NCBI GenBank assembly: GCA_019455065.1
Contig: JACFNC010000004.1
Location: 186,001 to 250,000 of the forward strand
Length of the DNA: 64,000 bases
Origin: Rhodospirillales bacterium
Lineage (GTDB): Bacteria > Pseudomonadota > Alphaproteobacteria > Rhodospirillales > Magnetospirillaceae
Direction: 5' to 3'
The notes under the pieces were generated by a model. That model saw nothing but the letters and a program-made list of their open reading frames with translations. It was not told the DNA's origin and did not search any database. Positions within the stretch are counted from its first letter, which is position 1, and the number at the start of each line of letters is the position of its first letter. Shown piece after piece: positions 1 to 64,000 of this stretch. The position numbers and the translations under genes are program-made.

Positions 1-696
1 GCGGACCGGGTCGATGCCCTGCATCGCGGCGGGCATGCCTCCGCCGCCGCGGTCGATCAGGCGACCAGACGGCGACTGGAGGGCGACAGCGGCGTCGCGG
101 CGGCCAGGGCGGCGGTCGCGGCGGCAACGACCAACGCCGCCATTGCAGGCGAGGGCCGGTTCTTCACCGGCAGCCGCATCGAGGGCCGCGAGCCCCACGA
201 GCTGGCCGAGGACCTTGCGGTCGCCGAGGCCGAACTCGCCTTCCTGCGCGCCCGGCGGTCCGTCCTCGCCGAGCGGCGCGAGGAACTGCGGGTGGCCAGC
301 CCTTGCGCCTGTATGGTCCACGCGGTGCTGCTGCATGAAGGCGAATGGGTGCGGGGCGGAGCGCCGGCGCTGCTGCTGGTGGGGCCGCACGACGTCGGCC
401 CGACCGTCGTCGCCAAGGTGCCGCTGACGCAGGCCCTGAAGCTGAACATCGGCGGCCGCGCAAACATTCTGCTTGCGACCGAGAGCGCCCCGCGCGACGG
501 GGTGATCGACGAGATCAGTTTGACCCTGCCGCCTCTTGCCCGCCCGGGATTGCCCGACGCGGTCGATCTCGACCCGCATTTCGCCAGCGTCGTCGTGCGC
601 TTGCCGGGGACCGAGACGGCGCCCGTCGGGACGCCCGCCCAGGTGATTTTTCCGATGCCGTTCAAAAGAGCGGTCTTCGCCTGGTTCGGGCTTTGA
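1..696 (+). CDS. HlyD/Alg44-like membrane fusion protein, C-terminal part
   Basis: The reading frame is open from the first base of the window, so the N-terminus is missing; 231 residues remain. The first 95 or so residues are Ala/Arg/Glu-rich and look like the helical hairpin of a periplasmic adaptor. They are followed by a half-lipoyl-like stretch (SPCACMVHAVLLHEGEWV) and a beta-rich C-terminal barrel. This order is typical of HlyD-family adaptors and of the Alg44-type proteins that accompany exopolysaccharide synthases. The partner transporter or synthase would lie upstream, outside the window. The family is fairly secure; the exported substrate cannot be inferred. Confidence 0.6.
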   Translation, partial: ADRVDALHRGGHASAAAVDQATRRRLEGDSGVAAARAAVAAATTNAAIAGEGRFFTGSRIEGREPHELAEDLAVAEAELAFLRARRSVLAERREELRVASPCACMVHAVLLHEGEWVRGGAPALLLVGPHDVGPTVVAKVPLTQALKLNIGGRANILLATESAPRDGVIDEISLTLPPLARPGLPDAVDLDPHFASVVVRLPGTETAPVGTPAQVIFPMPFKRAVFAWFGL

Positions 697-711
697 TCGC
701 GGGCGGCGCGG

Positions 712-2901
712 TCACAAGAAGCCATAGGGATCGACGTCCACCTGCAAACGCACGCCGCCGGGAATTTCCGCGGTGGACAGCCACCCCCGTAGCGTCGCCT
801 GCACGTTCACCCGGCGCTCCGCCCTGAGCAGCAGCCGCACCCGATGGCGGCCGCGCAGCATGGCGAGCGGCGCCGGGGCCGGGCCAAGCACCGTCACCCC
901 GGGGAGGCGCGGTGCCGAACGGGCAAGCCGGCGGGCGACCGCGTCGACGCGCGCGGCATCGGCGCCCGAAACGATCAGCGCCGCCAGCTTGCCGAAGGGG
1001 GGCATGCCGGCGGCGCGCCGCCCCGCCGCCTCCTCGGCGTAGAAGCGCTCGGCGTCGCCCGAGACCAGGGCCTGCATGACCGGATGGTCGGGCTGATAGG
1101 TCTGCAACAGCACCCGGCCGGGGTGTTCGGAGCGGCCGGCGCGTCCCGCCACCTGGGCCAGCAGCTGATAGGTGCGCTCCGCGGCGCGCAGGTCTCCCCC
1201 GGCCAGCCCCAGATCGGCGTCGATCACCCCGACCAGGGTGAGCAGCGGGAAGTGATGCCCCTTGGCGACGATCTGCGTGCCCACCAGCAAATCGAGTTCC
1301 CGCGCCTCCATGCGGCGCACGAGTTCCGCCGCGGCGGCGGGCGAGGCCACGGTGTCGCTGGCCATGATGGCGCAGCGGGCGTCGGGGAAACGCGCCGCGA
1401 CCTCTTCGTAGAGCCGTTCGACGCCGGGGCCGCAGGCGGCGAAGCTGTCGGCGGCGCCGCAGGACGGGCACAGGCTGGGCAGCCGCGCCTGATGGCCGCA
1501 ATGGTGGCACTGCAGGCGGCCGAGCAGGCGATGCTCGACCAGCCAGGCCGTGCAGTTGGGGCATTGCAGCCGCATTCCGCATCCCCGGCACAGCGTCAGC
1601 GGCGCATAGCCGCGGCGATTGAGGAACAGCATCGCCTGCTCGCCGGCGGCCAGGGTCTCCTCCAGGGCGGCGAGCAGCGGCGGCGACAGCCAGGACCGCC
1701 GTGGCGGGCCGTTGCGGCGCATGTCGACGGCGGCGACGCCGGGCATGGCGGCGCCGGCGTGGCGGTCGGGAAGGTGCAGGCGCCGATAGCGCCCGGCCTG
1801 CACGTTGGCCTGCGTCTCCAGGCTCGGCGTGGCCGAGGCCAGGACCACCGGATGTTCGCCCAGCCGGCCGCGCACGACCGCCATGTCGCGGGCGTGATAG
1901 ATGGTCCCGTCCTCCTGCTTGAACGACGAGTCGTGCTCTTCGTCGACGACGATCAGTCCCAGGTCCGGATAAGGCAGGAACAGCGCGGAGCGGGCGCCGA
2001 CGACGACGCGCGCCGCTCCTTCCGCCACCGCCCGCCATGTGTCGCGCCGCTGGCCGGCGGAAAGGTCGGAATGCCATTCGGCCGGCGGCGCCCCGAAACG
2101 CCGCGCGAACCTCTCCAGCCACTGGGCGCTCAAAGCGATCTCGGGCAGCAGCACCAGCACCTGTCGGCCCTTCTGCAGCGCCGCGGCGATGGCTTCGAAA
2201 TAGACCTCGGTCTTGCCGGACCCGGTCACGCCCTCGAGCAGGGTGACCGAGAAGCCGTCGACCACCTTGGCGGCGAGGTCCTGGGCCGCCTCGTGCTGGG
2301 CCCGCGAGAGGGACGGGCCGGGGCGCCGCCAGTCCGGTTCCGGAGGTGCCGGCGAGCGGCAGGTCGCCACCGCTTCCAGCAGGCCGGCGTCGGCCATGCC
2401 GCGGATCACCGACGGACTGACGCCCGCCTCGCGGGACAGATCTGCGGCCGGCAGCGGCGGCGTCCCGGTGACCAATTCCAGCACACGGCGGCGCGCCGGC
2501 GTCAGGCGCGCGGAGGCATCCTGAACAGCGGCGGCGCGATAGGCGACCATGGGGCGCGGAGGCTCGAGCGCGGCGGTTACGCTCATCGCCATCTTGAGCA
2601 CCGCCCCCGTTGGCGCCAGACAGTAGTCGCCGACCCATTCCACGAAGCGGCGCGAAATCTCGGGCAACGGAGGCGCCGGCAAACGTCCGCGCACTTCACG
2701 GAGCTTGGCGGGCGCGACCGTGTCGGTCCCGGGGCCCCATACCACCCCGACCTCGTCACGTCGGCCGAGCGGAACGCGAACGAACGCGCCCGCCTCGACG
2801 GCGAGACCTTCCGGTACAAGATAGTCGTAGGGGCCCGGCAAAGGCAGCGGAAGCATCACGGCGATGCGCTGGCCGGGCAGGAAGGTCTTGGAAATCCCCA
2901 T
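712..2901 (-). CDS. priA: Primosomal protein N' (replication restart helicase)
   Basis: This 729-residue protein has the full PriA architecture. An N-terminal 3' DNA-binding domain begins [20 protein letters not shown]. It is followed by a superfamily 2 helicase core with Walker A GVTGSGKT near residue 225 and the DEEH box near residue 319. Zinc-binding cysteine pairs (CRGC, CPNC, CHHC, CPSC) occur around residues 440-490. PriA recognises stalled or collapsed forks and reloads the replicative helicase. Length is normal for the family. The gene ends convergently with the preceding adaptor gene (15-bp gap), and long antisense ORFs across it are GC-driven shadows. Confidence 0.97.
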
Positions 2902-2947
2902 CCCGCCACTCTAGCGGCGGGGCGACACCATCAACAAGACGGCGCGA

Positions 2948-3799
2948 CTAGCGGACAGCCAGGATGTCACACGGAGGCTGGCGCAAGAGGTCCTCGGCCA
3001 CACTGCCCAGCAAGGCATGGGCGACTCCGCTTCGTCCGTGAGTGCCGATGACCAGCAACTCCGGCCTCGATCGTTTCGTCTCGTTGCGGACGACCTCGCG
3101 CACCATGCCGCGGGCGACGACCTGTCGGATAGAGGGGGCCTTGCCGGAGTAGCGGTCAAGGAAAGCCTCGACCTCGCCTGCGACCAGCCGCTCGATGTTC
3201 TCACGGTGCTTGGCCTCGACCGTTCGATCGGAGTCCTCGCCGGAAATAAAGGTCGCGAACGGTACTTCATAGGCATGGACCACCGTGAGTTCCGCCTCGG
3301 GCAACAGGCGGAGCGCGAATTCGAGCGCAGTGCGCGAGCATTCCGACATGTCGACCGCGACCATGACCTTGCGGTAGGGTGTGAAGGGGCGTTCGGTGAC
3401 AAGCAGCACCGGACGGCCGCTCTCGCGCAGGACCCGCGCGATCGTGGTGTGGCGCAACAGGTCGCCCGTGCGCGGTTTATGGGTGCCCAGAATCACGATG
3501 TCGGCCTTTGTCTCTTCAGCACATCGAATAATCGCTTCGGGACCCGGGCCGAAGGTTACGTGCGTGGAAAACGCGAGCCCGCGGCCTGCCCTCGCCGACC
3601 GCACATAGGCGCCGATCAACCTTTCCGCTTCCCGGCGCAATTCGTCTCGATGGCCGGATGGCGGCTCGCCCTCAATGGCGTGGACGACATGCAACTCGGC
3701 CTCTATCTGGCGCGCCAGCGACACCGCCCGGTCAAGGGCCCGGTCTGAATGGGGCGACAGGTCGGTCGCCACCAACACTTTCCCGGAATTCGACTGCAT
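2948..3799 (-). CDS. Tandem-domain universal stress protein
   Basis: The product has two UspA domains in tandem (about residues 1-140 and 145-283), each starting with a hydrophobic strand and an early Asp (KVLVATDLS and KVMVAVDMS). ATP-loop-like glycine patterns are visible, for example VIGTHGRSGVAH near the C-terminus. The ATG at 3799 is preferred over the ATG at 3829 because it follows a strong GGGAGGGCGAGA ribosome binding site. The longer start would abut the stop of the upstream ATPase gene exactly. Co-transcription with the P-type ATPase is very likely. Such proteins usually bind ATP and modulate stress or dormancy physiology; the precise role here is unknown. Confidence 0.88.
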   Translation of the reverse strand: MQSNSGKVLVATDLSPHSDRALDRAVSLARQIEAELHVVHAIEGEPPSGHRDELRREAERLIGAYVRSARAGRGLAFSTHVTFGPGPEAIIRCAEETKADIVILGTHKPRTGDLLRHTTIARVLRESGRPVLLVTERPFTPYRKVMVAVDMSECSRTALEFALRLLPEAELTVVHAYEVPFATFISGEDSDRTVEAKHRENIERLVAGEVEAFLDRYSGKAPSIRQVVARGMVREVVRNETKRSRPELLVIGTHGRSGVAHALLGSVAEDLLRQPPCDILAVR

Positions 3800-3829
3800 T
3801 CTCGCCCTCCCTAGGCCGAACGTCGCCAT

Positions 3830-6538
3830 TCAATGGGCGGTTGCCAAGCCCAACCGCCGCCGACCCAGCTTTTCCAATTCCAGCACGAAGAACAGGATCA
3901 CAGCCACCGCTACCACCAGCATGCCGTCGAAAAGTGACACCGGTCGAGTCTCAAACCATCGCTGCATGAAGGGGGCGTAGGTGAACACGAACTGCAGTCC
4001 GACCACAATGGCAACCGCGATCAGGACCGGGCGGGTTCCGAGGATGCCCTGGACCGTCAGCGACGGCGCCCTCAGATACCGCACGCTGAACAGATAGAAG
4101 ATCTCCATGGCCACCAGGGTATTGACGGCGAGGGTCCGCGCTTCCGCAACCTCGGCCCCGCGCCAAAGGGCAAGGTTAAACATGCCGAAGATGCCGCCCA
4201 CGAAAAGCGCCGACACCAGGGCGATCCGCCATAGCACGAACGTCGAAAGCATCGGGGCGTCGAGGCGGCGCGGCGGTCGCTTCATCACGTCGCTTTCCAT
4301 CGGTTCGAACGCCAAAGTCATCGCCAGGGCGACCGAACTCACCATGTTTACCCAAAGGATCTGCAAGGGCGTTATGGGCAGCATCAATCCCGCCAGGATC
4401 GCGGCGACGATCGCCAGCGACTCTCCGCCGTTGATCGGCAGCAGGAAGATGATGGACTTCTTGAGGTTGTCGTAGACCGCTCGTCCCTCTCGAACGGCCT
4501 CGGCGATCGACGCGAAGTTGTCGTCGGCGAGGACCATCTCCGCCGCCTCCTTGGCGGCGTCGGTGCCTTTCAGTCCCATCGCCACGCCCACGTCGGAGCG
4601 TTTAAGCGCCGGGGCGTCGTTCACTCCGTCTCCGGTCATGGCGACCGCATGGCCCGCCTCCTGGAGCGCCATGACGAGGCGGAGCTTGTGTTCCGGGCTG
4701 GTGCGCGCGAAGACGTCGACACCAACCGCGATCGAGGGTAGCGCGGGGTCGTCGATGGCGTCGATGTCGCGGCCGGTCATCACGTCCGCAGGGTTGCGAA
4801 GCCCAAGTTGTGCGGCGATGGCCCGGGCGGTGCCCGCATGGTCGCCGGTGATCATCTTGACGCGGATGTTCGCGGACTGACACTCGCGCACCGCCTCGAT
4901 CGCCTCTTCGCGCGGGGGGTCGATCAGACCGAGAAGGCCAAGAAGGGTCAACCCGCCGTCGACGTCCGAAAATCTGAGTTCGCGATGCTCCGGAGAGGTG
5001 GCCCGGGTCGCCACCGCCAACACACGCTGTCCCCGCGATGTCATTTCTTCGACAGCCGTTTCCCATAGCATTCGATGAACACGAACGTCGCCGCCACCGG
5101 TCCGCTGCGCGGCGCACATGTCTAACAGCCGCTCGGGTGCGCCCTTGACGAACACGAAGCCCCGGCCTTCGTGGTCGTGATGCAGGGTGGCCATGAAGCG
5201 GTGCTCGGATTCGAATGGGATCACGTCTGTTCGCGGGCGTTCCTTGGCTTCGAGATCGAGGCTGAACCCGGCCTTCAGGCCGGCCATCAGCAACGCCCCT
5301 TCCATCGGATCCCCCTCGACGACCCAACGGCCGTCCGCCTGGCGCAATTGGGAGTCGTTGCACAGGATCGCCGCCCGAATGACGGCGGACAAGGGCTCGG
5401 GCAATTCCGAAAGCTCCGCGCCCTCCGCCGAGAACCCGCCATGCGGGTCGTAACCGACGCCGCTGACCGAGTAGGCGCCGTCGGCGGTCGCGACGGCCGT
5501 GACCGTCATTTCGTTCCGGGTCAGGGTGCCCGTCTTGTCGGAGCAGATGATCGATACCGAGCCCAGGGTCTCGACGGCCGGCAGCCGGCGGATGATTGCG
5601 TTGCGCGCGGCCATGCGCTGCACGCCGATGGCCAGGGTGACCGTCAGGATGGCGGGCAGACCCTCGGGTATCGCGGCCACCGACAACCCGACCACGGCCA
5701 TGAACATCTCGCCGGCGTCATAGTCCCGCACCCACAGCCCGAACGCGAAGACCACCGCGCCAAGCCCCAGAATCCCCGCGGTCAGCCATGCCGAGAATCG
5801 CGTCATTTGACGCAGCAACGGGGTGGTGAGGGATTCCACGTCGGCGAGCATGGAACTGATCCGGCCGATTTCCATGTCCGCGCCGGTGGCGACGACCACC
5901 CCGGTCGCCTGACCCGAGGCGACGAGTGTTCCCGAGTAGGCCATCGAGGTGCGGTCACCCAGCGCCGCATCGCCTTGCACCGGGGCGATGTCCTTCGGCA
6001 CCGGGACCGATTCGCCGGTAAGCGAGGCTTCTTGGACCTGCAGGCCCTTGACCCGGACGAGCCGCATGTCGGCCGGCACCTTGTCGCCCGATTCCAAGGT
6101 GACGAGATCGCCGGGAACAAGTTCCTCGGCCGGTATGGTCAGGCGCCGGCCTCCACGTATGACGGCGGCGCGTGCGGACAGCATCTTGCGGATGGCCTGC
6201 AACGCCTTCTCGGCCTTCCCCTCCTGTACGAAGCCGATGACGGCGTTGAGGACGACGACGCCGAGGATGACGTTTGTATCGATCCAATGGCCTAGCGACG
6301 CCGTGATCGCCGCGGCACCGAGGAGTACGTAGATCAGCAGGTTGTGAAACTGGCCGAGAAAACGCCGCAGCGGACCGCGCCGTGCCGGCTGGGGAATCCG
6401 ATTGGGGCCATATCGATCGCGTCGCCGCGCGGCCTCCTCATCGGACAATCCGCCATCGCCGGTGCCGAGCGATGCGAGGGCCGCCGCCGCCGGGCGGTCA
6501 TGCCACGCTTGGCCCTGCGAAGGGCTTAGCGTGCTCAT
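3830..6538 (-). CDS. P2-type cation-transporting ATPase (CtpF/PacL-like)
   Basis: A 902-residue P-type ATPase with the complete cytoplasmic machinery: actuator TGES, phosphorylation motif DKTGTLT, hinge [13 protein letters not shown], and an N-terminal cation-ATPase domain ending before the first membrane pair. The M4 motif is PEGLP, as in Ca2+ and Na+/K+ pumps. M5 retains an N-x-G-E pattern (NGGE). M6 reads [12 protein letters not shown], so the Asp that coordinates Ca2+ in SERCA is replaced by Ser. The transported ion is therefore uncertain; the pattern is nearer to mycobacterial CtpF. It is the first gene of a two-gene unit with the universal stress protein. Start ATG chosen at 6538. Confidence 0.9.
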
Positions 6539-6701
6539 TCCATGGCTCGCGAGATGGCGTAGGCGCGCGGCATAGCCGTGAGATGGTTAGGGTTTTTGTA
6601 AAATCAAATCGGCGAAGCTGGCCGCCCGGATCGACTCGCATCGCCTGAGCCCTTGGGCTACACTGCCGCCGCCTGGACGGAACGTTCAGCCTGGAGAGCG
6701 A

Positions 6702-7415
6702 ATGGCGAGCAAGCAGGGAGACAAGGCGCGGGCGCCCAACGCGGGATCGCCGACCGAGGGCGAGGTGAAGGCCTATCTCAAGGATCATCCCGACTTTCTG
6801 GTGCGCCATTCGGACTTGCTTTTGCGGTTGACGGTGCCGTCCCGTTCGCGCGGCGACAACGTTGTCGACCTGCAGGAGTTCATGATCGAGCGCTTGAAAA
6901 GCGAGGTCGAGGACTTGCGGGGGTGCGCCGAGCACCTGATCACGACCACCCGCAACAACATGTCGACGCAGGCGCGCACCCACGAGGCGGCGCTGGCCGT
7001 TCTCACCGCCGCCGGCATGGCGGAACTCGCGCAGGTCGTGGCCGACGAACTACCGCCCCTGCTCGACGTGGATGTGGTCACTCTTTGCTTCGAAGTGGGA
7101 GACCAGCCGCTTCCCGAACTGGCCGTCAGCGGAATCCAGCGGCTTCCGGCGGGCAGAATTGACCTGCTCCTCTCCCAGGGGCATAGCGTCCTGCGCGGCA
7201 ACGCGGTGGGGGATCCCGAGGTCTTCGCCGATGGCGCCGGACTCGTCCGCTCATACGCCCTCGTCCGGCTCGATCCGGGCGGGCGTTGCCCGGTGGGCCT
7301 TCTCGCCCTGGGCTCGCGCAACGAGCGCACCTTCCACCACAGCCAGGCGATCGATCTTCTCACCTTCCTGGCCCGCATCATCGAAAACGCGGTCTGCCGG
7401 TGGGTGGCGGCCTGA
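6702..7415 (+). CDS. DUF484 family protein
   Basis: A 237-residue DUF484 protein. The N-terminal part carries the characteristic YLKDHPDFLVRHSDLL segment, followed by a coiled-coil-like stretch (about residues 50-95) and a GAF-like C-terminal domain ending in FLARIIENAVCRW. DUF484 genes are commonly found directly upstream of xerC in Proteobacteria, as here, where the two reading frames overlap. The biochemical function of the family is not established. A GAGAG-type ribosome binding site precedes the ATG. Confidence 0.9.
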   Translation: MASKQGDKARAPNAGSPTEGEVKAYLKDHPDFLVRHSDLLLRLTVPSRSRGDNVVDLQEFMIERLKSEVEDLRGCAEHLITTTRNNMSTQARTHEAALAVLTAAGMAELAQVVADELPPLLDVDVVTLCFEVGDQPLPELAVSGIQRLPAGRIDLLLSQGHSVLRGNAVGDPEVFADGAGLVRSYALVRLDPGGRCPVGLLALGSRNERTFHHSQAIDLLTFLARIIENAVCRWVAA

Positions 7416-8350
7416 TCCGCTTCGCGGGCGACGCGGCACTCTTGCAGGCGTTGGCGGCATGGCAGGCGTGGCTGGGGGACGAGCGCCGGGTGTCCGCCCA
7501 TACGTTGGACGGCTATGGCCGTGACCTCGCCGCGTTCCTGGCGTTTCTGACGGACCACCTCGGCGGCGAACCGCGTCTCCAAGACCTCGAGCGCCTGGCG
7601 ACCGCCGATTTCCGCGCCTATCTGGCGCGACGTTCCGGCGACGGCCTGTCGCGGGCGTCGCTGGCCCGCGCCATGTCGACGTTACGCGGGTTCTTCCGTT
7701 TTCTCGACAGGACAGGGCGGTTGCACAACGCCGCGCTGTCCGCCGTCCGCGCTCCCCGGCCCCCCGCGTCGGTGCCGAAGCCTCTGGCCGCCGACGAAGC
7801 GCTGGAGGCGCTGGAGACGGCCGCCGAATTGCAGGACGAGCCGTGGCTGGCGGCGCGCGACACCGCCCTGTTCACCATGCTCTACGGCTGCGGGTTGCGA
7901 TTGGGCGAGGCATTGTCCCTGAACCGGCGCGATGTGCCCAAAGGCGAAACGATGGTGGTGACCGGCAAGGGACGCAAGCAGCGGGTGGTGCCGGTGCTGC
8001 CCGTGGTCGCCGCGGCGCTTGCCGACTACCTGTCGCTGTGCCCCTTCGCGCATGGCGAGGATGCGCCGCTGTTCGTCGGCGCGCGCGGCAAGCGGCTGAA
8101 TCCGGGGGTCGTGCAGCGGCAGATGCGGCGGTTGCGCGCCTTGCTCGGGCTGCCGGCGACGGCGACGCCGCACGCCCTGCGCCACAGCTTCGCCACCCAC
8201 CTGCTGGCCGGGGGGGGCGATCTGCGCACCATCCAGGAACTCTTGGGACACGCCTCGCTCAGCACCACGCAGCGGTACACCCAGGTCGATCAGGCGCGGC
8301 TGTCAGGAATCTACCAGCAGGCTCATCCGCGGGCGAAGGCCTCGGAGTAG
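7400..8350 (+). CDS. xerC: Tyrosine recombinase XerC
   Basis: The product (316 residues from GTG 7400) has the SAM-like N-terminal core-binding domain and a catalytic domain with the tyrosine-recombinase signature. Visible are the Arg in GCGLRLGEAL, Lys in GKGRKQR, the HxLR box in HALRHSFATHLL, a His in LLGHASLSTTQ, and the nucleophilic Tyr in RYTQVD. XerC acts with XerD at dif to resolve chromosome dimers. The frame is open further upstream, but that stretch is a shadow of DUF484. The GTG at 7400, 16 bases before the DUF484 stop, is the first sensible start; a CTG at 7412 is the alternative. It sits in the housekeeping DUF484-xerC context, not in a mobile element. Confidence 0.92.
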   Translation: MGGGLIRFAGDAALLQALAAWQAWLGDERRVSAHTLDGYGRDLAAFLAFLTDHLGGEPRLQDLERLATADFRAYLARRSGDGLSRASLARAMSTLRGFFRFLDRTGRLHNAALSAVRAPRPPASVPKPLAADEALEALETAAELQDEPWLAARDTALFTMLYGCGLRLGEALSLNRRDVPKGETMVVTGKGRKQRVVPVLPVVAAALADYLSLCPFAHGEDAPLFVGARGKRLNPGVVQRQMRRLRALLGLPATATPHALRHSFATHLLAGGGDLRTIQELLGHASLSTTQRYTQVDQARLSGIYQQAHPRAKASE

Positions 8351-8357
8351 CGCAGGC

Positions 8358-8705
8358 CTAAACGCCCGGGTCGCTGCGCTCGATGAACAGTCGCAGGTTG
8401 CTGGGCATCCGGTCCTTGATGCGGTTGAGGCCGCGCGACACCGGCGGCGCCTGGCGGCGGATCCAAGTTACCGATCGGCGTGCCTTTCGCGAGCCGCGGG
8501 CGACGAAATAGAGCCCCAGTGCGAACAGCACGAATCCCACCGGCACCGGCGTCGGCACCGAGGCGACTCCGGCCAGCATGAACGCCGATCCCATCCCGAG
8601 CAGGCCCGTCCGCTTGGTCCACACCATGAGGCGTCGGCGACGGCGGCGGAGCAAGGCGTGGTCAGTTCTCAGGATGGTCGCAAGCCTCGTCCTGTCACCA
8701 AGCAT
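8358..8705 (-). CDS. Small PGPGW-like inner-membrane protein
   Basis: About 115 residues from the ATG at 8705. An Arg-rich cytoplasmic N-terminus (RRRRRR) precedes a hydrophobic hairpin built on the pattern MGSAFMLAGVASVPTPVPVG and FVLFALGLYFVARG, followed by a basic helical tail. The glycine/proline-rich hairpin resembles PGPGW/DUF454-type small membrane proteins. A longer frame up to 8795 would overlap the MFS gene, and a shorter one could begin at ATG 8627; no ribosome binding site decides clearly. Function unknown. Confidence 0.55.
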   Translation of the reverse strand: MLGDRTRLATILRTDHALLRRRRRRLMVWTKRTGLLGMGSAFMLAGVASVPTPVPVGFVLFALGLYFVARGSRKARRSVTWIRRQAPPVSRGLNRIKDRMPSNLRLFIERSDPGV

Positions 8706-8754
8706 GATGGTTCCGAGCGGGGAAGGGTCGAGTACATATGCACCCGAGGCTAGG

Positions 8755-9942
8755 CTAGGGCAAGCGCCGCGACCACAAGATCGCCAGTGGCCCAAGCATG
8801 GCTACCATGCTCACCGAGGCGAAGGCCATCGCCCAGGCGTAGGCGCTGTTCGCGCCGCCGGCCAGGTCGAGCACGACACCGACGGCGAGCGGGCCGAGAA
8901 ACGCCGCCGTGAACCCCAGTACCGAATGCAGCGCCATCGTCGTTCCACGCCGTCCGGCGTCGGCCGAGTGCACCGCCCCCGTGGTCAGGGCGGCCGAATC
9001 GGCCTGGATGAAGGCGGAATGCACGATGCTCAGCAGCGCCACGGCGACATAGGGCAGCGAGGAGGAGAAGCCGAAGGCCAGGGCGGCGGCGGCCGACAGG
9101 ACCATCCCCGTCATGATTACCCGGCCGCGATCCAGGCGCGCTGCGATGTCGGCGCCGACGATGCTGGCGACCATGGCCACCACGGCCGCCACCGTCATTA
9201 CCGAAGTCGGACTCCAGCCGGGCTCCGTTCCCTGGCTATGGGCCACGAAGGCAAGAAACGCCACGGCCCAGGAGCGGGCCGCGAAAAGTTCCCAGCAATG
9301 CACCGTGTAGCCCAGGATGTAGCCCATCGCCGGCCGGTTGCGTAACACCGGGCGGTAATCCAGAAGATGGGTCGGTTGCTCGGGCGGCAGGGGCTTCGCC
9401 GGTCGCAGAAGCGTGGCGACCAACGCCATCCCCAGGGCCGCTGCGATACCCGATGCGGCGAACGCCCAACGCCAGTCGAAGGCGGCCACGATCTCGCCGA
9501 CGACCAGGAACGAGGCGCTGGTGCCCAGGCTGAAACTCGCCGTGTAGAACGAGATGGCGCGCGGCTGCATGGGGCCGTCGAAGCGGTCGACCAGGGCACG
9601 CAGGCCGGGCATGTAGGTTCCGGCCAGACCCACCCCGCCTAATGCGCGGAACATCATCGCCGTCCAGAATCCATCGGCTATCAGGGCGAAGCCGAGCGCG
9701 GATATCGCTGATGTACCGGCGCCGAACAGGTAGATGCGGCGCGCGTCGACGCGGTCGGTCAAACCGACCAGGATGGGAACCGCGACCGTGTAGCCGGCGA
9801 AATACACGCCGCTGATCCATCCGGCCTCGGTGTTGCTGAGGCTCCATTCGGCAAGAAAGGTCGGCAGGGCGGCCGGAAAGGCGAACACGCCAAGCATCGT
9901 CAGCACCTCGGCGATGCACAGCGCCACGACCACCCGCCACAT
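8755..9942 (-). CDS. MFS transporter
   Basis: A 395-residue major facilitator with twelve predicted membrane segments. It has the loop 2-3 signature around GLTDRVDARRIYLFG, and a second half beginning near residue 210 (GYILGYTVHCWELFAARSW). The start codon overlaps the stop of the upstream small membrane-protein gene by one base (TGATG), so translational coupling is likely. Sequence alone does not reveal the substrate. The family is closest in feel to CynX/NimT-like or sugar-phosphate permease-like exporters, but this is only an impression. Confidence 0.85.
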   Translation of the reverse strand: MWRVVVALCIAEVLTMLGVFAFPAALPTFLAEWSLSNTEAGWISGVYFAGYTVAVPILVGLTDRVDARRIYLFGAGTSAISALGFALIADGFWTAMMFRALGGVGLAGTYMPGLRALVDRFDGPMQPRAISFYTASFSLGTSASFLVVGEIVAAFDWRWAFAASGIAAALGMALVATLLRPAKPLPPEQPTHLLDYRPVLRNRPAMGYILGYTVHCWELFAARSWAVAFLAFVAHSQGTEPGWSPTSVMTVAAVVAMVASIVGADIAARLDRGRVIMTGMVLSAAAALAFGFSSSLPYVAVALLSIVHSAFIQADSAALTTGAVHSADAGRRGTTMALHSVLGFTAAFLGPLAVGVVLDLAGGANSAYAWAMAFASVSMVAMLGPLAILWSRRLP

Positions 9943-10238
9943 CAGCGAGCCCCGCCGTTCTTGTCGTTGCCGTCGGTGCCGTTATGGCGGCGCAGCCAGT
10001 CGGCGGCCCGGTCCTTGGCCGCGTCGAAGGTGGCCGCGAGTTCGGGATGGCGCGCGCGCATGCGATCAAGCTGCCGCTGCGCCCAGGGCGAGACGGTGGA
10101 CAGGATATAGAAGCCGATGGCGAGGAACAGGAAGCCCTGAAGGATCGGCAGGAACAGGCCGATAACGCCCAGTACCACGAAGCCCCAGCCGGCCCCCAGC
10201 GTCAGCCACCGTTTCATCCACCGCCAGTGCGTGCGCAT
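9942..10238 (-). CDS. PGPGW/DUF454-type small membrane protein
   Basis: A 98-residue protein with a short basic N-terminus and a hydrophobic hairpin (WGFVVLGVIGLFLPILQG then FLFLAIGFYILS), followed by an amphipathic, charged C-terminal tail (RMRARHPELAATFDAAK). This is the layout of PGPGW (DUF454-like) inner-membrane proteins. Its TGA overlaps the ATG of the MFS gene by one base, so the two are a translationally coupled pair. A similar small protein lies on the other side of the transporter. No function is known. Confidence 0.7.
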   Translation of the reverse strand: MRTHWRWMKRWLTLGAGWGFVVLGVIGLFLPILQGFLFLAIGFYILSTVSPWAQRQLDRMRARHPELAATFDAAKDRAADWLRRHNGTDGNDKNGGAR

Positions 10239-10364
10239 CGCTCCCCGTCTCGTCCGTGGCCCGGCCGGCCGAGGGAAGATATGGTACGCGCCGGGTCATG
10301 CCAAGCGGCGAGGCCGCCTCACCATCTGCAAGCCGATGGCTGATCCTCGTGTGGAGCGCGGCAG

Positions 10365-11774
10365 TCAGATATGCAAGGCCCGGCCGTCGACGGCCAGCGC
10401 CGCCTCCTTGATGGCCTCGCCGAGCTGGGGGTGGGCGTGGCTGGAGCGCGCGACGTCCTCGGCCGAGGCGCCGAACTCCATGGCAACGACGATCTCCTGG
10501 ATCAGGTCGCCGGCCTGCGGACCGATGATGTGGGCGCCCAGGATGCGGTCGGTCCTGGCGTCGGCAAGGATCTTCACGAAGCCGTCGGCGTCGGCGTTGG
10601 CGCGCGCCCTCGAGTTGGCGCTGAACGGGAACTTTCCCACCTTGTAGGCGACGCCGTCCTGCTTCAGTTGCTCCTCGGTGCGGCCGACCGCGGCGATCTC
10701 GGGCCAGGTGTAGACGACGCTGGGAATGGCCTCGTAATTCACGTGGCCGGCCTGGCCGGCGATGATCTCGGCCACCGCCACGCCCTCTTCCTCGGCCTTG
10801 TGGGCCAGCATCGCGCCGCCGACCACGTCGCCGATCGCCCAGATGCCCGGAACGTTGGTGCGAAAGTGCCCGTCGATCCTGACGAAGCCGCGGTTGGTGA
10901 TCTCCACCCCGGCCTCGCCGAGGCCAAGTCCCTCGGTGAAGGGGCGGCGGCCGATGGCCACCAGGACGACGTCCGCGGCCACCTCTTCGGTGGCGCCCCC
11001 GTCCACAGGCTCGATCGTCAACTTGACGCCGCTCTTGGCGCGCTTGGCCGCGGTCACCTTCGAGGACAGCCGGAAGGTCATGCCCTGGCGGCCGAGGATG
11101 CGCTGCGCCTGCTTGGAGATTTCGCCGTCGAAGGGGGGAAGGACGCGGTCCATGAACTCGACGACGGTGACCTCGGCGCCCAGGCGCCGCCATACCGAGC
11201 CCAGTTCGAGCCCGATGACCCCGGCGCCGATGACGACCATCGACTTCGGCACCTTGGGCAGGGCCAAGGCGCCGGTGGAGGAGACGATGCGGTCCTCGTC
11301 GATCTCCACGCCCGGCAGGGGCGTCACGTCCGAACCGGTGGCCAGTATGATGTTCCCGGCCTTGATCACGGTCTCGCCGCCCCCGTTCTGCGCCACGCCG
11401 ATCCGGCCGTCGCCGAGCAGGCGGCCGGCCCCGACCACATAGGTCACCTTGTTCTTCTTGAACAGGAACTCGATGCCCTTGGTGTTCTCGCCGACCACCT
11501 TGTCCTTGCGCGTCATCATCGTGGCGAGATCGAGTCCCACCCCGTCGACCTTGATGCCGTGCGCGGCCATGCCGTGGCGCGCGTGTTCGAAGTGGTGGGT
11601 GGACTGCAACAGCGCCTTCGACGGAATGCAGCCGACGTTCAGGCATGTTCCGCCCAGCGTGCCGCGCTTTTCGACGCAAGCGGTCTTGAGGCCAAGCTGC
11701 GCGGCCCGGATGGCGGCGACGTATCCGCCGGGTCCACCGCCGATGACGACGACATCGAATTCCTGCTCGGCCAT
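10365..11774 (-). CDS. lpd: Dihydrolipoyl dehydrogenase (E3)
   Basis: A 469-residue flavoprotein disulfide reductase. It shows the FAD dinucleotide fold at the N-terminus ([14 protein letters not shown]), the redox-active disulfide in [13 protein letters not shown], a second NAD-binding Rossmann motif ([12 protein letters not shown]), and the C-terminal His-Glu dyad ([13 protein letters not shown]). It reoxidises dihydrolipoamide on the E2 subunit of 2-oxoglutarate dehydrogenase and probably on other lipoyl complexes. It is the last gene of the mdh-suc cluster, separated from sucB by a 217-bp gap that carries a palindromic repeat. Internal transcription start or processing in that gap is possible. 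Confidence 0.97.
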
Positions 11775-11801
11775 TCTTCAGGTCTCCCGGCGTATTGAAC
11801 T

Positions 11802-11980
11802 AACCACAGAGACACCGAGACACAGAGGAAACACCGAGAAACCGTAGGCCATCATGCCCGCGAAAGCGGGCATCCGATCCGTACTTCGGCGAAGGCACCT
11901 GCGAAATGGACTCCCGCCTTCGCGGGAGTGACGAGAAGAATAGCTCTGTGCCTTCTCTGTGTCTCTGTGCCTCTGTGGTT
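11802..11980. repeat. Nested palindromic repeat (MITE/REP-like) between sucB and lpd
   Basis: The ends are an imperfect 26-bp inverted repeat: AACCACAGAGACACCGAGAC at 11802 is matched by the reverse complement of the segment ending CTCTGTGGTT at 11980. Inside are two further palindromes, GCCCGCGAAAGCGGGC (about 11857-11872) and CTCCCGCCTTCGCGGGAG (about 11911-11928). No ORF of interest is contained. The composition matches dispersed palindromic units known from many environmental Proteobacteria. As RNA it would fold strongly between two genes of one operon. Confidence 0.75.
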
Positions 11981-11991
11981 GATCAGTAGTC

Positions 11992-13233
11992 TCACATCTC
12001 CAGCAGAATCCGCTGGGGATCCTCGATGCACTCCTTTACCCGCACCAGGAACGACACCGCCTCGCGGCCGTCGATGATGCGGTGGTCGTAGGACAGGGCC
12101 AGATACATCATCGGCCGCGCCTCGATACGGCCGCCCTCGACCACCACGGGCCGCTGCTCGATCTTGTGCATGCCCAGGATGCCGGACTGCGGCGGGTTGA
12201 GGATGGGCGTGCTGAGCAGCGAGCCGTAGACGCCGCCGTTGGAGATCGTGAAGGTGCCGCCCGTCAGTTCCTCCATCGACAGCTTGCCGTCGCGCGCCTT
12301 GCGGCCGAGGTCGTTGATGGCTTTCTCGATTTCTGCGAAGGACATCCGGTCGGCGTCGCGCACCACCGGCACCACCAGCCCCTGCGGGGTGCCGACGGCC
12401 ACGCCGATGTCGTAGTAGTTCTTGTAGACCAGGTCGTCGCCGTCGACCTCGCCATTGACCGCCGGCCATTCCTTGAGGGCGGTCACGCAGGCCTTCACGA
12501 AGAACGACATGAAGCCGAGCTTCACGCCGTGCCTCTTCTCGAACTGGTCCTTGTACTGGCCGCGCACGGACATGAGCGCGCTCATGTCCACCTCGTTGAA
12601 GGTGGTCAGCATGGCGGCGGTGTTCTGCGCCTCTTTCAGGCGTTCGGCGATGCGCTTGCGCAGCCGGGTCATGCGCACCCGTTCCTCGCGCGGATGCTCG
12701 GGACGCGGGGCGCGCGCGGCAGGGGCGGGGGCCGGTTGCGCGGGGGCGGCGGGGCGTGCCGGGGCGGTTTCCGAAGGCGCCGGCTTCCTTTCCAGATGCT
12801 CGATCACGTCGCCCTTGGTGATGCGGCCGCCCTTGCCGGTGCCTTGGATCGCCGCCGTGTCCAGAGCCTTCTCCTCGACCATCTTGCGGACCGCGGGGGA
12901 AAGCGGTTGCTCGGCCGCAGGAGCGGGCTCGGCCTTCGCGGCTGCCGCGGGGGCCGCCTGTGCGGGGGCCTTATCCGCCTTCTTGGGCGCCGCGGCGCCG
13001 TCGCCGATCGCTCCCAGCACCGCGCCCACCTCCACCGTGGCGCCGACGTCCACCTTGATCTCGGAGAGCACCCCGGCGCTGGGGGCGTTGACCTCGACGG
13101 TGACCTTGTCGGTTTCCAGTTCGACCAGCGGCTCGTCGGGGGCGACGGCATCGCCGACCGACTTGAACCATTTGGCGACTGTCGCTTCGGTCACGGACTC
13201 GCCCAGCGCGGGCACGGTGATCTGGGTGGCCAT
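11992..13233 (-). CDS. sucB: 2-oxoglutarate dehydrogenase E2, dihydrolipoyl succinyltransferase
   Basis: A 413-residue E2 with three recognisable parts. The lipoyl domain carries the lipoylated Lys in ETDKVTVEV at about residues 40-48. An Ala/Pro-rich linker and the E3-binding domain follow (LSPAVRKMV to [15 protein letters not shown]). The catalytic domain ends with the active-site [13 protein letters not shown] motif (His and Asp-Gly). It transfers succinyl groups to CoA in the TCA cycle. It lies 15 bp downstream of sucA, and a GGACGAGGAAG ribosome binding site precedes the ATG. Confidence 0.97.
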
Positions 13234-13248
13234 TTCTTCCTCGTCCTT

Positions 13249-16194
13249 CTACAGGCCCATCGGCGTCACGCGGCGGAACGGCTGCGGCAGCTCTTCAAGC
13301 GGGTGGGTGAGGGCCTGCTCGACCAGCAGCGCCTGCTCGGCCAGATGCTTCTTGAGCAGCCCCGTGGCGGGCGAAGCCGCCGAAGGTCGGCCCGCGAAGC
13401 AGACTTGCCGCTGCCTGCTGCCCAGCTCCTCCAGGATGTAGCCGAGTCGTCGATCGACGAACATCCACGCTCCCATGTTGGCCGGTTCTTCCTGGCACCA
13501 CACTACCTCGGCATTCGCATAGCGGCCAAGTTGCTTGAGCAGGGTTTCCTTCGGCCACGGGTAGAGCTGTTCGATGCGGATGATCGCCACGTCCTGGATG
13601 CCGCGGTCGTTCCTGTCCTGGACGAGGTCGTAATAGACCTTGCCGCTGCACAGGACGACCCGCCGCACGCGCTCGTCAGGCACGAGTTCGTGGGGTTCCG
13701 GCAGGACGCGGCGGAACCGGGTGCCGGGGCCGAACTCGTCGAGCGGCGAGACCGCGAGCTTGTGGCGCAGCAGCGACTTGGGGCTCATCACCACCAGCGG
13801 CTTGCGGAAGTTTCGCCGCATCTGCCGTCTCAGGGCGTGGAAGTAGTTGGCGGGCGTGGTGAAGTCGCAGACCTGCCAGTTGTCCTCGGCGCAGAGCTGC
13901 AGATAGCGTTCCCAGCGCGCCGAGCTGTGTTCCGGTCCTTGTCCTTCGTATCCGTGCGGAAGCAGCATCACCAGCCCCGACATGCGCAGCCACTTGCTTT
14001 CGGCCGAGGAGACGAACTGGTCGATGATCACCTGGGCGCCGTTGGCGAAGTCGCCGAACTGCGCTTCCCACAGCACCAAGGCGTGCGGCTCGGCCAGAGA
14101 GTAGCCGTATTCGAAGCCCAGCACCCCCGCCTCGGACAGCGGGCTGTCGATCACCTCGAAATGGGCCTGGTCGGGCCGGATGTGGTTGAGGGGCACATAG
14201 CGCCGTTCCGTGTCCTGGTCGACGAGCACGGAATGGCGATGCGAGAAGGTGCCGCGCCCGACGTCCTGGCCGGACAGACGCACCGGCGTGCCCTCGACCA
14301 GCAGGGTGCCGAAGGCCAGCGCCTCGGCCGTGCCCCAGTCGATGCCTTGGCCGGAGCGCATCATCTCCAGCTTGGCTTGAAGCTGCCGCAGAATCTTCCG
14401 GTTGGCGTTGAAACCTTCGGGTGTCTTGGCGAGAGCGTAGCCGACCTCCTGCAGCGTCTCGACCGCCACGTCGGTGCGCTCCTCGCGTTGCTCCTCTTCG
14501 CCACGGGCCTGCGACAACCCGCTCCATTTGCCTTCGAGCCAGTCCGCCTTGTTGACCTTGTAGCTGGTCGCGCTTTCGTACTCGTCCTCCAGCTTCTTGT
14601 GGAAGTCCGCGACCAGCGCGTTCGCCTCGTCCTCTGAAATAACCTCTTGGTCGATCAGCTTTCGGGCGTAGACCTGCCGGGTCGTGGGATGCTGCGCGAT
14701 CTTGCGATACATCAGCGGCTGGGTGAACGCCGGCTCGTCGCTCTCGTTGTGACCATGCCGGCGATAGCAGACCATGTCGATGACCACGTCGCTCTCGAAG
14801 GTCTGGCGGAACTCGGTCGCGATGCGCGCCACATGCACCACCGCTTCGGCGTCGTCGCCGTTGACGTGGAAGATCGGCGCCTGCACGCCCTTGGCGACGT
14901 CCGTGCAATAGGGGCCCGAGCGCGAATACTGCGGCAGGGTGGTGAAACCGATCTGGTTGTTGATGATGAAGTGGATGGTGCCGCCGGTGGTGTAGCCCAC
15001 CAGCTGCGACATATCGAGGCATTCGGCCACCAGCCCCTGCCCGGCAAAGGCGGCGTCGCCGTGAAGCAGGATGCCAATGACCTGGCTGCGCCCGGTGTCG
15101 CCGCGCTGAATCTGCTTGGCACGCACCTTGCCCAGCACGACCGGGTCCACCGCCTCGAGGTGCGAGGGGTTGGCGGTCAGCGACAGGTGCACCGGGTTGC
15201 CGTCGAAATCGAGATCGGCCGACGTTCCCAGGTGGTATTTCACGTCGCCCGAGCCTTGCACGTCCGAGGGATAGGCGGTGGAGCCCTGGAATTCCGAGAA
15301 CATCGCCGCGAACGGCTTCTTCATGAAATTGGCCAGAACGTTCAGCCGGCCGCGATGGGCCATGCCGATCACCACCTCCTTGATGCCGAGCTGGCCGCCC
15401 CGTTTGACGATCTGCTCGAGGGCGGGGATCATCGATTCGCCACCCTCGAGGCCGAACCGCTTGGTGCCGGTATACTTGAGCTGCAGGAAGCGCTCGAAAC
15501 CCTCGCCCTCGGTCAGGCGTTCGAGGATCGCCTGCTTGCCACGTTTGGTGAAATCGGTCCGGTTCTGCACTGTTTCGATGCGTTTCTGGATCCACGCCTT
15601 CTGGTCCGGATCCTGAATGTGCATGAACTCGACGCCGATGGTTCCGCAGTAGGTCGCCTTGAGGATGCCGATGATCTCACGCAGCGTGGCCGTCTCGCGG
15701 CCCAGAACGTGGTCGATGAAAATCTCGCGATCGAGGTCGGCCTCGGTGAAGCCGTAGCTGCGGTAGTCCAGCTCGGGATGCGGCTTGCGCGGCGCCAGCG
15801 ACAGCGGATCGAGGTCGGCCTCTAGATGCCCACGCACGCGAAAGGCGCGGATCAGCATGAGGGCGCGCACCGAGTCGAGGGTCGCCTGCCTGACCTCGCG
15901 CAGCCCGATCGCTTCGCTGGGCTGCGCGGCCGGCTTCAGCGGCACCGGCGCGGGGGTCGGCGCCGCCGCTGCGTGGCCGTCGACTATGACGGTCGAGTCG
16001 CGCGGCGCCCAGCTGGCGCCCCGAAGTTCTCCGAGAATGCCGCGGGATTCGTCGCCGAGGTCCTCAAAGAACGAAACCCAGCTCGGGTCAACCGATGCCG
16101 GGTCTTGGAGAAAGCGCGTGTAGAGTTCGGCAATGAAGGTGACGTTGGGGCCGAAGAGAAACGACGAGCTTTCGAGTTCGCGTGGTGATGCCAT
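13249..16194 (-). CDS. sucA: 2-oxoglutarate dehydrogenase E1
   Basis: A 981-residue thiamine-diphosphate-dependent E1, a normal length for the OdhA/SucA family. The N-terminal extension (SSSFLFGPNVTFIAELY) is typical of alphaproteobacterial E1. The ThDP-binding region is seen as LHGDAAFAGQG followed by IINNQIGFTT, and the transketolase-like C-terminal half includes LPHGYEGQGPEHSSAR. It decarboxylates 2-oxoglutarate and succinylates the E2 lipoyl arm. It is separated from sucD by 120 bp containing a strong hairpin, so its expression may be partly independent of sucCD. Confidence 0.98.
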   Translation of the reverse strand: MASPRELESSSFLFGPNVTFIAELYTRFLQDPASVDPSWVSFFEDLGDESRGILGELRGASWAPRDSTVIVDGHAAAAPTPAPVPLKPAAQPSEAIGLREVRQATLDSVRALMLIRAFRVRGHLEADLDPLSLAPRKPHPELDYRSYGFTEADLDREIFIDHVLGRETATLREIIGILKATYCGTIGVEFMHIQDPDQKAWIQKRIETVQNRTDFTKRGKQAILERLTEGEGFERFLQLKYTGTKRFGLEGGESMIPALEQIVKRGGQLGIKEVVIGMAHRGRLNVLANFMKKPFAAMFSEFQGSTAYPSDVQGSGDVKYHLGTSADLDFDGNPVHLSLTANPSHLEAVDPVVLGKVRAKQIQRGDTGRSQVIGILLHGDAAFAGQGLVAECLDMSQLVGYTTGGTIHFIINNQIGFTTLPQYSRSGPYCTDVAKGVQAPIFHVNGDDAEAVVHVARIATEFRQTFESDVVIDMVCYRRHGHNESDEPAFTQPLMYRKIAQHPTTRQVYARKLIDQEVISEDEANALVADFHKKLEDEYESATSYKVNKADWLEGKWSGLSQARGEEEQREERTDVAVETLQEVGYALAKTPEGFNANRKILRQLQAKLEMMRSGQGIDWGTAEALAFGTLLVEGTPVRLSGQDVGRGTFSHRHSVLVDQDTERRYVPLNHIRPDQAHFEVIDSPLSEAGVLGFEYGYSLAEPHALVLWEAQFGDFANGAQVIIDQFVSSAESKWLRMSGLVMLLPHGYEGQGPEHSSARWERYLQLCAEDNWQVCDFTTPANYFHALRRQMRRNFRKPLVVMSPKSLLRHKLAVSPLDEFGPGTRFRRVLPEPHELVPDERVRRVVLCSGKVYYDLVQDRNDRGIQDVAIIRIEQLYPWPKETLLKQLGRYANAEVVWCQEEPANMGAWMFVDRRLGYILEELGSRQRQVCFAGRPSAASPATGLLKKHLAEQALLVEQALTHPLEELPQPFRRVTPMGL

Positions 16195-16260
16195 GTCGGT
16201 GGCCGGCGCGGCTTCTAGGCCGCACCCCCTCGTTATTGATCCCGGGTATCATATTGTATG

Positions 16261-16294
16261 CGCCGTGCGGCAAAACCGCACGGCGTCCTTTTTT
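16261..16294 (+). terminator. Strong plus-oriented intrinsic-terminator hairpin between sucD and sucA
   Basis: A perfect 10-bp stem (CGCCGTGCGG at 16261-16270 and CCGCACGGCG at 16276-16285) with a 5-base loop is followed by TCC and six Ts at 16289-16294. The T-run lies on the plus strand, so it terminates rightward transcription best, opposite to the suc genes. On the minus strand the same stem is preceded by A residues and followed by CATACAATATG. There it may act as a weak attenuator or mRNA-stabilising hairpin between sucD and sucA. Confidence 0.6.
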
Positions 16295-16314
16295 GTTCGT
16301 TAACCGGCGCGGTT

Positions 16315-17190
<876 letters not shown>

Positions 17191-17192
17191 GA

Positions 17193-18392
<1,200 letters not shown>

Positions 18393-18406
18393 ATGGCCCG
18401 GCCTTC

Positions 18407-19624
<1,218 letters not shown>

Positions 19625-19779
19625 TTACGGTGGTTTCGCGCCCCGAACAAGCGAAGCTACTGAGCGGCCGCGGACTTAACCACCAGCCCAAGCTCGATGC
19701 GTAAGGTGTAGAGCGCGGGCGACTTCATGGCGGCGCTTCCGTGTGAACTGACGACACGGTGTGTGATTTCCCACATGCG

Positions 19780-19813
19780 GGCGGCCGCCCGAAGATCGGC
19801 CGGCCGCCGTTTT
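19780..19813 (+). terminator. GC-rich leader hairpin followed by TTTT
   Basis: GGCGGCC (19780-19786) pairs with GGCCGCC (19802-19808) and is followed by GTTTTCC. It sits about 85 bp upstream of the receptor gene, in the sense orientation, so it could be a leader attenuator or a terminator of readthrough. The T-run is short and the assignment is tentative. Confidence 0.3.
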
Positions 19814-19897
19814 CCTATGCCCCGGCCTTCGGCACGCCTCTTGCTGACACACTCGCTTCAGCCGCTTGGCGGATTGGGAAAACTGGGGGTTTGGGTC

Positions 19898-22018
19898 ATG
19901 GTGAATCATGGTTGGCTGGCCGTTGTGCCGGCCATGGTGGTGGCTGTTGGTGTGGCAGCCGAGGAGCCCGTTCGGCTGGACGAGGTGAGCGTCACGGCCA
20001 CTCGCGAGGCGCGGCCGACCAAGGACGTGCCGCAGTCCATCTCGGTCATCGGCAAGCGGGAGATCGAGGAAGGCAAGGTCCTCAACGTCAAGGACGCGTT
20101 GGCCGGCACGCCCGGCGTCGTTGTCGACAGCCGCAACGGGGGGTACGACGCCCGGCTGATCATCCGCGGCGCCGGCCTCAAGGCCCGTTACGGGGTGCGC
20201 GAGATCATGATGCTGCGCGACGGCGTGCCCATGACGGACCCCGACAGCTTCACCCGCCTCGATTTCATCGACACCCAGGACATCGAGCAGATCGAGGTGG
20301 TCAAGGGCCCGGGCAGCATCTTCGCCACGGGATCGTCCGGCGGAACGGTGCAGATCATTTCAAAGTCGGTGTTCGACACCGACAATCGCGCCAAGATCGG
20401 CTTCGGAAACGAGGGGCAGGAGCTGTATCACGCCCGTGTCGGCGGCATGGTCGGCGAGAACCAGGCGGTCTCGGTGGCGGCCACCCGCAAGGTGCTCGAC
20501 AACGACTGGCGGCGCTGGAACAACTTCGACACCAATCAGGTCAGCCTCAAGCACGGCCTGATGATCGCCGACGGCGTGCTGGAAAGCGAAATCAGCTGGT
20601 CCGAAGCCGACCTCCAGCTCCCCGGCTCGATGAACCGGGCGCAGTTCGAGGAATTTCAGCGCACCGGCCGGCAGACCGATACCGACGACGCCTGGAAGCA
20701 TAACGGGCGCTATTCCAAGATCCTGTTCGCGAACAGCCGTTTCGAGCGCGAGTTCGGCGACTTCACCATCAAGCCGCGGGTCTACTTCACGGCCTGGGAG
20801 CACTACCACCCGGTGCCGGGGATGATCAACGTCAGCGACGACAACTACGTGTTCGGCACCGATCTCGAAGGCAATTGGCGTCACCAGCTTCTCGGCCGCC
20901 AGTCGACGCTGGTGGCGGGGCTGACGGCGCGCCAGGATCAGTCCAAGGATGCTCGCAAATATACCTACCGCGACGTCGTGCTGTCGCCCGTGACGACGAA
21001 TCCGGCGCCGCCGAACCCGGACTATTTCCAGATCACGCGCACCCTGTCCGACCAGCGCGGAGACCTCGCCGAGGTTTCCGACACCACCAACACGATCTAC
21101 GGCCTGTTCGCCCAGGAATCGGTCCATCTTACCGACCGGCTCCTGATCGACGCGGGTTTCCGGCTCGACCAGTCCAAGTTCGAAATCGACACCGACGAGA
21201 CGATCGCCTTCGTCTGGGGCTCGAACTACTACCGGACGGGCGCCGGACGGAGCAGCATCGACACGGATTTCCTGCTGTTTTCACCGAAGATCGGCCTGAC
21301 TTACTCGGTTACTCCGCAAGTCAGCGTTTATGCCTCCGCCGCCCAGGCCGGGCAGGTGCCGTCCAGCAGCGAGATCGAGAGCAACCCCGCCCTCGACGCC
21401 GCCCTGGCCACCAGCTACGAGGTCGGCCTGAAGGCGCGCTACCAGTCGCTCAGGTTCGACGCGGCCGTCTACTACGCGACGGTCGAGGATGACATCGTCG
21501 CCAGTCTCAGCAACAACCAGACCCTCTATTCCAACGCTGGCGAGACCCGCAAGCGGGGGCTGGAGATCGAGGCGGGATACCATCTCGGCGGCGGCCTGAC
21601 CGTCGGCGGCAGCTACGCGTACAGCGACTACGAGTTCACCAAATTCACCGAGGTGAAATACGGCCGCGTCTCGCAGACGGTGGATTGGTCGGGCAACAAG
21701 GTTCCCTTCATTCCCCGGCATCAGTACGCCCTGTTCGCGGAATACCGGCATCCGGTGGGCCTCCACGCCCGCGCCGAGACGCTGTCCTACGGCAGCTACT
21801 GGCTGGACAACGGCAACACCGAGAAATACGGCGGCTACGATTTCGTCACCAACCTGACGGTCGGCTACGACATCGGCGCGCACAGCCTCTCGCTGCACGT
21901 CGACAACGTGTTCGACGAACACTACGCGGGCGAGGTCAGCAAGGACATCAACGGCAACGTCTCCTACTACGCGGCCTCGCCGCGCCTGTGGATGTTGACC
22001 TACCGGTACACGTTCTGA
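19898..22018 (+). CDS. TonB-dependent outer-membrane receptor
   Basis: The product is about 706 residues from ATG 19898: a signal peptide (MVNHGWLAVVPAMVVAVGVA), a TonB-box-like DEVSVTA, a plug domain (PQSISVIGKREIEEG to GSSGGTVQIISK), and a 22-strand barrel ending in the aromatic WMLTYRYTF. A longer frame from 19727 lacks a signal peptide at its start. It transports an unknown ligand, probably a metal chelate. The next three genes follow without a gap, so the ligand is probably processed by their products. No TonB/ExbBD genes are nearby. Confidence 0.9.
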   Translation: MVNHGWLAVVPAMVVAVGVAAEEPVRLDEVSVTATREARPTKDVPQSISVIGKREIEEGKVLNVKDALAGTPGVVVDSRNGGYDARLIIRGAGLKARYGVREIMMLRDGVPMTDPDSFTRLDFIDTQDIEQIEVVKGPGSIFATGSSGGTVQIISKSVFDTDNRAKIGFGNEGQELYHARVGGMVGENQAVSVAATRKVLDNDWRRWNNFDTNQVSLKHGLMIADGVLESEISWSEADLQLPGSMNRAQFEEFQRTGRQTDTDDAWKHNGRYSKILFANSRFEREFGDFTIKPRVYFTAWEHYHPVPGMINVSDDNYVFGTDLEGNWRHQLLGRQSTLVAGLTARQDQSKDARKYTYRDVVLSPVTTNPAPPNPDYFQITRTLSDQRGDLAEVSDTTNTIYGLFAQESVHLTDRLLIDAGFRLDQSKFEIDTDETIAFVWGSNYYRTGAGRSSIDTDFLLFSPKIGLTYSVTPQVSVYASAAQAGQVPSSSEIESNPALDAALATSYEVGLKARYQSLRFDAAVYYATVEDDIVASLSNNQTLYSNAGETRKRGLEIEAGYHLGGGLTVGGSYAYSDYEFTKFTEVKYGRVSQTVDWSGNKVPFIPRHQYALFAEYRHPVGLHARAETLSYGSYWLDNGNTEKYGGYDFVTNLTVGYDIGAHSLSLHVDNVFDEHYAGEVSKDINGNVSYYAASPRLWMLTYRYTF

Positions 22019-22029
22019 GGGGGCGCGCG

Positions 22030-22890
22030 ATGCTTCGCTTGGGATTGCTGGTGGCGGCGCTGCTGTGGCCGGCGCTGCCGGCCGGCGCGCAGCAGGGGGA
22101 GCATGCTGCGCATGGCGACCATGGCGGCCACGCCGGTCATGACACCGCCCCGGCCGCCGCCGCGCCGACGGCGTGGACCTCGTTGCCGACCATCGAGCGG
22201 GCCGGCCGCGGCCGGTCGGCGATAAAGGTGAGGGTAAAGGGAACGGCGGCCGAGGGGCTGGCGATCCATCCCCCTGCGGGCGAGCCGCGTATGGTTCCGG
22301 TCAGGAACGGCGCCGCCGAGGTGGCGATGGGGAAAGACGGCAACTACCACTGGCTGGTGGCGCGCAGCGAAACCCCGGCCGAGGTCGTCGCCGCCTCGGC
22401 CACGGTCTATTTCCCGGCGCCCGGCCCGGCGCCGCTAAGGATGCTGGCCAAGCCCAAGCATGAGCTCGAGGTGGTTCCCCGGATGCTGCCGCGCGAGCAC
22501 GGCCACTATCGGGCACGCGAGGCGTGGGCCTTCGAGGTGCGGTTTCAGGGTAAGCCGCTTGCGGGCGCCACCCTGCACCTGCAAACCCGCAACGGCACCC
22601 ACCAGAGCCTGGTCACCGACGACCTCGGCACGGCCATGGTGGTGTTTCCCGACGACTATCCGCCCGGCGTCGCCGAGACGCTCGACCATCACGCCCGCCC
22701 GCCCTCGGTGGAATTCGTGCTGTGGACGCAGCATTACGATGGCGGCCGCCGGTTTGTCACGGCGTTCAACGACACCTATCGGCCGCACGCGCTCTCGGGC
22801 AAGACCGTATGGCCGGGCGCGGCGTTCATCGGTTTGGGCATGCTGGCGGCGGTGCCCCTGCTTCGGCGCCGGGCGGAGGATCGGCCATGA
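22030..22890 (+). CDS. His-rich DUF4198-like periplasmic protein with C-terminal anchor
   Basis: A 286-residue protein with a signal peptide (MLRLGLLVAALLWPALPAGA), then a His-rich mature N-terminus (GEHAAHGDHGGHAGHD) that could bind divalent metal. A beta-sandwich region with the DUF4198-like pattern FQGKPLAGATLHLQTRNG follows, and a C-terminal membrane helix (FIGLGMLAAVPLL) with a basic stop. DUF4198 proteins are often linked to Ni/Co uptake, but that is a family tendency and not proof here. Its stop overlaps the next start (ATGA), and it begins 11 bp after the receptor gene. Confidence 0.6.
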   Translation: MLRLGLLVAALLWPALPAGAQQGEHAAHGDHGGHAGHDTAPAAAAPTAWTSLPTIERAGRGRSAIKVRVKGTAAEGLAIHPPAGEPRMVPVRNGAAEVAMGKDGNYHWLVARSETPAEVVAASATVYFPAPGPAPLRMLAKPKHELEVVPRMLPREHGHYRAREAWAFEVRFQGKPLAGATLHLQTRNGTHQSLVTDDLGTAMVVFPDDYPPGVAETLDHHARPPSVEFVLWTQHYDGGRRFVTAFNDTYRPHALSGKTVWPGAAFIGLGMLAAVPLLRRRAEDRP

Positions 22891-23921
22891 TGACCCTGGG
22901 TCGCGTCCGCATCCTGGTCCAGGCGGTCACGTTCCTGGTCCTCGTCTATGGCGGCAATCTGTTCGGCTACTATCTGGCGCAAAAGCTGTCGCAATCCTTC
23001 CCGTCGCTGGCCTGCGCCTTCAATCAGGAGACCGGCGCCTACTGCACCCTGATCTCGCTCCAGCACGGCCTTTATCACCGGGTCGGCGAAGGCTACCAGA
23101 TGCTCCAGCGCATCACCGTCGACATGCTGTTGCCGACGCTGTTCACCTTCCTCACCTTCCTGGCCTTCTTCGTCGTCCTCAACAAGACCTTCTGTGCCTG
23201 GATCTGCCCGCTGGGCACGGTCCAGGAATGGCTCTACGCGCTGGGCCGGCGGTTGTCCCTGCCGCTCCGCCGGCTCGAGGGCACGGCGCTGGCGCGGGTG
23301 CGGCCGGTGAAGTGGGTGGTGCTGATCGCCCTGGTGCTGGTGATCCCGCTGATCGGCGGCCTTGGCTACGGCCCTCATGCCCTGGTCGATCCGTTCTGCC
23401 AGCTGTGCCCGTCGCGCATGGTCAACACCCTGCTGACCGCCAACGTCGAGCAGGGCCTGGCGGTGCCGACCAACGACTGGGCCTCCGCCGCTTTTGCCGC
23501 CGGCCGCAACATGCTGTTCGGCTTCGTCATTGTGGCCGCCCTGGTGATGCGCCAGCCGTTCTGCCGCATCTGTCCGATGCTCGCCCTGCACGCCGCGTTC
23601 CGCCGGGTCTCGCCCTTGCGTCTGGTCAAAATCCAGCATGACCGCTGCGCAAGCTGCGGCATCTGCACCAAGGCCTGCCCCATGGACATCCCGGAGATTT
23701 CCGCCTGTCACGGTGCCAAGGCCTTTCACGCCGACTGCACGATGTGCGGCCGTTGCGCCGAGTTCTGCCCGGATGACGGCATCATCAAGCTCAAATGGGG
23801 TCCGGTGACGCTGTTCTCGTCGGCCAAGGAATATTTCCGCCGGCGCCTGCAGCGCGAGAAGCCCGACGGTACGCCGGTCAAGGTCAAGGCGCCGGCACGC
23901 CGACCGTCGGCGGCCGAATGA
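22887..23921 (+). CDS. NapH-like membrane polyferredoxin
   Basis: A 344-residue integral membrane iron-sulfur protein. Four or more membrane segments carry cysteine motifs at the membrane faces: CAWICPLGT, FCQLCPSRM and CRICPMLAL. A soluble C-terminal domain binds two [4Fe-4S] clusters (CASCGICTKACPMD and CTMCGRCAEFCPDD). The pattern is that of NapH/NosR/CcoG-type electron-transfer proteins. Overlapping starts at 22887 and 22890 both follow GGAGGATCGGCC. It probably passes electrons across the membrane for metal or thiol reduction coupled to the neighbouring receptor and CcdA-like protein. Confidence 0.8.
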   Translation: MMTLGRVRILVQAVTFLVLVYGGNLFGYYLAQKLSQSFPSLACAFNQETGAYCTLISLQHGLYHRVGEGYQMLQRITVDMLLPTLFTFLTFLAFFVVLNKTFCAWICPLGTVQEWLYALGRRLSLPLRRLEGTALARVRPVKWVVLIALVLVIPLIGGLGYGPHALVDPFCQLCPSRMVNTLLTANVEQGLAVPTNDWASAAFAAGRNMLFGFVIVAALVMRQPFCRICPMLALHAAFRRVSPLRLVKIQHDRCASCGICTKACPMDIPEISACHGAKAFHADCTMCGRCAEFCPDDGIIKLKWGPVTLFSSAKEYFRRRLQREKPDGTPVKVKAPARRPSAAE

Positions 23922-24598
23922 CGGCGGCCGAGGCGATCGAGGGGCTGGGCCTGGCCGGCGTCTGGCTGCTGGGGCTGTCGATGGGGCTGACCGCCTGCAC
24001 GGTGTCGTGCCTGCCGTTCGTCGGCACCTGGGTGTTCGGGCGGGCCGGCGGCGCGCGCGGCGCCGCCGTCGATGCAACCCTGTTCGTCGCCGGCCGGGTC
24101 TTCGGCTATTCCCTCCTGGGGGCGGCGGCCGGGCTGCTGGGGCGGTTGCTGGTTCGCTTCCTCGAGGGGGGCGCCGGCCATGTGTGGATCGGTATCGGCG
24201 CGGTGGCGGCGGCGGTGGTCCTGTTCGATACCGCGGCGCGGGAACGGGCCTGCGCCTCGGCCCGCATGGCGGGCGTGCCGCCGTTCCTGATCGGGGCCAG
24301 CATGACCCTGATCCCCTGCGCGCCTCTCGCGTCCCTGGTGGCGGCGGCGGCGCTCACGGGCGACGGCGGGCAGGGCCTGCTCTATGGGCTGCTGTTCGGC
24401 CTGGGGGCGGCGGTGACGCCGTTGTTCCTGGTCCTGCCGGTGCTGGGCGCCGTCGGCCGGTCGCTGCGCCGGGAGCAGCCGTCGCTCGGGCGCTGGCTGC
24501 GTTGGGCGGCGGCGGTCACGCTGCTGGTGGTGGGCGGGCGCGAGCTGTTCACCGGCGTCGACATGATCTCGGCGGCCCTGGCGGCGGGACGGTTCTGA
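23918..24598 (+). CDS. CcdA/DsbD/TauE-like membrane protein
   Basis: A 226-residue membrane protein with about six membrane segments. A CTVSC pair lies in the first helix (LSMGLTACTVSCLPFVG) and a second Cys-Pro in the fourth (MTLIPCAPLASLV), placed as in thiol-redox proteins of the CcdA/DsbD family. Related sulfite exporter/UreH-like proteins share the fold. The start overlaps the stop of the polyferredoxin gene (ATGA). I infer that it shuttles reducing equivalents or metal in the same pathway. Confidence 0.65.
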   Translation: MTAAEAIEGLGLAGVWLLGLSMGLTACTVSCLPFVGTWVFGRAGGARGAAVDATLFVAGRVFGYSLLGAAAGLLGRLLVRFLEGGAGHVWIGIGAVAAAVVLFDTAARERACASARMAGVPPFLIGASMTLIPCAPLASLVAAAALTGDGGQGLLYGLLFGLGAAVTPLFLVLPVLGAVGRSLRREQPSLGRWLRWAAAVTLLVVGGRELFTGVDMISAALAAGRF

Positions 24599-24604
24599 CG
24601 GAAC

Positions 24605-25576
24605 TCAGAAATTCATTGACAGCGAGATGGCGGCGAAGCGGTCGGCGCTCGTCTGGCCATCGAACTCCTTGCTGCGCAGCACGTAGGTATAGGCCAGCCG
24701 GGCGTAGCGCCAGACGTTGAAGGACACGCCGGCCTGGAAATCGGCGACGAAAGGCCGCTTGTCCACCGACAGGCTGTCGCCGAAGGTGTTGCCGTCGAGG
24801 AAGATGTTGCGCGCCACCGCCCGCGCCTCGCCTCCTGCGAACACATACCAACCGAACGTGCCGTTGGGCTCGAACATCGCCGACCCTGGCGCGCTCGGCC
24901 GGATGCGCGGCGGGCCGTAGTCGTTGTCGGGAACGTTGTGGCCGAAGCGCAGCATGCCGCCGGCGCCGGCATAGGTGAACACGTTGCCCAGGCTGACCGA
25001 CAGATGCGGCGTGAAGTCGATGGCGAAGCCGTGCGGCAGTCTGTCGAGGTTGCGCCACTTGCGCTCCCACGACAGATTGACCGCCGGCTCGTTGCCGATC
25101 TGGCTCTGCCAGCCTTTGGGGATGGGCGAGTCGATGAGTTGGTGAAACCAGGACTGGGTCGGCGCCGCCAGCGAGGCCGGGCCGACGATGCCGAGATCCA
25201 GTTCCAGCAGATCATAGCGCGTGCCGGTATCGGCGATGACGCCGAACCCGACATAGAGGATGCCGCCGTAGGGGCGGTCGTCCGGGCGCGGCCGGGTGAT
25301 GTCCTCGGGCGTGTACATGTTCTGGCCCAGCGACAGCGACAGCCGCTTGCGCCCCGGCGGCGCTGGCATCTGCCAGCGGTCGAAGGCGCGGTCGATCCAC
25401 TCGGCGTTGCGGTCCGGCGACAGCCAGCCGATGCGAAGGCCATTGGTGTAGTGGCGGTCGGTGCCGGTGAAGACGTCGTTCTCGATGTCGATCGAGATCG
25501 TGTGCTGGGCCAGCGCAGGGGCGGCGCACAGGGTGACCAGCGCCACAGCGGCGACGGATGCCTTGCGGCCGCTCAC
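24605..25576 (-). CDS. LpxR-like lipid A deacylase (DUF2219)
   Basis: A 323-residue outer-membrane protein with a signal peptide (VTLCAAPALA) and the DUF2219/LpxR opening ISIDIENDVFTGTDRHYTNG. The Asn-Asp pair there corresponds to catalytic/Ca-binding residues of LpxR. A beta-barrel with alternating aromatic strands follows and ends FAAISLSMNF. LpxR removes the 3'-acyloxyacyl chain of lipid A. The GTG start at 25576 overlaps the stop of zapE (GTGA), which decides it; the longer frame to 25864 is a zapE shadow. Confidence 0.8.
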   Translation of the reverse strand: MSGRKASVAAVALVTLCAAPALAQHTISIDIENDVFTGTDRHYTNGLRIGWLSPDRNAEWIDRAFDRWQMPAPPGRKRLSLSLGQNMYTPEDITRPRPDDRPYGGILYVGFGVIADTGTRYDLLELDLGIVGPASLAAPTQSWFHQLIDSPIPKGWQSQIGNEPAVNLSWERKWRNLDRLPHGFAIDFTPHLSVSLGNVFTYAGAGGMLRFGHNVPDNDYGPPRIRPSAPGSAMFEPNGTFGWYVFAGGEARAVARNIFLDGNTFGDSLSVDKRPFVADFQAGVSFNVWRYARLAYTYVLRSKEFDGQTSADRFAAISLSMNF

Positions 25577-26733
25577 GTCAGATGCTCCCGCGCCAGATAT
25601 TCCTCGGACTGCATCTCGATCAGCCTGCTCACGGTGCGTTGGAACTCGAAAGCCCCGTCTCCCGACGGGTACAGCTCCTCGGGCGGCGCCGCCGCCGAGC
25701 ATACCAGGGTCGCCTTGTGTTCGTAGAGGGCGTCGATCAGGGTGACGAAGCGCTTGGCCTCGTTGCGGTTCTGCGGACCCAGGCGGGGAATGCCCGAGAC
25801 CACCAGGGTGTGGAAGTGCGTGGCCAGAGCCAGGTAGTCCGACGGCCCCAGCGGGCGGGCGCACAGCTCGTCGAAGGTGAAGCGGGCGATGCCGTCGACG
25901 GCGGCGGGCACCGTGACCGCGCGCTCATGCACCGTGATCGAGGCGGGGCGGGGCGTGCGCCCGCCGGTCAGGCGGGCGAAGCTGGCGTCGAGGTCGCGTT
26001 CGGCCTCGCGGCCCAGCGGCGTGTGAAAGACCCTCAGCCCGCGCTTGCGGCCGAGGCGGTAGTCCTGCTCGCTGTTGAGTTCCAGGATGTCCAGCCGTTC
26101 CTTGATCAGACCGATGAACGGCAGGAAACGGTCGCGTTGCAGACCGTCCTTGTACAGGTCGTCGGGCGGCCGGTTGGAGGTGACGACGATGACCGTGCCG
26201 TTGTCGAGCAACGCCTGGAACAGCCGCCCGACGATCATGGCGTCGGCGATGTCCAGGATCTGCAACTCGTCCAGGCACAGGAGCCAGGCCGACGAAGTGA
26301 TGCCGCGCGCCAGCTTGGGCAGCGGGTCGGTCTCCTTGCGCCCCGGCGTCTGGCGCCACTGGTGGACCTCCTTGTGGACGTCGCGCATGAACTCGTGGAA
26401 ATGGACGCGCTGCTTGCCGGCGATGGTGGCGGTTTCGAAGAACAGATCCATCAGCATGGACTTGCCGCGCCCGACCTCGCCGAAAATGTACAGGCCCTGG
26501 CGCGGCCGCACCGAAACGCCGTCGCCGGAATGCCAGGGCAAGCGGCTCTGGGGCTCGTTCCGGCCCAGCCCGAAGCGGGCCAGCCAGCCGCTCTGGCCGA
26601 GGGCGGGGCGGTAGTCCCTGAGCGCGTGATGGAGGCTTTGCAGCTTTTCCGCCGCCAGATGCTGGGCCGGGTCGGGCTTCAGCTCGCCCGCGGCCAGCTT
26701 GGCGCGGTAGGCGGCGAGGGGGCCTTCGGACAT
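25573..26733 (-). CDS. zapE: Cell division ATPase ZapE (AFG1-like)
   Basis: A 386-residue AFG1/ZapE-family AAA ATPase. Walker A is GEVGRGKSMLMD and Walker B lies in LLCLDELQILD. The family motifs HFHEFMRDVHKEVHQWR and VTSNRPPDDLYKDGLQR are present. It associates with the divisome and destabilises FtsZ polymers in E. coli; mitochondrial homologues act in protein quality control. In alphaproteobacteria zapE commonly neighbours the sdh or mdh-suc loci, as here. Confidence 0.93.
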   Translation of the reverse strand: MSEGPLAAYRAKLAAGELKPDPAQHLAAEKLQSLHHALRDYRPALGQSGWLARFGLGRNEPQSRLPWHSGDGVSVRPRQGLYIFGEVGRGKSMLMDLFFETATIAGKQRVHFHEFMRDVHKEVHQWRQTPGRKETDPLPKLARGITSSAWLLCLDELQILDIADAMIVGRLFQALLDNGTVIVVTSNRPPDDLYKDGLQRDRFLPFIGLIKERLDILELNSEQDYRLGRKRGLRVFHTPLGREAERDLDASFARLTGGRTPRPASITVHERAVTVPAAVDGIARFTFDELCARPLGPSDYLALATHFHTLVVSGIPRLGPQNRNEAKRFVTLIDALYEHKATLVCSAAAPPEELYPSGDGAFEFQRTVSRLIEMQSEEYLAREHLT

Positions 26734-26859
26734 GCCGGTGCCGAGACTCCTGGGCAGTTGGGCGACCTGCCGGCCGGGCCGGCGAAGGCGGGCAAGATAA
26801 CCGCCCCGTTCGATGCTGGCAACGGGCTGTTATTGCATTGCAGCGTGGCGCCGCTGCGT

Positions 26860-27189
26860 CTAAAGCCGGATGGCGACGCTGGCGATGACGGCGCTGTTGC
26901 GCAGGTCGGTTCTCCACAGCTCGTGGGCGATGGCGATCTCGCCCAGCACCGCGCCTTCGCCGAGGAGGCTGAATTCTGCGCCCAGCCGCAAGGAGGGCGG
27001 CCCGTCCTCCAGCCGAAGATGGCTGGCCACGTCGCCGCCCGGCGCGGGCATGGCGTCATAGCGGATGACCGGGCCGTCGGCCGTCTCCCGCGGGGCCGGC
27101 AACTGTGCATCCTCGGCGGCGGCGCGCGCCGGAGGCCACGCAAGCAGCAGCGCCAACGAGATTGCGAACGCGTGAAGCCGTGCCGACAT
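26860..27189 (-). CDS. Small secreted hypothetical protein
   Basis: A 109-residue protein from ATG 27189, preceded by a GGGGAAGGGCG ribosome binding site. A signal peptide (MSARLHAFAISLALLLAW, cleavage after ARA) is followed by a beta-rich segment (HLRLEDGPPSLRLGAEFSLL) that ends IASVAIRL, resembling a single repeat of an outer-membrane or periplasmic protein. I do not recognise the family. The upstream part of the longer frame (to 27294) runs into a repeat and is unlikely to be translated. Confidence 0.55.
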   Translation of the reverse strand: MSARLHAFAISLALLLAWPPARAAAEDAQLPAPRETADGPVIRYDAMPAPGGDVASHLRLEDGPPSLRLGAEFSLLGEGAVLGEIAIAHELWRTDLRNSAVIASVAIRL

Positions 27190-27268
27190 CGCCCTTCCCC
27201 AGCCCCCACGCCCCAAATCTTGGGAAATCGCGGCCTGCCGGGCAGTGACGATGGTCACCCGCCCGAAG

Positions 27269-27384
27269 GCCCTCACCCCGGCCCTCTCCCGCAAGCGGGA
27301 GAGGGAGGAAGGGGCGGGACCAGATCCCTCTCCCGCTTGCGGGAGAGGGAGGGGCCCGGCCGGCAGGCCGGGAGGGTGAGGGGC
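27269..27384. repeat. Inverted palindromic repeat abutting the sdhB fragment
   Basis: Two copies of the palindrome CCCTCTCCCGCAAGCGGGAG (the second as TCCCTCTCCCGCTTGCGGGA) lie about 55 bp apart, flanked by inverted CCCTCACCC/GGGTGAGGG ends. The result is one large imperfect hairpin. This CCTCTCCC type of palindrome is widespread in GC-rich Proteobacteria. Its right end lies within two bases of the start of the 491-bp sdhB duplication. Confidence 0.8.
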
Positions 27385-27385
27385 G

Positions 27386-27876
27386 GCGCCTCAGCGCCGC
27401 TCGACCAGCTTCTGCTTGATGCTGCCGATGGCCTTGGCGGGGTTCAGGCCCTTGGGGCAGGTGGTGGTGCAGTTCATGATGGTGTGGCAGCGGTACAGGC
27501 GGAACGGGTCCTCGAGGTGGTCGAGGCGTTCGCCGGTCATCTCGTCGCGGCTGTCGTCAATCCAGCGCGCCGCCTGCAATAGGATCGCCGGGCCGAGATA
27601 GCGCTCGCCGTTCCACCAGTAGCTGGGGCACGAGGTTTGGCAGCAGAAGCACAGGATGCACTCCCACAGCCCGTCCAGCTTGGCCCGCTCCTCGGGGCTT
27701 TGCAGCCGCTCGCGGTCCGGCGGCGGCGGCGTCTGGGTCTGCATCCACGGCTTGATCGAGGCCAGCTGCGCGTAGGGCACGCTGAGGTCGGGCACCAAGT
27801 CCTTGACCACCGGCATGTGCGGCAGCGGATAGATCTTCACCGCGCCCTTGACGTCGTCGATCGGCTTCAGGCAGGC
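27386..27876 (-). repeat. 491-bp direct repeat, left copy (sdhB 3' end)
   Basis: Identical in register to 31794-32284 (offset 4,408 bp). It covers codon Ala99 to the stop of sdhB plus five bases downstream. The only difference I find is T at 27849 versus C at 32257, giving Lys instead of Glu at SdhB position 108. Identity stops abruptly at both ends, at 27385/31793 and 27877/32285. Confidence 0.97.
27391..27876 (-). pseudogene. Truncated 3' fragment of sdhB
   Basis: It encodes SdhB residues 99-259 in frame to the natural stop, including the [4Fe-4S] and [3Fe-4S] cysteine motifs ([12 protein letters not shown] and [14 protein letters not shown]). It lacks the first 98 residues and most of the [2Fe-2S] domain. 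An open frame continues to 27972 into unrelated sequence that overlaps the ietA promoter on the other strand; that part has no ribosome binding site I recognise. It cannot be a working succinate dehydrogenase subunit. Confidence 0.9.
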
Positions 27877-27935
27877 TGCACGGGCCACGCGCTTCGCTAA
27901 TATGCGCAACAATTTAACCGAGATACGCAACAACA

Positions 27936-27973
27936 AGTGGTTTACACACAACCAAAACCGGCGTATAACCACT
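27936..27973. promoter_or_regulatory. Inverted repeat over the ietA promoter, candidate operator
   Basis: AGTGGTT (27936-27942) and AACCACT (27967-27973) form perfect 7-bp arms that overlap the -35 and -10 hexamers of the ietA promoter. Nearby GCGCAAC-like repeats occur at 27904, 27925 and 27988. The placement fits autoregulation, perhaps by the helix-turn-helix-like C-terminus of IetA. Confidence 0.45.
27941..27969 (+). promoter_or_regulatory. Sigma-70 promoter of ietAS
   Basis: TTTACA at 27941-27946 and TATAAC at 27964-27969 are separated by exactly 17 bp. Both hexamers are close to consensus and the region is AT-rich compared with the surroundings. Transcription would start near 27976, about 25-30 bases before the ietA start codon. 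Confidence 0.65.
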
Positions 27974-27998
27974 CAAGATAAAAAATAGCGCAACGATC

Positions 27999-29246
27999 GT
28001 GAGTGCAATGGAGCATTTTCCCATCATCCAGGCATTGTGCCGCACGGCCCTAGCCGATGCCTCGCTTGCTACCCGCAAGCAGATAGAGCGGCTACGTGAT
28101 GCCTTAGTGAAGGCTGGCGATGACAAGCAGGCGGCAAGCCTTGCGGCTATGCTTATGTCGGCGGAGCGGAACAAAGAGGTCGTGCCCAGCCGACTGGCCA
28201 AGTCGCGCGCCCAGATGCCGGGAGAGGCTTTATCACCAGGAACACCGGTCCCTGTAGACCGGGAAACTGCTGCGCCTGTAGCAACATTGCTGTTCCCGGA
28301 GGAACTTCGCGCTGATCCGCCAGTCTTCAACCCAGTGGTTTCGGCCGCAATCGAGTCGATGCTGGAAGAGTGGCGCAATCTACAAGCATTGAGCGCACTC
28401 GGCGTCCAGCCTGCCAAGACGTGCCTGATTTATGGAGTGCCTGGGACAGGAAAGACCCGGCTGGCAATGTGGATTGCCCGGCAGTTGGAGATGCCCGTTG
28501 TCCTTGCCCGCTTGGATGGCCTTGTTTCCTCATTCCTTGGGACGACGGCTCGGAATATCGGCAATCTTTTTGCTTTCGCCAACAGATATCGGTGTCTGCT
28601 GCTGTTGGACGAATTCGACGCAATTGCGAAGCTCAGAGACGATCCCCAGGAGGTCGGAGAAATCAAGCGTGTCGTCAACGCTCTACTCCAGAACCTTGAT
28701 GGACGCCAGGAACTCGGCCTTACCATCGGTGTCACGAACCATTCCAAGTTGCTCGATCCCGCCGTTTGGCGGCGGTTTGAGGTGCAGTTGGAGGTGCCAA
28801 AGCCTGATTTTAATGTGCGAAAGGACATTTCTCGCTATTTTATGGCTCCGGTCGAGTGCCCTGACAGCCACTTCCGCCTCCTCGCTTGGTTCACTGAAGG
28901 TCTCACTGGCGCCGAGATCGAGGTGCTCGTACGGACATACAAAAAGTCTATGGCTGTTCACGGTGAAGGGGGGCGCGATCTGATTGAAACTCTTCGACAC
29001 TTCGCCACCCTCAATAGCGGTCGCTGCGAGCCCGGTCGGCGCGGGCTTCTATTTGGAGACAGCAAGGCTCTGTTCCGTGCGATGAAGGAAGCGCCGGAAC
29101 TGAACTTCACCATGGCGGACATCGGTGAGGTCGCAGGTCGAGATAAGTCGACCGTGAGTCGAGCAATCGGAAAACGTAGCAGCCGATTTGAAGCGCCTCA
29201 AACGGGGAAGGTGACAGATGGTCAGCCCGATCCAGATCGTTCTTAA
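27999..29246 (+). CDS. ietA: AAA+ ATPase of an IetAS module
   Basis: A 415-residue AAA+ protein (GTG 27999; ATG 28008 is an alternative). A helical N-terminal part precedes Walker A GVPGTGKT (residues 146-153), Walker B LLLLDEFD (Asp-Glu at 204-205), a sensor-1-like GVTNHS, and a WRRFE segment fitting the arginine finger. The C-terminus has a helix-turn-helix-like pattern (IGEVAGRDKSTVSRAIGKR). In Agrobacterium pTi plasmids, IetA is the antitoxin-like ATPase paired with the protease IetS for plasmid stability and incompatibility, and ATPase/subtilase pairs have been reported as anti-phage systems. The start of ietS overlaps its end by 29 bases. Confidence 0.82.
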   Translation: MSAMEHFPIIQALCRTALADASLATRKQIERLRDALVKAGDDKQAASLAAMLMSAERNKEVVPSRLAKSRAQMPGEALSPGTPVPVDRETAAPVATLLFPEELRADPPVFNPVVSAAIESMLEEWRNLQALSALGVQPAKTCLIYGVPGTGKTRLAMWIARQLEMPVVLARLDGLVSSFLGTTARNIGNLFAFANRYRCLLLLDEFDAIAKLRDDPQEVGEIKRVVNALLQNLDGRQELGLTIGVTNHSKLLDPAVWRRFEVQLEVPKPDFNVRKDISRYFMAPVECPDSHFRLLAWFTEGLTGAEIEVLVRTYKKSMAVHGEGGRDLIETLRHFATLNSGRCEPGRRGLLFGDSKALFRAMKEAPELNFTMADIGEVAGRDKSTVSRAIGKRSSRFEAPQTGKVTDGQPDPDRS

Positions 29247-31710
29247 CCCGGAGAATTTTGAAGAGGCTCGTGAAACGACGGGTGGAGGAGAACGAAAGGA
29301 TTTCTTTGCTTTCGAAGACGCCGCATTCAGGGCGCACAAGGCCGCACTTAACGCGCAGGTCCAGGGTATTGCGGAAACGCTTGCCCGACAGTCCGAAGGG
29401 GACGTTGGCTACGTTAAGGTCGTCTTGAGGCGTAAAGCCTGGGCAAAGAGCCACCGGCCACTCAATTCATTGTTCCGTAGCAACCGGATCCCATTGGTTG
29501 GTGGCGGCGACCTGGGCGTGATGATCTTTGAGGCCCGCCCTAGGACTCTACTGCAAATCGCGGCTGATATTAAAAAGGCGGAGGAGACTACCCGCCTCCG
29601 ATATGATGATCGCAAGGGCAAAGAAGTCCCTTGGCCGAGCCCTCAACGAAGCGAAGTTGGCGCAATCAAGCAGGTTGAGCTTTACGGCCCCAGCGACAGG
29701 CGCGATTTTTCAGTCGATGAGGCGGTGATGTGGCTCGCTAACCCCAAGACGGGAGGCAGCTATCATGTCCAACTATTTGGACTTCCGCCTACCAAAGCCG
29801 ACTGGGATTTGCTCGATGAGGGCCACCAGCGTCTCTACCGCTCCTTTCTCGAAGGGTTGCATTCATTTGGTACAGGGCTGACGGTTGAGCGGCGTGTAGC
29901 CGAGGGGCGGACTAACCCACTTTTGATGGTAAGGTTAGGGAGATCATCTCAACCCGCTGCCCTGCGGTTGACACCTCTTGCTCCCACGGAACGCCGGAGA
30001 GAGGTACTGCCATTCGACGGCGATGTGAACCGCCACGACCGCCTCCTCCACTTTCTCGAACACCACCCGCTCGTCAGAAAAATCGAATTGCCGGGCATCA
30101 TCGTAAAGAGCGAGACACGGACAGAACGTTCTCGACCTCTCTTGGCAACGTTGCCCATACGCGCCGCTCGGACCTATCCGAGAATCGGCATCATAGACGG
30201 TGGCGTCAGCGACCACTTGTCGGATTGGGTTATCGACCGGTGGGATTTACTTGCTGATGAAGACAAGGACCACGGACACGGCACCTTCATCGGTGGTCTT
30301 GCCGTAGCCGGTGGCACCCTCAATACGGCGGATGTCTGCCCCGAGCCTGATGGCGCAGAAATAATGGATTTAGCGGTGTTTCCCACCGAAGGGACAGGCG
30401 CCTTTTCAACCTATTTCCCAGATGGACTGCCTCAGTTCTTTGACGAGGTGTCATCGGCCGTAGCGGAGGCTAAGGCGCGTCACGGCATACGCGTCTTCAA
30501 CATGAGCCTAAACGTCCTTCAGCCTGCGTCCCCAAATCAATACAGCTCTCATGCAGCAAGACTGGATGAAATCGCCGAAGCCAATGACATCATCATCTTC
30601 CTATCCGCAGGCAACACCGCGCCGCAGGAGACCCGGTTGGAATGGCACGCTGACGACGCCCAAGCCTTAGCGGCGCTCGCCACTGCCCGTAACGACGGAT
30701 TGCTCATCCCGGCAGAGAGCGTAAGAAACGTGTCGGTTGCTGCGCTCAATCCTCCAGGCCTGACTAGCTCCATCGCCCACGCCCCAGCATGTTATTCTCG
30801 GCGCGGTCCCGGGCTCCGGTCTGGCGTCAAACCCGACCTTGCTCACATTGGGGGATCCGGCAGCCCGGCTGCGCCTATTGGGCATGGACTCTTTTCTATA
30901 CTTCCGGATGGCAACGTCACCGATGGCTGCGGAACCAGCTACGCAACCCCGCTGGTCGCAAAAACAGCGGCTGTTCTAGACAACATTATTGAAGGCGACG
31001 TTTCGCGGGAAACCCTTATTGCGCTGCTCGTCCACCACGCCCAAGTTCCTGCGCCACTTCGCAAGAAGGCCCTAAAAGGTGTTGCCCGCGACTTAGTTGG
31101 TTTCGGCCTGCCACCCGCCGCCGAACGAATGCTGGAGACCGATGATCATCAAATTACGCTCGTCATCGCGTCGCGCATCCACAAAGACCAACAGATTTCG
31201 TTTCGGTTTAATTGGCCCGCATCCTTGGTGGATTCTGAGGGTAAGTGCCGTGGTCATGCGAAGCTCACCCTAGTCTCGACCCCGCCCCTGAACCACAAAT
31301 TTGGTGCTGAGTTTGTACGTGTAAACATCGACGCAGCACTTCAGCAGCAATCCCCAGATGGCAAGTGGAAGGGCCGCCTCGAGCCTGTCTATCTTCCAGA
31401 AAAAAAAGGGGCTCACGCGTATGAAGCAGAGCTCATCTCCCATGGCCTGAAATGGGCTCCAATCAAAATGTATGAAAAATCCATCCCACGTGGCGTTGGG
31501 CAAGGGTCAAACTGGCGACTTATAATCGAGTACTTGACTCGCTCTGGCGAGGAAATGCCAAGGGATGGCGTTCCATTTACTGCGATTCTTACTATCTCTG
31601 ACCTTGATGGAGCACGTCCTGTTTTCAATGACTTACGCCAGACATTGAATGCGCTTGGCGTAAAGATTTCTGACATTCGGACTGCGGCTAGAATTACTTC
31701 TCGGGTTTAG
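29218..31710 (+). CDS. ietS: Subtilisin-like serine protease of an IetAS module
   Basis: An 830-residue S8-family protease without signal peptide, so cytoplasmic. The catalytic triad is Asp327 (GIIDGG), His354 (HGHGTF) and Ser574 (GTSYATP), with the oxyanion Asn466 (SAGN). A 300-residue N-terminal region and a 200-residue C-terminal region flank the protease domain and have no motif I recognise. The ATG at 29218 lies six bases after GGGGAAGG. In the pTi IetAS pair the protease is the toxic component. All catalytic residues are present, so the enzyme should be active and need restraint by IetA. Confidence 0.85.
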   Translation: MVSPIQIVLNPENFEEARETTGGGERKDFFAFEDAAFRAHKAALNAQVQGIAETLARQSEGDVGYVKVVLRRKAWAKSHRPLNSLFRSNRIPLVGGGDLGVMIFEARPRTLLQIAADIKKAEETTRLRYDDRKGKEVPWPSPQRSEVGAIKQVELYGPSDRRDFSVDEAVMWLANPKTGGSYHVQLFGLPPTKADWDLLDEGHQRLYRSFLEGLHSFGTGLTVERRVAEGRTNPLLMVRLGRSSQPAALRLTPLAPTERRREVLPFDGDVNRHDRLLHFLEHHPLVRKIELPGIIVKSETRTERSRPLLATLPIRAARTYPRIGIIDGGVSDHLSDWVIDRWDLLADEDKDHGHGTFIGGLAVAGGTLNTADVCPEPDGAEIMDLAVFPTEGTGAFSTYFPDGLPQFFDEVSSAVAEAKARHGIRVFNMSLNVLQPASPNQYSSHAARLDEIAEANDIIIFLSAGNTAPQETRLEWHADDAQALAALATARNDGLLIPAESVRNVSVAALNPPGLTSSIAHAPACYSRRGPGLRSGVKPDLAHIGGSGSPAAPIGHGLFSILPDGNVTDGCGTSYATPLVAKTAAVLDNIIEGDVSRETLIALLVHHAQVPAPLRKKALKGVARDLVGFGLPPAAERMLETDDHQITLVIASRIHKDQQISFRFNWPASLVDSEGKCRGHAKLTLVSTPPLNHKFGAEFVRVNIDAALQQQSPDGKWKGRLEPVYLPEKKGAHAYEAELISHGLKWAPIKMYEKSIPRGVGQGSNWRLIIEYLTRSGEEMPRDGVPFTAILTISDLDGARPVFNDLRQTLNALGVKISDIRTAARITSRV

Positions 31711-31747
31711 TTGTAGATTCTCTGCGACGGAGAAATAAACAGAAAGA

Positions 31748-31768
31748 GCCGGGGGCTTGCGCCCCGGC
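31748..31768. terminator. Hairpin between ietS and sdhB, probable sdhB terminator
   Basis: GCCGGGG (31748-31754) pairs with CCCCGGC (31762-31768). On the minus strand it is followed by TCTTTCTGTTTATTTC, fitting an intrinsic terminator 26-50 bp after the sdhB stop. On the plus strand it is followed by CCTTTCGC and may also stop ietS transcripts. No equivalent follows the left sdhB fragment. Confidence 0.6.
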
Positions 31769-31793
31769 CCTTTCGCTGTGATGATCCCTGCCT

Positions 31794-32284
31794 GCGCCTC
31801 AGCGCCGCTCGACCAGCTTCTGCTTGATGCTGCCGATGGCCTTGGCGGGGTTCAGGCCCTTGGGGCAGGTGGTGGTGCAGTTCATGATGGTGTGGCAGCG
31901 GTACAGGCGGAACGGGTCCTCGAGGTGGTCGAGGCGTTCGCCGGTCATCTCGTCGCGGCTGTCGTCAATCCAGCGCGCCGCCTGCAATAGGATCGCCGGG
32001 CCGAGATAGCGCTCGCCGTTCCACCAGTAGCTGGGGCACGAGGTTTGGCAGCAGAAGCACAGGATGCACTCCCACAGCCCGTCCAGCTTGGCCCGCTCCT
32101 CGGGGCTTTGCAGCCGCTCGCGGTCCGGCGGCGGCGGCGTCTGGGTCTGCATCCACGGCTTGATCGAGGCCAGCTGCGCGTAGGGCACGCTGAGGTCGGG
32201 CACCAAGTCCTTGACCACCGGCATGTGCGGCAGCGGATAGATCTTCACCGCGCCCTCGACGTCGTCGATCGGCTTCAGGCAGGC
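31794..32284 (-). repeat. 491-bp direct repeat, right copy (inside intact sdhB)
   Basis: This is the partner of 27386-27876, with one substitution (C at 32257). It covers the last 161 codons of the intact sdhB gene, its stop codon and five following bases. Confidence 0.97.
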
Positions 32285-32578
32285 CAGCGTGTTGGCGCCG
32301 TCGATGTTCATGGCGCACGACCCGCAGATGCCCTCGCGGCAGGATCGGCGGAAGGTCAGCGTCGAGTCGACCTCGTTCTTGATCTTGATCAGCGCGTCGA
32401 GAACCATCGGGCCGCAGGCGTCGCGGTCGATCTCGAAGACGTCGAGGGTGGGATTGCCGCCGGCGTCGGGGTCGTAGCGGTAGATCTCGAACGTCTTGAC
32501 GTTCTTCGCCCCGGCCGGAGCCTTGACGGTCTTGCCCCGGGTGACACGCGAGTTGGGCGGCAGCGCGAATTCGACCAT
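31799..32578 (-). CDS. sdhB: Succinate dehydrogenase iron-sulfur subunit
   Basis: A complete 259-residue SdhB. The [2Fe-2S] domain has CREGICGSC and a fourth Cys at residue 100. The [4Fe-4S] ligands are in [12 protein letters not shown] and the [3Fe-4S] ligands in [14 protein letters not shown]. It carries electrons from FAD in SdhA to quinone and heme in SdhCD. It is the last gene of sdhCDAB. Its last 161 codons are duplicated 4.4 kb away, so the coding sequence either survived or was rebuilt by the integration next to it. Confidence 0.97.
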
Positions 32579-32597
32579 GTCTGCTTCCTCGGGTTGA

Positions 32598-34385
32598 TCA
32601 GTACACGCGGGCCTTGGGGGCGATGTACTCGACCTCGTCGGTCAGGGTGTAGGTGTGCACCGGCCGGTAGTCGAGGGTCACCTTGCCCTTGTCGTCGACC
32701 CAGGCCAGGGTGTGCTTCATCCAGTTGGCGTCGTCGCGCTCGGCGAAGTCCTCGCGGGCGTGGGCGCCCCGGCTTTCCTTGCGGGCCTCGGCCGAGTTGA
32801 TGGTGGCGGCGGCGCAGGCCAGCAGGTTCTCCAACTCCAGCGCCTCGGCGAGGTCGCTGTTCCAGATCAGCGAGCGGTCGTCGACGCGGATCTCGGGCAG
32901 CATGGCCCACACCTCGGCGATGTGGCGGCAGCCGTCGGCCAGCGACTCCTGGGTGCGGAACACGGCGGCGTCGTTCTGCATGTGACGCTGCATGGCCAGG
33001 CGGATGTCGGCCACCTTCTGGCTGCCCTTGGCGTTGCGCAGGCGATCCAGGCGGCCGAGCGCGAAGTCGGCGGCGTTGGCCGGCAGCGGCTTGTGCGGCG
33101 TTCCGGGTTTGAGCACCTCGGCGGCGCGCAGGGCGGCGGCGCGGCCGAACACCACGATGTCGAGCAGCGAGTTGGTGCCCAGGCGGTTGGCGCCGTGCAC
33201 CGACACGCAGGCCGCCTCGCCGATCGCCATCAGGCCGGGGCACACGGCGTCGGGATCGTCCTTGGTCGGGCGCAGAACCTCGCCGTGATAGTTGGTGGGA
33301 ATGCCGCCCATGTTGTAATGCACGGTCGGCAGCACCGGGATGGGCTCGCGCGTGGCGTCGACGCCGGCGAAGATCTTCGAGGTCTCGGTGATGCCGGGCA
33401 GGCGGGCGTGCAGCACGTCGGCGCCCAGATGCTCGAGATGCAGGAAGATGTGGTCGGCGTTCTTGCCGACGCCCCGGCCTTCGCGGATCTCCACGGTCAT
33501 GGCGCGGCTGACCACGTCGCGCGACGCCAGGTCCTTGGCGGTGGGGGCGTAACGCTCCATGAAACGTTCGCCGGCGGAGTTCGTGAGGTACCCGCCCTCG
33601 CCGCGCGCGCCCTCGGTGATCAGGCAGCCCGAGCCGTAGATGCCGGTGGGGTGGAACTGCACGAACTCGTGGTCCTGCAAGGGCAGGCCGGCGCGGGCCA
33701 CCATGCCGTTGCCGTCGCCGGTGCAGGTGTGCGCCGAGGTGCAGGAGAAATAGGCGCGCCCGTAGCCGCCGGTGGCCAGCACGGTCAGATGGGCGCGGAA
33801 CACGTGGATGGTGCCGTCGTCCAGGTTCCAGGCGACGACGCCTCGGCACGAGCCGTCCTGATCCATGATCAGGTCGATCGCGAAATACTCGACGAAGAAC
33901 TCGGCGTTGTGCTTGAGGCACTGCTGATAGAGCGTGTGCAGGATGGCGTGGCCGGTGCGGTCGGCGGCGGCGCAGGCGCGCTGCACCGGCTTTTCGCCGT
34001 AATTGCTCATGTGCCCGCCGAACGGCCGCTGATAGATGCGGCCGTCCTCGGTGCGGCTGAACGGCACGCCGAAATGCTCGAGTTCGTAGACGGCGGGCAC
34101 GGCCTCGCGGCACATGTATTCGATGGCGTCCTGGTCGCCCAGCCAGTCCGAGCCCTTGACGGTGTCGTACATGTGCCAGCGCCAGTTGTCCTCGGCCATG
34201 TTGCCGAGCGAGGCGCCGATGCCGCCCTGCGCCGCCACGGTGTGGCTGCGGGTCGGGAACACCTTGGTCACGCAGGCGGTCTTGAGGCCGGCCGCGCCCA
34301 TGCCCAGGGTGGCGCGCAGGCCGGCGCCGCCGGCGCCCACGACCACCACGTCATAGGTGTGTTCGACGATCTTGTAGGCAGCCAT
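32598..34385 (-). CDS. sdhA: Succinate dehydrogenase flavoprotein subunit
   Basis: A 595-residue flavoprotein. The FAD-binding GAGGAGLRA motif is near the N-terminus, and the His in [11 protein letters not shown] is the expected covalent FAD attachment site. Substrate residues are visible around [21 protein letters not shown], and the C-terminal domain ends [16 protein letters not shown]. It oxidises succinate to fumarate on the cytoplasmic side of the membrane. It lies four bases downstream of sdhD and 19 bases upstream of sdhB. Confidence 0.98.
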
Positions 34386-34389
34386 CGGA

Positions 34390-34770
34390 TCAGCCCCCCG
34401 TGGCGACGTTGAGCACGGCCACCACCGAGAACACCCCCAGGGCGACGGCGGCCAGCTTGAGCGCGATCAGCGAGGCCGTCTTGATGGCCTCGTCATGCAC
34501 GTAGTCCTCGATCACCACCTGCACGCCGAGTTGCGCGTGGTGGAAGGTCGCGATGATGAGCAGCACCATCATCGCCGTGTTGCCGGGCGTGGCCAGCCAG
34601 GCCTGAAAGCGGGCATGATCGGCGCCCAGCAGGGCGATGACCGAGATCACGAACCACAGGCTGAGCGGCACCAGCGCGATCGCGGTCAGGCGCTGCGCCC
34701 ACCAATGGCCGACGCCTTCCTTGGCCGATCCCAGGCCGCGGGCGCGGCCGAGCGGTGACTCCATACGCAT
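34390..34770 (-). CDS. sdhD: Succinate dehydrogenase membrane anchor subunit
   Basis: A 126-residue anchor with three membrane helices: [19 protein letters not shown], a middle helix with the heme-ligand region [19 protein letters not shown], and a C-terminal helix. The ATG at 34770 overlaps the sdhC stop by one base (TGATG), which fixes the start over the longer open frame. With SdhC it forms the quinone and heme b site. Confidence 0.93.
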
Positions 34771-35162
34771 CAGATCCTCCACGCCGCGAAACCGGCGATC
34801 CAGCAAAGCACGGTAAGTCCGGCCGCGCAGGCCAGGACCACGTAATTGGCCCGGAAGGTCTGCGGCAGTTCGAAGCCCCAGCCGGCGTCCCACAGCAGGT
34901 GCCGCACGCCGTTGCACAGATGGTAGAACAGGCAGGCCGACCAGCCGAGCAGCAGCAGGATACCGAACCACGAGCCGACGAAGGCCTGCGCACGGGCGAA
35001 GGCGTCGGGCCCGTAGGCGGCGGCTCCCAGCCAATAGGCCAGCATCAGGGTGCCGACGGTGAGCAGCACGCCGGTGGCGCGATGGCTGATCGACATCACG
35101 GCGGCCAGCGGCAGCCGGTAGACTTGCAGATGCGGCGACAGGGGCCTGTTGCGGGTATTCAT
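34770..35162 (-). CDS. sdhC: Succinate dehydrogenase cytochrome b556 subunit
   Basis: A 130-residue SdhC starting MNTRNRPLSPHLQVYRLP, the canonical opening of the family. The signature SISHRATGVLL and the heme region LFYHLCNGVRHLLWD are present, with three membrane helices. The start at 35162 lies about 47 bases downstream of the predicted transcription start. It is first in the sdhCDAB order. Confidence 0.95.
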   Translation of the reverse strand: MNTRNRPLSPHLQVYRLPLAAVMSISHRATGVLLTVGTLMLAYWLGAAAYGPDAFARAQAFVGSWFGILLLLGWSACLFYHLCNGVRHLLWDAGWGFELPQTFRANYVVLACAAGLTVLCWIAGFAAWRI

Positions 35163-35215
35163 GGCGGGCGCCTCTCGAGGCTGCGAACGAACTAAGATGC
35201 GGCGATGCAGCAAAG

Positions 35216-35244
35216 GTATTAGACCCTCGTGGCGATCAAGTCAA
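35216..35244 (-). promoter_or_regulatory. Sigma-70 promoter of sdhCDAB
   Basis: On the minus strand TTGACT (35244-35239) and TAATAC (35221-35216) are separated by exactly 17 bp, both near consensus. Transcription would begin near 35209, leaving a leader of about 47 bases before sdhC. Confidence 0.7.
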
Positions 35245-35361
35245 CGCCGCGAGCCACACTTTCTGGCAGGCAAAACTTATGCAATCCATTGTTTTTCCCT
35301 ATGGGAATTGCAGTTCGCCGAGCCTACCCATTGGTGGCGTGAGCGATGCCACCCGCCGCCT

Positions 35362-36417
35362 TCACGGCCGCCGCGGCACCAGCACCGTATAGTCGAAATC
35401 AAGCACCACCGCCGGATCATAACCGCCCTCCGCGGTCTTGAAAGGCGTTGCCGCGCATGGCTGGTCCTTGGTGGCGACGGTGCGCAGCCGCAGCGCCCCG
35501 ACATCGTGACGGCCGTGAATCTCGACCTTTTCCAGGATCTCCGACCAGGCGTAAACAGTATCGCCGGCGAAGCAGGGGGCGACGTGGCGCCCGCCGTTGA
35601 TCGCGACGACCTTGACCGCGTTGGCCAAGCCGTTGAACGACAGGGCGCGCGCCAGGCTGATGACGTGGCCGCCGTAGATGAGGCGCCGCCCGAAACGGCC
35701 GTCCTTCTCGGTGTGCTGGTTGAAGTGCACCTTGGCGGTGTTCTGGTAGAGGCGGGTGGCCATCGCGTGCTCCGCCTCCTCGATGGTCATGCCGTCGACG
35801 TGGTCGATGCGTTCGCCGGCCGCGTAGTCGTCCCAGTAATGGGGGGAGCCGGCGAGTGCGCAATCGAACGCCCCCATCTCCAGTCCCGCCGGCACGCGCA
35901 GGGCGTCGGCCGGGACCGCGCCGGGCAGGTCGGGGACCCGTTCCTCTGGCGCCGGGGCGTCCTTGTCGCGCTTTCGCACCATGACCCAGCGGGCGTATTC
36001 GAGCACGATCTCGTCATTCTGGTTGTATCCCGTCGAGCGCACGTAGACGACGCCGGTCTGGCGGTTCGAGTTCTCCTTCAGGCCGATGACCTCGGACACG
36101 GTGCGGATGGTGTCGCCCGGATAGACTGGCACGCCGAAGCGGCCGTCGGCGTAGCCCAGGTTCGCCACGGCGTTCAGCGAGATGTCGGGGACCGTCTTGC
36201 CGAAGACGACGTGGAAGGCCAGCAGGTCGTCGACCGGGGCCTGCGGCAGGCCAAGTCCGCGGGCGAACTCGTCCGAAGAGGCAAGCGCGAAACGGCTGCC
36301 GTACAGGGCCGTGTACAAGGCGACGTCGCCCGAGGTGACGGTGCGCGGGGTGGCGTGGCGGATCACCTGCCCCAGCCGGAAGTCCTCGAAGAAGTTGCCC
36401 GGATTGGTCTTGGTCAT
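35362..36417 (-). CDS. mch: Mesaconyl-CoA hydratase (MaoC family)
   Basis: A 351-residue double hot-dog protein of the MaoC family. The two hot-dog halves are seen around RTVTSGDVALYTALYG and the C-terminal YGGHVISLARALSFNGL. Length and the KTNPGNFFEDFRLGQVIRHA opening match mesaconyl-CoA (beta-methylmalyl-CoA) hydratase of the ethylmalonyl-CoA pathway. The ATG at 36417 follows GGGAGCG and is preferred to the upstream TTG. The location beside sdh and a malyl-CoA thioesterase-like gene parallels Rhodobacter, from memory. Confidence 0.82.
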   Translation of the reverse strand: MTKTNPGNFFEDFRLGQVIRHATPRTVTSGDVALYTALYGSRFALASSDEFARGLGLPQAPVDDLLAFHVVFGKTVPDISLNAVANLGYADGRFGVPVYPGDTIRTVSEVIGLKENSNRQTGVVYVRSTGYNQNDEIVLEYARWVMVRKRDKDAPAPEERVPDLPGAVPADALRVPAGLEMGAFDCALAGSPHYWDDYAAGERIDHVDGMTIEEAEHAMATRLYQNTAKVHFNQHTEKDGRFGRRLIYGGHVISLARALSFNGLANAVKVVAINGGRHVAPCFAGDTVYAWSEILEKVEIHGRHDVGALRLRTVATKDQPCAATPFKTAEGGYDPAVVLDFDYTVLVPRRP

Positions 36418-36438
36418 GTTCGCTCCCAACGAATCCTT

Positions 36439-36520
36439 GTCATTGCGAGGAGGCCTTGCCGACGAAGCAATCCAGGCCGGCCGTGGCCCTGGATTGCTTC
36501 GCCTGCGGCTCGCAATGACG
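36439..36520. repeat. Palindromic repeat, GTCATTGCGAG family, copy 1
   Basis: An imperfect inverted repeat with outer arms GTCATTGCGAG and CTCGCAATGAC and inner arms GAAGCAATCCAGG and CCTGGATTGCTTC. It lies between the two ethylmalonyl-CoA pathway genes. A second copy in the opposite orientation is at 48835-48915. Confidence 0.85.
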
Positions 36521-36541
36521 CCAGTTAGTTGTCCGTCGTGA

Positions 36542-37417
36542 CTAGGCCGACATCGCCGCGATCTGCTCGGCCAGGGCGACCAGGCGTTTCGCGTTGGCGA
36601 CGTGCAAGTTTTCGATCAGCTTGCCGTCGACCACCACCACGCCCTTGCCGGCGGCGGCGGCCTCGGCGTGGGCGGCGATGATGCGGCGCGACCACTCAAC
36701 CTCCGCCTCCGAGGGCGCGAAGGCGCGGTTGGCCGCGTCGATGGTCCTGGGGTGGATCAGGGTCTTGCCGTCGAAGCCCAGTTCGGCGCCTTGGCGGCAG
36801 GAATTCTCGAAGCCCTCGTCGTCGTTGAGGTCGAGGTAGACCCCGTCGACGATGGCAAGACCGGACGCGCGCGCCGCCAGCATGCACAGGCCGAGGCTGG
36901 TGATCATCGGCAGGCGGTCGCGGGTGTGGGCGCAATGCAGGTCCTTGGCGAGATCCGAGGTGCCCATGACGAAGCCGCCGAGGCGGGGGCTGGCCTGCGC
37001 GATTTCCTTTGCTTCGAGAATGCCGCGCGGCGTCTCCATCATGCACCAGATGCCCAGATCGTCGGGTGCGCCGTTGGCCTGCAGCACCTGTTCGGCCTGG
37101 CGCACCATGTCGGCGCTCTCGACCTTGGGCAGCAGCACCGCATGGGCGCCAGAAGTGGCCGCTGCGACCAGATCGGCGAAGCCCCAAGGCGTCGCAAGCC
37201 CGTTCACCCGCAGGAGGATCTCCCGCAGTCCGTAGCCGCCGGCGCGCAGCGCCTCGCAAGCCTGGGTGCGCGCCTGCTCCTTGGCATCGGGGGCGACCGC
37301 GTCCTCGAGGTCGAAGATCAGGCCGTCGGCGGGCAGCGTCCTGGCCTTATCCAGCGCCCGTGGATTCGATCCGGGCATGTAGAGAACACTGCGACGCGGG
37401 CGCGCGACTGCTGCCAT
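36542..37417 (-). CDS. mcl2: CoA ester lyase, probable (3S)-malyl-CoA thioesterase
   Basis: A 291-residue CitE-like TIM-barrel protein starting RRSVLYMPGSNPRALDKA. Metal/CoA-site motifs are visible (GLIFDLEDAVAPDAKEQAR, VLLPKVES, WCMMETPRGILEA, GFDGKTLIHP). The length and position next to mesaconyl-CoA hydratase fit Mcl2, which hydrolyses malyl-CoA to malate. Beta-methylmalyl-CoA/malyl-CoA lyase (Mcl1) and citrate-lyase beta-like proteins are alternatives; Mcl1 is usually somewhat longer. The pathway feeds glyoxylate-derived C4 units into the adjacent TCA genes. Confidence 0.65.
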   Translation of the reverse strand: MAAVARPRRSVLYMPGSNPRALDKARTLPADGLIFDLEDAVAPDAKEQARTQACEALRAGGYGLREILLRVNGLATPWGFADLVAAATSGAHAVLLPKVESADMVRQAEQVLQANGAPDDLGIWCMMETPRGILEAKEIAQASPRLGGFVMGTSDLAKDLHCAHTRDRLPMITSLGLCMLAARASGLAIVDGVYLDLNDDEGFENSCRQGAELGFDGKTLIHPRTIDAANRAFAPSEAEVEWSRRIIAAHAEAAAAGKGVVVVDGKLIENLHVANAKRLVALAEQIAAMSA

Positions 37418-37525
37418 GGCGGCCTACTCCTGGCTGAAAACCCCGGTAACGGGCCGGAACACTAGCAACGAAGCCGCGGTCATGGCAAGGTTGCGCCGCA
37501 GCAATCCGGTAACGCGGTACCGAGA

Positions 37526-38383
37526 ATGTCGATTCTGTCCATCCAGTCCAGCGTGGCCTACGGTCACGTCGGCAATTCCGCCGCGGTGTTTCCTCTCCAG
37601 TGCCTGGGGCACGAGGTGTGGCCGGTGGACACCGTGCAGTTCTCCAACCACACCGGCTATGGGCGTTGGCGCGGAGACGTTTTCTCCGCCGGCCATGTCC
37701 GCGAGGTGGTGCGGGGCATCGAGGAGCAGGGGCGGCTGGGGGACTGCGTGGCCGTGCTGAGCGGCTATCTCGGCGACGCCGAGATCGGCGGCGCGGTCGT
37801 CGACGCGGTGGCGGCGGTGCGTGCGGCCAATCCGGTCGCACTGTACTGCTGCGATCCGGTGATCGGCGATGTCGGAAAGGGCGTTTTCGTACGCGAGGGG
37901 GTGCCCGAGTTTTTGGCCGAGAAGGCGATCTCCGCGGCCGACATCGTCACGCCGAACCAGTTCGAGTTGGAGATGCTGACCGGCATGGCCGCCCACACCC
38001 TCGAAAAGGCGATCGCCGCGGCGGACGCCCTGCGTGGCCGTGGGCCGCGGATGGTGGTGGTCACCAGCCTTCTGCGCTCGGAGGCGCCACCCGGCTGCAT
38101 CGAAACTTTGTTGGCCACGGCCGACGGCGCCTGGCTCGTCCGCACGCCTCTCTGGGCGCTTCCCTTTCCCCCGAGCGGATCGGGCGACGTGCTGTCCGCC
38201 CTGTTCCTCGGCCGCCTGCTGTCCGGCACGCCGCCTCCCGAGGCGCTGGCGCTGGCGGTGTCGAGCCTTTACGCCATCCTCGGCCGCACGCTCGATCTGG
38301 GGCGACGGGAACTGGCGCTGATCGACGGGCGACATGAGATCGGCGCGCCGTCAAAGGTCTTTCCGGCCATCCCGGTGGGCTGA
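37526..38383 (+). CDS. pdxY: Pyridoxal kinase
   Basis: A 285-residue ribokinase-fold kinase starting [20 protein letters not shown], the PdxY/PdxK signature. The substrate region [13 protein letters not shown], the [10 protein letters not shown] loop and the catalytic anion-hole motif [15 protein letters not shown] (Gly-x-Gly-Asp) are present. It phosphorylates pyridoxal in vitamin B6 salvage. It stands alone between divergent and convergent genes. Confidence 0.93.
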
Positions 38384-38420
38384 GCCGCGCCAGAGATTCC
38401 GCCGCCGATTGCAACAAACT

Positions 38421-39386
38421 CTAAACGATCACGATGGGGCTGTCGGGTGCCGGCGAATCGTCCTCCGCATCGCCGAGGCGAATGGCCCCGTCCCCGCGCA
38501 GCAGCGACTCCACGCTGTCGCCGTCGCCCGGAAAGTTGACGACGGAGATGGCCAGGCGGGGGCGCACTGGCTGGCCGCGCATCTCGACCGCCACCTCTCT
38601 GCTGATCGCCTCGATCTTCTCGACGACGGGGCGGCAGAGGTCCCAGTGGGTGTTCTGCAGCAGCATGCAGAACTCGTCATCACGCGTCTTCGCCAGCAAG
38701 TCGCTGGTCCGGTGCACGTTAGGCAAACGGGTCGACAGTTCGCGGACCAGGTCGTGCAGGGCTTGGTAGCCGTGCCGGCGGAAGATGTCTTGGGCGTTCT
38801 CGATGCGCACGAACACAAGCGCCGCCCGCGTTCTCGTCCGTCGCGCCTGCGCCAGAATGACACGCAGAAACTGTGCGAAGGCGCTGCGGTTGAGGAGGCC
38901 GGTGGACGGGCAGGTGCCCCCGCCCATGAACAATGCGTCCTCATGCTCGATCGCCTGCCTGGCTCGGTTCACGCGCATGCGCAACTCGGGCACGTGAAAC
39001 GGCTTCATCGCCACGTCGTCGACTCCGGCGTCGAAGGCATCCACCAGCAGCCGCTTGCCCCCGTTCGCCGCGAACCCGATCACATAGGTGTAGCGGGGAA
39101 GGGGGAGCGAGCGCAGCTTTCTGCAGGTTTCCAGTCCGCCCGCCCTGGGATCCTCCAGATTGAACAGAACGATCCGATAGGGTTGCGCGGCCAGCCATTC
39201 CATGGCGGCGCGCCCGTCCTGCTCGACCTGCACGACGAAGTTCCAGCTTTCCAGCTTGGCCTTGAGGATGCGCGCCGACAGCGGATCGGGCTCGATGACC
39301 AGGACCCGCATCCTGGCGACCGCGCGGGCGGCTTCCTCGCCGGAAGGACTCGGCAGTCCTGTCTCCACGTCGGTCCCCGCTTCCAT
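38421..39386 (-). CDS. Degenerate receiver plus degenerate GGDEF protein
   Basis: A 321-residue, two-domain cytoplasmic protein. The N-terminal receiver fold has acidic residues (IEPD, about 31-34) and the conserved Lys (MKPF, Lys129), but Asn76 (LFNLEDP) replaces the phospho-acceptor Asp. The C-terminal domain has GGDEF-like spacing (STGLLNRSAF first), but the signature reads TRDDEF at 234-239 instead of GGDEF. Phosphorylation and cyclase activity are therefore unlikely by the usual chemistry; a c-di-GMP, protein-binding or signalling-scaffold role is possible. ATG 39386 is chosen after AAAGAGAA; a GTG at 39410 is the alternative. Confidence 0.75.
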   Translation of the reverse strand: MEAGTDVETGLPSPSGEEAARAVARMRVLVIEPDPLSARILKAKLESWNFVVQVEQDGRAAMEWLAAQPYRIVLFNLEDPRAGGLETCRKLRSLPLPRYTYVIGFAANGGKRLLVDAFDAGVDDVAMKPFHVPELRMRVNRARQAIEHEDALFMGGGTCPSTGLLNRSAFAQFLRVILAQARRTRTRAALVFVRIENAQDIFRRHGYQALHDLVRELSTRLPNVHRTSDLLAKTRDDEFCMLLQNTHWDLCRPVVEKIEAISREVAVEMRGQPVRPRLAISVVNFPGDGDSVESLLRGDGAIRLGDAEDDSPAPDSPIVIV

Positions 39387-39519
39387 TTCTCTTTGATAGC
39401 CGTTAACCACTGCTACATCAAGGCTGTCTTAATAAATGCTATGCGAAGGGACTGTGTCGACGGTCACTTTCCTTTGCAGGTTTCTTCGTCACGATGATAC
39501 GGTGAAGGGTCGGTAAACG

Positions 39520-40071
39520 GTGAGCGGAATGAACGCACGAGGATTGCTTGTCGCGGCGGTTCTGATTTCGGCGGCTTCGATGCCGGCGAAGGCCGACCTC
39601 GCCTCCGGCATTGCGGCCTACGAGGCGCGGGATTTCGCGACCGCGCTTGTTGCTTTCGAGAATCAGGCCCGGGCCGGAGACGCAGAAGCGCAGTACCGCC
39701 TGGCCACGATGTTCGAGAACGGCGATGGTGTCGATGCCAACGAGACAAAGGCCTGGAGTTGGCTGAAACGCGCCGCCGAGGCGAATCATGTCGGGGCGCA
39801 ACGCAGACTGGCCGAATACTACGAATCCGGGCGCGGTGTGCCGATGTCGTTCGCCGAGGCCTACAAATGGTACAAGCGCGCCGCCGAAGGCGGGGACGTG
39901 GCCGCCCAGACAAAGGTCGGGCTGGCCAACCTCTACGGCAAAGGAAAGAAGCCTAATTTTCTCGAGGCGGTGCGCTGGCTCAAGGCCGCCGCCGCCGCCG
40001 GCGACCCTCAGGCCCGGGAAGCGCTTACCGAACTGGCATCGAAGGGCGTGGCCGGTCCGGGCCAATCCTGA
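39520..40071 (+). CDS. Secreted Sel1-repeat protein
   Basis: A 183-residue protein with a signal peptide (MNARGLLVAAVLISAASM, cleavage near AKA) and about three to four Sel1/TPR-like repeats, for example AEAQYRLATMFENGDGV and VGAQRRLAEYYESGRGV. Sel1 repeats mediate protein-protein contacts, usually in the periplasm. GTG 39520 follows GAAGGG; the ATG at 39529 is an alternative start. Its partner cannot be inferred from context. Confidence 0.82.
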   Translation: MSGMNARGLLVAAVLISAASMPAKADLASGIAAYEARDFATALVAFENQARAGDAEAQYRLATMFENGDGVDANETKAWSWLKRAAEANHVGAQRRLAEYYESGRGVPMSFAEAYKWYKRAAEGGDVAAQTKVGLANLYGKGKKPNFLEAVRWLKAAAAAGDPQAREALTELASKGVAGPGQS

Positions 40072-40097
40072 TTTCCTGAGCCGGCCGGCACGGTGGC

Positions 40098-40562
40098 TCA
40101 GCCGGCATCATCCGGTTGCTCGTCCCGCACCGTGGTCGCCCATGTCTCTTCCAGGGCCCGCAGCGTCCGGCCGGCCGCCGCCAGTTCATCCTCGGCGACG
40201 TGCAGGCGCTGGACGAGGCGGGACTGCAGGCGGCCTATGACCGCGCTCAAGTCCGTGCCGCGCGCGGTCAGGCGCAGGCGGACCGACCGGCGGTCCTGGC
40301 TGTTGCGTTCCTGCTCGACATAGCCGAGTTCGGTCAGCTTCTTGATGTTGTAGGAGACGTTGGAGCCGTGATAGTAGCCGCGATCCCGCAGGTCGCGGAT
40401 GATCACGTCGTTCGAGCCGATGTTGTGGACGAGCAGCGCCTGGACGGCATTGACGTCGCCGATCTCGAGCCGCAACAGTTCGGCGCGCAGGACGTCCAGG
40501 AAATGCCTGTGCAATCTCTCGATGGCGGCGACGAGCGCGCGGTAGGTTTCATCCTTCGCCAT
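40098..40562 (-). CDS. LdtR-like MarR-family transcriptional regulator
   Basis: A 154-residue winged-helix MarR regulator. The recognition helix lies in GYYHGSNVSYNIKKLTELGY and the wing in RNSQDRRSVRLRLT. The highly conserved HNIGSNDVIIRDLRDRGYYH segment matches LdtR, a regulator of L,D-transpeptidase and stress genes in alphaproteobacteria. The ATG at 40562 is chosen; the longer open frame runs through the pilin gene. It starts 14 bases after the pilin gene ends. Confidence 0.8.
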   Translation of the reverse strand: MAKDETYRALVAAIERLHRHFLDVLRAELLRLEIGDVNAVQALLVHNIGSNDVIIRDLRDRGYYHGSNVSYNIKKLTELGYVEQERNSQDRRSVRLRLTARGTDLSAVIGRLQSRLVQRLHVAEDELAAAGRTLRALEETWATTVRDEQPDDAG

Positions 40563-40576
40563 GGACGTCGATCGGG

Positions 40577-40774
40577 TCAGCTGCCGGCGTTGTCGATCGT
40601 GGTGGACATGTAGGTAAGGATGTTCGCCACACCCGACCCGGTCAGTTCCATGGCCGCGACCGTCATCAATACGATGAGCGCGGTGACGAGGCCATATTCG
40701 ACCGAGGTAGCCCCGCGGTCGTCTTGGCAATAACGCCGGAGTGAGGCGTAAATCTTCAAGCGAGATGGGCTCAT
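40577..40774 (-). CDS. Flp/Fap-type IVb pilin
   Basis: A 65-residue prepilin with a short basic leader, then GATSVEYGLVTALIVLMTVA: a Glu at position 5 of the mature helix after the Gly cleavage site, as in Flp pilins. No Tad/Cpa secretion genes lie in the window, so it is an orphan pilin unless assembled by a distant locus. It is upstream of and co-directional with the LdtR-like regulator. Confidence 0.85.
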   Translation of the reverse strand: MSPSRLKIYASLRRYCQDDRGATSVEYGLVTALIVLMTVAAMELTGSGVANILTYMSTTIDNAGS

Positions 40775-41025
40775 AAAACGTCAGAACTCCGCTCATCCGA
40801 CTGGCTTAACGAACAATACACCGAAAAGCTGTCGGCCGCCATTCTTTATGCACGTCGTGTCAATTCAGCAGAATTCGGTAAAATTTTACGATTTGGTCCT
40901 GAAGTCGCGACGATCTTCCCATTCCGCCCCCCCGACACGAGGGTGCCGGCGGCCCGTCCCCGTAATTCGGCATAGGTGTGCCGATTTTGTTGGCGGCACC
41001 GGCCGGCTCGGCTACAGTCCCCGCC

Positions 41026-41901
41026 ATGACCCCTGCCTCCGCCCGCGACCCCTTCGCCGCCATCGCCCCGGGCCTTTTCGTTGTCTTGTGGAGCACCGGC
41101 TTCATCGGCGCCAAGTACGGCCTCCCCTATGCCGAGCCGTACACTTTCCTGTTCACGCGATTCGTCATCGTCGCGGCGATAATGGCGGCGATCGCCGCCA
41201 TGGCGGGTGCACCGTGGCCCAGAACGTGGCGTGAGGCGGGGCACGCCGCCGTCGCCGGTCTGTTGGTGCATGGGGTGTATCTGGGGGGTGTATTCGCGGC
41301 GATTCATCACGGCCTCTCGGTGGGGGTGACGGCCCTGGTGGTCGGGCTGCAGCCGCTTCTCACCGCGGTGGCTGCGGGGCCATTCCTGGGCGAGCGGGTG
41401 AGCGGCCGCCAGTGGCTTGGGCTGACCCTTGGATTGGCTGGGATCGCGCTGGTCGTGGCGCACAAGCTGGGAACGGGTGGCGGCCTCTACGGCTTGCCGT
41501 TCACCGTCGCCGCCCTCCTCGGCATCACGGCGGGAACGATCTATCAGAAGCGGCATGGGGGGCGAATGGACCTGCGCACCGGGGCGGTCATCCAGTTCGC
41601 CGCCTCGGCGGCCATGATGGGCGCCCTTGCCCTGAGTTTCGAGACCATGATGATCGCTTGGTCCGGCGAGTTCGTTTTCGCGCTGGCGTGGTTGACGGTC
41701 ATTCTGTCGGTGGGGGCGATCACCCTGCTGTACAGACTGATCCGCTTGGGCAGCGCCTCGAAGGTGGCCAGCCTGTTCTATCTGGTGCCACCGATGACGG
41801 CGCTGATCGCCTTCTTCGCCTTCGGCGAGACTCTGTCGCCGCTGGCCCTGGTGGGGATGGCGGTGGCGGTGGTCGGCGTTGCGCTGGCGACGCGGGGCTA
41901 G
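41026..41901 (+). CDS. DMT-family (EamA) transporter
   Basis: A 291-residue protein with ten predicted membrane helices arranged as two EamA repeats. The first begins FVVLWSTGFIGAKYGLPYAE, and the second ends ALIAFFAFGETLSPLALVGM with the typical E-x-L-S-P pattern. It is probably a metabolite exporter or permease; the substrate is unknown. ATG 41026 is preferred to the in-frame start at 40978, which would add a non-membrane extension. It converges on the ABC permease gene with a 1-base gap. Confidence 0.85.
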   Translation: MTPASARDPFAAIAPGLFVVLWSTGFIGAKYGLPYAEPYTFLFTRFVIVAAIMAAIAAMAGAPWPRTWREAGHAAVAGLLVHGVYLGGVFAAIHHGLSVGVTALVVGLQPLLTAVAAGPFLGERVSGRQWLGLTLGLAGIALVVAHKLGTGGGLYGLPFTVAALLGITAGTIYQKRHGGRMDLRTGAVIQFAASAAMMGALALSFETMMIAWSGEFVFALAWLTVILSVGAITLLYRLIRLGSASKVASLFYLVPPMTALIAFFAFGETLSPLALVGMAVAVVGVALATRG

Positions 41902-41902
41902 G

Positions 41903-42817
41903 TCAGGCCCGCACCTGCATCGTCTCCGCCTTGGGGTCGAGGGCGTCCTGAAGCCCGTCGCCGAGGAAGTTGAACGCGAGCACGGTAAGGAAGATCAGGG
42001 CGCCCGGCCACACCGCAAGCGCCGGGGCCGACCAGATCAGCTCCAGCGCCCCGGTCAGCATGTTGCCCCACGACGGCAGCGGCGGCTGGACGCCGAGGCC
42101 GAGAAAGGACAAGGCGCTCTCCAGCAGGATGATGTTGCCGACGCTGAGGGTGGTTGCGACGATGATCGGCGAGGCCACGTTGGGCAGGATGTGGCGGAGC
42201 ATGATGCGCGCGGGTCCGGCCCCCACCGCCACCGCCGCCCGTACGAACTCGCGGCTGCGCACCGCCAGCGTCGCGGCGCGCACCAGCCGCGCCACGGTGG
42301 TCCACCCGATCAGGGCGATGATGACGACGATCCGCCCCACCCCCGCCAGCGGCGATTGCAGCACCTCGGGCGCCAGTCCCAGCTTGCTCGGGTCGACGGC
42401 CGCCAGCACGATGAGCAGCGGCAGCAGCGGCAGGGCGATCACGCCGTCGGTCAGCCGCATCAGCAGGGCGTCGAGCGGGCCGCCGTAATAGCCGGCCAGC
42501 AGGCCGATGATGGTGCCGATCACCGCCGCGATCACCGCCGTCGCCAGCCCCACCGCCAAGGAAATTTGTCCGCCGCGCAGAAGGCGCGCGAGCACGTCGC
42601 GCCCCAGTTCGTCCGTACCCAGGGGATGGGCGACCGACGGCGGGGCGTTGCGGGCGAGCAGGTCGACCGCCTCGGGGTCGATGCCCAGCATAGCCTCGAT
42701 CAGGGGCGCCGCCGCCGCGGCGGCGGCGATCACGGCCAGGGCGATCAGGCTGGCCACGGCCCAGCGGTTGCGGCGGAAGCGGCGCAGGGCGGCGGCCAGC
42801 GGCGATCCGCGCTTCAT
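41903..42817 (-). CDS. Peptide-type ABC transporter permease (DppC-like)
   Basis: A 304-residue permease with a large periplasmic loop after the first helix, DELGRDVLARLLRGGQIS (the DppC signature), and the EAA cytoplasmic loop (EFVRAAVAVGAGPARIMLRHILPN). Its start overlaps the stop of the DppB-like gene (ATGA). It imports oligopeptides or other solutes with the two upstream components. No ATPase gene is adjacent. Confidence 0.9.
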   Translation of the reverse strand: MKRGSPLAAALRRFRRNRWAVASLIALAVIAAAAAAAPLIEAMLGIDPEAVDLLARNAPPSVAHPLGTDELGRDVLARLLRGGQISLAVGLATAVIAAVIGTIIGLLAGYYGGPLDALLMRLTDGVIALPLLPLLIVLAAVDPSKLGLAPEVLQSPLAGVGRIVVIIALIGWTTVARLVRAATLAVRSREFVRAAVAVGAGPARIMLRHILPNVASPIIVATTLSVGNIILLESALSFLGLGVQPPLPSWGNMLTGALELIWSAPALAVWPGALIFLTVLAFNFLGDGLQDALDPKAETMQVRA

Positions 42818-43767
42818 CGCCGCGCCGTCCGCGGATCGAGCCAGACATAGGCCGCGTCCGCCAGAAGGTTGCCGAGCAGGGTCAGCCCCGTGGCCAGCAG
42901 CAGCGCCGTCAGCGCCAGATTGAAGTCGCTGCCCATGATCGAGTCGAAGATCAGCTTGCCCATTCCCGGATAGGCGAACACGGTCTCGGTGATCAGGGCG
43001 CCCGAAAACAGCGTGCCGACGTCGAGGGCGAGGATGGTGACCACCGGGATCAACGCGTTGCGCAGCGCGTGTCGCGTCACCACCCGTACCCAGCCGGCGC
43101 CCTTGGCGCGCGCGGTGCGAATGTAGTCGTTGCGCAGGGTCTCGATCATGGCGGCTCGCATGTGGCGGACGTACTGGCCGATCGATGCCGCCGACAGGGT
43201 GGCCACCGGCAGGACGAGATGGCGGGCGCGGTCGACAAGATCGCCGCCGCCCACCGTCTGCACGCCGCCGGCGGGAAGCACGCCGAGCATCACCGCGAAG
43301 ACGATGATGAGCATCAGCGCCAGCCAGAACACCGGCATCGAGATCCCGGCGAAGGCGAGGAGGTTGACCAGGCGGTCGAAAATCGAGTTAGGCCTGAGCG
43401 CCGCCGCCGCCCCGAGCGGCAGGGCGACCGCGAGGGCCATCAGCAGGCTGAGCGACATCAGCAGCGCGGTGTTGCCCAGGGGGGCGGCCATCACCTCCAG
43501 CACCGGGCGGCCGAACAGTCGCGAATAGCCGAGGTCGCCGCCGGCCACGGCGCTCAGCCAGTTCCAATAGCGTTCGAGCAGCGGTTGGTCGAGGCCGTGG
43601 AGCGCCCGCAGACGCTCGGCGTCCGCAGCCGTCAGGTTGGGATTGGTCGCGATCATGACGTCGATCGGGTCGCCGGGCATCAAACCCATCAGTCCGTAGA
43701 TGACGAACGACATGACGATCATGACGACGACCGCCTGACCCAGCCGCGACAGGAGGTGCCGCATCAT
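42814..43767 (-). CDS. Peptide-type ABC transporter permease (DppB-like)
   Basis: A 317-residue permease with six membrane helices: the DppB-like opening VIVMSFVIYGLMGLMPGDP, a long periplasmic loop, and the EAA motif YIRTARAKGAGWVRVVTRHALRNALIP. Two overlapping ATGs (43767 and 43764) are possible. It lies 16 bases downstream of the solute-binding protein gene and overlaps the next permease gene by four bases. Confidence 0.9.
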   Translation of the reverse strand: MMRHLLSRLGQAVVVMIVMSFVIYGLMGLMPGDPIDVMIATNPNLTAADAERLRALHGLDQPLLERYWNWLSAVAGGDLGYSRLFGRPVLEVMAAPLGNTALLMSLSLLMALAVALPLGAAAALRPNSIFDRLVNLLAFAGISMPVFWLALMLIIVFAVMLGVLPAGGVQTVGGGDLVDRARHLVLPVATLSAASIGQYVRHMRAAMIETLRNDYIRTARAKGAGWVRVVTRHALRNALIPVVTILALDVGTLFSGALITETVFAYPGMGKLIFDSIMGSDFNLALTALLLATGLTLLGNLLADAAYVWLDPRTARR

Positions 43768-43783
43768 GGCGCCGGGTACCGGG

Positions 43784-45460
43784 TCACCTCTCGGCGCGCC
43801 AACGCTCGACCCAGAGGGTGGTGGGGAACTGATGCCCGGTCGGCTCCACGCCCTTCAGCCAGCGCGGCAGGATGTAGGCGTCGGCCCGGAAATACAGCGG
43901 CAGCACGGGCAATTCATCGGCATAAAGATGCTGAAGCCGCCGCCACAGCTCCTTTCGCTTGGCGCGGTCGAGCTCGATTTCGATGCGATCGATGATCTCG
44001 TCCATTCTTGGATCGCTGAAGCCGGTGGTGTTCTGGCCCGACCAGTTATTCTCCGCCGTCGGGATCTGGCTGGAATGCAGCGTGGTGCGAGGCACGCTCT
44101 CGGGCGAGCTGATCCATGCGAACATCGCCATGGCGGAATATTTTCGCTTGGTCACGGTCTCGCCGAAGAACACACGCGCCGGCTCGTTGCGGATGCGTAC
44201 GTCGATTCCCAAAGCGCGCCACTGGCTTTGCAGCACCTGCTGAACGAGTTCGCGGCTGCGGTTGCCGGCCGTGGTCATCAGTTCCAGCGACAACGGCTCG
44301 CCTTTGGCGTTGCGGCGCAGGCCGCCAACGCCCGGCCGCCAGCCGGCCTCGTCCAGCAGCGCCGCGGCCTTGGCGCGGTCGTGCGGATATTTCGGCAGGT
44401 CTTCGGCATGAACCCAGTCCAGCGGGTTGACGTTGCTGTGCGCGACCGGCTGGCGGCCGTCAAAAAGCTGTTGGCTCATCGCCTCACGGTCGATGCCGTA
44501 GAGCAGGGCCTGCCGGACGCGGCGGTCAGCGAGAACCGGGTTGGCGAGGTTGAGATCGATATGCTCGTAGACCAACCCCGGCTTGAAGACCACTTCGAAA
44601 CGGTCGCGGTGGCGCCGCTCGAACGCCAGGGCCTGATCCAGGCTGAGGCCGAGTTCGCCGGCGATGTAGTCGATCGAGCCCGACAGCAGGTTCGCCTCAA
44701 GCGCCGCCGTGTTCTCGATGGTCCGGACCACGATGCGGGGGAAATGGGGTTTCTCGCCGTACCAGGTCGGATTGGCCTCCAGCACCACGTGCGAGCCCCG
44801 CGCCACCTCGGTTATCCGATAGGGGCCGAAATACAGGCCGGGGTTGGTGGTGGCGGCGTCGTAGGTGGTGCGGTTCTTGTATTCGGCGGGGTTGGCGAAA
44901 GCCTCGCGCTCGAGATGGGCGGGCAGCAGGCTGAGGGCGAAGGCGTTGTAATCGAAGGTCAGGCGGTCGACGTGCAGGGTGAACGTCTTGTCGTCCTTTA
45001 CGTCGATCGAGAGGATGCGCTGGAAGGTCTCGACGTTGGTTAGGCCGCCTTGGGGATGGCGGCCGACTTCCCAGGTGAAGACGGCGTCGCGGCTGGTCAC
45101 CGGCGTGCCGTCGCCCCAGGTGGCCTGCGGGTGCAGTGTATAGGTGATGGCCACGCCGGTGCGCCCGTCGGGCAGCGTCTCGGGAACGGCCAACCCATTC
45201 TCGATGGTCGGCAGCGTGACACACAGCATGCACACGAGGTTCCAGTCCTTGTCGTAGGCGGTCACCGGCCGCGCGGTCATGGCCAGAATGAAGGACTTGG
45301 CCATCATCGCGTCGATGGCGGGATGAAAGGTGCTGGGGAACTGCGTTATGCCGATGACGAGTTGGTCCTTGGCTTGCGCCGCCGCCGGCCGGTCCGCCGC
45401 GGCGACGAACAGACCTAGAAGAAGGGCGACCCAGAGGGTGCGTCGGCGGATGGACGGCAT
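43784..45460 (-). CDS. Family 5 extracellular solute-binding protein
   Basis: A 558-residue periplasmic binding protein with an N-terminal signal (LWVALLLGLFVAAADRPAAA). Family motifs include LHPQATWGDGTPVTSRDAVF and VRQALLYGIDREAMSQQLF. The ATG at 45460 follows TTGGAG; a TTG six bases upstream is ignored. It delivers the ligand, probably peptide-like, to the two downstream permeases. Length is typical for DppA/OppA relatives. Confidence 0.9.
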   Translation of the reverse strand: MPSIRRRTLWVALLLGLFVAAADRPAAAQAKDQLVIGITQFPSTFHPAIDAMMAKSFILAMTARPVTAYDKDWNLVCMLCVTLPTIENGLAVPETLPDGRTGVAITYTLHPQATWGDGTPVTSRDAVFTWEVGRHPQGGLTNVETFQRILSIDVKDDKTFTLHVDRLTFDYNAFALSLLPAHLEREAFANPAEYKNRTTYDAATTNPGLYFGPYRITEVARGSHVVLEANPTWYGEKPHFPRIVVRTIENTAALEANLLSGSIDYIAGELGLSLDQALAFERRHRDRFEVVFKPGLVYEHIDLNLANPVLADRRVRQALLYGIDREAMSQQLFDGRQPVAHSNVNPLDWVHAEDLPKYPHDRAKAAALLDEAGWRPGVGGLRRNAKGEPLSLELMTTAGNRSRELVQQVLQSQWRALGIDVRIRNEPARVFFGETVTKRKYSAMAMFAWISSPESVPRTTLHSSQIPTAENNWSGQNTTGFSDPRMDEIIDRIEIELDRAKRKELWRRLQHLYADELPVLPLYFRADAYILPRWLKGVEPTGHQFPTTLWVERWRAER

Positions 45461-45535
45461 CGGCAAGCTCCAACGGACCGGCGCATCCTAACATCGGGAC
45501 TCGCGGCCGTCAGGTCCAGCTTGCCTGTCGGCGGC

Positions 45536-45958
45536 TCAACCGCCGCAGAGGGACAGGACCTTCACTGTGAAGGGGTCGACCTGCATCACGTTGTAGGGCG
45601 TGACGACCCCTTGCTCCGCGAGCCAGGCGGCCTGCAATTCATAGGCCTGCCGCTCGAGTTCGCCCGTGCAAAGCCGCGGCACGCGGTTGGTCAATTGCAG
45701 GTGATGGACGAGTTCATGCAGAAGCTTGCTCTGGTCTACCACGCTGTCGGGCTTCCAGTTTTTCGACAGATAGACCGTCGCGGTCGCGGGATTGTAAAGC
45801 GCCACCACCCGCATGCCGCTGCGGTGCGGATGTCCGCCTTGATGGTAGCGCTCGGTCAATTCGGACAGGGACACAAGCCTGACTTCGGGGTGCGCGCCGA
45901 CGGCAAAGCCGGTGTGCAGGGCGATCCAGGACAGAAGCGCGGCGATCAACTCGGTCAT
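45536..45958 (-). CDS. Putative zinc-metallopeptidase-like protein with HELVH motif
   Basis: A 140-residue protein with an N-terminal hydrophobic segment (LIAALLSWIALHTGF) and a zincin-like LLHELVHHLQ at about residues 80-89. Two Cys (RLCTGE, LSLCGG) could form a disulfide. It resembles the DUF6647 type of small exported proteins. The downstream Glu-rich helix (CTGELERQAYELQAAWL) could supply a third ligand (ELERQA). Activity is unproven. Confidence 0.6.
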   Translation of the reverse strand: MTELIAALLSWIALHTGFAVGAHPEVRLVSLSELTERYHQGGHPHRSGMRVVALYNPATATVYLSKNWKPDSVVDQSKLLHELVHHLQLTNRVPRLCTGELERQAYELQAAWLAEQGVVTPYNVMQVDPFTVKVLSLCGG

Positions 45959-46143
45959 CGGGCACCTTTGACAGCGTTCGGCTAATCTTCCCGTCTATGT
46001 CCTAACGAGCCGTTACGGCTATGAACGGGTTAACCTCCGCTGTCGGGGGTGTCCACGAACGGCAGGGTAGAGATGGCCGGCCGTTGCGAGAATCGCGAAA
46101 TGTGGTTGGTGCCGGCGGACGCGAGCGTCCGCCGGGCCCGCAT

Positions 46144-46530
46144 TCATTGGATGGGCGTGAAACGACCGGTTTTGCGGTTGATCTCGAAGCGCTGCACCAG
46201 CGAGTTGTCGACGGTGACCACGTCGGCGACCAGGGTGTCGGCGTCCTTCTCCGTGACCTCGCCGGCCTTCAGCCGCTTGTTGCCACGCATGGCGACGAAG
46301 CCGTTGATGATGGCCTTGGCATCGTCGGCGGTGAGTTGCTTGTCGGCCTTGGCGTCGGGGCCGAACATGCCCAGGGGCCCCATCATGGAGCTCATGCGGC
46401 CATGCCCCTCTATTCCGGGCCCGCCGCGGCAGGGGCCGTCATGGAAGCCGCGCGCGGCGGCGACGCCGGCCGTGCCGACGACGGCGGCGGCGAGCCCAAG
46501 GGCGACGGCGGTCTTGGCGATGCGGTTCAT
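46144..46530 (-). CDS. Small secreted protein divergent from a two-component system
   Basis: A 128-residue protein from ATG 46530, preceded by GAGAGGG. A signal peptide (MNRIAKTAVALGLAAAVVG) is followed by a Gly/His/Met-rich mature N-terminus (GFHDGPCRGGPGIEGHGRMS) and a compact acidic C-terminal part ending NRKTGRFTPIQ. A metal-binding or envelope-stress sensor role is possible from the composition and from the divergent OmpR-type system, but I do not recognise the family. Confidence 0.6.
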   Translation of the reverse strand: MNRIAKTAVALGLAAAVVGTAGVAAARGFHDGPCRGGPGIEGHGRMSSMMGPLGMFGPDAKADKQLTADDAKAIINGFVAMRGNKRLKAGEVTEKDADTLVADVVTVDNSLVQRFEINRKTGRFTPIQ

Positions 46531-46613
46531 CGAATACCCTCTCGTGCTGGTTATTGCTGGGGGTATCTGAACAGCGCCATGTAACGGGACCATGTCGGGT
46601 TGGCCGCTAAAGT

Positions 46614-46657
46614 GTAACCGTATGTAACCAACGAGCGCTCCGTTACCGGCGGTTACC
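46614..46657. promoter_or_regulatory. Two tandem OmpR-type direct-repeat boxes
   Basis: GTAACC at 46614 and 46624, and GTTACC at 46642 and 46652, form two direct-repeat pairs, each with a period of 10 bp. Such helical-turn spacing is typical for dimers of OmpR-family response regulators. They lie between the secreted-protein gene and the divergent regulator gene, so both may be controlled. Confidence 0.6.
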
Positions 46658-46687
46658 AAAAACCCGGGCGGCGGGTGGCGGCGCGGC

Positions 46688-46693
46688 TATAAT
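46688..46693 (+). promoter_or_regulatory. Consensus -10 hexamer just before the response regulator gene
   Basis: TATAAT at 46688-46693 lies six bases before the ATG at 46700. No -35 hexamer is visible at the proper distance; the GTTACC repeat sits near the expected -35 position, as in activator-dependent promoters. The transcript would begin at or next to the start codon. Confidence 0.45.
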
Positions 46694-46699
46694 GCGCGC

Positions 46700-47413
46700 A
46701 TGGAACAAAGCCCGCATATTTTGGTGGTGGACGACGACCGCGAAATTCGCGATCTGCTGGCGCGCTTCCTGGCCAGGCACGGCCTGCGCGTGACCACGGC
46801 GCGCGACGGCGCGGAGATGAACAAGGCGCTGTCCGACTGGAGGATCGATCTGGTCGTTCTCGACCTGATGCTTCCCGGCGAAGACGGCCTGTCGCTCTGC
46901 CGCCGCCTCAGGGCGACGTCCCCCCTTCCCGTGATCATGCTGACTGCCATGGGCGAGGATACCGATCGGATCGTCGGGCTCGAGATGGGGGCCGACGACT
47001 ACCTCCCCAAGCCGTTCAACCCGCGCGAACTCCTGGCCCGCATCAAGGCCGTGCTGCGCCGCGGGTCGGCGTTGCCCAGGCCAGGAAAGCCGGGCGGTTC
47101 GGCGTTGCGTTTCGCTGGCTGGACCCTGGACCTCGCGACGCGGCGGCTGGAAAGCCCGGAGGGCGTGGTGGTGGCGCTCTCGGCGGGTGAATTCGACCTC
47201 CTCCAGGCCTTCGTCGAGCACCCCAGGCGCGTGCTCAGCCGTGACCAGCTGCTCGACCTCAGCCGCGGCCGCGCGGCCGCGCCGTTCGATCGCAGCATCG
47301 ACATCCAGGTCAGCCGCCTGCGCCGCAAGATCGAGGCCGACAGCAAGGACCCGCGGATCATCCAGACGGTGCGCGGCGGCGGCTACATCTTCACGCCCGA
47401 GGTCGAGCGCTGA
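46700..47413 (+). CDS. OmpR-family response regulator
   Basis: A 237-residue regulator with a receiver domain (acidic pocket VVDDDRE, phospho-acceptor Asp55 in VVLDLMLPGEDG, conserved Lys in YLPKPF) and a winged-helix output domain (SAGEFDLLQAFVEHPRRVLSR, ending VRGGGYIF). It pairs with the histidine kinase whose start codon overlaps its stop (TGATG). Tandem 10-bp direct repeats upstream suggest autoregulation. Confidence 0.95.
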   Translation: MEQSPHILVVDDDREIRDLLARFLARHGLRVTTARDGAEMNKALSDWRIDLVVLDLMLPGEDGLSLCRRLRATSPLPVIMLTAMGEDTDRIVGLEMGADDYLPKPFNPRELLARIKAVLRRGSALPRPGKPGGSALRFAGWTLDLATRRLESPEGVVVALSAGEFDLLQAFVEHPRRVLSRDQLLDLSRGRAAAPFDRSIDIQVSRLRRKIEADSKDPRIIQTVRGGGYIFTPEVER

Positions 47414-48834
47414 TGCGCCGCATGCTTCCCGACAGCATCGCCGGCTGGACCGTCCTCGTGCTGGTCGTGGGGCTTCTGCTGTCGCAGGCGGTCGCGCTGG
47501 TCATTTTCGCCACCAACCGGCACGACACCTTGGCCGCCGTCGGTGGGCGCCTGGCCGCCGACCGCGTCGCCGCGATCGTCACCCTGATGGAGGAAACGCC
47601 GCAGGACGAGCGCCGCCGCGTGCTGCGTGCCCTCGACGTGCCGGGCCTGCGGGTCGGCTGGGGCTGGATGCCCTCGGTGTCAAACGAGGCGGCGACCGGC
47701 CTGGCCGAGACGATCCGCGACACGGTGCGCGAGCGCCTTGGAGTGGAGACCGTGCGCGTGGCGGTGGGCCGCATCGGCGACGGCTTCGCGCCGCCTTGGG
47801 CCGGCCGGCAGTATCTTCCGCGCTGGGAGGCGGTCGAGCCCGACGGGCGGGGGCACCGCATGATGAATGGCTTCGCCGAGGGCAAAGTGGTGCGCATGTC
47901 GGTGCGGCTGAACGACGGCAGTTGGCTCAATTTCGCCGCGCCGCTCGATCTCGCCGGGCCGCTATGGCGCCCCCGCTTCACCTTTCCCATCGTCCTGACG
48001 TTGCTGCTCGTGGGGGCGCTGTCGGTATGGGCGGTGCGGCGCGCCACCGGTCCCTTCGCCGCCTTCGCCAATGCCGCCGAGCGCCTCGGTGTCGACGTCG
48101 CGGCGCCGCCCCTGCCCGAGAAGGGGCCGCGCGAGGTGCGCCGCGCCGCCCACGCCTTCAATGAAATGCAAACCCGGTTGCGCCGCTTCATCGAGGACCG
48201 CACGCAGATGCTGGCCGCCGTGTCGCACGATTTGCGCACCCCGATCACGCGAATGCGCCTGCGCGCCGAATTCGTCGAAGACGAGAGCGAGCGCGAGAAG
48301 ATGCTGGCCGATCTCGCCGAGATGGAGGCGATGATCGCCGCCACCTTGTCCTTCGCCCGCGACGACGTCACCCGCGAGCCGAGGCGCCAGGTCGACGTCG
48401 CGGCGCTGCTGCAGGGGTTGTGCGACGACGCCGTGGCGGCCGGGCGCGAGGCCGCCTACGACGGGCCGGCCAGCCTGGTCGTCGAGGCGCGGCCGACCGC
48501 CCTGAAGCGCGCCTTCGCCAATTTGATCGACAACGCCGTGCGATACGGGCTTCGTGCCCGGGTGAGGATGGAGCACCGGCACGGTGAGATAGTGGTGGGG
48601 GTCGACGATGACGGCCCCGGCATTCCGCCGGATGAACAGGAACGCGTCTTCGCCCCGTTCTACCGGCTGGAGCGCTCGCGCAGCCGCGAGACCGGGGGCA
48701 CGGGCCTCGGCTTGGCTGTCGCCCGCAACGTCGTGCGCGGGCACGGCGGCGACGTCACCCTCGCCAACCGCGAGGGCGGCGGCCTGACCGTGACCGTGAC
48801 GCTGCCGGTGGCGGGCGGGGGTGATCGAAGCTAG
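47413..48834 (+). CDS. Sensor histidine kinase (EnvZ-like)
   Basis: A 473-residue kinase. Two membrane helices (about residues 10-32 and 193-213) enclose a periplasmic sensor. HAMP (RRATGPFAAFANAAERLGVD), HisKA with His272 (VSHDLRTPITRM) and an HATPase domain with NAVRYG, DDGPGIP and GTGLGLAVARN follow. The periplasmic domain is Arg-rich and its ligand is unknown. It is translationally coupled to its response regulator. Confidence 0.95.
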   Translation: MRRMLPDSIAGWTVLVLVVGLLLSQAVALVIFATNRHDTLAAVGGRLAADRVAAIVTLMEETPQDERRRVLRALDVPGLRVGWGWMPSVSNEAATGLAETIRDTVRERLGVETVRVAVGRIGDGFAPPWAGRQYLPRWEAVEPDGRGHRMMNGFAEGKVVRMSVRLNDGSWLNFAAPLDLAGPLWRPRFTFPIVLTLLLVGALSVWAVRRATGPFAAFANAAERLGVDVAAPPLPEKGPREVRRAAHAFNEMQTRLRRFIEDRTQMLAAVSHDLRTPITRMRLRAEFVEDESEREKMLADLAEMEAMIAATLSFARDDVTREPRRQVDVAALLQGLCDDAVAAGREAAYDGPASLVVEARPTALKRAFANLIDNAVRYGLRARVRMEHRHGEIVVGVDDDGPGIPPDEQERVFAPFYRLERSRSRETGGTGLGLAVARNVVRGHGGDVTLANREGGGLTVTVTLPVAGGGDRS

Positions 48835-48915
48835 GTCATTGCGAGCCGCAGGCGAAGCGATCCAGTGCCGCCGGCGCAGGCTGGATTGCTTCGTCGCTAC
48901 GCTCCTCGCAATGAC
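48835..48915. repeat. Palindromic repeat, GTCATTGCGAG family, copy 2
   Basis: It has the same arm sequences as the repeat at 36439-36520 (GTCATTGCGAGCCGCAGGCG at the left and CTCCTCGCAATGAC at the right), in opposite orientation. It fills the gap between the convergent kinase and pyrE genes, where its hairpin could terminate both transcripts. Confidence 0.85.
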
Positions 48916-48932
48916 GGGCTTTATCGGCCCCC

Positions 48933-49622
48933 CTACGCCCCCTTGCCGCCGTGCATGGACGACCATTGCACGGGGTCGTGGAGGAACTTGCGTACCTCGT
49001 CGAGCGCGGATTTCTGGAAGTAGCCGCCCTGCTCGGCCACGTCGAGCACGTCCCACCAGTTGGCGAGGTAGTGCAGGTGGACGTCGATCTCCTCCAGCGT
49101 CTTCAGCGCGCCCGGGAAGACGCCGTAGAAAAACACCACGAAGGCGTGATTGACGGTGGCGCCGGCGGTGCGAAGCGCATTGCAGAAATTGACCTTGCTG
49201 GCGCCGTCCGAGGCCAGGTCCTCGACCAGGACCACCCGGTCGCCTTCCTTGAAGTCGCCCTCGATCTGGGCGTTGCGGCCGAAGCCCTTGGGCTGCTTGC
49301 GCACATACAGCATGGGCAAGGCCAACTGGTCCGAAATCCAGGCGGCGTAGGGGATGCCGGCCGTTTCGCCACCGGCGATGGCCTCCATCGACTCGAACCC
49401 GACATCGCGGGTGATGGCGGCGGCGGCGAGTTCGCAGATCTTGCGCCGGGCGCGCGGGAACGAGATCACCTTGCGGCAGTCGATGTAGACAGGGCTGGCC
49501 CAGCCCGAGGTCAGGATGTAGGGCTGTTCCGGCCGGAAATTCACGGCCTTGAGCTCGAGCAGTATCCTGGCGGTGGTCAGTCCCGCCTGCTTTTGGTCCG
49601 GCGTGCGCGAAACGGTCTGCAT
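48933..49622 (-). CDS. pyrE: Orotate phosphoribosyltransferase
   Basis: A 229-residue enzyme of the long alphaproteobacterial type. It has the opening ILLELKAVNFRPEQPYILTSG, the substrate segment YIDCRKVISFPRARR, and a PRPP loop VVLVEDLASDGASK that diverges from the more common DDVITTG form. It makes OMP from orotate and PRPP in pyrimidine synthesis. ATG 49622 is chosen; an in-frame extension to 49685 is not needed. Confidence 0.9.
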   Translation of the reverse strand: MQTVSRTPDQKQAGLTTARILLELKAVNFRPEQPYILTSGWASPVYIDCRKVISFPRARRKICELAAAAITRDVGFESMEAIAGGETAGIPYAAWISDQLALPMLYVRKQPKGFGRNAQIEGDFKEGDRVVLVEDLASDGASKVNFCNALRTAGATVNHAFVVFFYGVFPGALKTLEEIDVHLHYLANWWDVLDVAEQGGYFQKSALDEVRKFLHDPVQWSSMHGGKGA

Positions 49623-49777
49623 CACATTACCCCATGCCTCTGGCCCCGATGGCCACTGTTTACGGGGAAAAGCGATCGGGCACAATTCCCCGCGCCGCCC
49701 TGATCGGCTAGGATGCCGGCCGCCCGCGACGCGGCGCCATAGTTACCGCCCGTCCTCACGACTGACCAGGGGATTCG

Positions 49778-50557
49778 ATGACGAACGCAATCAAAGTGGT
49801 GCGCGACGGGCCCGTCGCCACGGTTCTCCTCAATCGACCGGACAAGATGAACGCGCTCAACCTCGCCATGTGGCGCGGCCTGGCGGAGGCATTTTCGACG
49901 CTTAACGCCGACGAGACGGTGCGCTGCGTCGTGCTGCGCGGCGCCGGCGACAAGGCGTTCGCGCCCGGCGCCGACATTGCCGAGTTTGAGACCGAGCGTG
50001 CCGACGCCGCGGCGGCCAAGCGCTATGACGGCGTGATGCGCGAGGGCCTGCGGGCGGTTCGCGAATGCCGCCATCCGGTCATCGCCGCCATACACGGCCC
50101 GTGCGTCGGCGGCGGCCTGGAACTGGCAGCGATGTGCGATCTCAGGATCAGCGGCGAATCGGGCCGGTTCGGCGTGCCCATCGGGCGCATCAGCGTGGTC
50201 ATGGCCTATCCCGAGATCGCCGCCATCCAGCGCCTGGTCGGGCCGGCGGTGGCCCTGGAAATCCTGCTCGAGGCGCGGGTGTTCGACGCCTCCGAGGCGC
50301 TGGGCAAGGGGTTGATCAACCGTGTGGTGGCGGACCCGGAGCTTGAAGGCGAGGTGGCGGCGACGGTGAAGCGCATCGTCGCCGGGGCGCCGCTGGTCAA
50401 CCGCTGGCACAAGAAGTTCGTGGCCCGCCTGTCGTCGGCGCCCGCGATCACGGCGGCCGAACTGGACGAGTGTTACGAGTTCCTGGCGACCGAGGACTAT
50501 GCCGAGGGCTTGCGCGCCTTCCAGGAGAAGCGCCGGCCCGAATTCAAGGGGCGTTGA
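49778..50557 (+). CDS. Enoyl-CoA hydratase/isomerase family protein
   Basis: A 259-residue crotonase. It has the oxyanion-hole segments KAFAPGADIAEF and GPCVGGGLELAAMCD, the latter including the first catalytic Glu position. At the second position, where crotonases have Pro-Glu, this protein reads FGVPIGRISVV, so the usual second Glu is missing. Hydratase activity may therefore be replaced by isomerase or another reaction. The gene is monocistronic. Confidence 0.82.
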   Translation: MTNAIKVVRDGPVATVLLNRPDKMNALNLAMWRGLAEAFSTLNADETVRCVVLRGAGDKAFAPGADIAEFETERADAAAAKRYDGVMREGLRAVRECRHPVIAAIHGPCVGGGLELAAMCDLRISGESGRFGVPIGRISVVMAYPEIAAIQRLVGPAVALEILLEARVFDASEALGKGLINRVVADPELEGEVAATVKRIVAGAPLVNRWHKKFVARLSSAPAITAAELDECYEFLATEDYAEGLRAFQEKRRPEFKGR

Positions 50558-50576
50558 GGTCGGGCGGGCCGAGAGG

Positions 50577-51926
50577 TCATCGGCTCGCCTTGTCGGCCCG
50601 ATCCTGGGCGGCGACCCGCCGGTCGACCTCGTCGGCCAGGGCGCGGACCCTTGCCGAGACGCGCACCTCGTAGGGCGGGCCGCGCTCCAGGCGCGCCACC
50701 GCGTCCGGCAGGCGGTCGCGTTGCGCGGCGGCGTGGCGTCGGATCGCCGCCAGATCGGGCAGGGGGGCGAGCGGCCGGCCGCCGCGCATCACCGGCACCA
50801 ACAGCGGCTCGCCAGGGAACGTTTCGCCCTCCAGCGCCAAGGTATCCTGGAACATCTTCCCGTCGGGCTGGTATTGACGGAACACCTGCTTGCGGCCGGG
50901 CCAGGTCGCCTTGCCCTCGGATTTCTTGCGTCGGGCCAGTCCGCGATACTCCTGGAGCTTATAGGCGGTGTCGAGCACTGGGTGATCGCTCGAGGTGACC
51001 AGGCTGCCGCCGACGCCGAAGCCGTCCACCGGGGCCGTGGATAGCGCCGCGATGGTTTCCTCGTCGATGCCGCCGCTGACGAGAATCCTGATCTTGTTCA
51101 GGCCCGCCGCATCCAGGATCGTCCGCACCTTGCGGGCGTGGTCCGCAAGGTCGCCGCTGTCGAGGCGCACGCCCGATACGGTGATGCCCTCGTTGGCGAG
51201 GCGCCCCGCCAGGGCGACCACCTTGTGCGCCGCCTCTTCGGTGTCGTAGGTGTCGAGCAGAAGGACCAGCCCCTCGGGCCGCGCCCGCGCGAAATGCTCG
51301 AAGGCCGCGGTCTCGCTGTCGTGGGCCTGGATGAAGGAATGCGCCATGGTGCCCGCGACCGGGATGCCGTAGGCGAGCCCGGCGGCCACCGTGGCGGTGC
51401 CGTCGAAGCCGGCAAGGTAGGCCGCGCGCGCCGCGAACAGGCCGGCCTCGGCACCGTGGGTGCGGCGCAAGCCGAAGTCGATCAGGCTGCGCCCGTCCGC
51501 CGCCAGCACCATGCGCGCCGCCTTCGAGGCCACCAGCGTCTGGAAGTGCAGGATGTTCATCAGGCGCGCCTCGATGAGTTGGGCCTCGGGCAGGGGGGCG
51601 GCGACGCGCACCACCGGTTCGTCGGCGAAGAAGATCGTGCCCTCGGGCATCGCGTCGACGTCGCCGGAAAACCGGAAGTTCTCCATGTAGTCGAGGAAGT
51701 TGCCCTTGAACCGGCCGCTTTCGCGGAGCCAGCGCATCTCGTCGGGCACGATTGCGAGGCCGTCGAGGAATTCCGCGACCTGGGCAAGACCGGCCGCCAT
51801 CAGGAAGTTCCGGCCCGGGGGCAGGCGCCGCACGAAGAACTCGAACACGGCCTCGTCGGTCATGCCGTTGTCGAGGTAGGCCTGCACCATGTTCAGGGCG
51901 TAGAGGTCGCAATAGAGAGCTTTCAT
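50577..51926 (-). CDS. pncB: Nicotinate phosphoribosyltransferase
   Basis: A 449-residue NAPRTase. Its opening is LYCDLYALNMVQAYLDNGM; it has the active-site region DFGLRRTHGAEAG, the PRPP/substrate segment LDTYDTEEAAHKV, and GVRLDSGDLADHARKVR. It converts nicotinate to NaMN for NAD salvage. Its start overlaps the end of the upstream DUF72 gene by four bases (ATGA), so the two are probably co-translated. Confidence 0.93.
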   Translation of the reverse strand: MKALYCDLYALNMVQAYLDNGMTDEAVFEFFVRRLPPGRNFLMAAGLAQVAEFLDGLAIVPDEMRWLRESGRFKGNFLDYMENFRFSGDVDAMPEGTIFFADEPVVRVAAPLPEAQLIEARLMNILHFQTLVASKAARMVLAADGRSLIDFGLRRTHGAEAGLFAARAAYLAGFDGTATVAAGLAYGIPVAGTMAHSFIQAHDSETAAFEHFARARPEGLVLLLDTYDTEEAAHKVVALAGRLANEGITVSGVRLDSGDLADHARKVRTILDAAGLNKIRILVSGGIDEETIAALSTAPVDGFGVGGSLVTSSDHPVLDTAYKLQEYRGLARRKKSEGKATWPGRKQVFRQYQPDGKMFQDTLALEGETFPGEPLLVPVMRGGRPLAPLPDLAAIRRHAAAQRDRLPDAVARLERGPPYEVRVSARVRALADEVDRRVAAQDRADKASR

Positions 51927-52666
51927 GGGCCTGCGATCCGTCTCATCAACTCCATTGCCTGGTAAGGTGCGTCGCCCTGCGGGTCGCCGTCCAGGTACAG
52001 GTGCACCTCACGGCCCTCCGCGCACCATGTGTGAGCCGACCGGGCCCAATGGCCGAGGTCGGCGTCGGGGGCGAGAACGTTGAGGCGGACATAGACGAGG
52101 TCGGTGGTGACGGCGTGCCACATCGGCCATTCCGCGCCGGCGGAGAGACAGACGGCGAAACGGCGCCGGGCGAGCAGGGTTTCGGTGTCGTGATCGAACC
52201 AGGAGGGATTTCGGAACTCGAAGGCGTGGCGGACCTCGCTCCAGTCGTCCAGCAGGTCGGCAAAGATGTCGAGGCGCCCCAGATCCTTTGGCAGGTTCTG
52301 TGGCAACTGCCAGAGAACGACCGCCAGCCGGTCGCCGAGGGGCGCCACGCCGGCCTTCATGCGGTGCAGCAGGGGGGTGGTGTTCACCAGCCTCTCGTTG
52401 TGGGTGATAAAGCGATGCCCCTTGAGGGCGAAGGCGAAGCCCGCCGGGGCGAGGCTGCGCCATTGCGCGACGAGTTCAGGGCGCAGGAAGCGATAGAAGG
52501 TTGCGTTCAATTCGATGGCGTTGAAATGGCGCATACAGTGCGCCAGCCAGTCTCGCTGTGGGATGCCCGCATAGAAGCGGCGCTTCCAGGCCGGGTAGTT
52601 CCATCCGCTGATCCCGACGTGGGCGGTGCCGGCGGTCTTCCGCTGCAAGGGAGAAGCGGCGGCCAT
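51923..52666 (-). CDS. DUF72 family protein
   Basis: A 247-residue DUF72 TIM-barrel-like protein. The conserved opening is HVGISGWNYPAWKRRFY, with internal signatures FNAIELNATFYRF and VVLWQLPQNL, and the C-terminal YLDGDPQGDAPYQA. The family function is not established. It overlaps pncB by four bases and follows a small hypothetical gene after nine bases. Confidence 0.88.
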   Translation of the reverse strand: MAAASPLQRKTAGTAHVGISGWNYPAWKRRFYAGIPQRDWLAHCMRHFNAIELNATFYRFLRPELVAQWRSLAPAGFAFALKGHRFITHNERLVNTTPLLHRMKAGVAPLGDRLAVVLWQLPQNLPKDLGRLDIFADLLDDWSEVRHAFEFRNPSWFDHDTETLLARRRFAVCLSAGAEWPMWHAVTTDLVYVRLNVLAPDADLGHWARSAHTWCAEGREVHLYLDGDPQGDAPYQAMELMRRIAGP

Positions 52667-52675
52667 GGCGGGCGG

Positions 52676-52906
52676 TCACCCGTCGAACCATTCGGGCTCC
52701 TCGCCGCGAAGGATGTCGCATACCTTGGTAATGACGCTCGGCCGCAGGTCCTCGGCGTCGCCGATGGTCCGCTTGTATCCGGCGAGCCAACGCTTCGCCT
52801 CCGTCAGTTCCGCCACCGTGGCGCCCGTTCCCACAATCTCGGCAATGCGAAGATCGTCCAGGGGGCCGGCGACCTCGACGATCTCGCCTCGTCTCGCCTT
52901 CATCAT
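52676..52906 (-). CDS. Small conserved hypothetical protein
   Basis: A 76-residue protein beginning MMKARRGEIVEVAGPLDD from ATG 52906, after a strong GGGAGGGCGG ribosome binding site (ATG 52903 is equivalent). It is compact and charged, with a helical middle (TVAELTEAKRWLAGYKR) and an acidic Trp-containing C-terminus (GEEPEWFDG). I do not recognise a family. It heads the DUF72-pncB unit. Confidence 0.6.
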   Translation of the reverse strand: MMKARRGEIVEVAGPLDDLRIAEIVGTGATVAELTEAKRWLAGYKRTIGDAEDLRPSVITKVCDILRGEEPEWFDG

Positions 52907-53021
52907 CGTTCCGCCCTCCCTTCGATTCCTATTGGGGGCGGCGGCGGCGGCGTCAAGCTCGCCTCCTCCGTTGTTCCCTGCATCGTTGACATGTGGCCGG
53001 ACAGCCCGTAAGCCCAACGGC

Positions 53022-54053
53022 ATGGTATCGCGCAGTGCAGAAGCGCTCTCCCCCGGGGGGCTCGTATGGGTGCTGGCCGACGACCGTTCCGGGAACGTCA
53101 GTCAGTGTCTGGGCGTGGCCGAGGCGCTGACCGTGCCGTTCACGGTGAAGACGGTGCGCTACACGGCGCTGGCGGGTCTGCCCAACGCGCTGCGCGGCGC
53201 CTCGCGCCTCGGGATTGACCCGGCGACCCGGCGCGCCTTGACGCCGCCCTGGCCATCCTTCGTCATCGCGGCGGGGCGGCGGACGGCTCCGCTGGCGCGC
53301 TGGATCAAGCGGAAATGCGGTGCAAGGCTTATTCAGATCATGGATCCCGGGTGGCCTGGGCATCGGGACTTCGACCTGATCGCGGTTCCCAATCACGACG
53401 GGCCCATGCCGGCGGCGTCCAACCTGCTGAGGGTGACCGGGGCGCCCCATCGTGTCACGCCGGAGCGCCTTGGCGCTGAGAAGGCGAAGTGGTGGGAAAG
53501 GATCGCCGCCTTCCCCGTTCCCCGCATCGCCTTGATCGTGGGCGGCGCCACCAAGACCCATCCCTTCACCGTCGATTCGGCGCGGCGGCTGGCGCGGCAG
53601 GCCGCTGAGATGGCTCGCCGGTCCGGCGGCTCGCTGCTGGTGACGACCAGCAGGCGCACCGGGAAGGCGGCGGAAACCGCGCTTCTCTCGGAACTACCCG
53701 AACCGCGTTGGGTTTACCGCTGGGACGAGGGGGGCGAGAATCCCTATTTCGCCTTTCTGGCCGCGGCCGACGCGATCGTCGTCACCGGCGATTCGGTTTC
53801 CATGTGCTGCGAAGCCTGCGCGACCGCGGCGCCCGTCTTCATTCACGCGCCGGAAGGTTCGGTCGCCGACAAGCACGCCGCCCTGCATCAGGAACTCTAC
53901 AAGCTGGGTCTGGCGAGACCGCTGAACGGAAAGCTCGAGTCGTGGACGCATCCGCCGCTGAACGCCGCGGACACCGTCGCGGCCGAGATCAGACGGCGTT
54001 TCGGAACCGAACTCGATGGCGCCTCTCCCGCGGGCGGGAGAGGCATCGGGTAG
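53022..54053 (+). CDS. ELM1-family protein (DUF1022)
   Basis: A 343-residue protein resembling the mitochondrial fission ELM1/DUF1022 family of glycosyltransferase-like fold. It has the opening GLVWVLADDRSGNVSQCLG, AGRRTAPLARWIKR, and the C-terminal NPYFAFLAAADAIVVTGDSV with SMCCEA. Bacterial members have no confirmed role, though a lipid or nucleotide-sugar-binding function is often suspected. ATG 53022 is chosen; the longer frame to 52626 overlaps genes on the other strand. Confidence 0.8.
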   Translation: MVSRSAEALSPGGLVWVLADDRSGNVSQCLGVAEALTVPFTVKTVRYTALAGLPNALRGASRLGIDPATRRALTPPWPSFVIAAGRRTAPLARWIKRKCGARLIQIMDPGWPGHRDFDLIAVPNHDGPMPAASNLLRVTGAPHRVTPERLGAEKAKWWERIAAFPVPRIALIVGGATKTHPFTVDSARRLARQAAEMARRSGGSLLVTTSRRTGKAAETALLSELPEPRWVYRWDEGGENPYFAFLAAADAIVVTGDSVSMCCEACATAAPVFIHAPEGSVADKHAALHQELYKLGLARPLNGKLESWTHPPLNAADTVAAEIRRRFGTELDGASPAGGRGIG

Positions 54054-54072
54054 AGTGAACCGCCGATAATCC

Positions 54073-55422
54073 TCAGACGGCGCGGCTGTGGCGTTGCTCG
54101 CCGGCCTTGAGGTAGCGGTCAAAGGCCGCGCAGGCGGCGCGCACCAGTGGCCGCCCCTCTTCGGTGACCGTGATGCGGTGGCCGTCGCGGATCAGCAGGC
54201 CGTCGTCCAGCATCGGCCCGAGTGAATCGAGTTCTTCTTCGAAATCGGATCCCTTGGCACCGTATTGGGCGGCTACCGCGGCGACGTCCACAGACAGGTC
54301 GCACATCAGGCGCTCGATGATGGCACGGCGTAGGCGGTCGTCGGCTGACACCGGAATGCCGCGCACCGTCGCCAGACGGCCCTCGCGGATCGTCTGCTTG
54401 TAGGTGTTGATGGCGGTTTCATTGGCCACGTAACCCTGGGGCAGCGATCCGATGGCCGAGGCCCCGAAGCCCAGCAATACGTCGGCGGCGTCCGTGGTGT
54501 AGCCCTGGAAGTTGCGGTGCAGGCGGTTCTCGCGCAGCGCCAGCGCCATCTCGTCGTCGGCGCGGGCGTAGTGGTCGATCCCGATCGCCACGTAGCCATG
54601 CTCGACGAAACGCTGCGACGCCATCGTGTACTGGCGCCAGCGTTCGACGGCGTCGGGAAGGACGTCTTCCGGTATAAGCCGCTGATGCTTCTTCATCCAG
54701 GGCACGTGGGCGTAGCCGAACAGCGAGATTCGCCTGGGCGCGAAGGCCACCGCCTGATCGATGGTCTCCATCAGGCTTTCCGCCGTCTGATGCGGCAGCC
54801 CGTAGACCAGGTCCATGTTGATCTCGCTGACCCCCTCGGCGCGCAGCCAGCCGATGACCTGGGAAACGACCTCGTAGGGCTGGATGCGGTTGATCGCCTT
54901 CTGCACGACCGGATTGAAGTCCTGCACGCCGATCGACGTGCGCGTCACGCCGCAGCGGGCCATGGCCTTGACGTAGTCCTCGTCGGCGGTGCGGGGATCG
55001 AGCTCGACGGCGATCTCGGCATCCCGCGCCACGGCGAATCGCTCACGCATCTTGTCCACGGTGCGCACGAAGTCGTCGGGGGTCAGGATGGTCGGGCTGC
55101 CGCCGCCGAAGTGGATGTGACGGACGGCCATGCGCGTCGGCAGGGCGTCCGCCACCATGTCGGCCTCGCGCCACAGCGCATCCATGTAGTCGGCGACCGG
55201 GGCGTACTGCCGCGTGATCTTGGTGTGGCAGCCGCAGAACCAGCACATCTCGGCGCAATAGGCGATGTGAAGATAAAGCGACAGAGCGGAATCGGCAGGA
55301 AGTTCGGCGAGCCAGCCACGATATTTCCGTGCGTCGACGGCCGGGCTGAAATGCGGCGCGGTCGGATAGGACGTATAGCGCGGAATGCGAAGATCGTATT
55401 TGGCGGCAAGCTCGGGACGCAT
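54073..55422 (-). CDS. hemN: Oxygen-independent coproporphyrinogen III oxidase
   Basis: A 449-residue radical-SAM enzyme. The iron-sulfur/SAM motif is CAEMCWFCGC, preceded by the HemN signature YTSYPTAPHF, with FGGGSPTIL and GVQDFNPVVQKAINRIQP. It decarboxylates coproporphyrinogen III anaerobically, so haem can be made at low oxygen. This fits the c-type-cytochrome-rich neighbourhood. ATG 55422 is chosen over the longer frame. Confidence 0.93.
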   Translation of the reverse strand: MRPELAAKYDLRIPRYTSYPTAPHFSPAVDARKYRGWLAELPADSALSLYLHIAYCAEMCWFCGCHTKITRQYAPVADYMDALWREADMVADALPTRMAVRHIHFGGGSPTILTPDDFVRTVDKMRERFAVARDAEIAVELDPRTADEDYVKAMARCGVTRTSIGVQDFNPVVQKAINRIQPYEVVSQVIGWLRAEGVSEINMDLVYGLPHQTAESLMETIDQAVAFAPRRISLFGYAHVPWMKKHQRLIPEDVLPDAVERWRQYTMASQRFVEHGYVAIGIDHYARADDEMALALRENRLHRNFQGYTTDAADVLLGFGASAIGSLPQGYVANETAINTYKQTIREGRLATVRGIPVSADDRLRRAIIERLMCDLSVDVAAVAAQYGAKGSDFEEELDSLGPMLDDGLLIRDGHRITVTEEGRPLVRAACAAFDRYLKAGEQRHSRAV

Positions 55423-55489
55423 CGACTCTCGGTTCCTGCTGAATGGGCAGGCTAAACCTACTCCCAAGCCTCGATCCAATGCAACGAGG

Positions 55490-56326
55490 CTATCCCTCGA
55501 CCACCACTTCGCGCTGTTCGCCAAGTCCGTCGATGCCCAGGCGCACGACGTCGCCGTCCTTCAGGAACACGCCCCGTCCCAGGCCGACCCCGGGCGGGGT
55601 GCCCGTCGCGATGACGTCGCCCGGGAGCAGCGTCATGAAGCGGCTCAGATAGCTCACGATCTCGGCCACGGAGAAGATCATGTCGGCGGTGGTTCCGTCC
55701 TGCATGCGTTCGCCGTTGACGTCCAGCCACAGATGCAGGGCCTGCGGATCGGGCACCTCGTCGGCGGTGATCAGCCAGGGGCCGAGTGGGAAGAAGCCGT
55801 CATAGGACTTGCCCTTGATCCATTGGCCGCCGCGGTCGAGTTGGTAGCTGCGTTCGGAAACGTCGTTACACACGGCAAAGCCCGCAACGCACTCCAATGC
55901 CTCGGACTCGGTGACATGGCGGGTAGTGCGGCCGATGATAACCGCGAGCTCAACCTCCCAGTCCGTCTTGGCCGACCCGGGGGGAAGGCGGATGGGGTCG
56001 TACGGGCCGCTCAGTGCCGAGGTGTGCTTGCTGAAGACGATCGGCTCGTCAGGGACCGGCATCCCGGCTTCGGCGGCGTGGCTGCGGTAATTCAGACCGA
56101 TGCCCAAGACGTTGCCGATGCCGGACACGGGAATGGCGATGCGCGCGCCGGCTTCCACCACCGGCAACCCCCGAGGATCGATACGCCGGAGGTTATCGAG
56201 GCCTGACGGCGAGAGAGCCGCGGCATCGATGTCGGCGACATGCGCCGACAGGTCCCGCAACTCTCCTTGCTCGTCCACCAGCCCCGGCCGTTCGCGCCCG
56301 GGCGCTCCGTATCGCACCAGCTTCAT
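55490..56326 (-). CDS. Fumarylacetoacetate hydrolase family protein
   Basis: A 278-residue FAH-fold protein starting MKLVRYGAPGRERPGLVD. It has the catalytic/metal motifs GIGLNYRSHAAEAG, DWEVELAVIIGR and ATGTPPGVGLG. Family members include ureidoglycolate lyase, acylpyruvases and hydratases of aromatic degradation; the exact substrate is open. It stands between hemN and the cytochrome cluster. Confidence 0.85.
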   Translation of the reverse strand: MKLVRYGAPGRERPGLVDEQGELRDLSAHVADIDAAALSPSGLDNLRRIDPRGLPVVEAGARIAIPVSGIGNVLGIGLNYRSHAAEAGMPVPDEPIVFSKHTSALSGPYDPIRLPPGSAKTDWEVELAVIIGRTTRHVTESEALECVAGFAVCNDVSERSYQLDRGGQWIKGKSYDGFFPLGPWLITADEVPDPQALHLWLDVNGERMQDGTTADMIFSVAEIVSYLSRFMTLLPGDVIATGTPPGVGLGRGVFLKDGDVVRLGIDGLGEQREVVVEG

Positions 56327-56385
56327 CGACCGCCTCCGCGCGTGCCCACGTCACGACCGCACCCTGCCGGATGCGCCGGCGGGTA

Positions 56386-56943
56386 TCAATCGTCCGAAGG
56401 AGGCAGTTTATGTGCGACCCCCATATGGCAGTCGAGACAGGTCTTGCCATCCTTGATCGCCGTGGGGTGCTTCTCCTGCGGGCGCGGCGCCTGCTTGCTG
56501 ATGTTCATCGCGTCGAAGGAGTGGCAACTCCGGCATTCGCGTGAATCGCTCGCCTTCATGTAGGCCCAGACGCGCTCGGCGAGGTCCAGCCGCTTTTCCG
56601 CGAACTTCTCGGGGGTGTCGATGCTGCCCAGGATGGTGTGATAGACGTCGTTCACGGCCAACACCTTGCGCACGATCTTGGGCGCGAATTCCTTGGGCAC
56701 GTGGCAGTCCGCGCACTCGGCCCGCACCCCCGAGGGGTTGGTGTAGTGAACGCTCTGCTTGTACTCCTGATAAACGGTGCGTTCCATCTCGTGGCACGAG
56801 ATGCAGAACTCCGTGGTGTTGGTGTATTCGAGCGCGCCCGTGAAGCCGATCCACAGGAGGGCGCCGACGGCCAAGCTGGCGATGCCGCCGAACGACAGCA
56901 AACGCCGCCACCACGGCCTTGGGGGGGTGTCTAGCTTCGACAT
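56386..56943 (-). CDS. NapC/NirT-type tetraheme cytochrome c
   Basis: A 185-residue membrane-anchored cytochrome. One N-terminal helix (GGIASLAVGALLWIGFTGAL) is followed by four CxxCH motifs: CISCH, CADCH, CRSCH and CLDCH. The sequence EYTNTTEFCISCHEMERTVY is typical of NapC/NirT/TorC quinol dehydrogenases. It can pass electrons between the quinone pool and periplasmic partners. As the last gene of the fcc-like cluster it could accept or donate electrons for sulfide oxidation. Confidence 0.9.
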   Translation of the reverse strand: MSKLDTPPRPWWRRLLSFGGIASLAVGALLWIGFTGALEYTNTTEFCISCHEMERTVYQEYKQSVHYTNPSGVRAECADCHVPKEFAPKIVRKVLAVNDVYHTILGSIDTPEKFAEKRLDLAERVWAYMKASDSRECRSCHSFDAMNISKQAPRPQEKHPTAIKDGKTCLDCHMGVAHKLPPSDD

Positions 56944-57009
56944 GTACGCAGGGGTCCTCGTGTCGATCAGCGCGCCCGCCGATGTGGGCGCGCTGGTGGC
57001 TCCGGGGCC

Positions 57010-57735
57010 TTATTGCGCCAGGGTTTGGACGTAGGCCACGAGGTCCACGCCGATCTGCGGGTCCAGCGACCGCAGGGCCGGCATTGCCTCGTTCGGCTGG
57101 CCGTTATAGGCCTTGTGCAGGATCAGTGCCGGGTTTCCGGCCTGCGATCCCAGGGCGGGTCCGGTGGTCACCTTCTTGCCGTCGAGGCCATGGCAGCCGG
57201 CACAAAGCGTGTTGTAATAGATCTCGCCCTTGGCGAGGTCACCCTTGGCTTTCTTCGATGGGGCGTCGATGACCTTGTCGGCGTCGAACTGTCCCTTGGA
57301 GACGAAGTTGGCGAGGTCGGTGACGTCGCGTTCGGTCAGCATGGTTTCCTTGTAGGGATGATTCTTGTCGCGCAGGATGGCTGCAATCGCTGCCGAATCC
57401 TTGCCGGCGGCGCCACGAATCCCCTTGATGCCCGTGGCTCTGCGGCCGCTTCCATAGGCGCCGTCCTTGCCCTTGTAATCCCAGCCGTGGCATTCCTTGC
57501 ACCGCCAGGAATCCTTTTCGTATTTCGCATCCTTCGGATAGACGGGGTTCGGATCATCCGGCTTGCCGGCCTTGTTCTCGATGTACCACGCGTCGTACAG
57601 GCGACCGCCCCGTGCGATCGACGATTCGATCTCCGCCGCGACGGCCGTCCCGCCGCCGACCCACACCGCGGCTGCCAACGCGGCCATCACACCCAGCACA
57701 CCCAGCATACGAGCCCGAATAACCGTCCTCGACAT
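57010..57735 (-). CDS. Diheme cytochrome c
   Basis: A 241-residue exported protein with a signal (MLGVLGVMAALAAAVWVGGG) and two CxxCH sites, CKECH (WRCKECHGWDYKGKDGAYG) and CAGCH (LCAGCHGLDGKKV). The first lies in an N-terminal domain of its own type, the second in a class I cytochrome c domain. A GAGAGGGAACG ribosome binding site precedes the ATG. Its position between fccB and the tetraheme gene suggests that it relays electrons. Confidence 0.85.
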   Translation of the reverse strand: MSRTVIRARMLGVLGVMAALAAAVWVGGGTAVAAEIESSIARGGRLYDAWYIENKAGKPDDPNPVYPKDAKYEKDSWRCKECHGWDYKGKDGAYGSGRRATGIKGIRGAAGKDSAAIAAILRDKNHPYKETMLTERDVTDLANFVSKGQFDADKVIDAPSKKAKGDLAKGEIYYNTLCAGCHGLDGKKVTTGPALGSQAGNPALILHKAYNGQPNEAMPALRSLDPQIGVDLVAYVQTLAQ

Positions 57736-57850
57736 CGTTCCCTCTCTCCGTTGCGCGGCGGTGCCGGCGCGTATTCTGTTTTGTCGTTTCGGCCTTCTTG
57801 GAGGCGAGTGGAGCGGCCCGCGCGCGCGGGCCGCTCCATTTCCGGGAGGC

Positions 57851-59131
57851 TCAGCCCCAGCAGTCTTGCGAAACGCTGGCGTACCAGCCCTCGGCGAAGT
57901 CCGCCTCCTTCTTGCGGAACTGGTAGTTGGCCCCGGCTGGGCTGACGCCGCCAGATCCCTTCACGCCGGCGATCTTGCCGTCGGCCACCTCATAGACGGC
58001 GGCCACCGAGATGCCGTAGTCCGGAGCGATCAGGCTGTAGCAGGTATTGATGAACGATGGCGCCACGGGCTTGCGGCCGTTCAACAGGTCGATGACCGCC
58101 GCCGCCGCCACCTTGCCCTGGCTGCTGGCGCTGTAGCCGGATTTCGGCATGGCGCCGGCGATGCAGGCATCGCCGATCACGTGAATGCCCTTTTGCCGAG
58201 TCGATTCGAAGGTCACGGGATCAATCGGGCAGAAGCCGCTGTCGTCGGTGAGACCGGCGGCGAACGCGATGGCTCCGGCCTGTTGCGGCGGAATGACGTT
58301 GGCGACCGAGGCCTTGTGCTTGTCGAAGTCGGTCTCGACGACCATGCCCTTCGCGTCGACCTTGAGGACCTTGCCGTTCTTGTTCGCCGGCACCCACTCG
58401 ATCATCTCGCCATAGGCCTTGTCCCAGCCCTCCATGAACAGCTTCTGCTTGGCGAAGGCGTCCTTGGAGTCGAGGATCAGGATCTTGGATTTCGGCTTTT
58501 TCTGCTTGAAATACCAGGCGACCAGACCGGCCCGCTCATACGGCCCGGGCGGGCAGCGATAGGGGTTGCCGGGCGAGGAGATCACGAACACGCCGCCGTC
58601 CGGCATGGCCTCGAGTTGCTTTCGCAGCAGGGCGGTCTGCGCGCCGGCCTTCCAGGCGTGCGGCATGATCTCGCTGGCGGCCTGGTCATAGCCGGGCAGG
58701 GCGCCCCACTTGAAGTCGATGCCCGGCGATACGATGCACCGGTCGTACGTGAAGGTCGCACCGCCCTTGGTGGTCACCGTCTTCTTCGCGGGATCGATCG
58801 CAACCACGGTGTCGTTGACGACGTTCACGCCGTGGGCGCTGGCCAGACGGTCATAGGACTTGGTGATGTAGGCCATGTCCTTGAAGCCGGCGAGGACGGC
58901 ATTGCTGAATGGGCAGGTGTGGAACACCTTGCTCGACTCGATCAGCGTGACCCGCATGTTGGGATCGCGCCGGCGGATGTACTTGGCGGCGGTGGCGCCG
59001 CCGAAGCCGCCGCCGACGACGACCACATGCGGGCCGGCGGGACCGTTGGCGCAGCCCGAGATACCGAACGCGGAAACGAGACCGGCGGTTCCCAGCAGCC
59101 CATTGAAGGTGCGGCGAGTGAGTTTCGTCAT
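57851..59131 (-). CDS. fccB: Flavocytochrome c sulfide dehydrogenase, flavoprotein subunit
   Basis: A 426-residue FccB/SoxF-like flavoprotein. It has a Tat signal (TRRTFNGLLG), the FAD motif VVVGGGFGGATAA, Cys73 in HTCPFSN (the expected covalent FAD site), and Cys193 (YRCPPGPYE) and Cys364 (INTCYSL) in place of the redox-active disulfide of the family. It oxidises sulfide to sulfur or polysulfide in the periplasm and passes electrons to the cytochrome subunit encoded 15 bases upstream. Confidence 0.9.
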   Translation of the reverse strand: MTKLTRRTFNGLLGTAGLVSAFGISGCANGPAGPHVVVVGGGFGGATAAKYIRRRDPNMRVTLIESSKVFHTCPFSNAVLAGFKDMAYITKSYDRLASAHGVNVVNDTVVAIDPAKKTVTTKGGATFTYDRCIVSPGIDFKWGALPGYDQAASEIMPHAWKAGAQTALLRKQLEAMPDGGVFVISSPGNPYRCPPGPYERAGLVAWYFKQKKPKSKILILDSKDAFAKQKLFMEGWDKAYGEMIEWVPANKNGKVLKVDAKGMVVETDFDKHKASVANVIPPQQAGAIAFAAGLTDDSGFCPIDPVTFESTRQKGIHVIGDACIAGAMPKSGYSASSQGKVAAAAVIDLLNGRKPVAPSFINTCYSLIAPDYGISVAAVYEVADGKIAGVKGSGGVSPAGANYQFRKKEADFAEGWYASVSQDCWG

Positions 59132-59146
59132 GACCGGTGCTCCCCC

Positions 59147-59455
59147 TTACTTTGCGTTCTTGGCGGCGAAGTAGTTTGCCATCGCCGCAAGGTCGGCATC
59201 GGAATACGCCTTGACGATGCGGTTCATGATGGTGGCTTCCTTGGTGCCGGCCTTGTATTCCATCAAAGCCTTCTTGATGGCATCGGCTTTCTTGTTGCTG
59301 AAGCCGGGCATCGAGCCGGGGCTGGCGGCATCGGTGCCATGGCAACCGTTGCAGGCGTCGGCCATGATCGAGATGCGCGTGTCGGCTTGGGCGATCGCGG
59401 GCACGGCCAGTGTGGCGGCCAGCGCAATGGTGGGTATCGCCAATCTACCCTTCAT
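59147..59455 (-). CDS. fccA: Monoheme cytochrome c, probable sulfide dehydrogenase heme subunit
   Basis: A 102-residue exported cytochrome: a signal peptide ending in IAQA, one CNGCH, and the distal Met in PGSMPGF. It is smaller than the diheme FccA of purple sulfur bacteria and resembles the monoheme partner of FccB/SoxF. Its ATG follows GGGAGGGACG, and fccB begins 15 bases after its stop. It is the first gene of a four-gene electron-transfer cluster. Confidence 0.8.
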   Translation of the reverse strand: MKGRLAIPTIALAATLAVPAIAQADTRISIMADACNGCHGTDAASPGSMPGFSNKKADAIKKALMEYKAGTKEATIMNRIVKAYSDADLAAMANYFAAKNAK

Positions 59456-59797
59456 GTTCGTCCCTCCCTAGGGCTGATTTTTACGGTACAGACGTGTGAA
59501 ACTACCAACGAAAGGGCTATCGCGCAATACGATTGAATGCGACTTTCCTAAAATAGAGTCGTTATCGTTTGGAGGTTTGCGGACAGCCGAACGCGTAACC
59601 CCCCTTCCGACAGACGGGAAGGGCACCACCTAACGAGTGATGACAGTCCCACCCTATGGGGGTGGAGTAAAGGCGGCGGCGCTGAAAATGGCTTTGAAAT
59701 GGCTGCTCAATCAACGCGCGCTCTGGCTCTTTGATTGGCGATCCTCTATGTTGCGCCGACCTCGGCTGGATACCGGTGATTACAAGGAGGAGTGACG
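59456..59797. other. Divergent intergenic region between the fcc cluster and pfp
   Basis: No gene is seen here. Two short hairpins occur: CCCTTCC (59602-59608) with GGAAGGG (59617-59623), and CCACCC (59649-59654) with GGGTGG (59660-59665). The segment 59520-59575 is relatively AT-rich and may hold the fcc promoter, but no hexamer pair with proper spacing convinced me. An AAGGAGG ribosome binding site (59784-59790) for the next gene closes the region. Confidence 0.5.
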
Positions 59798-61012
59798 ATG
59801 TTGCGTGGAAAAGTGCTGGTCGCGCAGGGAGGCGGCCCGACCGCGGTGATCAACCAGTCGATGGTCGGTGCCGTCCTCGAATCGAGGAAGTTCCAGAACG
59901 TCGATCTGGTCTACGGGGCCTTTCATGGGGTGCGCGGAATCGTCAACGAGGATTTCCTCGATCTGACGCAGGAAACCACCCACAATCTCGAAATGGTGGG
60001 GGCCACCCCGTCGTCGGCGCTTGGTTCCACCCGCGACAAACCCGACCTGAAATACTGTCAGGAGATATTCAAGGTCCTTCAGGCCCACGGCATCAAATAC
60101 TTCTTCTACATCGGCGGCAACGACTCCTCCGACACCGTGCGGATCGTCAACGAGGAAGCGCGCAAGGCGGATTACGAGCTGCGCTGCGTCCACATCCCAA
60201 AGACGATCGACAACGACCTCATGTGCAACGACCACACGCCCGGCTTCCCCTCGGCGGCGCGGTTCGTGGCGCAGGCGTTCATGGGCGCCAATCTCGACAA
60301 CTGGTCGCTGCCGGGCGTCTACATCGGCGTGGTCATGGGGCGCCACGCCGGCTTCCTGACGGCCGCTTCGGCCCTCGGCAAGAAGTTTCCCGACGACGGT
60401 CCGCATCTGATCTACGTGCCGGAGCGCACGTTCGAGGTCGAGCGGTTCCTTTCCGACGTGAAGGCGACCTACGACCGCTTCGGGCGTTGCGTCATAGCGG
60501 TCAGCGAGGGCATCCACGACGCCTCCGGCCGGCCGATCATCACCCAGCTCGCCAAGGAAGTCGAAAAGGACGCCCATGGCAACGTCCAGCTTTCCGGCAC
60601 CGGCGCGCTGGCCGACCTGCTGTGCGAAGAGATCAAGGCCAAGCTCGGCATCAAGCGGGTGCGCGGCGACACCTTCGGCTATCTCCAGCGGTCGTTCGTG
60701 GGCTGCGTCTCCGACGTCGATCAGCGCGAGGCCCGCGAGGTCGGCGAGAAGGCTGTCCAGTACGCCATGTGGGGCGACGTCGACGGGTCGGTGGCGATCG
60801 AGCGCACCGGCTTCTATTCGGTCGATTACCGCCTGGTGCCGCTGGAGATGGTCGCCGGCAAGACGCGGGTCATGCCGGACGAGTTCATTGCTCCCTCCGG
60901 AACCGACGTCACCGACGCCTTCCGCCTCTACCTGCGGCCGCTGCTCGGCTCGGGCATGCCCGACGCCTACCGTCTGCGCGACAATCGGGTCGCCAAGATC
61001 CTGAAGAAGTAA
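59798..61012 (+). CDS. pfp: Pyrophosphate-dependent 6-phosphofructokinase
   Basis: A 404-residue phosphofructokinase. It has the N-terminal GGGPTAVINQS, the phosphoryl-donor loop FYIGGNDSSDT, and the catalytic PKTIDNDL, where Lys replaces the Gly found in ATP-dependent enzymes and marks PPi use. MGRHAGFLTAAS and EGIHDASG also fit. The ATG at 59798 lies seven bases after AAGGAGG; a GTG six bases earlier would be too close. It works reversibly in glycolysis/gluconeogenesis with PPi. Confidence 0.9.
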   Translation: MLRGKVLVAQGGGPTAVINQSMVGAVLESRKFQNVDLVYGAFHGVRGIVNEDFLDLTQETTHNLEMVGATPSSALGSTRDKPDLKYCQEIFKVLQAHGIKYFFYIGGNDSSDTVRIVNEEARKADYELRCVHIPKTIDNDLMCNDHTPGFPSAARFVAQAFMGANLDNWSLPGVYIGVVMGRHAGFLTAASALGKKFPDDGPHLIYVPERTFEVERFLSDVKATYDRFGRCVIAVSEGIHDASGRPIITQLAKEVEKDAHGNVQLSGTGALADLLCEEIKAKLGIKRVRGDTFGYLQRSFVGCVSDVDQREAREVGEKAVQYAMWGDVDGSVAIERTGFYSVDYRLVPLEMVAGKTRVMPDEFIAPSGTDVTDAFRLYLRPLLGSGMPDAYRLRDNRVAKILKK

Positions 61013-61134
61013 CCTGCCCGGCGCGGCCCCGCCGGCTTTCTCGTTGCCGGCAGGGCCGCTATTCCCCCTGTCTGAAGAACCGCGCGGCCGCCCTGCAAAC
61101 GGGTTGATTCGCCCCAGCCCGCTCTGTATCCTGC

Positions 61135-61164
61135 CCAAGAGATGAATGGAGATTCATTTCTTGG
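61135..61164. promoter_or_regulatory. 30-bp palindromic operator over the tetR start
   Basis: Arms of 13 bases (starting CCAAGA and ending TCTTGG, core ATGAAT-ggag-ATTCAT) form an inverted repeat with one mismatched pair. The ATG at 61146 lies inside it. This is the size and symmetry expected for a TetR-family operator, so autorepression of the downstream operon is likely. Confidence 0.65.
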
Positions 61165-61781
61165 TCTATAGGGCGACTGCTGCCACCGAGGCGCGCAAGG
61201 CCGGCGTCCGCCAAGGCATTCTGGCGGCGACGCGGGAATTGGTCGCGGCCGGCGGTTTCGGTATGGTGCAGGTGTCCGACGTGGCGCGCCGGGCCGGGGT
61301 CGCCACGGGCACGATCTATAGGTATTTTCCCTCCAAGCCCTTCCTGTTCGCCGAAGTGTTCCGCCGCGCGTCGCAACGCGAGGTCGACGAACTTCAGACG
61401 ATCGCCGATCGCAAGGATGCCGCTTCGGCCCGCCTGCGGGACACGATACGGGTCTTCACGACGCGGGCGGCGCGCGCCCGGCGACTTGCCTATGCGCTGA
61501 TCGCCGAGCCCGTCGATCCCTTGATCGAGTCCGAGCGCCTGCGCTTTCGGAGCGCATACGACCGCATCTTCCGGCAGATCCTGCGCGACGGGGTGGAGGC
61601 CGGAGAATTCGTCGCCATCGACATTCCTGTGGCGGCGGCCTGCGTCGTCGGCGCCTTGGCCGAATCGCTGGTCGGTCCGCTGGCCCCGGACGCCCATCTG
61701 TCGGATCGGGAACTCGAGGAATTGATTGGCAACGTGACGGCTTTCTGCCTTCGGGCGACGACCGGGAGGAAGGATCCATGA
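61146..61781 (+). CDS. TetR-family transcriptional regulator
   Basis: A 211-residue regulator with an N-terminal helix-turn-helix (VSDVARRAGVATGTIYRYFPSK, residues about 45-65) and a helical ligand domain. Context with an acyl-CoA dehydrogenase and an acyl-CoA synthetase suggests an acyl-CoA ligand. The ATG at 61146 falls inside a palindrome; a TTG at 61161 could be the true start. Its stop overlaps the next start (ATGA). Confidence 0.88.
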   Translation: MEIHFLVYRATAATEARKAGVRQGILAATRELVAAGGFGMVQVSDVARRAGVATGTIYRYFPSKPFLFAEVFRRASQREVDELQTIADRKDAASARLRDTIRVFTTRAARARRLAYALIAEPVDPLIESERLRFRSAYDRIFRQILRDGVEAGEFVAIDIPVAAACVVGALAESLVGPLAPDAHLSDRELEELIGNVTAFCLRATTGRKDP

Positions 61782-63427
61782 ACCAGACGGCAGGCTTCGA
61801 CACCCACGAAATCATCAACCAGCCGCCGCCCCTGCGGGGCTACAACCTCTACGAATCAGATCCCGCCCTGCGCGAGGGGGTCGCCCGCGAGGGGGCGGCG
61901 TGGGCGGAGGCGGAGCTTTCCGCATGCGGCGCCCGCTGCGGAACGCCCGAAGCAATGGAAATGGGCGCTTTGGCAAATGCCAACGCGCCCGTTCTTCGGA
62001 CGCATGACCGCTTCGGCCGGCGGCGCGACGAGGTCGAGTTCCATCCGGCTTGGCACCAAATGCTGTCGATGCTCTTTCACGAAGGCATCCATTCGGCGCC
62101 GTGGGCGGAACCCCGGCAGGGCGCCCATGTCCTGCGCGCTGCCAAGTACATGATGCTGGCGCAGGTCGAATGCGGCGCCCTGTGCCCGGTGACCATGACC
62201 TTCGGTTCCGTGCCCACCTTGCGTACCGTGCCGGATATCGCCGCCGAGTGGCTGCCCAAGGTGTTCTCGCGCCGGTACGATCCAGCCTTCCGGCCGGTGG
62301 CCGAGAAGTCCGGCGCCATGATCGGCATGGGCCTGACCGAGAAACAGGGCGGCTCCGACGTACGGGCCAACTCCACCCGCGCCATTCCCATAGCCGGCAG
62401 CGACCGCGAATACACCCTGGTCGGCCACAAGTGGTTCCTGTCGGCGCCGATGTGCGACGCCTTTCTGGTGACCGCGCAGGCACCGGGCGGCATGACCTGT
62501 TTCTTCATGCCCCGTTTCACGCCGGACGGGCAGCCGAACGGACTGCGTTTGCAGCGGCTGAAGGACAAGGTGGGCAACCGCTCCAACGCCACCAGCGAGG
62601 CCGAGTTCGCCGGCGCCTGGGCGGTGCGGGTGGGCGAGGAGGGGCGCGGCATTCCGACCATCCTCGACATGGCCACATACACGCGCCTCGATTGCGCCCT
62701 CGGCACCACCGGGATCATGCGCCAGGCGGTGTCCCAGGCGGTGTTCCACGCGGCCAACCGCTCGGCCTTCCAGAAGCGGCTGATCGACCAGCCGCTGATG
62801 CGCAACGTGCTGGCCGACCTCGCCCTCGAGACCGAGGCGGCGATGGCCCTGTGCTTGCGCATGGCCCGCGCCTTCGACGCCCAGGACGATGCGGGCGAGA
62901 CGGCGTTGCGCCGTCTGCTCACGCCGGCCGCCAAGTACTGGATATGCAAGCGCGGCCCCACGCTCGCCGCCGAGGCGATGGAGGTGATCGGCGGCAGCGG
63001 CTATGTCGAAGAGAGCAACCTGCCCCGCATCTACCGCGAGATGCCGGTCAACTCCATCTGGGAGGGATCGGGAAACGTCATGTGCCTGGACGTGCTGCGG
63101 GCGCTCATGCGCTCGCCCGCCGCGCTCGAGGCCTATTTCGCGGAACTGAGGCCGGCGCGCGGGACCGATCCCCGGTTCGACGCCTTCGTGCGCGATCTCG
63201 AGGCCCAATTCGCTGACCGGGCCGACATCGAGGGTAGGGCGCGGCGGGTGACCGAGATGCTGATGCTGGCCTTGCAGGGGGCGCTGCTCATCCGCCACGC
63301 CCAGGCCGCGGTCGCCGACGCCTTCTGCGCTTCGCGCCTGGGCGGCGATTGGGGCCGCAATTTCGGTTCGCTGCCCTCGGGACTTGCGCTCGGGGACATC
63401 GTCGAGCGCGCGATGCCGAAGACGTGA
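61778..63427 (+). CDS. AidB-like acyl-CoA dehydrogenase family protein
   Basis: A 549-residue protein of the AidB clade of acyl-CoA dehydrogenases, of fitting length. It has the N-terminal domain NQPPPLRGYNLYESDPALRE, the FAD-binding MGLTEKQGGSDVRANST and VGHKWFLSAPMCD, and the C-terminal EVIGGSGYVEESNLPRIYR and IWEGSGNVMCLD. In E. coli AidB belongs to the adaptive response to alkylation. Here the partners are a TetR regulator and an acyl-CoA synthetase, so a role in acyl-CoA metabolism is more likely than DNA repair. Confidence 0.88.
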   Translation: MNQTAGFDTHEIINQPPPLRGYNLYESDPALREGVAREGAAWAEAELSACGARCGTPEAMEMGALANANAPVLRTHDRFGRRRDEVEFHPAWHQMLSMLFHEGIHSAPWAEPRQGAHVLRAAKYMMLAQVECGALCPVTMTFGSVPTLRTVPDIAAEWLPKVFSRRYDPAFRPVAEKSGAMIGMGLTEKQGGSDVRANSTRAIPIAGSDREYTLVGHKWFLSAPMCDAFLVTAQAPGGMTCFFMPRFTPDGQPNGLRLQRLKDKVGNRSNATSEAEFAGAWAVRVGEEGRGIPTILDMATYTRLDCALGTTGIMRQAVSQAVFHAANRSAFQKRLIDQPLMRNVLADLALETEAAMALCLRMARAFDAQDDAGETALRRLLTPAAKYWICKRGPTLAAEAMEVIGGSGYVEESNLPRIYREMPVNSIWEGSGNVMCLDVLRALMRSPAALEAYFAELRPARGTDPRFDAFVRDLEAQFADRADIEGRARRVTEMLMLALQGALLIRHAQAAVADAFCASRLGGDWGRNFGSLPSGLALGDIVERAMPKT

Positions 63428-63494
63428 CTGCGCGTGCCATGACCACCAGATGAACCAAGGGCGCCACAAGGCGCCGCCAGAGGGAGGATAAACA

Positions 63495-64000
63495 ATGATC
63501 ACCATTGGGGAATTGCTGGAGAGCAACGCACGCAAGTTCGGCGGTCGCGAGGCTTTGCTGTACCAGGATCGCCGTTACAGCTTCGTGGACGTGGACGTGG
63601 AGGCCACCAGGGCCGCCGCCGCCCTGCAGTCGCTAGGGGTGGAGAAGGGGGACAAGGTGGCGGTCATGGGCCAGAACACCACCGCCTTCGTGTTCGCCTG
63701 TTTCGGTGCGCTGCGCATCGGTGCGGTGATCGTGCCCATCAACCACAAGCTGATGCCCCCGGAGACCGCCTACATCCTGGAGCACAGCGAAAGCAAGGTG
63801 TGGCTGTTCGACGGCAGCCTGGCGGACGTGGCCCGCAAGGTGAGCACGAAGGCCCGCGTGCTGTGCATGGACAGCGACGCGGACGGCTTCGAGCGCTTCG
63901 AGGCGGTGATGGCGGCCGGGCACCCCTACCGGCCCCAGGCGGTGAACAGCGACGATCTCGGCGAGATACTGTACACCTCCGGAACGACCGGCAAGCCGAA
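63495..64000 (+). CDS. Acyl-CoA synthetase (AMP-forming), N-terminal part
   Basis: The gene runs off the window after 168 complete codons. It has the adenylate-forming opening MITIGELLESNARKFGGREA, and ends at the P-loop-like motif YTSGTTGKPK. The ATG follows AGGGAGG at a spacing of eight bases, 67 bases after the AidB-like gene, so it is probably in the same operon. Chain-length or substrate specificity cannot be told from this part. Confidence 0.88.
   Translation, partial: MITIGELLESNARKFGGREALLYQDRRYSFVDVDVEATRAAAALQSLGVEKGDKVAVMGQNTTAFVFACFGALRIGAVIVPINHKLMPPETAYILEHSESKVWLFDGSLADVARKVSTKARVLCMDSDADGFERFEAVMAAGHPYRPQAVNSDDLGEILYTSGTTGKP

Follow-up and report, generated by a model that had tools for sequence, protein, structure and literature searches.

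Insertion with long target duplication was reportedly recognised for restriction-modification units by Nobusato in 2000 and by Furuta in 2010. Three papers, in their accessible parts, describe restriction-modification modules that have inserted in this way (PMC1643837, PMC3031569, PMC3874152). Flanking direct repeats have also been reported, in the portion of the article available, for the AAA-ATPase/subtilase toxin-antitoxin pair TA132/133 of Mycoplasma mycoides (PMC8562856). For Vibrio T6SS and Rhs loci, one-sided recombination was proposed, as far as the available text goes, to push old gene ends downstream (PMC5361080).

Relatives of the gene pair considered here include SgiA and SgiT of SGI1, themselves relatives of IetA and IetS of pTiC58. 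According to the accessible text of that study, they were tested and act as antitoxin and toxin, respectively; deletion of sgiAT raised SGI1 loss when an IncA/C plasmid was present and had no effect without the plasmid, and sgiAT expressed from its own promoter gave no post-segregational killing (PMC5006074). The same text places the integration site of SGI1 in the 3′ end of trmE (PMC5006074).

In the 64-kb window analysed here (that is, the whole stretch of DNA), an ietAS pair lies between two copies of the 3′ end of sdhB. The window belongs to a draft genome of 3.96 Mb in 40 contigs, with a completeness of 96.13% and a contamination of 2.47%; it is the sole sampled member of its genus, and the relatives compared are members of other genera. 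The draft state and the restriction of the comparison to other genera are where the case is weakest.

Anatomy of the Duplication at sdhB

The two copies of the sdhB 3′ end run in the same direction at 27386-27876 and 31794-32284, with an offset of 4408 and 490 of 491 bases equal. The sole mismatch is a T at 27849 and a C at 32257, so the direct repeats with one base different in 491 described in an earlier note on this DNA are indeed present. The note had also read the right copy as completing sdhB and the left one as headless, which agrees with the 259-aa open reading frame on the right and with the loss of the first 98 codons on the left.

27386..27876, minus strand: left copy, a headless 3′ fragment of sdhB that covers codons 99-259, the stop codon and the next 5 nt, from the 490/491 identity
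27391..27972, minus strand: fusion ORF of 193 aa that starts at GTG 27972 in the ietA leader and continues through the sdhB fragment, with no function assigned
31794..32284, minus strand: right copy, lying within intact sdhB as its 3′ part, from sequence comparison
31799..32578, minus strand: intact sdhB, 259 aa, from its ORF

When the whole genome was searched with the repeat, two places only were found, both being the window copies, and the E value of about 1e-256 or below (blastn) excludes chance. A self-comparison of the window (E 1e-5) gave, besides the sdhB repeat, one 83-bp inverted pair only. A tandem duplication of a longer segment was rejected, because identity halts at both edges of the 491 bp.

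Between the repeats there are two overlapping plus-strand genes, ietA and ietS, and no recombinase or integrase was recognised among the ORFs of this interval; inspection of the ORFs thus bears out the two-gene interior lacking a recombinase that had been noted before. The cassette has a GC content of 56.1%, as against 67.4% for the repeat and 68-70% for the flanking DNA. Near the cassette ends there is an 8-bp inverted repeat, CAGGCAGG at 27868-27875 and CCTGCCTG at 31787-31794, which has a chance of about 0.006 and was spotted afterwards. No tRNA or known RNA was found within the window.

Identity of the ietA and ietS Genes

28008..29246, plus strand: ietA, AAA+ ATPase and predicted antitoxin, from profiles, motifs and predicted structure
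29218..31710, plus strand: ietS, S8 subtilase and predicted toxin, its start overlapping ietA by 29 nt, from profiles and motifs

The pair had previously been named IetAS on gene order, sizes and motifs, and the profile search proposed at that time agrees, since the best PADLOC models were those of IetA (PDLC02195, E=1.9e-153, profile positions 1-391 of 395) and IetS (PDLC02199, E=2.9e-300, positions 4-825 of 826). In Pfam, IetA matched AAA and IetS matched Peptidase_S8. The scores against the NCBI equivalogs stayed under the cut-offs (260.2 of 510 bits for IteA and 327.4 of 900 bits for IteS), and therefore the window pair represents a divergent branch; judged by these profile matches, it belongs to the wider PADLOC IetAS family, outside the NCBI IteA/IteS equivalog. 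IetA carries Walker A at residue 143 and Walker B at residue 197, and IetS presents the motifs of the D-H-S triad and the oxyanion Asn.

The ATPase part of IetA matched p97/CDC48-type chains. An AlphaFold model of IetA, built from 13 sequences with a mean pLDDT of 74.8, placed C-terminal helices at 369-376 and 380-387, within blocks of pLDDT 78-92, which is in line with a predicted C-terminal helix-turn-helix at about residues 369-387; Pfam helix-turn-helix matches in IetA were weak and below the cut-off. The start codon of ietA is very probably ATG 28008 (MEHF) and not GTG 27999, because the homologues start with MEHF.

A Phased Array Upstream of ietA

The cassette carries its own promoter-like sequence, and the sites of a periodic array surround it.

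27906..27994, plus strand: ietA operator-like array, with GCAAC at 27906, 27927 and 27990 and ACAAC at 27948 (by eye), spaced by 21, 21 and 42
27941..27969, plus strand: sigma-70-like promoter TTTACA-N17-TATAAC for ietAS, from a pattern set after reading the sequence; a stricter promoter scan did not report it

The periodicity was assessed over the 180 bp before ietA in 22 loci (24 were found and two near-identical ones dropped; L042, in which ietA is cut, had been excluded beforehand). At a lag of 21 bp, six-base words showed a similarity of 0.98, vs 0.13 ± 0.04 in 200 single-base shuffles, and the next best lags were 42, 41 and 20; since the loci are related, they do not amount to 22 independent cases. 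In the control regions, the value at lag 21 was 0.13 at 360-180 bp upstream, 0.13 near the ietA end and 0.34 in the first ietA codons, where the peak was found at lag 48 (0.70).

Two motifs were chosen after reading the sequences. GCA[ACT]C occurs 39 times within 160 bp in eight window-like loci (the window, L106-L110, L113 and L114; shuffle mean 4.0, maximum 10), and all 31 of its spacings are of 20-22, 41-42 or 63 bp, with a best period of 20.8. Twelve loci at a greater distance share GAT[AT][ACT], counted 63 times in all vs a shuffle mean of 13.2 (maximum 22); there, spacings of 21 and 42 are the commonest among others and the best period is 10.4. Outside both groups stand L038, L042, L046, L070/L115 and L092. 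In neither group was the motif of the other above chance (7 vs 7.2 and 6 vs 5.1). The IetA C-terminus also differs by motif group, being DKSTVSR in the first and mostly GQSRVSD in the second, and across the sequences compared the array motif changes along with the predicted C-terminal helix-turn-helix.

A motif-free test was applied to 11 further loci, namely 10 of 45 plasmid records and L117. In the five nearer loci, lag 21 gave 0.13 vs 0.02 ± 0.02 (300 shuffles, maximum 0.08), with lags 40 and 20 higher at 0.17 each; in the six remote ones it gave 0.11 vs 0.03 ± 0.02, within the shuffle range (maximum 0.12). IetA probably binds this 21-bp-phased array, perhaps in the form of an AAA+ hexamer, and so represses its own promoter. 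No report of a phased array upstream of ietA was found in the open-access literature.

The sdhB Site in Relatives and IetAS Elsewhere

In 20 sdhB stretches from members of the family, ietAS was found in none, and zapE lay about 0.5-4.1 kb from sdhB in 15, the other five having no zapE within the stretch. The proximity of zapE to sdhB in relatives devoid of ietAS indicates that the neighbourhood is old and the cassette a later arrival, not an ancestral resident, a possibility that the earlier note had raised against its own reading.

Matches to the sdhB end were obtained in 52 of 55 family genomes and 294 of 317 order genomes, these sets and a further one of 61 genomes overlapping. With the 162-aa sdhB end at E<=1e-40, 293 order genomes matched besides the source genome; 292 of them gave a single match, and the exception (G066) gave two, each spanning the query and separated by about 300 kb. 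A second, truncated sdhB end was therefore seen in none of these 293 genomes, none of them a congener, at a threshold that shorter remnants would escape. Further matches at 26-40% identity in the 61-genome search were taken for paralogous iron-sulphur subunits. Apart from G066, the sampled members of other genera in the family and order have a single sdhB end. Among the sampled genomes, the idea of sdhB as a carrier site or hotspot is left without support, as only G066 has, besides the window, a second close copy, and that one is untruncated.

At E<=1e-100, relatives of IetS were detected in 2 genomes among 317 from the order, and at E<=1e-80 in 3 among 385 from the class; for IetA, a threshold of E<=1e-40 gave relatives in 6 genomes among 398 from the phylum, four of which matched only partially. 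The source genome (G000) is included in all these counts. At this level of similarity such relatives are rare, and among the sampled genomes the ietAS/sdhB structure looks like a single event.

None of the 24 other IetAS loci was bracketed by a repeat longer than 32 bp, some flanks being short (on one side 4 bp in L042, 492 bp in L038, 526 bp in L041, 886 bp in L034 and 945 bp in L036) and two of the loci, L046 and L091, on contigs of equal length, looking like one. Only L033 has a repeat straddling ietAS, of 30-32 bp and 87.5% identity, with the copies more than 12 kb apart. A habitual duplicating activity of IetAS is thereby unsupported.

Phage records held only remote IetS relatives (five records, 23-28% identity), and two IMG/VR contigs came to 38-39%. 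An IetA relative was present in 45 plasmid records, seven of which reached 63-68%; flanking repeats were found in none of five of those records whose surroundings were examined, and no plasmid record covering at least 80% of the locus in one place was found. On these records, a phage or plasmid vector was rejected. The GTA_TIM family, a gene transfer agent marker, was not found in the source genome, and ComEC was present there; ComEC says little on DNA uptake, because 10 of the 14 genomes used as controls, including E. coli, have it as well, and neither result reveals the route by which DNA entered.

Flanks of the Two Copies

Immediately beyond the repeat, the two copies of the sdhB end are followed by different elements.

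27270..27382, strand undefined: REP-like palindromic element of the dispersed type, made of a hairpin and two inverted arms of 30 nt each, from inverted arms and genome matches
31742..31774, minus strand: intrinsic-terminator-like hairpin with a T-rich tail, 24 nt past the intact sdhB stop, from a terminator scan and folding

A custom scan of 20 relatives detected a terminator no more than 130 nt from the end of sdhB in 12 of them, at the place of the window hairpin, and none was detected after the left fragment by the same scan. A separate terminator scan found, as a whole, one site vs a shuffle mean of 5.5, that is, fewer than chance, so only the place of the hairpin is telling. Folding gave -36.4 kcal/mol (z -3.0) for the right hairpin and -43.2 kcal/mol (z -2.57) for the left REP-like hairpins. 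The conserved end of the REP-like element, GGGAGGGTGAGGG, occupies 27370-27382, and the identity of the left repeat stops 3 nt from it. At least 58 matches to this element were counted in the genome, with both palindrome strands included and 40 of 57 candidates scored, corresponding to about two dozen places; some copies (e.g., L101, L103 and L104) begin shortly past an apparent stop codon, according to an unsystematic look at 13 stretches.

The single mismatch changes a residue, which is Lys in the left fragment and Glu in the intact sdhB. Among 29 relatives, this position holds Lys in 26, Ser, Gln or Ala in three and Glu in none, which argues that the left fragment is not merely a decayed copy. 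Taken with the unlike downstream flanks, terminator-like on one side and REP-like on the other, the residue is suggestive, though not proof, of two sdhB 3′ alleles from two strains within one chromosome. One mismatch is weak evidence, however, and a single allele that later received the REP-like element and lost its terminator could have produced the same arrangement.

Origin of the Structure

We hold, with moderate confidence, that a horizontally acquired IetAS module was added beside sdhB by the homologous recombination of the host. The incoming DNA would have derived from a strain of the same lineage, or of one very near to it, whose ietAS stood right behind sdhB and its terminator. If it entered as a circle, a single Campbell crossover with the resident sdhB would suffice; if it entered in linear form and was homologous at its sdhB side only, the non-homologous end would have been joined at sdhB codon 99 by homology-facilitated illegitimate recombination. 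The product would begin with an intact sdhB and a donor-type terminator and continue with ietAS; behind these would come the 3′ end of the resident sdhB, now displaced, and then the REP-like element and zapE of the resident chromosome. No donor, congener with an empty site or circle was found, in a genus represented by one genome. The circular and the one-sided linear events yield this same product, both leaving sdhB intact plus a displaced 3′ end, and sequence alone cannot separate them. The Campbell-type geometry itself, with duplicated homology and one complete and one truncated sdhB, is observed; thus, of the earlier proposal of a single crossover by a 4,408-bp circle, the geometry stands in the sequence, whereas the circle is only one way in which it may have arisen.

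Looping-out by RecA between the 491-bp repeats would restore an ordinary sdhB, so the persistence of the cassette suggests either youth or selection. Such selection could come from the toxin-antitoxin pair: by analogy with the family, IetA (AAA+) would restrain the IetS protease, and loss of the module or phage attack would free IetS, harming the cell, in which case IetS release would punish module loss by RecA. The insertion looks recent and looks like the work of ordinary recombination, without an enzyme of its own and with the core gene kept intact. The 8-bp inverted repeat near the cassette ends is left unexplained by homologous recombination. We give little credence to the bolder proposal of a recombinase-free mobile unit, in which the sdhB fragment and IetAS would be looped by RecA into a 4.4-kb circle that passes between cells and re-enters strains of the lineage through their own sdhB unharmed, the toxin punishing loss and the pair being governed by a hexameric AAA+ antitoxin on a helically phased operator array.

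The 8-bp inverted repeat would find a place if the module itself had moved and copied 491 bp of its target by an unknown mechanism, a rather unlikely reading that also draws on an anatomy like that of restriction-modification units (a self-contained toxic module, long direct repeats and no recombinase) and on the direct repeats reported, in what is available of the source, around the mycoplasma AAA-ATPase/subtilase pair. Against it, the flanks differ in kind, the terminator-like hairpin and the REP-like element fitting two alleles better, and none of the 24 other loci, some with short flanks, repeats the pattern. The restoration of sdhB also recalls site-specific elements that integrate in gene 3′ ends, such as SGI1, which according to the accessible text carries an IetAS relative and resides in trmE; an element replacing the gene end that it interrupts, with an integrase acting in trans, is nonetheless improbable here, given that no recombinase was recognised between the repeats, that 491 bp is not a short att core, that the other 293 matching order genomes show no truncated second sdhB end and that such repeats are absent at the 24 other IetAS loci compared.

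The remaining explanations concern the assembly and later rearrangement. An uninterrupted chromosomal sdhB and a 4,408-bp circle, linked through the 491-bp repeat, would be equivalent in the assembly graph to the contig seen here, and the genome is a draft of 40 contigs, some of which (C36 and C8) end at dispersed elements far shorter than 491 bp, in the manner of short-read assemblies. An artefact or a mixed state of this kind is nevertheless doubtful: the bases at 27849 and 32257 and the outer flanks differ, which shows that one copy was not simply collapsed, and a 4.4-kb circle without a replication gene should not persist free. Finally, after an insertion of ietAS, template switching or repair might have copied 491 bp of sdhB to the far side, which would account for the normal-looking terminator of the intact gene and would make the fragment a patch between the REP-like element and ietA; this is very improbable, since two events are needed and it is the fragment that has the family-typical Lys, while the intact sdhB has the rare Glu.

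Comparison with Known Systems

The earlier note had regarded this type of insertion as undescribed, which was too strong, since restriction-modification cases (PMC1643837, PMC3031569, PMC3874152) and a Mycoplasma case (PMC8562856) are known, as far as the accessible parts of these papers go. Searches of the open-access literature found nothing relevant on the sdhB case or on IetAS combined with a long duplication. The locus offers a young-looking snapshot of a defence or addiction module placed beside a core gene, which suffers no cost, and with no enzyme that belongs to the module. Through it, the 'long target duplication' known from restriction-modification units is extended to an IetAS pair, and it allows a direct test of whether IetAS stops RecA deletion between the 491-bp repeats. 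Moreover, the 20.8-bp-phased repeats and the covariation of their motif with the predicted helix-turn-helix make the regulation of the little-studied IetAS family testable.

As in IetAS (IteA/IteS) and SgiAT of SGI1, an AAA+ ATPase gene is followed in the window by an S8 subtilase gene. SGI1 has its own integrase, whereas none was recognised in the window cassette, and the window pair, for which toxicity and defence are predicted, diverges from the NCBI equivalogs.

In the window, as in long target duplication, the module is bracketed by long direct repeats of its target. The likeness extends, to judge from the available text on restriction-modification units, to a self-contained addictive module that needs no mobile element, but those repeats are given there as 'in the order of 100 bp', compared with 491 bp here. 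The window differs further in that the module is IetAS, the target is a core gene that remains intact and the copies look like two alleles. With TA132/133 of Mycoplasma mycoides, the window shares the same kind of protein pair together with direct repeats at one locus, as far as that report is accessible. With the displacement proposed for Vibrio T6SS and Rhs loci, in the part of the source available, it shares one homologous and one illegitimate side and an orphan 3′ end downstream, except that the orphan here derives from a housekeeping gene and a toxin-antitoxin/defence pair forms the cargo. The ietAS/sdhB structure is of a known kind in a new combination, real, young-looking and seen once.

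Phased repeats upstream of ietA

The promoter of ietA, the gene of the AAA+ ATPase and predicted antitoxin, was found to be covered at 27906-27994 by short direct repeats with a phase of ~20.8 bp, corresponding to two helical turns. Short repeats in the same ~20.8-bp phase also lie upstream of ietA in most of the IetAS loci L033-L045, as well as in L106-L110, L113 and L114. The repeated motif follows the IetA subgroup, being GCA[ACT]C in one and GAT[AT] in another, and this switch is accompanied by a differing C-terminal helix-turn-helix of IetA between the two subgroups. The phased repeats likely serve IetA autoregulation.

Repeats around the cassette

Both boundaries between the cassette and its sdhB repeats are marked by an 8-bp inverted repeat (CAGGCAGG at 27868-27875 and CCTGCCTG at 31787-31794), which was spotted post hoc and has a chance of ~0.006 among random window pairs. 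Palindromic repeats were also observed left of the sdhB fragment and elsewhere in the window:

27270-27382, REP-like palindromic element, 58 genome matches in about two dozen places (lower bound)
36439-36519 and 48835-48915, second palindromic repeat, two copies in opposite orientation, ~83 bp, 87% identical

Certain copies of the REP-like element are placed at contig ends (C36 and C8 of this draft genome), and certain copies shortly past apparent stop codons.

Surroundings of a near relative

L113 (genome G550, ~2320-11154) is among the nearest IetAS relatives, with an IetS identity of 65%. A large ATPase gene adjoins IetAS there; by eye, it looks similar to BrxC of BREX and is a candidate for it, and therefore this IetAS probably sits in a defence island.
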